A DNA stretch of 33,766 bases, taken from contig JAQTPK010000003.1 in assembly GCA_028712885.1 (NCBI GenBank), positions 75,129 through 108,894 of the forward strand. Reading direction: 5' to 3'. The translations under genes were made by a program, and so were the position numbers. This DNA comes from Syntrophales bacterium. GTDB taxonomy: Bacteria > Desulfobacterota > Syntrophia > Syntrophales > UBA4778. The notes under the pieces were generated by a model, which did no database searches, had not been told where the DNA came from, and saw nothing but the letters and a program-made list of their open reading frames with translations. Shown here piece after piece: positions 1 to 33,766 of this stretch (its first letter is position 1; each line of letters begins with the position of its first letter).

Positions 1-92
1 AGGAGAATATGCAGGACGGGAATTTTTCTTTTTCCCGGATCTGTCCCTTCGGTCAAATTCGTATTCATATCAGTATCTTAAACTTACACTAA

Positions 93-141
93 GACACAAA
101 GAACCGCGAATGCCGCCTCGTGCGCCTCTGTGTCTTTGTGT
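93..141. repeat. Short inverted repeat downstream of the first HU gene
   Basis: ACACAAAG at 94-101 is matched by CTTTGTGT at 134-141, around a G+C-rich centre. A related string (cacagaggcgcaaag) occurs near 32366, so this belongs to a dispersed intergenic repeat type rather than to a gene. Nothing else is recognisable in 1-150. Confidence 0.5.
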
Positions 142-153
142 GATGCTCCTTAA

Positions 154-184
154 ACAAAAAAGGGATCATTATTTTAATGATCCC
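154..184 (-). terminator. Rho-independent terminator of the first HU gene
   Basis: A perfect 10-bp stem (GGGATCATTA at 162-171 with TAATGATCCC at 175-184) has a 3-nt loop. Read on the minus strand it is followed by a run of T (155-161). It lies about 30 bp past the HU stop codon. Confidence 0.85.
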
Positions 185-216
185 CTTTATCCCGGCTTTT
201 CTGATTCTTTCTATTC

Positions 217-495
217 TTACGGTTTGTTTATGCTTTCTTTCAGCTCTTTGCCGACTTTGAAGAAGGGAAGCCTTTTGGGGGCCACCTGGATATTCGATCC
301 TGTTTTGGGATTTCTTCCCGTATAAGAGCCGTATTCGCGGACGACAAAACTGCCGAAGCCCCTGATTTCGATCCTGCCGCCTTTTTTAAGCTCATCGACG
401 AAACCATCGAAGACGAGGTTCACGACGTCCATGGCTTTCTTTTCCGTCATGTTCTCTTTCTTGCTCAGGGCTTCGATCAATTCGGATTTGTTCAT
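217..495 (-). CDS. HU/IHF-family DNA-binding protein (first copy)
   Basis: This 92-residue protein has the usual length of the HU/IHF family, nucleoid proteins that bind and bend DNA as dimers. Visible landmarks are the N-terminal helical dimerisation half (MNKSELIEAL), the core GRIEIRGFGSF and the DNA-binding arm GRNPKTGSNIQV, where the conserved proline intercalates. A strong Shine-Dalgarno (AAGGGGGG) precedes the ATG. It has its own sigma70-like promoter (543-572) and terminator (154-184), so it is probably a single-gene unit. A second, clearly different HU gene lies at 4186-4458; the two may form homo- or heterodimers. Sequence alone does not separate HU from IHF. Confidence 0.93.
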   Translation of the reverse strand: MNKSELIEALSKKENMTEKKAMDVVNLVFDGFVDELKKGGRIEIRGFGSFVVREYGSYTGRNPKTGSNIQVAPKRLPFFKVGKELKESINKP

Positions 496-542
496 TTTTC
501 CCCCCTTGATTTGCTCAGGGCTGGTCCCTTGCAGGCATTGGG

Positions 543-572
543 ACTATAAAATCAACCCTATACCGATGTCAA
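543..572 (-). promoter_or_regulatory. Sigma70-type promoter for the first HU gene
   Basis: On the minus strand TTGACA (567-572) and TATAGT (543-548) are separated by 18 bp. This gives a predicted start near 536 and a leader of about 40 nt before the HU ATG. It sits directly after the rluB stop codon, so HU need not depend on read-through. Confidence 0.65.
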
Positions 573-575
573 GGA

Positions 576-1301
576 TTAATTTTTCTGTTTTCGGAAAAAA
601 GACTTCAATTTTCGGACCTCTGCATCTTTAAGGTGCCGGGAATCCCCCGGCTTCAAACTCCCGAGCGCCAGATCTCCGACCCCGATCCGGATCAGCCTCT
701 GGACGGGATGGCCCAACTTGTCAAAAAGCCGCCGCAATACCCGGTTTCTCCCCTCCTGGATAGCCACCCTCAGCCAGGTGCTCTTCGGATTGACCTTATC
801 GATTCTCAGCTCCTGCGGGGCAAAAAGACCGTCCTCGAGCTTTACTCCTGCGCAAATCTCCGCGATCCCTTTCCGGGTCAGATTTCCCTTGATCTTGACA
901 GCGTAAATTTTTGGAACCATGTAGCTGGGATGCTGCAGTTTCTGCGCGAATTCTCCGTCATTGGTCAGAATCAGCAGTCCTTCGGAATCGTAATCCAGCC
1001 GGCCGACCGGGTAAATGCGCTCGTGCATGTCCCCGATCAGGTCCATGACTATTTTCCTTCCCTCGGGGTCCCGCAGCGTCGTCACGTAACCGGCGGGTTT
1101 ATTCAGCATCAGGTAGACTTTATAGGATTCCGTCGAGATAAGCTTACCGTCGACCCGGATCTCGTCGTCGAGGGAGGCTTTCGATCCGAGCCCCGTAACA
1201 ACAACGCCGTTAACGGACACCCTGCCCTCCCTGATAAGCTGTTCGGCGGCGCGTCGGGAGGCAATACCGGCGTTGGCGATTATCTTTTGGAGGCGTTCCA
1301 T
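576..1301 (-). CDS. rluB: 23S rRNA pseudouridine synthase, RluB/RsuA family
   Basis: The 241-residue protein has an N-terminal S4 RNA-binding domain (about residues 1-50, starting MERLQKIIANAGIASRRAAE) followed by a RsuA/RluB catalytic domain. The catalytic aspartate is D103 in GRLDYDSEGLL, and the C-terminal motif EGRNRVLRRLF is also present. The family converts a specific uridine of rRNA to pseudouridine in the cytoplasm. RluB, rather than RsuA, is chosen from the scp neighbourhood, since rluB next to scpB is common in bacteria; the substrate cannot be read from sequence. The upstream spacer to scpB is occupied by a heptamer array, and no good ribosome-binding site is visible. Confidence 0.9.
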   Translation of the reverse strand: MERLQKIIANAGIASRRAAEQLIREGRVSVNGVVVTGLGSKASLDDEIRVDGKLISTESYKVYLMLNKPAGYVTTLRDPEGRKIVMDLIGDMHERIYPVGRLDYDSEGLLILTNDGEFAQKLQHPSYMVPKIYAVKIKGNLTRKGIAEICAGVKLEDGLFAPQELRIDKVNPKSTWLRVAIQEGRNRVLRRLFDKLGHPVQRLIRIGVGDLALGSLKPGDSRHLKDAEVRKLKSFFRKQKN

Positions 1302-1313
1302 GGAATAGAAACC

Positions 1314-1355
1314 AGTTCCGAGCCCGGAGTTCCGAGTCCCGAGTCGTTGAGTCAG
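1314..1355. repeat. Tandem heptamer array, AGTYCCG family
   Basis: Four exact-length 7-bp units (AGTTCCG, AGCCCGG and two similar ones) fill 1314-1341, followed by degenerate units to 1355. The array fills the spacer between the scpB stop and the rluB start. The same family recurs inside the 3' ends of scpB and scpA and at 7724 and 27345. Confidence 0.8.
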
Positions 1356-1367
1356 ATATGCTGACGA

Positions 1368-2177
1368 TCAGGACTCCGCTTCATGCTTTTCATTATTGAT
1401 CAGATCAGCGTCTTGATCTTCCATATTATTTTGCACTGAGCTCTGAATTCCTTTGGATTCCTCGCTCTTGTTCTGGAAATCCGGAGCGTCAGCCGGCTCT
1501 GAACCCTGAAGTTCAGTTTCCGGACTATCTGTCATTAATACTGAACTCTCATCAGGATGCTGAATTCCCACCCCTTGCGCCTGTTCTTCCTCATCGAACT
1601 CCGGACTCGGAACTCTGGACTCAGGACTGCTTTCAGCCAGTTCTTTCAGCTCGCTCAACGTGGGCAGTTCAGAGAGATCTTTCAGGTCGAAAGTCTCAAG
1701 AAACTTCTTGGTTGTTCCATAGAGTATCGGCTTTCCGGGGACGTCCTTTCTCCCGAGCATCCGGATCAGTTTTTTGTCCAGCAGTCCCCGAAGCGGTCCG
1801 CTGCTGTCCACGCCCCGAATCCGGTCGATCTCCGCCCGCACTACCGGCTGGCGGTAAGCAACTATGGCGAGGATCTCCATGGTGGCGGAAGTAAGCGAAA
1901 CCGGCCTCCCTCCCTTGAGTTTCCGGATCCACGCGGCATGCTCGGGGTTGGTTCGGAATTGAAATCCGCCCGCCACCTCATGCAGGGAAAAGCCCCCTCT
2001 CCGCTCGTCGTATTCCCGCACAAGGTCGCGGAGGGCGCGGACGACTTCTTCCCGCTTGAATTCGCCGAGTATCTCGCAGATTTTCGGAACAGGAAGCGGT
2101 GCTTCCGCAGCCAGGAACAGCGCTTCGAGAATCGGTTTCAGATTTTCTCTTCCGTCTTCATTCAGGATTTCTTCCAT
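1368..2177 (-). CDS. scpB: Segregation and condensation protein B
   Basis: ScpB is the winged-helix kleisin partner that, with ScpA and SMC, condenses and segregates the chromosome. The core (about residues 1-180) is typical: LKPILEALFLAAEAPL at the start, then the conserved TSATMEILAIVAYRQPV and LRGLLDKKLIRMLGR segments. The protein is 269 residues, about 80 longer than the core needs. The extra C-terminal tail is acidic and low in complexity, and part of it is encoded by a heptamer array (1595-1629). A GAGAGA ribosome-binding site precedes the ATG. It lies 59 bp after scpA and is probably co-transcribed with it. The tail is unlikely to be structured and may be dispensable (inference). Confidence 0.92.
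   Translation of the reverse strand: MEEILNEDGRENLKPILEALFLAAEAPLPVPKICEILGEFKREEVVRALRDLVREYDERRGGFSLHEVAGGFQFRTNPEHAAWIRKLKGGRPVSLTSATMEILAIVAYRQPVVRAEIDRIRGVDSSGPLRGLLDKKLIRMLGRKDVPGKPILYGTTKKFLETFDLKDLSELPTLSELKELAESSPESRVPSPEFDEEEQAQGVGIQHPDESSVLMTDSPETELQGSEPADAPDFQNKSEESKGIQSSVQNNMEDQDADLINNEKHEAES
1595..1629. repeat. Heptamer array inside the scpB 3' end
   Basis: Five consecutive 7-bp units of consensus NGRACTC lie in frame within the ScpB tail. This is the complement of the AGTYCCG family at 1314. On the coding strand the units lack stop codons, so the array is translated (Ser/Pro/Glu-rich segment). Confidence 0.8.
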
Positions 2178-2236
2178 CGCATTCTCTCAACTGTAATGAT
2201 CGTATCCCGGATACCGGGCGGGAGCCCGGCATATGA

Positions 2237-3001
2237 TCAGTCCGGCGTGAACTCTGAACTCTGGACTCCGAATTCCGAACCTGCATCATAAACCGCCGGG
2301 AATATCCGGATCGCCCCGAAAGGATCGACCTGAAATACCCGGATGATCCTGAGTTTCATCAGCTCGAGAACAGCCAGAAAAGAATAGATGATCATTTTCC
2401 GCGTGGGCGATTCACCTATGACATCCTGAAAAAGCATGTTCCCGGACTGCTGGAGGCGTTCAAGTATGTTCTGGATCCGGTCGGAAAGGGAAATCCTCTC
2501 CAGATCGATTTCCATCAGCTCCTCCTTGGGAAGCTCCGCCAGCGCCTTCCGGAACGCCTCGACGAGATCGAACAGGCTGAGCTCAATGAGCTCGTCTTCG
2601 GCCTCTTCCTTTGCTTCGGGCGCGGGTTCCCGCTTGAAAATATCCCTTCCGAGAACGGTTCTCGCGCTGAGATTCAGGGAGGCCTCCTTGATGGACTGGT
2701 ATTCCAGCAGCTGCCTTACCAGCTCCGCCCTGGGGTCCGGACCCTCTTCGGCGTCCTGTTCATCAGATTCGTCGGGAGGCAGAAGCATTCTCGATTTGAT
2801 CAGCAGAAGAGTGGAAGCCATGACCAGGTACTCCCCCGCCACGTCCAGGTTGAGCGATTTCATCGCTTCCACGTGCTGGAGGTACTGTTCGGTGATGACG
2901 GCGACCGGAATATTGTATATGTCTATCTCGTTCTTCCTGATAAGATAGAGCAGGAGATCGAGAGGCCCTTCAAAGACATCGAGCTTGATTTCGTAACCCA
3001 T
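2237..3001 (-). CDS. scpA: Segregation and condensation protein A
   Basis: ScpA is the kleisin subunit of the SMC-ScpAB condensin. The 254-residue sequence shows the family N-terminus (FEGPLDLLLYLIRKNEIDIYNIPV), the LVMASTLLLIKSRMLLP helix and a C-terminal winged-helix region (SFLAVLELMKLRIIRVFQ). The last 15 or so residues, after YDAGSEFG, are encoded by a heptamer array (2248-2282) and do not resemble the usual ScpA end, which suggests a repeat-derived tail. It lies 14 bp after trpS and just before scpB on the same strand, so trpS-scpA-scpB-rluB is probably one operon. Confidence 0.94.
   Translation of the reverse strand: MGYEIKLDVFEGPLDLLLYLIRKNEIDIYNIPVAVITEQYLQHVEAMKSLNLDVAGEYLVMASTLLLIKSRMLLPPDESDEQDAEEGPDPRAELVRQLLEYQSIKEASLNLSARTVLGRDIFKREPAPEAKEEAEDELIELSLFDLVEAFRKALAELPKEELMEIDLERISLSDRIQNILERLQQSGNMLFQDVIGESPTRKMIIYSFLAVLELMKLRIIRVFQVDPFGAIRIFPAVYDAGSEFGVQSSEFTPD
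2248..2282. repeat. Heptamer array inside the scpA 3' end
   Basis: Five tandem 7-bp units (TGAACTC twice, then TGGACTC, CGAATTC, CGAACCT) form the end of the scpA reading frame. It is the same family as at 1314 and 1595. Confidence 0.8.
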
Positions 3002-3015
3002 GTGATAACCGCGAA

Positions 3016-4011
3016 TCAGATCATGACGGCCGCTCTTACTTCTTCCATGGTGACGCGCGCGATGCGGCGGGCCCTGAGGCTCCCGTCGTCTATCACCGCC
3101 TGGACGTCTTCCGGCCGGCTGCGATAAAAGTCCTGGCGCTCATGCATCGGGGCGAGTTTTTCTTCGAGCCTGGCCAGCAGTCTTTTCTTGCACTCCACGC
3201 ATCCCACCTGCGCCGCCGGACAGTCCCGGGAAATGCTTTCAACTTCCGCCGGTGAAGAGTAGATCCTGTGGAATGAAAATACGTTGCAGATTTCCGGGTC
3301 GCCGGGGTCCTTTTTGGTCTTCCTCTGCGGATCGGTGAACATGGCTTCCACCTTTTTCTTCAGAACGTCCCCCCGATCGCTCAGGTAAATGGCGTTGTCG
3401 TACGACTTGCTCATCTTCCTTCCGTCGATGCCGAGCAGTTTCGGGACATGCGCGAGCAGCGGCTCCGGCACGGGGAAAACTTCCCGGTAGAGGAAATTGA
3501 ACCTGCGGGCAATTTCCCGCGTCAGCTCCACATGCGGCAGCTGATCGATGCCGACCGGCACTCCGAATGCCTTGTACATCAGGATGTCGGCCGCCTGGAG
3601 CACCGGGTAGCCCAGGAAACCGAACGTGGACAGGTCGCGATCCGCCAATTCGGCTTTCATTTCCTTGTAGGTGGGATTCCGCTCCAGCCACGGAAGAGGA
3701 GTTATCATCGACAGGATGAGGAACAGCTCGGCATGCTCCTTTATCGCCGACTGGATGAAAAGCGTGCTTTTCGCGGGGTCCAGGCCCGCGCTCATCCAGT
3801 CTATCACCATTTCCCGAATGTTTTCCCTGATCGGCTCCGTGTTCGTATACTCGCTGGTCAGGGCATGCCAGTCCGCAACGAAATAAAAACAGTCATAGCG
3901 TCCGTCGTTCTGCAGCTCGATCCAGTTTCCCAGAGCGCCGTGCAGGTTGCCCAGATGCAGCCGGCCCGTCGACCGCATCCCGCTTAAAATCCTTTTTCTT
4001 TCCATGATCAT
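3016..4011 (-). CDS. trpS: Tryptophanyl-tRNA synthetase
   Basis: This class I aminoacyl-tRNA synthetase attaches tryptophan to tRNA-Trp with ATP. The ATP-binding signature GRLHLGNLHG (a HIGH variant) is near residue 16, and the second signature GRKMSKSYDNAI is near residue 200. The length of 331 residues is normal. The product could start at 4011 (MIMERKR) or two codons later at 4005 (MERKR); the weak GAGCGG site is better spaced for 4005. A heptamer array and the terminator of the second HU gene lie upstream, so the operon starts here. Confidence 0.95.
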   Translation of the reverse strand: MIMERKRILSGMRSTGRLHLGNLHGALGNWIELQNDGRYDCFYFVADWHALTSEYTNTEPIRENIREMVIDWMSAGLDPAKSTLFIQSAIKEHAELFLILSMITPLPWLERNPTYKEMKAELADRDLSTFGFLGYPVLQAADILMYKAFGVPVGIDQLPHVELTREIARRFNFLYREVFPVPEPLLAHVPKLLGIDGRKMSKSYDNAIYLSDRGDVLKKKVEAMFTDPQRKTKKDPGDPEICNVFSFHRIYSSPAEVESISRDCPAAQVGCVECKKRLLARLEEKLAPMHERQDFYRSRPEDVQAVIDDGSLRARRIARVTMEEVRAAVMI

Positions 4012-4048
4012 CCGCTCAATTTTAATCTGAAATCAATAACACAAAAAA

Positions 4049-4083
4049 GTAAAAGGTGAAAAGCAAAAGGTGAAGAGTAAAGG
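4049..4083. repeat. Tandem heptamer array upstream of trpS
   Basis: Five tandem 7-bp units (GTAAAAG, GTGAAAA and similar) are the A-rich form of the NGTRARR family. Each unit carries TAA or TGA on the plus strand, except one with CAA. Confidence 0.75.
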
Positions 4084-4120
4084 CCGCCACCCTGCTTTTC
4101 TGATGAACAGCCCGGCTGAT

Positions 4121-4149
4121 AAAACAAGACCTCCGGTCGCCCGGAGGTC
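4121..4149 (-). terminator. Rho-independent terminator of the second HU gene
   Basis: GACCTCCGG (4128-4136) and CCGGAGGTC (4141-4149) form a perfect 9-bp stem with a 4-nt loop. On the minus strand it is followed by TTGTTTT. It separates the HU gene from trpS. Confidence 0.85.
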
Positions 4150-4185
4150 CCTGTTTCCAAAATGACATAAGGCCTTTTTAATTAT

Positions 4186-4458
4186 TTATCTGATTTTGTC
4201 AGCCAGAAGTTTCCCGGCTTTGAATTTCACGACTTTCTTGCCGGCGATCTTGATCTTGTCGCCAGTCTGGGGGTTCCTGCCGGTTCTTGCTTTTCTCTTC
4301 ACGACTGAAAAGGTCCCGAATCCCACCAAGCCGAGTTTCCCGTTTTTCTTCAGCTCCTTCACTACGCTCGCCACGTAGGAATCCAGCGCCTTTGCTGCTG
4401 CGATTTTTGTTATCCCCGCATCCTCAGCCATAACAGCAATCAGCTCCGCCTTCGTCAT
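4186..4458 (-). CDS. HU/IHF-family DNA-binding protein (second copy)
   Basis: This 90-residue HU-family nucleoid protein begins MTKAELIAVMAEDAGITK, has the core LGLVGFGTFSVVKR and ends in the DNA-binding arm GRNPQTGDKIKIAGKKVVKF. It is strongly basic. It differs clearly from the copy at 217-495, so the two are old paralogues rather than a recent duplication. An AAGGGGG ribosome-binding site lies upstream and a terminator (4121-4149) downstream, suggesting a single-gene transcript. A small hairpin (CACCCG 4498-4503 with CGGGTG 4507-4512) lies in the leader. Confidence 0.93.
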   Translation of the reverse strand: MTKAELIAVMAEDAGITKIAAAKALDSYVASVVKELKKNGKLGLVGFGTFSVVKRKARTGRNPQTGDKIKIAGKKVVKFKAGKLLADKIR

Positions 4459-4804
4459 ACTTCATTTTCCCCCTTTCAATTTTTGGAATATTCAATTCAC
4501 CCGCAACGGGTGTCCCTCTGCTATGAAGCCGGGTACAGGATTGATTATCGAATAGTCCGCAAGGCCCGGAACAACCGCAACCCCTTATTTTTCCCGGCCT
4601 ACGTACCATAACGATAACCAACAATCAAGACAAAAGTTCAGATTTTTTGAATGCTGCGCCCGCGGAATAGCATTTCCGGAAGTTTGCGGCTGTCGATCTA
4701 TTTCATAGCCGCCCTCTTCAGTTCGGTTAAAATCAGCCGATAATATTTAAGGGTCTTTGTGTATTGCGCAAAAGAGGACGCAGAATTTCGTCCCTCTCCG
4801 GAAA
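4459..4804. other. Divergent intergenic region
   Basis: This is the leader region between the minus-strand HU gene and the plus-strand sensor gene. Apart from the small hairpin at 4498-4512 and a weak minus-strand promoter-like pair (TTGTCT, 17 bp, TATGGT, near 4610-4640), nothing convincing is present. No credible ORF was found. Confidence 0.4.
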
Positions 4805-5485
4805 ATGTTGAAAGTGAATCGAATCAAGAACATCCGGGCCAAATTTCTTATTGCGGCGATATCCGGCCTGATCGCGGTGGTGTCGCTTGTCCTGGTCTCG
4901 GACGCGATTCATTTTGAAAGGAATTATAAAAAAGCCCTGACGGACAGGTCTCTGACGATCGCCCGGGGCATCAGCTCGGCTGTTGCGAATATCGACTCTT
5001 TTCCGCCCGGTTCGCGAGAGCAAGTGAACAGGATGGTAAAAGAGATCCTGGACAACAACCTGGGAGTGTCTTATTCATACATAACGGACCGGAACGGGCG
5101 GATGGTTTATCATACAGGGCTTCCGCCAAGTGCAGTATCCGCGGACGCCGGTCCCGCCGTCGAAAGGAAAATGCGGGAAGGCGAGTGCCTGACGCGACAG
5201 GCAGGCGATGAGTATTATGAGTCGATCGTTCCTATCCGCGGCAAAAAAGGCCTCGTCGGTTTTGCGCACGTCGGCATTGAGAAAAATCTCATCGATTCCC
5301 AGATACGGAATATGGCTTTTCAGGGAGGGCTGATTCTGGCCCTTTCGGCCGTTATCACGGCCTGTCTGCTTAACACTCTTTTTCGCCGTCTGGTTAAGGA
5401 GCCGGCCCATACAGCGGCGGCCGGTTCGAGCATGACGAACCAGTGGAGCCCGGGCAAAAAAGCCGGGGAGAAGGCCGGTTTATGA
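4805..5485 (+). CDS. Membrane sensor protein without an output domain (Cache-like)
   Basis: The 226-residue protein has one transmembrane helix at about 11-33, a periplasmic domain of about 135 residues, and a second helix at about 171-193 (GGLILALSAVITACLLNTLF). It then stops after some 30 cytoplasmic residues. The periplasmic part, with segments such as YSYITDRNGRMVYH and YYESIVPIRGKKGLVGFAHVGI, resembles single-Cache/PAS-like sensor domains. Such domains are normally followed by HAMP plus a kinase or GGDEF domain; both are missing here. Its stop codon overlaps the start of the next gene (ATGA at 5482-5485), so the two are translationally coupled and probably act together. The start at 4805 is chosen because it directly precedes the first helix. 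Confidence 0.7.
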   Translation: MLKVNRIKNIRAKFLIAAISGLIAVVSLVLVSDAIHFERNYKKALTDRSLTIARGISSAVANIDSFPPGSREQVNRMVKEILDNNLGVSYSYITDRNGRMVYHTGLPPSAVSADAGPAVERKMREGECLTRQAGDEYYESIVPIRGKKGLVGFAHVGIEKNLIDSQIRNMAFQGGLILALSAVITACLLNTLFRRLVKEPAHTAAAGSSMTNQWSPGKKAGEKAGL

Positions 5486-7752
5486 TTCCGAATTCCCCGA
5501 CCTCTCTGAATGTGCTCATTGTTGAGGAAAGCCCCTCCGATACGGAGCGGATTTTGCTCGAGTTGCACAAAACCGGCTATGAGGTCAAGTCCGCCGCGGT
5601 GAATTGCGAAAAGGACTTCATCGCCGCCATTGAAAACGGGGTCGATCTGATCCTGTCAGAGTATTCCCTTCCGCGCTTCGGCGCGCTCCAGGCCCTTCAG
5701 ATTCTCCACAAACGCGATCTCGACATCCCCGTCATAATCGTTTCGGAAGCGATCGGATACGAGCAGGCGTCGGAGTGCATGAAAATGGGCGCATCCGATT
5801 ATCTCATCAAAAACCGGCTGATCAGGCTGGGACCGGCCGTAAATCAGGCCATCCGGCAGAAAATGCACCGGCAGGAACAGAAGAGCAACGAAAAGAGAAT
5901 ACGGCATCTGAACCAGGTCCTTCGCGCCGTTCTCAAGGTGAACGAGCTGATCGTCAAGGACCGCAATCCGCACCGGCTTTTTTCGCAGGTATGCGAGACG
6001 CTCCACAAGATGCGGGCCTACCGGCTGGTCTGGATCGGCCTGATAGAAGGAAACCTGGTGGCGCCTTTCGCAAGCGCGGGGGACTGCGTCGATTATCTGG
6101 ATGAAATCGAAATCGCATGGAGCGATTCGAAAGAGGGAAGCGAACCCACCGGCATCGCCCTCCGGACGAGAATGCCGGCGGTATGCCAGGATATCGAAAA
6201 AGTGGAGTCCACCGGCTCCTGGAGAAATGAAGCCCTTCTGCGGCGGATCGCTTCAGCCGCATCGATTCCCCTCATTCACGACAGCACCCTTTACGGCGCG
6301 CTGAACGTCTGCGCTGACCGCGTCCAGGCTTTCGACTCGGAGGAACTCGAGTTGCTTCACGGCATGGCCGAAAATCTTGCCTTCGCCCTCAGCGGAGTAC
6401 AGGAAGAATTCAGGCGCAGGCAGGCCGAAGACCTTTACCGGACTATTGCCGACAGCTCGCATGCGGGCGTTTACGTCGTACAGGACGGGAAATTCCTCTT
6501 CCTTAACAACAACGTGGCTTCTTATTCAGGCTGGCCGAGGGAAGAAATGATCGGCATGGAGCCGGCATCGATGATTCACGAGGAGGACCGCGAATCCGCC
6601 CGCGCCAGCGCGATCCGGATGCTCAAGGGCGAAAGGACGGCTCCTTACGAGTTCAGGCTGATCCGGAAGGACGGAAGCATCCTGTGGATGATCGAGACGG
6701 TGACGCCGATACTTTACAACGGAAGACCTGCTATTCTCGGCAACGCCATGAACATCACCGAAAGCAGGAAAACGATGGAAGCCCTGCGGGAAAGCGAAGA
6801 AAGGTACCGCACGATCCTCGAAAACATAGAGGACGGATACTATGAAGTGGATATAAACGGGCACCTGACCTTCTTCAACGAATCGTGCAGGAAAATTTTC
6901 GGATACTCGCGCGAGGAAATGCTCGGCAAGGGCAGCATGGCCGTCTCCACAAAAGAAGCGTCAGGCGCCATGCTGGAAAGATTCCGGTCGGTTCTGGAAA
7001 CGGGAAAACCCGACCGCACCACGGGATGGGAGATTATAAGAAAAGACGGGTCAACCAGGCACATAGAGGCTTCCGTCTCCCTGATTTCCGACGAAAACGG
7101 AAAGCCGTCAGGTTTCCGGGGCATAATCCGGGACGTCACCGACAGGAAACTCGCCGAAGAAATGATCATGCGCCTCGCGTACCACGACAGTCTGACCGGA
7201 CTTCCCAACCGCGTCCTGTTTCATGACCGGCTCACCATGGCAATGGCCAGGTACAAGAGAAACAGCAAGCCGTTTGCAGTTATGATGCTGGACCTGGATA
7301 AATTCAAGGAAGTCAACGATACGCTCGGCCACTCCGTGGGAGATATGCTTCTGCAGAAAGTGGCCCAGAGGCTTACGGAGCTTTTACGAAAGACCGACAC
7401 CGTGGCCCGCATGGGCGGAGACGAATTTCTCATTCTCCTGACGGATTTCACCAGGACCGACACGGCCTCTGTCGTCGCAAGAAAAATTCTGAAACTGTTC
7501 CAGAAACCTTTCGACGTAGACGAACACCGGCTCCGGATTACCACGAGCATCGGCATAGCCGTCTACCCGGATCACGGGGACGACGCCGATACTCTTCTCA
7601 AGAACTCCGACATAGCCATGTACATCGCGAAAAAGAGCGGGATGAACCGATTCCATACCTGCTCCGGGCCAACAAACGGCGCGGTTTCAGGCGACGGGAA
7701 AGAAGCCGGGATCCCCGGGCGCAGGAGTTCGGAGTCGAGAATCCAGAGCTAA
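5482..7752 (+). CDS. Diguanylate cyclase: receiver-GAF-PAS-PAS-GGDEF
   Basis: This 756-residue soluble protein has a receiver-like domain (about 8-125), a GAF domain (about 145-305), two PAS domains (about 315-430 and 437-560) and a C-terminal GGDEF domain (about 565-725). The active-site GGDEF is intact at 645-649, and RKTD at 636-639 is a canonical inhibitory RxxD site, so it should make c-di-GMP and be product-inhibited. In the receiver the expected phospho-accepting Asp is Glu (E60 in LILSEYSLP), while K110 is kept. The ATG at 5482 overlaps the stop of the sensor gene; an ATG at 5443 would overlap that gene further and is less likely. The tail after about residue 745 comes from a heptamer array. 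The gene converges with mltA and overlaps it by 4 bp. Confidence 0.88.
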   Translation: MIPNSPTSLNVLIVEESPSDTERILLELHKTGYEVKSAAVNCEKDFIAAIENGVDLILSEYSLPRFGALQALQILHKRDLDIPVIIVSEAIGYEQASECMKMGASDYLIKNRLIRLGPAVNQAIRQKMHRQEQKSNEKRIRHLNQVLRAVLKVNELIVKDRNPHRLFSQVCETLHKMRAYRLVWIGLIEGNLVAPFASAGDCVDYLDEIEIAWSDSKEGSEPTGIALRTRMPAVCQDIEKVESTGSWRNEALLRRIASAASIPLIHDSTLYGALNVCADRVQAFDSEELELLHGMAENLAFALSGVQEEFRRRQAEDLYRTIADSSHAGVYVVQDGKFLFLNNNVASYSGWPREEMIGMEPASMIHEEDRESARASAIRMLKGERTAPYEFRLIRKDGSILWMIETVTPILYNGRPAILGNAMNITESRKTMEALRESEERYRTILENIEDGYYEVDINGHLTFFNESCRKIFGYSREEMLGKGSMAVSTKEASGAMLERFRSVLETGKPDRTTGWEIIRKDGSTRHIEASVSLISDENGKPSGFRGIIRDVTDRKLAEEMIMRLAYHDSLTGLPNRVLFHDRLTMAMARYKRNSKPFAVMMLDLDKFKEVNDTLGHSVGDMLLQKVAQRLTELLRKTDTVARMGGDEFLILLTDFTRTDTASVVARKILKLFQKPFDVDEHRLRITTSIGIAVYPDHGDDADTLLKNSDIAMYIAKKSGMNRFHTCSGPTNGAVSGDGKEAGIPGRRSSESRIQS
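7724..7751. repeat. Heptamer array at the convergent ends of the GGDEF gene and mltA
   Basis: Four 7-bp units (GGAGTTC, GGAGTCG, then two decayed) form the last codons of the plus-strand gene and abut the mltA stop. The array belongs to the AGTYCCG family. Confidence 0.65.
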
Positions 7753-9065
7753 CGGCCTGCTGCTGCTCCTGCTCTTTGATCCCCGGGTTCAGCTTTTTTC
7801 CGGACCAGAAAATAGAGCTCTCCGCGCTCCTTGAGGCTGCCCGCGATCCGCTCGCCCTCATCTCCCTTGCCGCAGAAGAGATCCACTCTCCCGGCTCCCT
7901 TGATCACGCCTCCCGTGTCCTGGTTGAGGACAAAGCGCAGGACGGGCGCCCAGGAGACGATCTCGCCCCCCGCGTCGAAGACGGGCTTTCGCAGGCTGAT
8001 CAGGGCCAGGCCTCCCCGCGGGTAAAGATCGAGATCAGTGGCGATGGACCGGCCGCCGGTGACCGGCACTCCGAGGCTCCCGATGGGACCGGGAGTCACT
8101 CTCCGGAAAAATACGTAGCTTTCATTGTGATTGAGCACCGACGCCATTTCTTCGGGGTGCTCCCGGAGAAAGCGTACGATGCTCCGGTGGGACATCTCCT
8201 GTTCCGTCAGACGCCCCCGCTCCAGAAGATATTTTCCGATGCTGCGGTAAGGCCGCCCGTTGCAATCCGCATAGCTTACCTGGAATGAGCTTCCATCCGG
8301 AAGCACAATCGTTCCGGACCCCTGGATATGGAGAAAGAAAAGGCCGATCGGATCGGAGAGCCATACGATCTCCAGGTCCCTGTCCCGGAGGCTTCCCAAT
8401 TCGTCGATGGTGCGGCGGTCGTGGTAAGGAATCATCTCGCGTCCTTCCAGTCTGCCGACTATCCTCTCTCCCCTGAATTTGTTTCTGAAGCGTCCCAGGT
8501 TGATCACGACAAGGTCGTCCGGGATGCCGTAGACGGGGTACCGGTAATTTTCGTCCGGCTTCAGCGAGCCTTCCAGCACGGGCTCGAAATAGCCCGTGTA
8601 CAGCGCGGAATCACGGCCGCCGTGTCCCGCGGATTTATAGAACAGAAAAGATTCCCGTATCTTCCCGATCTTGACCTCCGCGGGTTCCGGGCCGCGGATG
8701 ATATCGAGAAAGGCAAGCAGGGTCTCCTTCATATCCTGAACGGAATACTGTTCCCTGCCGATCCGGAAAGACCGGGAGGCGGGAAGCGAGTCGTAATATT
8801 GCAGGCTCCTGCTTATGGCCGCCTCGAGAGAGATCTGGTCGAGATCGTCCAGGAACCCGTTTCCGGAAGGCGCCGCCAGAACCGGCGGCTCTACCGCGCT
8901 CAATACAAGCCGTTCCGGAGGAGGAAGCCGTTTCGGGGGGGCTGCCGGCTTTTCTTTCAGCGCCGCACATCCGCCGATGCATAAGCCAAGCACCAGCAGT
9001 ATGATGAGACGAAGATGCGAAATTGCGAAGTTACGAAGCATAAATCTATTCATAATAAATGCCAT
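7749..9065 (-). CDS. mltA: Membrane-bound lytic murein transglycosylase A
   Basis: MltA cleaves peptidoglycan glycan strands to 1,6-anhydro products from the inner face of the outer membrane. The N-terminus is a lipoprotein signal with lipobox IGGC near residue 33 (GLCIGGCAAL), followed by a proline-rich linker. The catalytic domain shows TGYFEPVLEGS, IQGSGTIVLPDGS and the C-terminal NQDTGGVIKGAGRVDLFCG, which contains the catalytic aspartate and the 3D-like fold. The length of 438 residues is slightly above the usual 360-420. The start is uncertain: 9065, 9053 or 9041 are all in frame. Part of the signal peptide (residues 9-19) is encoded by an octamer repeat. The stop overlaps the convergent GGDEF gene. 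Confidence 0.93.
   Translation of the reverse strand: MAFIMNRFMLRNFAISHLRLIILLVLGLCIGGCAALKEKPAAPPKRLPPPERLVLSAVEPPVLAAPSGNGFLDDLDQISLEAAISRSLQYYDSLPASRSFRIGREQYSVQDMKETLLAFLDIIRGPEPAEVKIGKIRESFLFYKSAGHGGRDSALYTGYFEPVLEGSLKPDENYRYPVYGIPDDLVVINLGRFRNKFRGERIVGRLEGREMIPYHDRRTIDELGSLRDRDLEIVWLSDPIGLFFLHIQGSGTIVLPDGSSFQVSYADCNGRPYRSIGKYLLERGRLTEQEMSHRSIVRFLREHPEEMASVLNHNESYVFFRRVTPGPIGSLGVPVTGGRSIATDLDLYPRGGLALISLRKPVFDAGGEIVSWAPVLRFVLNQDTGGVIKGAGRVDLFCGKGDEGERIAGSLKERGELYFLVRKKAEPGDQRAGAAAGR
9011..9042. repeat. Octamer array inside the mltA signal-peptide region
   Basis: Four tandem 8-bp units (GAAGATGC, GAAATTGC and similar; consensus GAARNTRC with a decayed last unit) lie in the mltA coding start and encode MLRNFAISHLR. 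Confidence 0.65.
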
Positions 9066-9071
9066 TCAGGT

Positions 9072-9220
9072 CGGAAATCCCAAATTACAAGCACCAAATC
9101 CCAGACAAAATACAAATTCCAAATTCGAATAATCCAAATATGGAGCTGAGGTTCGCAACGGCGTTTTAGAATTTCTGATTTGGTGCTTGTTTGGAATCTG
9201 GTGCTTGTAATTTGGAATTT
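9072..9220. repeat. A+T-rich inverted repeat region upstream of mltA
   Basis: CAAATTACAAGCACCA (9081-9096) is exactly complementary to 9199-9214. Both arms are embedded in degenerate copies of the words ATTTGG and GGTGCTTG. The region holds no gene and lies between the mltA start and the downstream heptamer array. Confidence 0.75.
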
Positions 9221-9228
9221 ATCATTAA

Positions 9229-9263
9229 CTTACGCCTTACTCTTTACCCCTGACGACTTACGA
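9229..9263. repeat. Heptamer array abutting the acetyltransferase stop codon
   Basis: Five consecutive 7-bp units (CTTACGC, CTTACTC and similar) occupy the 35 bp directly downstream of the acetyltransferase. Read on the minus strand most carry TAA in the pattern NGTRARR. Confidence 0.85.
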
Positions 9264-9722
9264 TCACAACTCAATTATCATCGCCGTCTCGTCGCAGAAA
9301 TCAGGATACTTCGGACAGCGGAAACAATCCGACCAGATCTTTTCCGGAAGCGTTGATCTTTCCACTGCTCCGAACCCCAGTTTCCGGAAAAATTCCTTCT
9401 GATACGTGAGAGTAAAAATGCGGTAGAGTTGAAGCGTAATCGCCTCGGAAATACAGGCCTCAACGAGCATTTTTCCAATGCCCCTTCCGCGGCAGGACTC
9501 TTCCACGAAAAGGGAGCGTACTTCCGCCAGGTTCTCCCAGATAATAGTCATCGCGCAGATGCCGGCCAGCCGTCCCGTATCCTCGTCAATGTAAATGAAA
9601 AAGTCGCGAAGGCTGCCGTAGATATCCATCAGCGATCTCGGAAGCATCTCCCCCTTTCCGGAAGATGTATTGATCAGCAGATGTATCGTCTTCACATCTC
9701 CGATTCGTGCTTTTCTGAGCAT
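9264..9722 (-). CDS. GNAT acetyltransferase of the short N-acetylglutamate synthase type
   Basis: This 152-residue GNAT-fold protein resembles the short ArgA-like enzymes of many deltaproteobacteria, which acetylate glutamate as the first step of arginine synthesis. The N-terminus (MLRKARIGDVKTIHLLI), the LPRSLMDIYGSLRDFF segment and the acetyl-CoA loop CRGRGIGKMLVEACI are typical. So is the cysteine-containing end (WSDCFRCPKYPDFCDETAM). A strong ribosome-binding site (AGGAGAAAGGG) precedes the ATG. No other arg genes are nearby, so the exact substrate is inferred from similarity only. Its stop codon lies at the edge of a heptamer array. Confidence 0.75.
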   Translation of the reverse strand: MLRKARIGDVKTIHLLINTSSGKGEMLPRSLMDIYGSLRDFFIYIDEDTGRLAGICAMTIIWENLAEVRSLFVEESCRGRGIGKMLVEACISEAITLQLYRIFTLTYQKEFFRKLGFGAVERSTLPEKIWSDCFRCPKYPDFCDETAMIIEL

Positions 9723-9798
9723 CCCTTTCTCCTACTGAGGCATTGGGCATCGGGCGCCGAACTGCGCGAAACGCGGGAAATGTTTATCGAGTCTGTTG

Positions 9799-9908
9799 TG
9801 TCCATGAGTCCATTGCGTCTATTGAATTGAGCGGGAAAGGCAAAATTGAAACGCCTGACGCCCAAGGCCAACGCCTGATACCTGAAAACCCGACACCTGA
9901 CACCTGGT
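9799..9908. repeat. Mixed short tandem repeats downstream of recN
   Basis: A degenerate nonamer stretch (TCCATTGCG, TCTATTGAA) is followed by heptamer-like units of the type CRCCTGA up to the recN stop. The rest of the spacer between the acetyltransferase and recN holds no gene. Confidence 0.65.
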
Positions 9909-11600
9909 TTACCGCCCGTCTCGCCTTGCTTTTTTGAGGACCTCTTTTGCGTGCGCCCTTGTTTCTCCGGTGATGTCCACGCCTCCAAGCATGCGGGCTA
10001 TTTCCTCCAGCCGCTCCCGGCCGTCCAGCGTCCGCACGCGGCTGACCGTCCGGCCCGATGTCGTTTCCTTGGTGACGAGGTAATGCCGTTCGGCAAACGA
10101 CGCGATCTGCGGCAGATGCGTGATGCACAGCACCTGGCGTCCTTTCGCAACGTCGCGCAGCTTCTCGCCCACGACCTCCGCCACGGCGCCCCCTATCCCG
10201 CTGTCCACCTCATCGAAGATCAGCGTCCCGGCCGAATCGGCCCCCGCCAGAACCTTTTTAAGCGCCAGGACGATCCTCGACAGCTCGCCTCCGGAGGCGA
10301 TGCGGCGGAGCGCCTTCATCTGCTCGCCGGCGTTGGCTGAAAAGTAAAATTCAACGGTATCGCAGCCTCTGGCGTTCAGCTCCGGCATGCCTTCCCCGGT
10401 ATGCGCCCCGGAAAAAACTATATCGAATGCCGCCTGCTCCATCCGCAGGGACCGGAGCTCGCCCTGCACGGCCTTTTTCAGAATTGCCGCCTTTTCCCTG
10501 CGGGCTGAGGAAAGGGCCTCGGCCTTCCTCCTCAGGTCAGCCTCCATGCCGCCCATTTCCGCCCGGATGCGGCCGATTTCCTCGTCCGCGGAGGACAATG
10601 TATCCAGCTCGTTGAGGATCTCCTCTCTTTTCTTCAGCACGCCCTCGAGCGTCCCGCCGTGCTTTCTCTTGAGGCGGGAGAGAAGCTCCAGCCGGTTTTC
10701 TATTTCATCCAGCCGGGCGGGATTGACGGCAATGCGCCCGGCGTAATCCCGCAGAAGCCGCGACAGGTCTTCTATTCCGAAGACAATGGAATCAATCTCC
10801 TGGTCCGAGGCGGCAAAGCCGGGATCGATTTTCTTGATTTCCCTGATATCCCTGACCGCCGAGCCGATCTCCTGCAGCACCGATCTCTCTCTGCCGTAAA
10901 GCATCCCGAAGGCCCGCTCGGCGTGTTCCCGGAGTTTCCCCGCGTTGCGCAGGATATTTTTCTCGTCGAGCAGTTCCGAATCTTCGCCGGCGCGAATGCC
11001 GGCGTTGTCCAGTTCCCTGAGCTGAAAGCGGAGAAATTCTTCCTTCTGGGCGCCCTGACGGGAGGCAGCGGAGAGATCCGCCGCGCGATGCGTCAATTCC
11101 ATGTACCGAAGGTACTCCTCCGAGTACTGAGACCGCAGGCCCCTGAGCCCCCCCGATTCGTCCAGGATGTCGAGATGGCTTTCCGGATCGAGCAGGACCT
11201 GGTGCTCATGCTGGCTGCAGATATTGACAAGCGCGCCGCTTACAGCGGAGAGCACTCCCAGGTTCGCCAGGTCTCCGTTTATGTATACCCTTCCCTTCCC
11301 GGCCCGGGTGATGATGCGCCTGAGCACGAGCTCATCGCCGTCTCCGTATCCGAGAGAGGAGATTCTTTCCTTCAGTTTCTCCTCACCGGAAAGGTCGAAA
11401 AGCGCATCAATCACGGCGCTGTCTTCCGCAGACCGGATCTGTTCCGAAGAGGCCCGTCCTCCGAGCAGCAGGCCTATTGCGCCGATGAGGATAGACTTGC
11501 CCGCGCCGGTTTCCCCCGAGATAACGTTCAGGCCCGGCCCGAAGGAGATCTTCAGTTCGTCGATAATGGCGAAGTTTCTGATTCCCAGTTCTACGAGCAT
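9909..11600 (-). CDS. recN: DNA repair protein RecN
   Basis: RecN is an SMC-like ATPase that acts in double-strand-break repair. The protein has 563 residues, a normal length. Walker A is GETGAGKS at 29-36, followed by a long coiled-coil middle region. The C-terminal half carries the ABC signature ASGGELSRIVLALK and Walker B TLIFDEVDSGIGG. The N-terminal MLVELGIRNFAIIDEL is the usual start. It follows nadK on the same strand with a repeat-filled gap, the common recN/nadK pairing. The TAA stop lies in a GGTAAAC word that begins the downstream repeat array. Confidence 0.97.
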   Translation of the reverse strand: MLVELGIRNFAIIDELKISFGPGLNVISGETGAGKSILIGAIGLLLGGRASSEQIRSAEDSAVIDALFDLSGEEKLKERISSLGYGDGDELVLRRIITRAGKGRVYINGDLANLGVLSAVSGALVNICSQHEHQVLLDPESHLDILDESGGLRGLRSQYSEEYLRYMELTHRAADLSAASRQGAQKEEFLRFQLRELDNAGIRAGEDSELLDEKNILRNAGKLREHAERAFGMLYGRERSVLQEIGSAVRDIREIKKIDPGFAASDQEIDSIVFGIEDLSRLLRDYAGRIAVNPARLDEIENRLELLSRLKRKHGGTLEGVLKKREEILNELDTLSSADEEIGRIRAEMGGMEADLRRKAEALSSARREKAAILKKAVQGELRSLRMEQAAFDIVFSGAHTGEGMPELNARGCDTVEFYFSANAGEQMKALRRIASGGELSRIVLALKKVLAGADSAGTLIFDEVDSGIGGAVAEVVGEKLRDVAKGRQVLCITHLPQIASFAERHYLVTKETTSGRTVSRVRTLDGRERLEEIARMLGGVDITGETRAHAKEVLKKARRDGR

Positions 11601-11620
11601 GCTTCAACTGCAGGTTTCGA

Positions 11621-11739
11621 GGGTTCAAGGGCTCGAGGTCTCAAGGGGGCCTCATAAGTATAATTGAATCTATCAGTAAAACAGGCGACCGTTTTTTGGT
11701 TTTGAGTACTCTGAAAATTACCCTCGAATCCTTGAACCC
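11621..11739. repeat. Inverted repeat between nadK and recN
   Basis: GGGTTCAAGG (11621-11630) and CCTTGAACCC (11730-11739) are perfect complements, embedded in degenerate copies of GGNTCRAGG. They flank about 100 bp without a gene. The right arm runs into the nadK stop codon. Confidence 0.7.
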
Positions 11740-11742
11740 TTC

Positions 11743-12621
11743 TCACTTAATTATTGCCGACAGGCCGCCCCAGCCCAGCTTCGTCCTCAAGATCTCCAGA
11801 TAGTCCCGGTGGGGGGACATGATCAGGTTCGTATAGAATCTGGATTTGCGGACGGCGACAATGTCCGCCGGTTCAAGACGGCAGGAAATCTGTCCGTCAA
11901 GCGTCAGCGTCGGGAATCCCTCCCTCGACCAGGTCGAGATCTTCACGACGGCGTCCTGGGGCAGAATGACGGGCCTGTTTGTCAGCGTGTGGGGACAGAT
12001 GGGATTGACGATAATGGAATCCAGCTGCGGGCAGATAATCGGCCCTCCCGCGGAGAGTGAGTACGCGGTGGATCCGGTCGGGGTCGAAACGATAAGCCCG
12101 TCGGCTTTGTAAGTCGTCATATACTGGTCGTCCACCAGCGTTTCCAGATCAAGCAGTCTGCAGAGTTTCCCGCGGCTGATCACGGCGTCATTAAGCACCG
12201 TGTATTCCTCGATCTGTCTGCCTTCGCGGCTGATGGACGCGTCGAGCATCATCCTCTTTTCGATCCTGTAACTTCCCTGGAGGACCATTTCGAGATCGCT
12301 GTTCAGTTCCTGCAGATTGACTACCGTCAGGAAACCGAAACCGCCCAGATTCACCCCGAGGATAGGCACCGAGCATTTCCGCAATGAACGCGCAGCCATC
12401 AGCAGCGTTCCGTCCCCGCCGAAGACGACGGCCATGTCCACCATGGGCGCCAGCGCTTCCTTGTCAAAGCGCCCCGCTTCTCCGGTCCTTTCGGCTATTC
12501 CCTTTTCCAGGAATACCTCCAGTCCCCGCTTGGCGAGCCAGTCCCGCAATTCCAGCGCATACTCCAGCGATTTTTCCTTGTACAGGTTGGCTATGATGCC
12601 GATTTTCCGTATCTCTTTCAT
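11743..12621 (-). CDS. nadK: NAD kinase
   Basis: NadK phosphorylates NAD to NADP with ATP or polyphosphate. The 292-residue protein has the ATP-binding GGDGT motif (residues 68-72), the NLGGFGFLT segment and the conserved TPTGSTAYSLSAGGPI. The start at 12621 (MKEIRKIGII) fits the family; the open frame extends upstream to 12792, but that part is repeat-derived and unlike NadK. The TGA stop is part of a GTGAGAAGG word continuous with the adjacent repeat. Confidence 0.95.
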   Translation of the reverse strand: MKEIRKIGIIANLYKEKSLEYALELRDWLAKRGLEVFLEKGIAERTGEAGRFDKEALAPMVDMAVVFGGDGTLLMAARSLRKCSVPILGVNLGGFGFLTVVNLQELNSDLEMVLQGSYRIEKRMMLDASISREGRQIEEYTVLNDAVISRGKLCRLLDLETLVDDQYMTTYKADGLIVSTPTGSTAYSLSAGGPIICPQLDSIIVNPICPHTLTNRPVILPQDAVVKISTWSREGFPTLTLDGQISCRLEPADIVAVRKSRFYTNLIMSPHRDYLEILRTKLGWGGLSAIIK

Positions 12622-12800
12622 ATCAGTCCCGGTTTCAGAATTTATTTTCACTACCACAAATAATAGCGCAAGGCAAAGGATGTAATTAGCAGGCACAGGT
12701 GAGGGGTGAGGGGTATTGGGTATTGGGCGGGAAAAGGGGGAAATGCGGGAAAGTTTTTGGGCGTTGGGCGTTGGGATTCGAGACAGCAACACCTTACCCC

Positions 12801-12856
12801 CGTGAGGAGTGAAGAGTAAGGCGTAAAGTGTTTTTTCCGCCTTACGCCTTACTCTT
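12801..12856. repeat. Inverted heptamer arrays forming a hairpin
   Basis: Four NGTRARR units (12801-12828) face two complementary units (12841-12854). AAGAGTAAGGCGTAA (12812-12826) and TTACGCCTTACTCTT (12842-12856) are perfect complements around a T-rich 15-nt loop. Confidence 0.85.
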
Positions 12857-12870
12857 TCTTAAGGGATTTA

Positions 12871-12931
12871 TCAATCAGTCCAAAAGATTTCTCCCATGCG
12901 GTCGAAATGACATTTAAAGATCGCTCAGGAT
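12871..12931 (-). repeat. 61-bp dispersed repeat, copy B
   Basis: This is the reverse complement of 25985-26045 with one mismatch in 61 bp. It contains TGTCATTTCGACCGCATGGG and GAGAAATCTTTTGG. Heptamer arrays lie on both sides. Confidence 0.9.
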
Positions 12932-12945
12932 ATTTTTTTGAACAC

Positions 12946-12973
12946 TTTACGCCTTACTCCTCACGCCTTACGA
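12946..12973. repeat. Heptamer array next to the 61-bp repeat
   Basis: Four tandem units (TTTACGC, CTTACTC, CTCACGC, CTTACGA) follow repeat copy B. Confidence 0.8.
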
Positions 12974-13092
12974 TTGTGGTCGTCAGGCATTGGGCGTCGG
13001 GCATTTCCCGCTCTTTGCCTTATTGCTTGACAGACATGGAGAATTTAAGGTAGGCAACGTGCGCCTTGATACAAATAAAACGTGAGAGAGCC

Positions 13093-14169
13093 ATGGGACT
13101 TCTGAAGGGTACTTTTACTTTTTCCAAATACCGGGTGGAGGGAGAGCCTCCGGCAAAATTCCTGGATTTCGTCGACGGAAAGCTGAAGACTTTTTCTTTC
13201 CGGGGCATGCCGGCCGGATCCGATGAAACGGCAATGGGCTGGACCAGTATGGAGGACCCGCTCGACGTCCTCTTCGAGCGGGGCGGCTATATCGAGGGCG
13301 ATTACGTCATCTTCACTCTTCGGGTAGACCGCCGGACCGTCCCCTCCTCGCTGGTGAAAGTAAAAACAGCGGAAGCGGAAAAGGAATTTCTCGCCCGGCA
13401 CAAGCAGGAGCGGATCTTCCGAGAGCAGAAAAAAGAAATACGTGAAACGGTCCGCCAGGAGCTTCTCGGCCGCGCCCTGCCGGTCCCTTCATTTTACGAC
13501 GTGTGCTGGTGCATATCCGGGAAATGGCTCCTGTTCGGCGCCCTCGCCGAAAAGTTAAGCGATGATTTCGAAAAGCTCTTTGAGCGCTGCTTCGGGCTCA
13601 AAATTCATCCCTGGACTTTTGTGGACGAAAGCTCCGGGGCCGGCTCTCCGGAAGAGCCGGGCAAAGCCGCCGCCCTTCGCCGGGAATTCCTGACCTGGTT
13701 GTGGTTCCGGAGCGGAGAGAGGGACGGGATGATCCGGCTTCCCGGAGGGGAGATATCGGCTCGTTTCGCCCGCCGGCTTGTCCTTGAATCCGGCGAAGGC
13801 GACTACACTGATACGGTCGTATGCAACGGCATGAATTCCGGCCTGCGGGAAGGAAAAGCCGCGCTTCGGGAGGGGAAAAAGGTCCGGGAGGCCCGGATTT
13901 TTCTCGGCTGCGACAACAATGAATGCGAATTCACTTTCAAAGCGGACCGGTTTTCTTATCAATCCTTCAAATTCCCGCCGCCGCCCGAGCAGGACCGGAG
14001 CGGAGCGGACAGGGCCGGCCATATCCTGGACAGGATTTACCTCCTCGAAAAAGCAGTGGAGACGATGGAAAATCTTTTTTCCGAGTTCTCGACGGCGAGG
14101 AAATCCGGACGATGGAAATCCGAAATCATCCCGAAGATGCTCAAGTGGATCGAAAAAGACCGAAGTTGA
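13093..14169 (+). CDS. RdgC-like recombination-associated protein
   Basis: This 358-residue protein has no signal peptide or membrane segment. Its N-terminus (MGLLKGTFTFSKYRV), the AMGWTSMEDPLDVLF segment and the basic segment around VRQELLGRALPVPS recall RdgC, a ring-shaped DNA-binding protein that restrains RecA. E. coli RdgC is about 300 residues, so this one is longer. The C-terminus (YLLEKAVETMENLFSEFSTA) is helical. The start at 13093 has a GAGAG ribosome-binding site; the open frame begins 27 bp earlier. The assignment rests on remembered motifs only; an uncharacterised conserved protein is the alternative. The stop TGA lies in the word AGTTGAGA that begins an inverted repeat. Confidence 0.55.
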   Translation: MGLLKGTFTFSKYRVEGEPPAKFLDFVDGKLKTFSFRGMPAGSDETAMGWTSMEDPLDVLFERGGYIEGDYVIFTLRVDRRTVPSSLVKVKTAEAEKEFLARHKQERIFREQKKEIRETVRQELLGRALPVPSFYDVCWCISGKWLLFGALAEKLSDDFEKLFERCFGLKIHPWTFVDESSGAGSPEEPGKAAALRREFLTWLWFRSGERDGMIRLPGGEISARFARRLVLESGEGDYTDTVVCNGMNSGLREGKAALREGKKVREARIFLGCDNNECEFTFKADRFSYQSFKFPPPPEQDRSGADRAGHILDRIYLLEKAVETMENLFSEFSTARKSGRWKSEIIPKMLKWIEKDRS

Positions 14170-14272
14170 GACGGTGAGAGGTTGAGAATGTAGATCAAAG
14201 CTCGTTTTATTTGTCTCCGTAAATGATGCCTGTTTTTTCCCAACATCTCAGCATCTCAACTTCTCAACTTCG
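14161..14272. repeat. Inverted repeat arrays between two convergent genes
   Basis: CGAAGTTGAG (14161-14170) and CTCAACTTCG (14263-14272) are perfect complements, continued inward by degenerate copies of GTTGAGA on one arm and TCTCAAC on the other. The arms flank about 60 bp without a gene and touch the stop codons of both flanking genes. Confidence 0.8.
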
Positions 14273-14274
14273 CT

Positions 14275-16278
14275 TTATTCTTTGTTCCCGGGGCTGACGG
14301 ATATCGTGATTCGCGTGCGGCCCGGGGCCGAATCGACGCGGAGTTCGCCTCCGAGCGGCCTCAATCTCTCGCGGATACTGAACAGACCGAATTTTCCCGC
14401 CTTGAGATCCGTCTTGCGGTTCGTCCCGGCAGGAAAACCGACGCCGTTGTCCTCCACTGAGATCTGAATTCCGCCTTCCGCCGCATTCATCGACACCGTT
14501 ACCCGGTCCGCCCTGGAGTGTTTCACTACATTCCAGAACAGTTCCCGGACCGCCTGGTACAGCAGAACCTGCAAGTCCCGCCCCGCGGCGGAATCGTCCC
14601 ATCCGGCAGCGTCGATGCTGAAGGAGATGTCATGCCCTTTCCTGAAGTTGTCCGCCATGCTGTCGATCGCCGCCCCGAGACCGAGTTCGTACAGCGCCGG
14701 CGGGCTCAGCTCGGAAATGATTGACCTTGTATCGTGAACGGCCTGACTGACCAGATCGTGCAGGTTTGCAAGGTCCTCGATTATTTTCGCATCCGTCGCT
14801 TTTTGCCTGATCCCGTTCAGTCTGATCTTGGTAATCGCGAGCGTCTGTCCGATATTGTCATGCAGTTCTGCTGCTATCCTCCTCCTCTCCTCTTCTTCGG
14901 CGAGGGAGAGTTGGGAGGCGAGGGACCTGAGCTCTTCGTGATACGTCCTGATTTTTTCCTGGGCCGCCTTGCGTTCCTGAATTTCCTTTTTCAGGATCCG
15001 GTTCACCTCCGAAAGGGCTTTCGTTCTCCGCCGGACCCTCGCCTCAAGCTTCTCGTGGGACTGCCTGAGTTCGGCCTGAAGCTCCTGAGTGGCGGTGATG
15101 TCCGTGAAGATGGACACGGTTCCGAACATCCTGCCGCCTTCGGCCAGAATCGGCGCCGCACTGGCTGACAGCCATTTTTTCGCTCCATCGGGCCTGCAGA
15201 CTGCAAGCACGGCATTCCGCACCGTCTCTCCCCGCGCGGCGCGTCGCGGGGGAAGATCTTCAGGGTCCACTCTCCTTCCCTCCTCATCTTCGACGCTCAG
15301 GAGCTCGGTCATTTCTTCGATATTGCCCGCCTGTTGCTCCGTAAAACCGAGTATCCGGGACGCGGCCGGATTCAGTCTCAGGATTCTCCCCTGCGGGCAG
15401 GAAACAATCACTCCTTCCGCAATGGAGGTGATGGTGACGTCGAGCTCGCGCATGCGCTCCTCCGCTTTCGATTTCGCTTCGATCCACCAGAGGCCGAGCG
15501 AACCGAAAGTTGCGAGCTGAACGAGCAGGGTTTCTTCTTCATGAGTGAACGATCCGTCCTTTCCGCCCGATACCATGATGAATCCGATCGGCATCCCCTT
15601 TTCCCCGGTCAGCCGGATCCCCAGAATTTCCCCTTCTATCCCGGGCGGATCCGTCGCCGTGATCTTTCTCCATTCGTCCGCCGGAATCCTTACGGCCTTT
15701 GCTTCGTGAAAGACCTGAAGCAGGCCGGCGTGATTTTTCTCCGCTGCCGCAGCGGCAAGGACCGCATTTTTTTCCTCTCCTCGGCTCGAGCAGAACGCGG
15801 TAATTACGGCGCCCGATCCGGCGTCTGCTGCGACCATTCCGGACACGGCGCCCGTCAGATCGCAGGCGGCATTCACAATCTGCCGGAGGATCTCCCCGGG
15901 ACCGGTTTCCAGCAGTATCCGGTCGGTAGTCTGAATGAGGCGGTGGACCCTGTCGAGATGCTCCTCCCGTCTGAGCTGTTCCTTCAGCCGGTCCTTCTCC
16001 CTTGCGTCTTTCTCCAGGGCGGACCTGCGCAGCACTTCCAGTTCGCGTCTCAGCCTGTCCCGGTCCTCCGCCATTTCGGCAAGATCCTTATTCAGCAGGC
16101 GCTCCAGATTCTGCATTTCTTCACGGGTTACCCTGAGGGTCTCCAGGGCTTCGCCCAGAGTGTGGCCGCTCTCTCCCTCGCTGATCAGCGAGGCCAGGAC
16201 ATCGGCTGCCGCCTGCAGGCGTATACCAGCCGATTGCAGATGATGCAGTATTTCAGGACTGATCGCTTCCACTGTCAA
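14275..16278 (-). CDS. Sensor histidine kinase: GAF-PAS-HisKA_3-HATPase
   Basis: The 667-residue soluble kinase has an N-terminal helical/coiled-coil region (1-110), a GAF-like domain (about 112-265), a PAS domain (about 278-398), a coiled coil (400-455), a NarL-type HisKA_3 dimerisation domain with phospho-accepting H473 in AAELHDNIGQTLA, and an ATPase domain. The ATPase domain shows an N-box (FWNVVKHSRA, 581-590) and G-boxes (EDNGVGFP at 609-616; GKFGLFSIRERL at 628-639). Such kinases pair with LuxR/NarL-type regulators, but none is adjacent, so it is an orphan here. The open frame starts with TTG at 16278; a GTG at 16272 is better spaced from GAGTGG and may be the true start. There is no membrane segment, so the signal is probably cytoplasmic. 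Confidence 0.9.
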   Translation of the reverse strand: MTVEAISPEILHHLQSAGIRLQAAADVLASLISEGESGHTLGEALETLRVTREEMQNLERLLNKDLAEMAEDRDRLRRELEVLRRSALEKDAREKDRLKEQLRREEHLDRVHRLIQTTDRILLETGPGEILRQIVNAACDLTGAVSGMVAADAGSGAVITAFCSSRGEEKNAVLAAAAAEKNHAGLLQVFHEAKAVRIPADEWRKITATDPPGIEGEILGIRLTGEKGMPIGFIMVSGGKDGSFTHEEETLLVQLATFGSLGLWWIEAKSKAEERMRELDVTITSIAEGVIVSCPQGRILRLNPAASRILGFTEQQAGNIEEMTELLSVEDEEGRRVDPEDLPPRRAARGETVRNAVLAVCRPDGAKKWLSASAAPILAEGGRMFGTVSIFTDITATQELQAELRQSHEKLEARVRRRTKALSEVNRILKKEIQERKAAQEKIRTYHEELRSLASQLSLAEEEERRRIAAELHDNIGQTLAITKIRLNGIRQKATDAKIIEDLANLHDLVSQAVHDTRSIISELSPPALYELGLGAAIDSMADNFRKGHDISFSIDAAGWDDSAAGRDLQVLLYQAVRELFWNVVKHSRADRVTVSMNAAEGGIQISVEDNGVGFPAGTNRKTDLKAGKFGLFSIRERLRPLGGELRVDSAPGRTRITISVSPGNKE

Positions 16279-16374
16279 CCACTCAATGTTATTTTAATAA
16301 CGGCCGATTCATGCAGGAGTTGCCCCATGCGTTCGCAGGATATCAGGGAAAACCTATTCTCCCCTCTTTGACGT

Positions 16375-16403
16375 ATTATAGAAGATATTTTCGGCATCTT
16401 GAA
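16375..16403 (-). promoter_or_regulatory. Sigma70-like promoter for the histidine kinase gene
   Basis: On the minus strand a perfect TATAAT (16375-16380) is preceded by TTCAAG (16398-16403) with 17 bp spacing. It gives a leader of about 90 nt before the kinase. The rest of 16279-16588 shows nothing recognisable. Confidence 0.45.
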
Positions 16404-16588
16404 ATTTAAATTACCCCCTCGCGCGGATCAACAAACCCGAATCAGCCATTAGACCTGACAATCCGGCGGGACTCAATCGGATGCAGTAATTATTTTGAGA
16501 TAGGAAAAAAGCTGTAGGCGACGGAATACTGTTAAGACCACAACAGCAGGGTGGAAGGGGAACTCAAAGAAATCAATCGAGCAGTATG

Positions 16589-16762
16589 TCAGTGCTTGGC
16601 TTTCAAGAGCTCCGCCCGGAGTTTTTTCATTTCCTGAACGAGTTCCTGCTTGGTGATAATCCCCTTCCTTTCGAGAATATTTATCAGAGCTTCCGATTCG
16701 ATCATCTCTGATACAAGGGCCTCTCTCATTTCGCTTGACTGTTTAATTTCGATTTTCGCCAT
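16589..16762 (-). CDS. 57-residue helical microprotein of unknown function
   Basis: The short frame starts MAKIEIKQSSEMREALVSEM and ends KKLRAELLKAKH. It has a very strong ribosome-binding site (AAAGGAGGAG, about 11 nt before the ATG), and its codon use and amino-acid mix look like a real gene. The sequence predicts two amphipathic helices linked by a turn (ERKGIITKQELVQEM). There is no signal peptide or membrane segment. It sits upstream of the sensor kinase on the same strand, with a predicted promoter between them, so it may be transcribed alone. No family is recognised. Confidence 0.7.
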   Translation of the reverse strand: MAKIEIKQSSEMREALVSEMIESEALINILERKGIITKQELVQEMKKLRAELLKAKH

Positions 16763-16959
16763 GTAGTAAATTTCTCCTCCTTTAAAATCAAAGCGGATTC
16801 AGGACCGATCGGCGCTTTACTGAGTGATCGTCGGGGATCGCAGGATGGAATCAGGCAGAATGGGATGGAGACGATGCTGAACCGAGGCAGGGCCCCTGGA
16901 CCGGTTCAGCGCACTTTATTCAGAGGCATCGCTTATAGTCAAGTAATATTTTCTTCTGG

Positions 16960-16995
16960 TCTATTGCGTCGGTTGCGTCTATTGCGTCCATTGGG
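16960..16995. repeat. Tandem nonamer array
   Basis: Four consecutive 9-bp units: TCTATTGCG twice, with TCGGTTGCG between them and TCCATTGGG last. Related units occur near 9804-9826 and, inverted, near 26162-26180. Confidence 0.85.
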
Positions 16996-17020
16996 TCAGG
17001 CATCAAACGTACAGAAACAC

Positions 17021-17116
17021 CTTACGCCTTACGCTTCACTCCTCACTGTTTTGGATTTCGAACTTCGGATTTGTTTGGGATTTAACCCCTTACCCCTTAC
17101 TCCTCACGGTTCACTC
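17021..17116. repeat. Two heptamer arrays at the 3' end of mrfB
   Basis: Four units at 17021-17048 and four at 17089-17116 (CTTACCC, CTTACTC, CTCACGG, TTCACTC) flank 40 bp of another degenerate repeat (GGATTTCG, GGATTTG). The second array overlaps the mrfB stop codon. Confidence 0.85.
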
Positions 17117-18433
17117 CGTTTTGGTTGCACCCATTTTTCGCTTCAGCCGGGTGAGCCGGTACAGCAATGCTTCCCGCCAATCGATATCATCGCCGGGCAG
17201 ATTATCCAGTGCCTTTGCCACGAGGGCTTCGGCTGTTTTGAAATTTTTTGTCTTGTGCTCATGCCACTTCGCGAGTTCGACCAGGGCAAAAAGGCATCCC
17301 GGATCTCTGCCGGCCATTGTTTCCCATATCCCGGCTGCTTCCGCCCAGCGCCCCGATCTCTTGTAAAGCAGCGAGAGCTCCGTTCCCGCATCAGTCCCGA
17401 GGGGCCCGGGCCCGGCCGCAATCAGATCCGCCAGCAGCCTCTCCGCTGTGAGCTTTTCTCCCCTGTCTATGCACATCCTGGCAAGGGCCAGGAGATCGCT
17501 CCCGTCGGCGGCGGCCGCGAAACCGTCCGCGGAGCCGAAAAGATCGCAGAGGTGCCCGACGAGCACGGCCATGGTTGCCACGTCCATTCTGTTGTGCTCG
17601 AGCACGTCCGTCATCAGGCCGGCGTTCCCCGACCGCAGCCAGTCGAAATACCTCTGTGGGATTTCGCTGCTCGGGACGTCGTAATCTCTCCGGACGCCCA
17701 GGACCATTTTTTCCAGCGTGGCGAGCCTGCTGTTTTCCAGCCGGTGCCCCAGCAGGCGCCGGGACGGAAACAGCAGGTCAAGGTGCGGCAGGCCGCTCAG
17801 GGGATTGTCGATGCGGTTCAGGATATATCTTGTCGCCAGGAGGTTGAGATCGAAAGCCCTGCCGTTGAACGTTACGAGAAATTTTTTTTCGCGGGCGACA
17901 TCGGAAAGGCATGTCAGCAGCGCCGCTTCTTCGTCGAAATCGCGGGCGAATATCTGGTTGACGACGAAATTCCCTCCTTCGAACCACCCCAGGCCCACGA
18001 GAAACGGGAAGGTTCCCGTTCCGCCCGAAAGCCCGGTGGTCTCCGTATCGAGGAAAAGGGCATCCTCGCAACGGAACGGGGAGAACACGGACCTGCCGGC
18101 AAGCACTCCTATCCGGTCCATCGGCATCGCTGTTTCGCAGATCCGGCGCTTGCCGTGGAAATCATCCCGGAGAATCCTGCTGGAATTCACGAGCACGGAG
18201 CCGCGCCGGGTGCGGACCTCCTCTCCGGGAAGAGCGCCGCGGGGAATTCCTGATTTCCGGGCTGCTGCGGGACCGGAGGGACGGCGCTCGAGAATTTCGC
18301 GAATGCGGCGGCGCAGGTCGTCTATTCTTTCATCTTTGGAGCGCCCTTCTTCTTCCCGGGTTTGGGGCGGCTGCTCTTTCCTTCCGGAGCCTCCCTCTCC
18401 CCTGATCCGGCGCAGTTTGTCGCCTATGCTCAT
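17111..18433 (-). CDS. mrfB: MrfB-like DEDD exonuclease with TPR-like C-terminus (YprB family)
   Basis: This 440-residue protein matches the YprB/MrfB family: a basic N-terminal region, then an RNase H-like 3'-5' exonuclease fold. Exo I is FLDTETTG with D129 and E131, Exo II is TFNGRAFDLNLLATR, and Exo III is EHNRMDVATMAVL. The C-terminal 130 residues are helical and TPR-like (ALARMCIDRGEKLTAERLL). In Bacillus subtilis MrfB works with the helicase MrfA in a UvrABC-independent repair pathway for mitomycin C damage. Its ATG overlaps the stop of the helicase gene (ATGA at 18430-18433), so the pair is coupled. The TGA stop lies in a heptamer unit. Confidence 0.85.
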   Translation of the reverse strand: MSIGDKLRRIRGEGGSGRKEQPPQTREEEGRSKDERIDDLRRRIREILERRPSGPAAARKSGIPRGALPGEEVRTRRGSVLVNSSRILRDDFHGKRRICETAMPMDRIGVLAGRSVFSPFRCEDALFLDTETTGLSGGTGTFPFLVGLGWFEGGNFVVNQIFARDFDEEAALLTCLSDVAREKKFLVTFNGRAFDLNLLATRYILNRIDNPLSGLPHLDLLFPSRRLLGHRLENSRLATLEKMVLGVRRDYDVPSSEIPQRYFDWLRSGNAGLMTDVLEHNRMDVATMAVLVGHLCDLFGSADGFAAAADGSDLLALARMCIDRGEKLTAERLLADLIAAGPGPLGTDAGTELSLLYKRSGRWAEAAGIWETMAGRDPGCLFALVELAKWHEHKTKNFKTAEALVAKALDNLPGDDIDWREALLYRLTRLKRKMGATKTE

Positions 18434-20865
18434 TTCCGGCCTTTCCGTCGGACCGATTCGGTCCGGCCGTTTTCCCCGCCGGTCTCAAGCGCAGGCGGGG
18501 CGGGGGATTTCCCCGGAGGCGATCCGAGGGCGATCTCGATGACCGAGAGGGCGGCCTTCTTGGCGCGGTATCCCACGTCGAGCACCGGCCCCACGCAGCC
18601 GGGACATCCCGCCGCGCAGGGGCAGGAACTTATCAGCCGGAATGCGGCGGCAAGGATATCTCGGTGAATCCGGAAAAGCAGGTCGGAAAAACCGATTCCG
18701 CCCGGATAGGCATCGTAGATGAAAACAGTAGGATCGAAATTCTCCGGGCTGTCGCTTCCGGCGGAAGCGGGTTTGCGGCCGCCGGGACCGAAATGGACAA
18801 ACCAGCGCCCGCTGCGGTCGGCAACGCACCGGTCCATATCCCTGATATCGGCCATGAGGATCATGGCGGCGATATGGTGCACTGCATAGGCCAGGCCGCA
18901 AAGGCCGTCGATCATCTCGGCCCGCGTATACGGGAGCGTGTCGAGCATGGCGAGCGGAAGGGTAAACCAGTAGCTCGTGGTATGCATTTCGCGCTCCGGA
19001 AGGGACACTTCGCCGTAGCCGACGTTTTCCGCCGTATAGAACTTGATCTTTTTGTACCCGACGACCTTCCGGGAGACCTTTACTTCCCCGTGCTCGACGA
19101 CCGCGTTGCCGTCCTGCTTCGTTTCGAAACCATCGAGGACGCGTATATCGGTATAAGTCATGGCGTCGGTGTAATAGTCCACATCCACCTTCCGTACGTG
19201 CGCTTCGCGCCTGTCGAGGTCCAGCCTGTCAACGTGGTACTGCTCGGATTCAACCATGTAGATGGCGTGCTCGTGCACGGTCGTAAAAGCGCTGTCCCAG
19301 TCTACTTCTGCGATCACCCGGCGGCCTCCCTTCTCCGTGACGTCGACGACCACCACGTTCTCCGCGTCGATGCTGCGCAGGCCGATCTCATTGGCCGGGT
19401 AATGCTCCGCCGTCCAGTGCCAGCGGCCGTTGGCGCTATGGAGGATTCCCTTTTCCTCCAGATATGCAAGGAACTCCTCCAGCTTCTCTTCGCCGAACGA
19501 CTCCCCTTCCTCGAACGGAAGCTCGAACGCGGCGCATTTTATGTGGCTCACCAGGATAAGAAGATTGTCCGGATTGATGCGGCAGTGTTCCGGGGATCCG
19601 GCAAAAAAATACTCCGGGTTCTCCGTGATGAACTGGTCCATGGGGCTCGACCGGGCGATGAGGAGAGCAAGGCTCCGGTCCGCCCTGCGTCCCGCGCGCC
19701 CGGACTGCTGCCAGGTGCCGGCGATGGATCCCGGATAGCCGACCATGATGCAGGCGTCCAGCTCGCCGATATCGATCCCCAATTCCAGGGCGTTGGTGCC
19801 GACTACGCCGAGGATGTTTTTTTCGCGCAGGTCGCGTTCGATCCTTCTCCTCAGCTCCGGAAGGTACCCCCCCCTGTATCCCGCCACCACTTTTTCCGCG
19901 CCCGGTTCCCGTTTTTCCGCACCGTCCTTCAGATATTTCGTCAGCACCTCGACCGTCAGGCGGCTGCCCGCAAACAGGATCGTCTGGATTCCGTTGTCCA
20001 TGAGCTGCAGGGCGATTTTCCGGGCGGGCGCCAGCGCGGACTGCCTGATCCCGAGTTCCCTGTTGACGACGGGGGGATTATAAAAAATGAAGGTCTTCGC
20101 CGCGCGGGGGGCGCCGCTGCGGTCGATAAGAGCGAATTCCTTTCCGACGAGGCGGGCGGCATGCTCGCCGGGGTTGGCCACCGTCGCCGAGCAGCAGATA
20201 AAGAGCGGATCCTTTCCGTAAAACCTCGCAATCCGGCGCAGCCTCCGGATCACGTTCGCCAGATGGCTGCCGAAAACCCCCCGGTAGGTATGCAATTCGT
20301 CGATGACGACGTAGTCGAGCGAGGAGAAGAGCTTCTGCCATTTTGTATGATGGGGGAGGATTCCCGCGTGCAGCATATCGGGGTTGGTGATAACTACATT
20401 GGCCTGGCGCCGGATCGCCTGGCGGGCGTCGTCCGGGGTATCCCCGTCGTATGTGTGCGACTTGATTTCTCCGCCCAGTCCGCGCGCCATTTCTCCGAAC
20501 TCCTTAAGCTGGTCCTGGGCAAGGGCTTTCGTGGGAAAGAGGTACAGCGCCCGGCTGTCCGGAACTTCGAGAGCCCTCTGGAGGACGGGAATGTTGTAAC
20601 AGAGTGTTTTTCCGCTTGCGGTCGGGGTGACCAGCACCACATCCCGCCCTCTCCGGACGAGCTCCAGCGCCTCGGCCTGATGCTCGTACAGATTCTGAAA
20701 TCCCCTGGCCTCGAGGACCGCGCGCAGGCGCGGATGCAGCCATGCGGGCAGGGGCGAGAACCGGCCGGCGGCCGCCGGGATCTCCCGGAAGGCGCGGACG
20801 TTTTCCATGAAACGCCTGTCGCTCCGGAAGCGGGAAATAATTTCCTCTAAGGTCAGTCTTTCCAT
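18430..20865 (-). CDS. mrfA: MrfA-like DExH helicase (YprA family, DUF1998)
   Basis: This 811-residue superfamily 2 helicase has Walker A TPTASGKT (about residue 80), motif II DELH (VVIDELHTYRG), motif III CSATVANP and motif VI QSGRAGRRADRS. The stretch ALELGIDIGELDACIMVGYPG is typical of the YprA/MrfA group. The C-terminal DUF1998 region ends in a cysteine cluster (SSCPCAAGCPGCVG), the metal-binding site of the family. MrfA unwinds damaged DNA with the exonuclease MrfB, encoded immediately downstream. The ATG at 20865 (MERLTLEEI) is preferred over an in-frame TTG at 20871. The function in this organism is inferred from the Bacillus pair. Confidence 0.9.
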   Translation of the reverse strand: MERLTLEEIISRFRSDRRFMENVRAFREIPAAAGRFSPLPAWLHPRLRAVLEARGFQNLYEHQAEALELVRRGRDVVLVTPTASGKTLCYNIPVLQRALEVPDSRALYLFPTKALAQDQLKEFGEMARGLGGEIKSHTYDGDTPDDARQAIRRQANVVITNPDMLHAGILPHHTKWQKLFSSLDYVVIDELHTYRGVFGSHLANVIRRLRRIARFYGKDPLFICCSATVANPGEHAARLVGKEFALIDRSGAPRAAKTFIFYNPPVVNRELGIRQSALAPARKIALQLMDNGIQTILFAGSRLTVEVLTKYLKDGAEKREPGAEKVVAGYRGGYLPELRRRIERDLREKNILGVVGTNALELGIDIGELDACIMVGYPGSIAGTWQQSGRAGRRADRSLALLIARSSPMDQFITENPEYFFAGSPEHCRINPDNLLILVSHIKCAAFELPFEEGESFGEEKLEEFLAYLEEKGILHSANGRWHWTAEHYPANEIGLRSIDAENVVVVDVTEKGGRRVIAEVDWDSAFTTVHEHAIYMVESEQYHVDRLDLDRREAHVRKVDVDYYTDAMTYTDIRVLDGFETKQDGNAVVEHGEVKVSRKVVGYKKIKFYTAENVGYGEVSLPEREMHTTSYWFTLPLAMLDTLPYTRAEMIDGLCGLAYAVHHIAAMILMADIRDMDRCVADRSGRWFVHFGPGGRKPASAGSDSPENFDPTVFIYDAYPGGIGFSDLLFRIHRDILAAAFRLISSCPCAAGCPGCVGPVLDVGYRAKKAALSVIEIALGSPPGKSPAPPALETGGENGRTESVRRKGRK

Positions 20866-20881
20866 AAGCAAACCCGTAAAT

Positions 20882-21063
20882 CGTAAGGAGTAAGGCGTCA
20901 GGTGCAGTTCCGAGTCAGAGGCTAGTCCTGAGAAGTAAAATAGACGTGAGGTGCCTTCTTTCCTGAGGTCCTACCCTGTTCTGCGCGGTCCTCCCTGAAG
21001 CATATCAATACAGGGCGGCCTTCATTCCGTTTCACTTCACGCCTTACCCCTTACGCCTTACGA
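20882..21063. repeat. Inverted pair of heptamer arrays flanking a gene-free spacer
   Basis: Three units (CGTAAGG, AGTAAGG, CGTCAGG) at 20882-20902 face four complementary units (TTCACGC, CTTACCC, CTTACGC, CTTACGA) at 21036-21063. The 133 bp between them contain no ORF. Confidence 0.8.
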
Positions 21064-21166
21064 CTGATTACTGTCAAGAGCAAACAGACCTGCAATCCCA
21101 AGAGATGAAAATACTTGCGAATCGAAGGGCCGTGAGATAGAAAGATGCCGAACGAGGTAAGTTCTC

Positions 21167-21502
21167 ATGGCTGGAATTCTATGTCCCAATTGCAAATCAT
21201 CCTACCTTTACCGAAGCCGGACCAGAGGATTCAAGGAAAAGGTTCAAAAATGGACCGGCAGGAAGGCATACCGCTGCCCTAACTGCAAATGGAGGGGGAT
21301 TCTGGGCAGCAAATACCGAAGACCTTTTGAAAAGCATTTCGGCAGCCAGGGCTTGAATCCCTGGCGCGTTTTCGCGTTCATCCTCATTCTGCTCATGGCG
21401 TTCGCGGCCTGGACTTCCTATGAATGGGCCAAATGGCACGACCGGTCGGATCAGATCCGCAGCATGGAGCGGGAACTGAGAGATTTCCAGAGCAGAAAAT
21501 AG
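21167..21502 (+). CDS. Small zinc-ribbon protein with one transmembrane helix
   Basis: The 111-residue protein has two CPNCK motifs (at residues 6-10 and 38-42) in the pattern CxxC...CxxC, which should bind one zinc ion. One transmembrane helix (about 66-85, VFAFILILLMAFAAWTSYEW) follows, then a short charged helix (DQIRSMERELRDFQ). The ribosome-binding site GAGGTAAG is well placed. The family is unknown. The arrangement suggests a cytoplasmic zinc ribbon anchored in the inner membrane. It is monocistronic or begins the small plus-strand group up to 23101. Confidence 0.75.
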   Translation: MAGILCPNCKSSYLYRSRTRGFKEKVQKWTGRKAYRCPNCKWRGILGSKYRRPFEKHFGSQGLNPWRVFAFILILLMAFAAWTSYEWAKWHDRSDQIRSMERELRDFQSRK

Positions 21503-21752
21503 TCCTTCCGCAGGAATATCCCTTCACCTGCCGGGCCAAGCAATTTCAGCCCTGTTTACGCCGCCCTCTCCTTTTTCTGTATGCTCCGCCCTCCATTCCG
21601 GGCACAAGGCCTTTTTTTCCTGATCCGATATTCATCCCGAATAATAACTGCTTATGCCTCGCGTCCCCGGCTGGTACGCACTTTGCTCTTAGGAAGCGCA
21701 CGAAAGCCGGAACCGGCAATCCAGACGGTTCCGGTCTGTGCGGAGCGCACCC
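21503..21752. other. Spacer without recognisable features
   Basis: No convincing ORF, hairpin terminator or promoter was seen. Confidence 0.4.
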
Positions 21753-21914
21753 ATGAACATGATACGGCTTGGAATAATCCCTGTTTGGGTCCGGCTGATA
21801 GTACTTCATGAGCGCATTCTGCGGCGGCGCACGGAATTCCGTCTGCGGGAATACCTACGGCGCGACCGGCGCCGCGGCTTTTCGCTCAGGCACTCTTTCG
21901 GACTTGAAAAGTGA
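21753..21914 (+). CDS. 53-residue arginine-rich ORF coupled to the next gene
   Basis: The frame runs MNMIRLGIIPVWVRLIVL then a strongly basic half (RILRRRTEFRLREYLRR) and ends in FGLEK. A GGAG site lies 7 nt before the ATG. The stop overlaps the next start as GTGA (21911-21914), the kind of coupling seen in real operons. The N-terminal half could be a short membrane-associated helix. No family is recognised, and the ORF may only be a leader peptide. Confidence 0.4.
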   Translation: MNMIRLGIIPVWVRLIVLHERILRRRTEFRLREYLRRDRRRGFSLRHSFGLEK

Positions 21915-22264
21915 ATGCAAACAAGGGGGTCTATCTCGGCACGGACATCGTTGAACACTGGTGGAGCCGTCTCCCGAAAACGGAAATCTGCCCCAGAAGC
22001 CGCGGAACGTGGTGGTATGACGAACGCGGGTTCTATTTTCAGCGGCACCTGACCGAGCACCCTATTTTCATTCCGGTAAAGTCCATTATCCGGATGCAGC
22101 TGGGGAAGCGCCATGCCGGAACATGGGTAATAACCTCGCACATTCTCAAGATCTTCTGGAAGCAGGACAATCTCAAACTGAGTTCTGGCTTCATTATCTC
22201 CAAAAGCAGGAGTGAAGCCGTTCGCCTCATCCGATTACTCTCTCGAACCAGCGCTGCCGCTTAA
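21911..22264 (+). CDS. Conserved-looking small protein, possibly PH/GRAM-like
   Basis: The 117-residue protein starts with GTG. It is rich in beta-strand-like segments and tryptophan (GTWWYDERGFYFQ, IFIPVKSIIRMQLG, HAGTWVITSHILKIFW) and ends in an amphipathic helix (RSEAVRLIRLLSR). The alternation of strands with one C-terminal helix is what a PH/GRAM-like fold would show, but that is inference. There is no signal peptide. It overlaps the preceding small ORF by 4 bp and is followed at once by the riboswitch leader of the next gene. Confidence 0.6.
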   Translation: MNANKGVYLGTDIVEHWWSRLPKTEICPRSRGTWWYDERGFYFQRHLTEHPIFIPVKSIIRMQLGKRHAGTWVITSHILKIFWKQDNLKLSSGFIISKSRSEAVRLIRLLSRTSAAA

Positions 22265-22268
22265 AAGC

Positions 22269-22347
22269 TCTGCAAGGGCATACCGTCCGGACGGATGGGA
22301 GACCGAAGGCCTAAATCTGTTATGGGCGATTCGGTTGCCGGGCCGAC
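22269..22347 (+). promoter_or_regulatory. Probable GEMM (c-di-GMP-I type) riboswitch aptamer
   Basis: The leader contains AAGGGCATA followed by a 6-bp stem CCGTCC/GGATGG (22283-22288 with 22293-22298) with tetraloop GGAC. Next come GAGACCGAAGGCCTAAA and a 3' part TTATGGGCGATTCGGTTGCC. The order matches the GEMM-I consensus: GGGCAAA, P1b stem with tetraloop, GACGCAAAGCC, CCUAAA, then AUG...GGGUUGCC. The linker between GACC and CCTAAA is shorter than in the best-known examples. The gene downstream is secreted, a common target type. Ligand class (c-di-GMP or cGAMP) is not decided. Confidence 0.6.
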
Positions 22348-22376
22348 ATGCGTATTCGCAATGCCGGACGGCCCGG
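22338..22376 (+). promoter_or_regulatory. Expression-platform hairpin overlapping the aptamer end
   Basis: CCGGGCCG (22338-22345) and CGGCCCGG (22369-22376) form a perfect 8-bp stem whose left arm takes the last bases of the aptamer. There is no T-run, so it is not a terminator. The ribosome-binding site AAGGAGA starts 7 nt after the stem, so control of translation is more likely. Confidence 0.5.
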
Positions 22377-22399
22377 AAATTACAAGGAGAGGTGTACAT

Positions 22400-23101
22400 A
22401 TGCCGAAGAAAAGGAAGTTCCCCTGTGGGGGCTTTACCGCCATCCTGTTTCAGGCGGTTCTCATTGTCTGTCTCGCGTTTCCAGTCTATTCAGCAGATGT
22501 CCAGCTTGAATGGGACGCCAACTCGGAACCTGCAGTCACCGGCTACAAAGTTTATTACGGGACCTCCAGTCAGAACTACTCAAGCTCGGTTGACGCGGGG
22601 AATGCGACCAATTACACTTTAACCGGCCTTGAGGAAGGGAAGCTGTATTACTTCGCCACTACGGCTTATGACTCGTCCGGAAGCGAAAGCGGATACTCCA
22701 ATGAGATCGCTTACAAGATCGGCGATCCGCCCGGCTCCGAAACCTCCACGTCATGGAGCACGGATTCCCCGGCGACTTCTTCCTCCGAAGGAGGAGGCGG
22801 CGGGTGTTTCATCGCGACCGCAGCTTACGGCAGCCGACTCGCGCCCGAAGTGGAGACGCTCAGGGATTTCCGGGATCGCCTGCTCATGACGAACCCGGCA
22901 GGGAAAGCTTTCGTCCGGCTCTACTACACCCTTTCCCCTCCCGCAGCCGAATGGATCGCGCAGCACGAGACGGCCAGAACGCTCACGCGCTGGTGCCTGT
23001 CGCCCCTGGTCTATGCAGTCAAGTATCCGGCCGCATTCGTCATAGGCTTCTTCTGTATCGGCCTGATCGCCGCCGGCAGGAAATATAAACTCTTCAGTTA
23101 A
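22400..23101 (+). CDS. Secreted fibronectin type III protein with CFI-box-CTERM domain
   Basis: The 233-residue protein starts at 22400, with AAGGAGAGG before the ATG. A signal peptide (about 1-31, ending VYSA) is followed by one fibronectin type III domain (about 33-108, [21 protein letters not shown]). A Ser/Thr and Gly linker leads to the CFI-box, [12 protein letters not shown] near residue 137. The C-terminal domain contains LRDFRDRLL and TLSPPAAEW, followed by a transmembrane helix (about 207-226) and a basic end. This layout suggests an anchored surface protein. A riboswitch precedes it and a terminator follows, so it is a self-contained unit. Confidence 0.85.
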
Positions 23102-23118
23102 GACCCCGCCTGAAAATG

Positions 23119-23156
23119 AAAGCCCCGCCGCTCTTCCCGAGCGCGGGGCTTTTTTC
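23119..23156. terminator. Bidirectional rho-independent terminator
   Basis: AAAGCCCCGC (23119-23128) pairs with GCGGGGCTTT (23143-23152). An inner GCTC/GAGC extension closes a 5-nt loop, and a T-run follows on the plus strand. It lies between the convergent FN3 gene and the receiver gene. Confidence 0.9.
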
Positions 23157-23235
23157 CTTTCTCTTTCCAATCGCCGTAGCGAGGCAAATACCCGGGCCGG
23201 GAAATGCCGGCTCCGGAATCGGCCTCTCCGCTGAT

Positions 23236-23724
23236 TTATTCTTTGTCTGCGGTTTCGGCCTTTTCCGCCGGAACGGCTTCCGTTTCGGAATCTACCGACA
23301 GGGGCATATCTTTGAGAACCCGGGCCACGACCTGGGACCGCTCGGGAAGGGATTTGGCGTAGTATTCGAGAATTTTCTGGGCAAGCTCCCTGAAATTGAG
23401 GGGCTTTATCATATATCCCTGGATGCCCATCCTGGCGCAATCCATAATATCCTGGCGCGAGAGCAGGCTGCTGGAGATGATGATGACGGTCGACTTGTCC
23501 TCCTCTTTTTCGCGGATCTCCTTGAGAACCGCATACCCGCTGACGACGGGCAGCATAATATCCAGGAGGATGATATCGGGTTTGAACTCCCTGTACAGCG
23601 CCAGCGCTTCCTCTCCGTTGAAAGCAAATTTCTTTTCGAAAATTTTGCTGTTGAGACTCGTGTCGAAAAGCTTCTGCGTCACCCTGTGGTCTTCAACTAT
23701 CAGAACTTTCAACTTTTCCGTCAT
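23236..23724 (-). CDS. Single-domain response regulator (CheY-like)
   Basis: The 162-residue protein has one receiver domain: acidic pocket E11/D12, phospho-accepting D55 in ILLDIMLP, a serine-rich switch region (IIISSS) and conserved K107 in MIKPL. After about residue 125 a short, charged tail (AVPAEKAETADKE) has no known domain. With no output domain it should act through protein contacts. The gene is last in an operon with a TPR protein (4-bp gap) and a CheX-like phosphatase, a likely partner. Confidence 0.9.
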   Translation of the reverse strand: MTEKLKVLIVEDHRVTQKLFDTSLNSKIFEKKFAFNGEEALALYREFKPDIILLDIMLPVVSGYAVLKEIREKEEDKSTVIIISSSLLSRQDIMDCARMGIQGYMIKPLNFRELAQKILEYYAKSLPERSQVVARVLKDMPLSVDSETEAVPAEKAETADKE

Positions 23725-23728
23725 AGCG

Positions 23729-24442
23729 CTACCTTATCTTTCGCGTCTCAAGAATTCTCCGGGCATCCTGGTCCCCGAGTTTCGCCGCCTTCTTCATATC
23801 CTCGACAAACTGCTTTTTCCTGCCCAGGGTTTCGTTGGCAAGCCCCCGCATGTAGTAAGCCATGGCGTCGCGGGAATCAAGCCTGATCGCCGCCGAATAA
23901 TCCTGGACGGCCCCGGCATAATCGCCCGTCTTGGACCGGGCGACGCCCCGGTTGTAATACGCCTCGGCGTAGTCTTTATTGATTTCGATCGCCGCATCAA
24001 AGTCCTTGAGGGCCTGCTTATGCCGGCCGAGCTTTCCGTATGCTACTCCCCGGTTGTTGTACGCCTTTGAATACTTCGGGTTGAGTTCGATGGCCTTGTC
24101 GAAGAGCTCTATTGCCTGCTTGAATTTGCCCTGCCGGTTCAGAATGACTCCGCAATGCTTGTAGGCCCAGTCATGTTTCGGATCCAGCTGGATGGTCCTG
24201 TTGAATTCCTCAAGAGCCTCCTGGTACCTGCCCCCCTTCTCGAGAGCTACCCCTTTCCAGAAATGGTCTTCCGCCGGCGTGTTTTTCCCGGCGGCGGCTT
24301 TTTTCGCCGCCCAGACGGCCCGGTCCGGAACGACCGCAATGATGCACAGCGCGCAGCAAAGCAGTGATAATTTAAGCAGGGGGCGCCTGGCCGGCGTCCC
24401 GTATGCGCCTCCGGAGATTCTAATTCTTCTTTTTCCCGTCAT
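23729..24442 (-). CDS. Exported tetratricopeptide-repeat protein
   Basis: The 237-residue protein has an N-terminal hydrophobic segment (about 19-43, LLKLSLLCCALCIIAVVPDRAVWA) that reads as a signal peptide or anchor. About five TPR units follow (about 50-220), with typical spacing such as AIELNPKYSKAYNNRGVAYGKLG. TPR scaffolds mediate protein contacts, here probably in the periplasm. Its start overlaps the end of the CheX-like gene by 23 bp, so the two are co-translated or co-transcribed. Confidence 0.88.
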   Translation of the reverse strand: MTGKRRIRISGGAYGTPARRPLLKLSLLCCALCIIAVVPDRAVWAAKKAAAGKNTPAEDHFWKGVALEKGGRYQEALEEFNRTIQLDPKHDWAYKHCGVILNRQGKFKQAIELFDKAIELNPKYSKAYNNRGVAYGKLGRHKQALKDFDAAIEINKDYAEAYYNRGVARSKTGDYAGAVQDYSAAIRLDSRDAMAYYMRGLANETLGRKKQFVEDMKKAAKLGDQDARRILETRKIR

Positions 24443-25340
24443 AATGCTGGTAATGCTTCTTTATCGTCACCTCTGAATTCATATCGACACCGCTCAGCAG
24501 GTCGACAGCCGCAATATCCAGCTTCAGTCGCTTGAGGGACGCCTCGTATTGAGAGACCGCGTTGTTCAGTTTTTTTCGCTCGTTCATCGGCATGAAGGGA
24601 TTTTTTGCCAGCTTCTGCAGCGCTTCCTCCCTCATGGCGCCCGTTCTTTCCATCAGGCCTCTGAGATAGCTGATCTTCTCCTCGGGGGTCATTTTCGACA
24701 AATCGGGGGGCTTGGCGGGTTCGGCGGTTTTTGCCGCCGCGCCTTTCCCGGCGGTAGTTTCCCTGGGAGCCGGCGCCTGCTGAACCGTCTTCTTCGAGGC
24801 CCCGGCGGCTTTCCGGGCGGCCGCCTGCTCCATGTCCTTCCCTGCCGGAGCCGGCGCGACCGCGTCCTCTTCCTTCGCCGTCGCCCTCAGGCACACGTCG
24901 ACAAAAAAATTGCCGTGCGGGGTCATGAACGGGATAACGATGCTCGGGGTATTGAGGATGTGCTTGACCGTATGGTCCTTGCCGAAAACGACGGTAGGGA
25001 TGGCTGAGTAAAGGATCATGCCTTCCTTTTCCAGCCGGGACCTTGCCGCCCCCGAAACCATGTTCGTGAATTCTCCGACAGCGTCCACCACCTCTTTCGT
25101 CACCTCGGAATAGAATTCTCCGAGCATGCTGGTGACGATCGAGCAGATGCATGTCTGGGAAAAGCTGATCGCCAGCGACCCGACGGCGTCTCCCGTTATG
25201 CCGATGATGCCGGAGACATCGCCCGGGGCGATATCGTGCTTCTTGGCGTAAGGCTTCCCCGGCACGATGGATATAGCTGTCATTTTTTTCAGGACTTCGA
25301 TGCTTCCGTGCAAAAAGGGATTGATATACCTTATATCCAT
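24420..25340 (-). CDS. CheX-like phosphatase with long C-terminal extension
   Basis: The N-terminal 155 residues match CheX, which removes phosphate from CheY. The start MDIRYINPFLHGSIEVL is typical, and the catalytic motif D86-x3-E90-x2-N93 (DAVGEFTNMVSG) with P115 downstream is complete. CheX is normally about 155 residues; this protein has 306. The extra half is an Ala/Pro/Lys-rich linker (about 157-215) and a helical end (MTPEEKISYLRGLMERTG and following) of unknown role. The start at 25340 has a GAGGA site; an ATG at 25394 is also in frame. The gene leads the operon with the TPR protein and the receiver. Confidence 0.85.
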   Translation of the reverse strand: MDIRYINPFLHGSIEVLKKMTAISIVPGKPYAKKHDIAPGDVSGIIGITGDAVGSLAISFSQTCICSIVTSMLGEFYSEVTKEVVDAVGEFTNMVSGAARSRLEKEGMILYSAIPTVVFGKDHTVKHILNTPSIVIPFMTPHGNFFVDVCLRATAKEEDAVAPAPAGKDMEQAAARKAAGASKKTVQQAPAPRETTAGKGAAAKTAEPAKPPDLSKMTPEEKISYLRGLMERTGAMREEALQKLAKNPFMPMNERKKLNNAVSQYEASLKRLKLDIAAVDLLSGVDMNSEVTIKKHYQHYDGKKKN

Positions 25341-25418
25341 GGCAGGCAGATCCTCGCCGCTTTCAAATGGTTCTTTATAAAAATGGAAAACCATCCAAAA
25401 GTCAAATAATTTTGTCTA

Positions 25419-25446
25419 TTGACAAGGGTATGATTTTTCTTATAGG
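25419..25446 (+). promoter_or_regulatory. Sigma70-like promoter for the ribosomal microgene
   Basis: TTGACA (25419-25424) is followed after 16 bp by TATAGG (25441-25446). It points towards the small gene at 25601, leaving a leader of about 150 nt. The rest of 25395-25600 shows no ORF. Confidence 0.45.
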
Positions 25447-25600
25447 TTACTTATTTAAATCGTACATACGGAAAAAATATTTAGCGCTTTACCGATGTAT
25501 TTAGGCGGAATTTCAGGGCGCCGCATCCGGCTAAGGAGGGCACAAGAGGTGCAGATCCGTCTGCCACTCATATAAAAATCAAAGGAAATGAGGTGATGCA

Positions 25601-25690
25601 ATGGGGAGTGTCGTAAAGAAAAGAAGGAAAAAGATCAGCAAGCATAAATACCGCAAACGGCTGAAAGCCTCACGCCATAGAAAAAGATAG
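25601..25690 (+). CDS. 29-residue basic protein, bS22/mS38 (AURKAIP1/COX24) type
   Basis: The microgene encodes MGSVVKKRRKKISKHKYRK and ten more residues, almost all basic. The pattern MGSVxKKRRKxxSKxKxRK is that of the small AURKAIP1/COX24-domain proteins. The mycobacterial member is ribosomal protein bS22 and the mitochondrial one mS38, both small-subunit proteins near the decoding centre. A ribosome-binding site (AGGTGA) and an upstream promoter support expression. It is too short for most gene callers. The assignment rests on recognition of this motif. Confidence 0.75.
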   Translation: MGSVVKKRRKKISKHKYRKRLKASRHRKR

Positions 25691-25813
25691 TCCATCGGGG
25701 ATAGTCCTCCGGATATCCTTAATAAACAGAACGTATCATTCCCGTCAAACCGGGCCCGCTGTTCCATCAGGAATTGACGGCGGATTTATGCGTTATGCAG
25801 CGTTGGGTTTGCA

Positions 25814-26002
25814 TTGAAAAGCAGCCGAAAAACGAAGAAACAACTCCTGGAGGCGCCGGAGGCCTCCCGCCGGCGGACAGGGAGACCGGGGAAATCGGCG
25901 GTCGGCCTGGAACAGTTCGAAACCGCTCTGAGAGGCAACGAAGATGTTCTGGGCCTGATCGGCGATAATATGACCGATGTGATCATCCTGAGCGATCTTT
26001 GA
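25814..26002 (+). pseudogene. N-terminal fragment of a PAS-sensor gene, cut by a 61-bp repeat
   Basis: The 62-residue frame (TTG start) reads KSSRKTKKQLLEAPEASRRR, then LEQFETALRGNEDVLGLIGD and DVIILSDL, the usual beginning of a PAS-containing kinase (coiled coil, then the first strand of a PAS domain). It stops at the point where the dispersed 61-bp repeat starts (25985); the last six codons are already repeat sequence. The middle (RTGRPGKSAVG) looks frame-disturbed. A decayed gene remnant is more likely than a functional protein. Confidence 0.6.
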
Positions 26003-26045
26003 ATGTCATTTCGACCGCATGGGAGAAATCTTTTGGACTGATTGA
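25985..26045 (+). repeat. 61-bp dispersed repeat, copy A
   Basis: It is 60/61 identical to the reverse complement of 12871-12931. It is followed within 20 bp by a heptamer array, as is copy B. Confidence 0.9.
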
Positions 26046-26280
26046 CTTAAAGATTTTAAGCCGTGAGGCGTAAAGCGTAAGGAGTAAGGTGTTGTTGTCC
26101 ATGCAATAGATCGTTTCCCGCATTTCCCGCTTTTCCCGCATTTCACGCCTTTCCCGCCCAGATTGACGCAATAGACGCAAAGACCCCTTTCCCGCCCTTT
26201 TTTTACCCTCGTATCCTTGAACCCTCTCTATGCCTTTCCCGCCTTTCCCGCATTTCCCGCTTGCGTGCTAAGCCATCGGT
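26046..26280. repeat. Compound heptamer and nonamer arrays upstream of mlaE
   Basis: Four NGTRARR heptamers (26062-26089) are followed by five 9-bp units of type NTTTCCCGC (26113-26157), an inverted nonamer pair (TTGACGCAA, TAGACGCAA, about 26162-26180) and three more NTTTCCCGC units (26234-26260). No gene was found in this stretch. Confidence 0.85.
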
Positions 26281-26487
26281 GTGTCCCTTTCAGGAAACGG
26301 CTCCAGCCTAAATCAGGAATATTCCTATTGCCGTACAGGGGAATATCGAGCGCAATTTAAACTTGTGGTTTCTCCTGCCTTATTCGATCGACGGAAGACA
26401 CCTGCACCCGTGACGCATGCAAGCAATACTATCCAGGTTGCATTAATGGCACCGGCCGGAAACGAAGAAGAATCAGGCGGCAAAAGA

Positions 26488-27291
26488 ATGCGGCGATTGC
26501 TCATGCTGTTTACGGAACCGTTTGCATTTTTAGGCAGAGGGACCATCCAGTATGTCGGCAGCATGGGCGCCTCAGCGATTTTTCTGGTGCTGGCGCTCCT
26601 GAAGGCCTTCCGGAAGAAACAGCTGCCCAAAATCGTACAGCAGCTTTATTACATAGGTGCGCGTTCCACGCTTATCATTCTCCTGGTCGGGCTCTTCACC
26701 GGGATGGTCCTCGGCCTCCAGTCTTATCACGCGCTGGTCCAATTCGGCGCACAGGGGGCGCTGGGGACCCTCGTCGCTCTTTCCCTGGTCAGGGAACTCG
26801 GACCGGTTCTCACCGCAATAATGATTACGGCAAGGGCCGGCTCGGCGACAACCGCCGAGATCGGGAGCCTTCGCATCTCCGAGCAGATAGACGCGCTGGA
26901 TACAATGCGCGTGGACCCCCTCCGGTACCTGATCAGCCCGAGGATAACCGCATCGATCATCAGCTTTCCCCTGCTCACGGCTGTTTTCGACATCATAGGT
27001 ATTCTGGGCGGCTACATATCCGGAGTGCTGCTCCTTGGGGCCAATGCCGGAACCTATCTGTACCGCGTTCAGGCCAGCGTGGAAATGAAGGACATTACGG
27101 ACGGCTTTATCAAGGCAATTGTCTTCGCCGTGATCGTCTCCACCGTATGCTGTTTCGAGGGTTATTTTACCCATATGAGAACGGACAGCCACGGTGCAAA
27201 GGCCGTAGGGCTCTCGACGACCTCGGCGGTTGTGCTGTCGTGCGTACTCATCCTGATCGCGGATTACGTGGTCACTTCGATTCTTATTTAA
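26488..27291 (+). CDS. mlaE: Phospholipid ABC transporter permease MlaE
   Basis: MlaE is the permease of the inner-membrane complex that moves phospholipids between the membranes to keep outer-membrane asymmetry. The 267-residue protein has the family's typical length, several hydrophobic helices and the conserved cytoplasmic segment LVRELGPVLTAIMITARAGS followed by EIGSLRISEQIDALDTM. The start at 26488 (MRRLLMLF) is chosen from protein length and an AGGCGG site; an ATG at 26446 is possible, and the open frame runs back to 26281 without resembling MlaE. There is no fused STAS domain. It heads the mlaEFDCA operon. Confidence 0.93.
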   Translation: MRRLLMLFTEPFAFLGRGTIQYVGSMGASAIFLVLALLKAFRKKQLPKIVQQLYYIGARSTLIILLVGLFTGMVLGLQSYHALVQFGAQGALGTLVALSLVRELGPVLTAIMITARAGSATTAEIGSLRISEQIDALDTMRVDPLRYLISPRITASIISFPLLTAVFDIIGILGGYISGVLLLGANAGTYLYRVQASVEMKDITDGFIKAIVFAVIVSTVCCFEGYFTHMRTDSHGAKAVGLSTTSAVVLSCVLILIADYVVTSILI

Positions 27292-27344
27292 GAACAAGCA
27301 GATCCAGTTTCTATTTTCTCTTTCTGGTTTGAGTCGGACTGGCT

Positions 27345-27386
27345 GGAACCGGGAACTGGGAACTGCGAACTTAAACCCGGAACCTG
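27345..27386. repeat. Heptamer array between mlaE and mlaF
   Basis: Six 7-bp units (GGAACCG, GGAACTG twice, CGAACTT, then two decayed) lie directly before the mlaF start. They belong to the AGTYCCG family read in reverse. Confidence 0.75.
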
Positions 27387-27391
27387 AATGC

Positions 27392-28639
27392 ATGGAACCC
27401 TTCCCGTTAATAGAGTTTAAAAACGTAACGAAGCGATTCGATGGCCGTACGGTCCTGGACAACGTCAACCTCCGGATATACGAGGGCCAGATCACCACCA
27501 TTATCGGTTTGAGCGGCGCGGGCAAGAGCGTTCTGCTCAAGCATATCATCGGGCTGATCCAGCCGGATGAAGGAACGGTCTGCCTGCGGGGGAAGCCGCT
27601 CTCAGGGGTGCGCAAAAAAGAGATTGCCGACACAGTCAAGCAGATGAGCTACATGTTCCAGGGCAACGCCCTTTTCGATTCCATGACCGTCTATGAGAAT
27701 ATCGCGCTCCCTCTCCAGGAGACGACCGACCTGAGCAGGGAGGAAATCGACCGCCGCGTCCGGACCCGGATAGAACAGACGGAGCTCGGCGACTCCGCGG
27801 ACAAGTTCCCTTCCGAGCTGTCGGGAGGAATGCAGAAGAGGGCGGCGCTGGCCCGCGCCCTGGTAACCGACCCCAGGATCGTCCTCTTCGACGAACCCAC
27901 GTCCGGCCAGGACCCGGTGCGCAAGAACGCTATTCTCAGCATGATCGCCCAGTACCAGAGAAGATTCGGCTTTACGGCGATCCTCGTCAGCCACGAAATC
28001 CCCGACGTGTATTTCATCTCCAACCGCATCCTGGCTCTTTACGACCGCACGATAGTCTTCCAGGGCGCGCCGGAGGACCTGGAAAAATTCGATCATCCCT
28101 TTATGGATGAAGTCATTCACAGTCTGGAGGGCCTGCAGGAAGAGCTGACGGGCCTTCATTCCCGCCGGCAGTTCAAAGTCCTCTATCAAAGCCAGATGAA
28201 GCGCAAGGCGCTGGACCAGTTTTACGTGCTGGTCGTTTTCACCCTGGAGGGACTGGATGCCATAGCATCGGGAATGGGGCACGAAGCGGCGCAGGAAGCA
28301 ATACGGTGCATGGGGCTGGCCATAGAAAAGCATTTCGGCCCCATCGGAGGGGTATCCACGCGCCTCGGAATCAACGAGTTCATAACCATGCTCCCCTATT
28401 CCGATATGGCGGAAGCGGAGGCTATTCTGAACAACTTTGCGGCCGATATTCAGAGGGAGGACATCGTGAACATATTGAACGGCGCCCGGAGGCGCGGGGG
28501 CGAAGGACAGTGCGTTGAAATAGGAATAAAGGCGGGACTGGCCCAGGGGCGGCCGACAGTGGAGGTCGGCCCCGTCATGAATGCGGCGGTGGAACAACAG
28601 AAGGAAATCGCCCGGCTCCGCTGCATCCCCGACTGGTGA
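27392..28639 (+). CDS. mlaF: MlaF ATPase fused to a degenerate GGDEF-like domain
   Basis: Residues 1-262 are a standard MlaF ATPase: Walker A GLSGAGKS (39-46), Q-loop Q90, signature LSGGM (143-147), Walker B VLFDEPT (164-170) and H-loop H201. MlaF proteins normally end near here. This one continues to 415 residues. The extension aligns by eye to a GGDEF domain: FYVLVVFTLEGLDAIASGMGH resembles the FxxxNDxxGH region, RLGINEFITMLPYSD resembles RxGGDEFxxxLP (GINEF at 326-330 for GGDEF), and VEIGIKAGLA resembles the SIG strand. Key catalytic residues are lost, so a cyclase is unlikely; a sensor or scaffold role is inferred. Start at 27392 (MEPFPLIEF). The mlaF stop lies 11 bp before the mlaD start. 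Confidence 0.92.
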   Translation: MEPFPLIEFKNVTKRFDGRTVLDNVNLRIYEGQITTIIGLSGAGKSVLLKHIIGLIQPDEGTVCLRGKPLSGVRKKEIADTVKQMSYMFQGNALFDSMTVYENIALPLQETTDLSREEIDRRVRTRIEQTELGDSADKFPSELSGGMQKRAALARALVTDPRIVLFDEPTSGQDPVRKNAILSMIAQYQRRFGFTAILVSHEIPDVYFISNRILALYDRTIVFQGAPEDLEKFDHPFMDEVIHSLEGLQEELTGLHSRRQFKVLYQSQMKRKALDQFYVLVVFTLEGLDAIASGMGHEAAQEAIRCMGLAIEKHFGPIGGVSTRLGINEFITMLPYSDMAEAEAILNNFAADIQREDIVNILNGARRRGGEGQCVEIGIKAGLAQGRPTVEVGPVMNAAVEQQKEIARLRCIPDW

Positions 28640-28650
28640 AGGAGTGGGCA

Positions 28651-29133
28651 ATGAAGAGATATGCAATGGAGACTTCGGTCGGCATTTTCGTGGTTTTCGG
28701 ATTGCTGTGCATCGGGTACCTGACCCTGAAGCTCGGCGATATTTCCCTCCCGGGCAACAATACTTACCGCCTCTTTGCCCGCTTCACTTCGGTCAGCGGC
28801 CTGAGGACGGGAAGTCCCGTGAATATCCTCGGGATCGAGGTCGGACGGGTGGAAAAACTCACGATGGACCAGGCAGAGCAGAGGGCCGTCGTGGAGATCA
28901 GCGTCAGAAAGGACATCAGGATCTACGACGACGCGCTCGCTTCGATCAGGACGGAAGGGCTGATCGGGGACAGGTATCTGAATATAGATCCCGGAGGGTC
29001 GGGCGAAGTTCTCCCGGCCGGCGGAACGATTGTCGAGACGCAGCCCGCCGTTGAGATATCGGACCTTATCGGCAGGTACGCTTTCGGCGAAATCAGGCAA
29101 GAGAACGGGAAAGAGACTGCCGATGAAAAATAG
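28651..29133 (+). CDS. mlaD: Phospholipid-binding MCE-domain protein MlaD
   Basis: The 160-residue protein has an N-terminal transmembrane helix (about 9-26, VGIFVVFGLLCIGYLTLKLG) and one MCE domain (about 35-115) with FTSVSGLRTGSPVNILGIEVG and TEGLIGDRYLNIDPGG. MlaD forms a hexameric ring on the periplasmic side of MlaFE and passes lipids to MlaC. The start at 28651 has an AAGGAG site; a GTG at 28636 is less likely. Its end overlaps mlaC by 11 bp. The C-terminal tail (GEIRQENGKETADEK) is short and polar. Confidence 0.93.
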   Translation: MKRYAMETSVGIFVVFGLLCIGYLTLKLGDISLPGNNTYRLFARFTSVSGLRTGSPVNILGIEVGRVEKLTMDQAEQRAVVEISVRKDIRIYDDALASIRTEGLIGDRYLNIDPGGSGEVLPAGGTIVETQPAVEISDLIGRYAFGEIRQENGKETADEK

Positions 29134-29719
29134 ACTGCTCCTCCTGTTGATACTTGTGTGCGTGACGGCTCCGCTTCCGGCATATGCGGGGCCGCCGACG
29201 GAAGCCGTGCGGGCGAATGTCGACAAGGTCCTGAACGTCCTGCGCGACCCGGCGCTGAAACCCGAATCGGCCAGGGAAAAGAAAAAGAAGAGGCTTGAGG
29301 CCATTTACGAAGTGATGTTCGATGAGATCGAACTCTCCCGGCGCACACTGGGCCTGAACTGGAACAAATTGACGCCCGATCAGCGAAGGGAATTCGTCCA
29401 CCTCTACAGGCAGGTCCTCGAGAACGCCTATATTGATAAAATTCTCTCTTACACCAACGAAAAAATCGTCTTCACAAGGGAAATAAAGATTTCGGAAAAC
29501 CAGGCGGAAGTGCAGACAAGAATTATAACTTCGTCCCGGGAGGTCCCGATATCATACAGGGTCATCCGGAAGGATGGCGCCTGGAGGGTATACGACGTTA
29601 TCGTCGAGAATGTAAGTCTCGTGCGAAACTACCGCAGCCAGTTCAACCAGATCCTGTCGAAAAACACGCCGCCTCAACTGATTGAAATACTCCGGAAGAG
29701 GGTGAAGCAGATAAAATAA
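29123..29719 (+). CDS. mlaC: Periplasmic phospholipid carrier MlaC
   Basis: MlaC ferries phospholipid between the outer-membrane MlaA complex and the inner-membrane MlaFED complex. The 198-residue protein has a signal peptide (about 1-22, ending AYA) and the Tol_Tol_Ttg2 domain: EAIYEVMFDEIELSRRTLG, LTPDQRREFVHLYRQVLE and VISYR-like strand SYRVIRKDGAWRVYDVIVE are characteristic. It starts at 29123 inside the mlaD end. After the stop come two 8-bp units (GAGGGTCC, GAGGGTCA) in the gap before mlaA. Confidence 0.93.
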   Translation: MKNRLLLLLILVCVTAPLPAYAGPPTEAVRANVDKVLNVLRDPALKPESAREKKKKRLEAIYEVMFDEIELSRRTLGLNWNKLTPDQRREFVHLYRQVLENAYIDKILSYTNEKIVFTREIKISENQAEVQTRIITSSREVPISYRVIRKDGAWRVYDVIVENVSLVRNYRSQFNQILSKNTPPQLIEILRKRVKQIK

Positions 29720-29774
29720 GAGGGTCCGAGGGTCAAGTTAATGTTTGCCTATTCCGTTGTGGAAGGCCAATGCG

Positions 29775-30854
29775 ATGAAGGCTTCGGTTTATATCATCTT
29801 TGCCTTGCTTTTCCTCGGCTGCGCGCATGGAAATCAGGCTGTTGTTGCCGACGGCCCGGGAGCGGAATGGAATCCTCCCGTCTTTCTCACTGCCGCGGGG
29901 GTCGCCCCCAGCGCCTTTGAATCATTACTGAGACCCGGAGTTCTGCATTCGGAAAAGGATTCCGGCAAAGAGCAGGCGGAAACCGGGGATGAATATCTCG
30001 AGGACGTTCCCGCGGGGGATGACGAGTACGCGGAGGAATTCAAGGGTGAAGAAGAAGAGGAGATAACGATCGCCGACCCGCTGGAACCGCTCAATCGGGC
30101 GATGTTCCACTTCAACGACCGGCTTTATTTCTGGGTCCTCAAGCCCGTTGCGGAGGGCTACAACAAGGTTGTTCCCGAGGATGCGAGGATCAGCGTGAGG
30201 AACTTCTTCTCCAACCTCGCTTATCCGATCCGTCTCGCCAGCTGCCTTCTCCAGGCGGATTTCCGCGGCGCGGCGACCGAAACCGGACGCTTCGTCGTAA
30301 ACACGGTTTGGGGAATAGGCGGCCTGCTCGATCCGGCATCCGGCAAGGACCTGGACCTGAAAATGCAGAACGTGGACCTGGGGCAGACCCTCGGAACATA
30401 TGGAGTGGGACACGGCGTCTACATCGTCTGGCCCTTCATCGGGCCGTCCAGCCCCAGGGATTCAGTCGATATCGTTGGAGGATATTTCCTTTATCCCGTT
30501 TACTACCTTGAACCCTGGTACGCTGCATGGGGCGCGAGAGCATACGAATCCGTCAACGACACCTCTTTGAGGATAGGCGATTATGAATCCCTGAAAGAAG
30601 CGGCGATAGACCCATACATTGCGTTGCGCAACGCGTATGCCCAGTACCGGCGGAAGCTGGTCGAATCCCGGGGCAAAACCGATGAACCGCCGCCCGGCGG
30701 GGTAAGGGCGGGCGCGGAAGGAATCATAAATCCGGGCATGCCCGCGCCCCGGAGAATGCAAATATCATGGGAGCTCGCGCCGGAGGCGGAGGTCAACAGA
30801 GTCGCACGAATGCCCGCCAGCGATACCGCCTCAGGCAAGGAGAAACGGCCATGA
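29775..30854 (+). CDS. mlaA: Outer-membrane lipoprotein MlaA (VacJ) with acidic N-terminal extension
   Basis: MlaA sits in the outer membrane and removes misplaced phospholipids from the outer leaflet. The 359-residue protein has a lipoprotein signal with lipobox LFLGC (C16), an acidic, disordered-looking stretch (about 60-100, rich in Glu and Asp) and the MlaA domain (about 101-297). That domain starts DPLEPLNRAMFHFND and contains RFVVNTVWGIGGLLDPAS. It is about 100 residues longer than E. coli MlaA, through the N-terminal linker and a C-terminal tail of about 60 residues. A GGAAGG site precedes the ATG. The stop overlaps the next start (ATGA). Confidence 0.92.
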   Translation: MKASVYIIFALLFLGCAHGNQAVVADGPGAEWNPPVFLTAAGVAPSAFESLLRPGVLHSEKDSGKEQAETGDEYLEDVPAGDDEYAEEFKGEEEEEITIADPLEPLNRAMFHFNDRLYFWVLKPVAEGYNKVVPEDARISVRNFFSNLAYPIRLASCLLQADFRGAATETGRFVVNTVWGIGGLLDPASGKDLDLKMQNVDLGQTLGTYGVGHGVYIVWPFIGPSSPRDSVDIVGGYFLYPVYYLEPWYAAWGARAYESVNDTSLRIGDYESLKEAAIDPYIALRNAYAQYRRKLVESRGKTDEPPPGGVRAGAEGIINPGMPAPRRMQISWELAPEAEVNRVARMPASDTASGKEKRP

Positions 30855-31630
30855 GAACGATTGCGGTATTTGCAGCAGTCCTGTCCGCTCTTTCCTGTTT
30901 CGGAACGGCCGTGGCCGGAGGGATGTTCGGTCCGCCCCAGCCTGTGTCAAGGGATGCGGGAGGATTGCATACGGCCGTCGGTTACATTCATTACGCCGAC
31001 ATATTCAAAGACGGCGCGGATCACGTCATCAGGCAGAATCATATTTATTCCCAGGCCGGATACGGGGCTCACGACCGCTGGGAAATATACGGAAGGGTCA
31101 GTATGTCCGATCTGAGAATTTCCGACGCCTTCAGGTCTGCGAACGATGCGGCAGTCCCCTCCCGGAGCGATTTTGAAGACAGATGGAAGTTTTTCGGCAC
31201 GCTGGGCGGAAAGGGGTATTATCCTTTCGGAAGCTGCCTGGGCATGGGTATTTTCGTCCAGGCTTCTTACGCTTTCGGCGATTTCAAGGACGGCGTCTCC
31301 GGGACGCTCAACGGGGCCCCGTTCGCAACGGAACTGAAACTGAAGGACATTTGGGACATTAATTTCGGCATCGGTTTACAGTGGACGGTTCCGCGCGGCG
31401 TAAGGCTTTATGCCGGGCCTTTTGCATATTATGCGGAGGCGAAAGCTTCCCCCTCTCCCGCCGTCCGGGGACTCGCGCTGGCTTCAGAAGATGTCCTGAT
31501 CAGAAACAAAACAAGCGCCGGCGGATTCGCCGGGGTCGATATCCCCATCGGCAAGGGCTTCCGTCTGAACCTGGAAACCCGGTATTCCGAAAGGTTCTCC
31601 CTCGGATCAGCAATTGTTTTTGTTTATTGA
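30851..31630 (+). CDS. Outer-membrane beta-barrel protein coupled to mlaA
   Basis: The 259-residue protein has a signal peptide (about 1-22, ending VAG). The body has many alternating hydrophobic/polar strands with aromatic residues (RWEIYGRVSMSDLRI, GMGIFVQASYAFGDF, NFGIGLQWTV, VRLYAGPFAYYAEA) and ends in a terminal strand closing with aromatic FVY, the usual outer-membrane insertion signal. About eight to ten strands are likely. The ATG overlaps the mlaA stop by 4 bp (30851-30854), so synthesis is coupled to MlaA. In E. coli MlaA binds the OmpC/OmpF porins; here this barrel may be its dedicated partner (inference). Confidence 0.78.
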   Translation: MRTIAVFAAVLSALSCFGTAVAGGMFGPPQPVSRDAGGLHTAVGYIHYADIFKDGADHVIRQNHIYSQAGYGAHDRWEIYGRVSMSDLRISDAFRSANDAAVPSRSDFEDRWKFFGTLGGKGYYPFGSCLGMGIFVQASYAFGDFKDGVSGTLNGAPFATELKLKDIWDINFGIGLQWTVPRGVRLYAGPFAYYAEAKASPSPAVRGLALASEDVLIRNKTSAGGFAGVDIPIGKGFRLNLETRYSERFSLGSAIVFVY

Positions 31631-31804
31631 TTTTTATAATTTTTCACCACGGATTAACGCCTTCCAGAATAACCTCTCCGCAATGCAGCAGATTTCAGGT
31701 AAATCATTCCGGACCGCTCCGCCCCAAAAAACACTTGCCATAATGAACATGCAGGTGATATTTGCGCTACGATTCATTTAAAAAATTCCGACGGTGATTT
31801 AATT

Positions 31805-32353
31805 ATGGGGCGCTTATTGCGGGACTGCCGGGCTTTATTCGTATTCATCGCTGTTCTCCTCGTATCGGCTCCCATTCCCCTGCCCGGCGCCGCCCGCGGC
31901 GGAATGCCCGAAGTGGTCGTGCTCTTTTCCCCGGGCGGCGGCTGTGCTGACGCCATCGCGGAAATACTTGACGGCGCCGAATCCGAAATCCTCGTCCAGG
32001 CCTATTCATTCACCTCGGCGCCGATCGCCAAGCGCCTCGTGGACGCCCATAAAAGGGGAGTGAAGGTCCGCGTTATTCTCGACAAAAGCCAGCAGAAAGA
32101 ACGCTATACCTCGGCTACTTTTCTTTTCAACGCGGGGGTCCCGGTCATGATCGATTCGGAACACGCCATTGCCCATAACAAGGTCATCGTCGTAGATGCG
32201 GGAATCGTCATCACCGGCTCTTACAATTTCACCAAGGCCGCCGAGAAGCGAAACGCCGAGAACCTGCTGATCATCAGATCGGCAAAAATCGCGAAGAAGT
32301 ACCGCGACAACTGGCTCCTGCACAGTTCCCACTCGCGTCCTTATTTTCGATAA
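31805..32353 (+). CDS. Secreted phospholipase D-family nuclease (Nuc-like)
   Basis: The 182-residue protein has a signal peptide (about 1-30) and one PLD domain. The catalytic HKD motif is HNKVIVVDAGIVITGSYNFT (about residues 121-140), preceded by VQAYSFTSAPIAKRLVDAH. Single-HKD proteins of this size act as dimers. The Nuc subfamily cleaves DNA non-specifically in the periplasm or outside the cell, but related proteins have lipase activity. No neighbours suggest a specific pathway. The 175-bp spacer to the barrel gene shows nothing recognisable. Confidence 0.85.
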   Translation: MGRLLRDCRALFVFIAVLLVSAPIPLPGAARGGMPEVVVLFSPGGGCADAIAEILDGAESEILVQAYSFTSAPIAKRLVDAHKRGVKVRVILDKSQQKERYTSATFLFNAGVPVMIDSEHAIAHNKVIVVDAGIVITGSYNFTKAAEKRNAENLLIIRSAKIAKKYRDNWLLHSSHSRPYFR

Positions 32354-32541
32354 GATATTTCCCGCACAGAGGCGCAAAGGAATAAATTGGTTTTTTGTTT
32401 TGCCTCGGTGGCGGGAGTTTTTCTGTAATGAAGGGTTTCCCGGGAAGGAGCCGGAGGGAAAACACTCCAGATGCGGCACAGACACTGCTGGCCGCGGGGG
32501 TCAGCAGCGTGGATTGAGAGAGATAAGGAAAACGAAGGCGA

Positions 32542-32682
32542 ATGTCAAAAATAGAGAGGGAATCGATCGAGGGCTCGGAAGGAACAGAGAAAGAATCGAT
32601 CCCCGCAGCCGGTACAATCCTTATTACCAAAAAAGATGATAGTCAAGGAATAAAGATGGATGCTGCGAAATTGATAATATCG
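32542..32682 (+). CDS. Possible 47-residue ORF
   Basis: The frame reads MSKIERESIEGSEGTEKESI and ends in LIIS. An AAGGCG site precedes the ATG. It is hydrophilic with no recognised motif, and its stop falls in the first unit of a heptamer array. It may be chance. The spacer 32354-32541 holds no other ORF; a fragment of the cacagaggcgc repeat lies near 32366. Confidence 0.25.
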
Positions 32683-32838
32683 TAAAGCGTGAGGAGTAAA
32701 GTGTCAGGTGTTGTCTTGCTAAATTGCCTGAATATGTATTGATGGGCTCAGCTTCACTGAGTAAATGAAGTATAAAGCACAACAAGGAAAGTGTAGAGAA
32801 CACCTCACGCCTTACGCTTCACGCTTCACGCTTCACGA
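32681..32838. repeat. Inverted heptamer arrays upstream of truA
   Basis: Units CGTAAAG, CGTGAGG, AGTAAAG and TGTCAGG (32681-32708) face five complementary units (CTCACGC, CTTACGC, TTCACGC, TTCACGC, TTCACGA) at 32804-32838. The 95 bp between hold no ORF. The inner ends (CAGGTG and CACCT) also pair. Confidence 0.85.
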
Positions 32839-32862
32839 TTTAAAAGATGAAAATAAAATGTC

Positions 32863-33693
32863 ATGCCGAAATATAAACTGATTATCGAATACGACGGAAC
32901 GGGATTCCGCGGCTGGCAAAGCCAGACGAACGCCAGGAGTGTGCAGGATACCCTGATCGAGGCGGCAAGGCGGGCGCTGGGCGTAAAAGTGGATATTCAG
33001 GGGTCCGGCCGCACCGATGCAGGGGTCCATGCCCTGGCTCAGACGGCTCATCTGGAGGCGCCCCGGAAGCTGAACCCGGGCGAAGCGATGGAAAAGATCA
33101 ATGCGGAACTTCCCGCTCCCATAAATATCCTGGGCATGACGGAGGCGGGCGCCGGCTTCCATGCCCGGCATCATGCCAAAGGCAGAAGCTACATATATCT
33201 TGTCTCCCTGCGCAGGACAGCCTTCGCCAAACGATATGTCTGGTGGGTGAAGGAGCCGCTGGATTTAAAGCGGATGAAAACCGCCATGCAGCTTTTCCGC
33301 GGCTTCCACGATTTCTCTTCTTTTGCCGACAAGAGAAGGGAAAAGGGCGCCTCGCCCCTGGTACAGATCGATGAGGCGGCCCTGGCGCAATTCGGGGACA
33401 TCGTCCTGTTGAGGTTCATCGGCTCGCACTTCCTCTGGAGAATGGTCAGGCGGATGGTGGGAGTTACAGTGGAAGCGGGGCGGGGGAAACTTTCGGTCCG
33501 GGATATAGAAGCCATGTTCCGTGAGCATTCGGAAGAGCCGGCCAGGCTCACGGCGCCTGCTTCCGGTCTATTCCTGGAACAGGTATTGTATGAAGGCGAT
33601 TCCTGGCGCCCCCTTCAGCTCCCATGGGGTCAGGTCTTTAGGGGCTGTTGCCCAAATCGATTTTCTATTAATGAAAGTTCCCTTGCTCCTTAA
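32863..33693 (+). CDS. truA: tRNA pseudouridine synthase A
   Basis: TruA makes pseudouridine at positions 38-40 of the tRNA anticodon arm. The 276-residue protein starts MPKYKLIIEYDGTGFRGWQ, with catalytic D52 in GSGRTDAGVHALAQ. FHARHHAKGRSYIYLVS, FLWRMVRRMVG and LFLEQVLY are the other family motifs. The last 25 or so residues after SWRPLQLPW do not resemble the family and may come from loss of the original stop. The ribosome-binding site is weak. A heptamer array ends 24 bp upstream. The 73 bp after the gene show nothing. Confidence 0.95.
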   Translation: MPKYKLIIEYDGTGFRGWQSQTNARSVQDTLIEAARRALGVKVDIQGSGRTDAGVHALAQTAHLEAPRKLNPGEAMEKINAELPAPINILGMTEAGAGFHARHHAKGRSYIYLVSLRRTAFAKRYVWWVKEPLDLKRMKTAMQLFRGFHDFSSFADKRREKGASPLVQIDEAALAQFGDIVLLRFIGSHFLWRMVRRMVGVTVEAGRGKLSVRDIEAMFREHSEEPARLTAPASGLFLEQVLYEGDSWRPLQLPWGQVFRGCCPNRFSINESSLAP

Positions 33694-33766
33694 AATTGCG
33701 AGTAACTTTCACGTTCTTTGATAACGGATATAGTTGCCGAAAATTCGGCTTGCCAAAGCACCTGTG

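Follow-up and report, generated by a model that had tools for sequence, protein, structure and literature searches.

A catalytically dead GGDEF domain fused to the lipid transport ATPase MlaF in a lineage of Desulfobacterota

In a Syntrophales bacterium, the C-terminal part of MlaF, the ATPase of an E. coli-type Mla phospholipid transporter, is a true but catalytically dead GGDEF domain. It is located exactly where the tail of E. coli MlaF begins. The fusion arose a single time among the ancestors of this Desulfobacterota lineage, and the added domain is under purifying selection, though it evolves faster than the ATPase. Our explanation as a whole, which we hold with moderate confidence, is that the once-gained, dead GGDEF domain acts as a dimer-stabilising regulatory module, with c-di-GMP as the signal in the older of two subfamilies.

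The window, i.e. the whole stretch of 33,766 nucleotides that was analysed, contains an mla operon with the gene order mlaE-F-D-C-A:

26488–27291, forward strand: mlaE, permease of about 267 residues (PF02405, 257 bits) with no STAS fusion; start inferred from sequence
27392–28639, forward strand: mlaF fused to the pseudo-GGDEF domain; 415 residues, ATG at 27392, stop codon ending at 28639
28651–29133, forward strand: mlaD, short MCE protein of 160 residues, an open reading frame whose counterparts in related loci are homologous to E. coli MlaD
29123–29719, forward strand: mlaC, periplasmic lipid chaperone (PF05494, E 9.6e-47 in the window's genome)
29775–30854, forward strand: presumably mlaA, outer-membrane lipoprotein of the VacJ type, the conserved next gene in most homologous loci; family assigned from sequence

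The order mlaE-F-D-C-(A) was preserved in about 60 loci inspected. As originally predicted, MlaF has 415 residues including a C-terminal extension, the operon contains no mlaB, and MlaE carries no STAS domain.

Within MlaF, two domains and four motif regions of the second domain were delimited:

27392–28132, forward strand: ABC ATPase domain, residues 1–247 (Pfam ABC_tran, E 3.7e-35)
about 28136–28636, forward strand: degenerate GGDEF domain, residues about 249 to 410/415 (PF00990, PDB profile, AlphaFold)
28139–28174, forward strand: EELTGLHSRRQF, residues 250–261, counterpart of the GGDEF opening motif DxLTGLxNRRxF by alignment with the window's intact cyclase
28244–28297, forward strand: TLEGLDAIASGMGHEAAQ region, counterpart of DxDxFKxxNDxxGHxxGD, with D327 to T, N335 to A and D344 to Q (PleD numbering)
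28346–28366, forward strand: GGVSTRL, rebuilt I-site loop that exceeds the cyclase loop by one residue and has no RxxD
28367–28381, forward strand: GINEF in place of GG[DE]EF, residues 326–330

The ABC_tran match covers residues 22–171, and the ATPase motifs are intact (Walker A GLSGAGKS, the LSGGM signature, Walker B FDEP and the switch residue His201) and form invariant alignment columns across 59 homologues. With these motifs, including the Met in LSGGM, and with MlaE, MlaD and MlaC encoded in the same operon, the protein is an MlaF-type ATPase in the broad sense; the NCBIfam model of E. coli-type MlaF (NF008809) was its best match, though at 186.8 bits it missed the equivalog cut-off of 441 bits. 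The ATPase part of the full-length model superimposed on E. coli MlaF (6xbd_I) with a Z score of 28.8 and an rmsd of 2.4 over 243 residues.

Three lines of evidence identified the extension as a GGDEF domain. Pfam matched PF00990 to residues 251–354 with 32.7 bits (E 7.6e-8; gathering cut-off 23.8 bits), the extension alone (residue 240 onward) scored 34.9 bits (E 1.6e-8), and 69 of 72 homologous domains were recognised individually at E 0.01, the best at E 6e-25. A profile built from these 72 domains matched 52 sequences in the PDB, nearly all of them named GGDEF or diguanylate cyclase (best E 3e-17). Since the ATPase fills the match list, a fold search with the full-length model returned only ABC matches, and the domain was therefore folded alone. 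The isolated model (AlphaFold pLDDT 82) had the strand and helix order of GGDEF domains and retrieved GGDEF structures, among them PleD (2wb4; Z 16.5, rmsd 2.9, 158 residues). In the full-length model the linker, residues 241–270, had a pLDDT of about 58–68, and it is accordingly uncertain how the domain sits relative to the ATPase. Chance resemblance and another palm fold were rejected on the strength of the PDB profile, PF00990 and fold-search matches. The original prediction of a degenerate GGDEF domain, for which structure prediction had been proposed as a check capable of disproving the fold, was thus confirmed, as were GINEF at residues 326–330 and GMGH at residues 294–297. Its start at 28184 was placed too late; the opening motif at residues 250–261 (from about nucleotide 28139) moves it to about 28136.

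To compare the functional sites, we used as reference the intact cyclase of the same window and PleD numbering. The window protein lacks all features of an active diguanylate cyclase that were considered: GG[DE]EF, the Mg ligand D327 and the guanine ligands N335 and D344. It likewise has neither RxxD nor a basic residue at the position of PleD R390, the features of an I-site receptor; the RxxD position reads GxxG, with one residue inserted. As substitutions affect the metal, guanine and I-site residues alike, binding of c-di-GMP or GTP through the known GGDEF sites is unlikely in this protein, as judged from its residues. A link to one of these nucleotides had been part of the original prediction; it is thereby weakened for the window protein and plausible for an older grade of relatives that keeps the I-site (see below). 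Across the family, D327 is T, S or A in most members, and none of 165 members has GG[DE]EF; a search of these 165 for an intact GGDEF ancestor within the fused family was likewise negative. Arg324 (PleD R366) was kept in 72 of 72 and in 163 of 165 homologues.

The window itself encodes an intact GGDEF domain in a response-regulator/GAF/PAS-type protein (5443–7752, forward strand; MGGDEF, 188 bits). Besides MlaF, the genome has about eight GGDEF matches above cut-off, of which this is one. Further Mla-like genes occur in the same genome: a second system, in which MlaE bears an N-terminally fused STAS domain and MlaF is short (L003, G000:C18:23329-25143), another MlaE-MlaF-MlaD locus on contig C63 (L002, L155), and an MlaE-MlaF pair on contig C12 (L004). 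At 22295–23101 on the forward strand, the window encodes a protein with a fibronectin-like stretch and, at its C-terminus, a box of 13 letters and then a transmembrane end, resembling a sorting-type tail.

The fusion is widespread among Desulfobacterota genomes, to which our census was confined. In a pattern search limited to one genome per species, 43 named loci showed the architecture in full or nearly so; they carried the labels Syntrophaceae, Smithella, Syntrophus, Desulfobacterales, Desulfococcus and further old 'Deltaproteobacteria' names. Fused MlaF was found in 25 of 60 relatives from the window's order (counted as strong matches) and, in one class surveyed, in about 70 of 241 genomes; in an even sample of the phylum, a full-span match occurred in at least 43 of 345 genomes from 16 families. 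The extension is thus not confined to one genome; such confinement, with mlaB found elsewhere, would have told against the original prediction. A fusion artefact or single-genome oddity was rejected because the architecture recurs across many genomes and loci. In a tree of the ATPase domain, one branch with a support of 100 split 32 fused from 56 unfused rows, placing the fusion at a single origin. Between close pairs, dN/dS was 0.12–0.44 for the domain vs 0.02–0.30 for the ATPase part; values well below 1 indicate purifying selection on the domain. Two variants of the gene arrangement were encountered: in L070 (5881–7518) and also L030, mlaF and mlaD share one frame of 546 residues (ATPase, GGDEF part, MlaD), by natural fusion or sequencing error, and in L077 (5878–7184) a frame change separates the ATPase portion of mlaF from its GGDEF portion.

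When a larger tree was rooted on unfused MlaF, two subfamilies emerged that differ at the I-site. The older grade (55 rows) retains the I-site Asp in 55 of 55 and the full RxxD in 36, whereas the I-site was lost in a single clade, supported at 100, whose 56 rows include the window. Among 165 domains, RxxD was present in 44, Asp alone in 23 and neither in 98; RxxD thus occurs in 44 of the 67 I-site-retaining members and Asp in all 67. The PleD R390 position, which provides the third contact of the I-site (compare PelD, PMC7112168), is occupied by Lys or Arg in 77% of the domains with RxxD, 78% of those with Asp alone and 5% of the others, and it is acidic in most members of the window's clade. 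Both features of an I-site receptor, RxxD and a basic residue at R390, are therefore found in the older grade. The I-site Arg changed about 12 times on the tree within this grade, so that the constraint on it is moderate rather than strict. The typical motif of the older grade is HLRITDICSRYGMNKIM, as opposed to FGAIGGFSTRxxxNEFVTVLP in the window's clade, where a new conserved GGxSxR motif stands at the former I-site and a C-terminal QKEI motif is also conserved. Seven genomes carry copies of both subfamilies (G603, G501, G609, G611, G618, G401 and G525), and in L201 two MlaF-GGDEF genes, one per subfamily, lie a few kb apart on one contig (477–1829 and 4731–6062). One family (f53; L221, L282, L283, L285 and L286) comprises fused proteins with the I-site (G261, G305), fused proteins without it (G691, G683) and an unfused protein (G344), a mixture well suited to studying how the fusion is gained and lost.

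A domain in this state might be a purely structural remnant that helps MlaF to fold or stay soluble and has no regulatory role. The loss of all catalytic residues, and in the window's clade of the I-site residues as well, would fit such a remnant, as would its faster evolution relative to the ATPase. We nevertheless consider it improbable, given that the domain has been kept phylum-wide after one origin at a dN/dS well below 1, with a near-invariant Arg324 and with the newly conserved GGxSxR and QKEI motifs.

The position of the domain suggests a different role. The structural alignment with E. coli MlaF stops at model residue 247, which corresponds to E. coli residue 248. In E. coli, a C-terminal 'handshake' extension of about 25 residues (247–269) holds the two ATPase subunits together; its deletion abolished function and left a complex without MlaF and MlaB, and fusing a GCN4 dimeriser to the C-terminus largely rescued the tail-less MlaF (PMC7367683). 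Unfused MlaF proteins of the phylum end soon past the residue-247 point, mostly with short tails, and only L222 and L228 have a full E. coli-like tail.

The original prediction held that the domain stands in for MlaB, i.e. that it occupies the MlaB-binding face and stabilises MlaF as E. coli MlaB does, which touches both MlaF and its C-terminal tail (PMC7367683). In line with this, mlaB was absent at every fused locus examined, no STAS open reading frame being detected at E 0.01 in 63 loci, and the MlaB model (NF033618) had no match at E 0.001 in the window's genome. However, at the NCBI cut-off the same model matched none of 345 genomes of the phylum, with E. coli as a positive control. As an unfused comparison set we took 40 MlaC loci from genomes without the extension; of the 35 with a recognisable mlaE-F-D, 34 had no adjoining STAS gene, the exception being L222. 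MlaB is thus missing with and without the extension, and the correlation between the two for which a survey had been proposed was not found. We concluded that absence of mlaB is the background state in the phylum and cannot account for the extension. Long-MlaD systems of the window's order (L131-L160), with a 250-residue MlaF and directly adjacent mlaE, mlaF and mlaD, agree with the view that MlaEFD forms the core and that MlaB is sparse among bacteria (PMC10665443). In addition, MlaB binds chiefly the helical subdomain, on another face than the C-terminal junction, and replacement of MlaB is, in our judgement, distinctly unlikely.

Still less credible is a c-di-GMP receptor that directly gates lipid transport in all members, the window protein included: the GGDEF fold, the c-di-GMP signalling genes of the genome, the I-site triad kept in the older subfamily and the precedent of PelD, a degenerate GGDEF receptor that needs RxxD and a third Arg (PMC7112168), speak for it, but the window protein has GxxG with its one-residue insertion for RxxD and A and Q for the guanine residues N335 and D344, and most of its clade has an acidic residue at the R390 position.

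We therefore return to the dimer-stabilising regulatory module. GGDEF-fold proteins often work as dimers, and with such a fold at the site of the E. coli tail, a dimer-stabilising module is the simplest reading. Paired pseudo-GGDEF domains beneath the two ATPase subunits would make the MlaF dimer more stable and tune its activity, and the domain would thus act as a C-terminal regulatory module comparable to those of MetN or OpuA. Because many Mla systems in the phylum function with neither the extension nor the E. coli tail nor MlaB, the role that the domain fills is not an indispensable one. For the older subfamily, the signal is probably c-di-GMP, bound at the inhibitory site that these proteins still have, and gating by c-di-GMP in these relatives is plausible from their conserved residues. 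As the I-site has been rebuilt in the window's subfamily, the domain may there be a constitutive dimer clamp or respond to another ligand or partner. The computations establish the identity of the domain, its loss of catalytic residues, its single origin, operon setting and conservation, and the two subfamilies; dimerisation, regulation and c-di-GMP as the ligand in relatives are in each case what we infer.

For E. coli, the main known points at which Mla is regulated are the tail of MlaF and MlaB. Here, a relative of signalling enzymes is joined to the motor subunit of Mla at the position of that tail, and this across a bacterial lineage; because some relatives retain the c-di-GMP-binding pocket, the fusion may wire lipid transport to cell signalling. 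We tentatively raise the possibility of a new class of second-messenger-gated lipid transporter, in which c-di-GMP would bind the I-site ATPases themselves and set outer-membrane phospholipid trafficking, the pocket of the window protein having been rebuilt for another ligand or partner. If c-di-GMP binds MlaF and alters its ATPase activity, envelope lipid asymmetry would be tied directly to the signal that governs the sessile and motile states, and genomes with one copy per subfamily would possess two differently gated Mla systems.

A search of the open-access literature found no paper in which a GGDEF domain is described on an ABC ATPase, from Mla or elsewhere; an 'MlaD' match in a screen for c-di-GMP binders of V. 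cholerae (PMC4624772) was discarded, being an author name and no protein. Among the closest known systems is MlaFEDB of E. coli (6xbd, 6xgy), whose MlaF is the same transporter-type ATPase (35% identity over 243 residues, Met in LSGGM, partners MlaE, MlaD and MlaC); it has the tail of about 25 residues and MlaB, whereas the window has a pseudo-GGDEF extension of 165 residues and no MlaB. The domain has the same fold as the active cyclases PleD, DgcR and SadC, and its motifs follow in the same order (best profile E 3e-17), but all members of the MlaF family lack GG[DE]EF, and the Mg and GTP residues are replaced in the window protein and nearly all others. PelD also has a dead active site, and RxxD and the third basic residue, both used by PelD, are still present in the older grade; PelD is, however, a membrane protein of polysaccharide synthesis, and the window's clade lacks the I-site. 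An ammonium transporter with a C-terminal GGDEF domain (8qj3, 8qpf; family-profile match E 3e-11) is likewise a transporter bearing this domain, but it is a channel-type Amt and no ABC ATPase subunit. MetN, OpuA and MalK resemble the fused MlaF in having an extra folded domain past the ATPase, which is ACT-like, CBS or TOBE, not GGDEF. Such post-ATPase domains, in MetN and others, regulate subunit association (PMC7367683). STAS-MlaE fusions, one of which is that on contig C18 of the window's genome, similarly carry a regulatory domain as part of an Mla subunit, in their case STAS on the permease as opposed to GGDEF on the ATPase.
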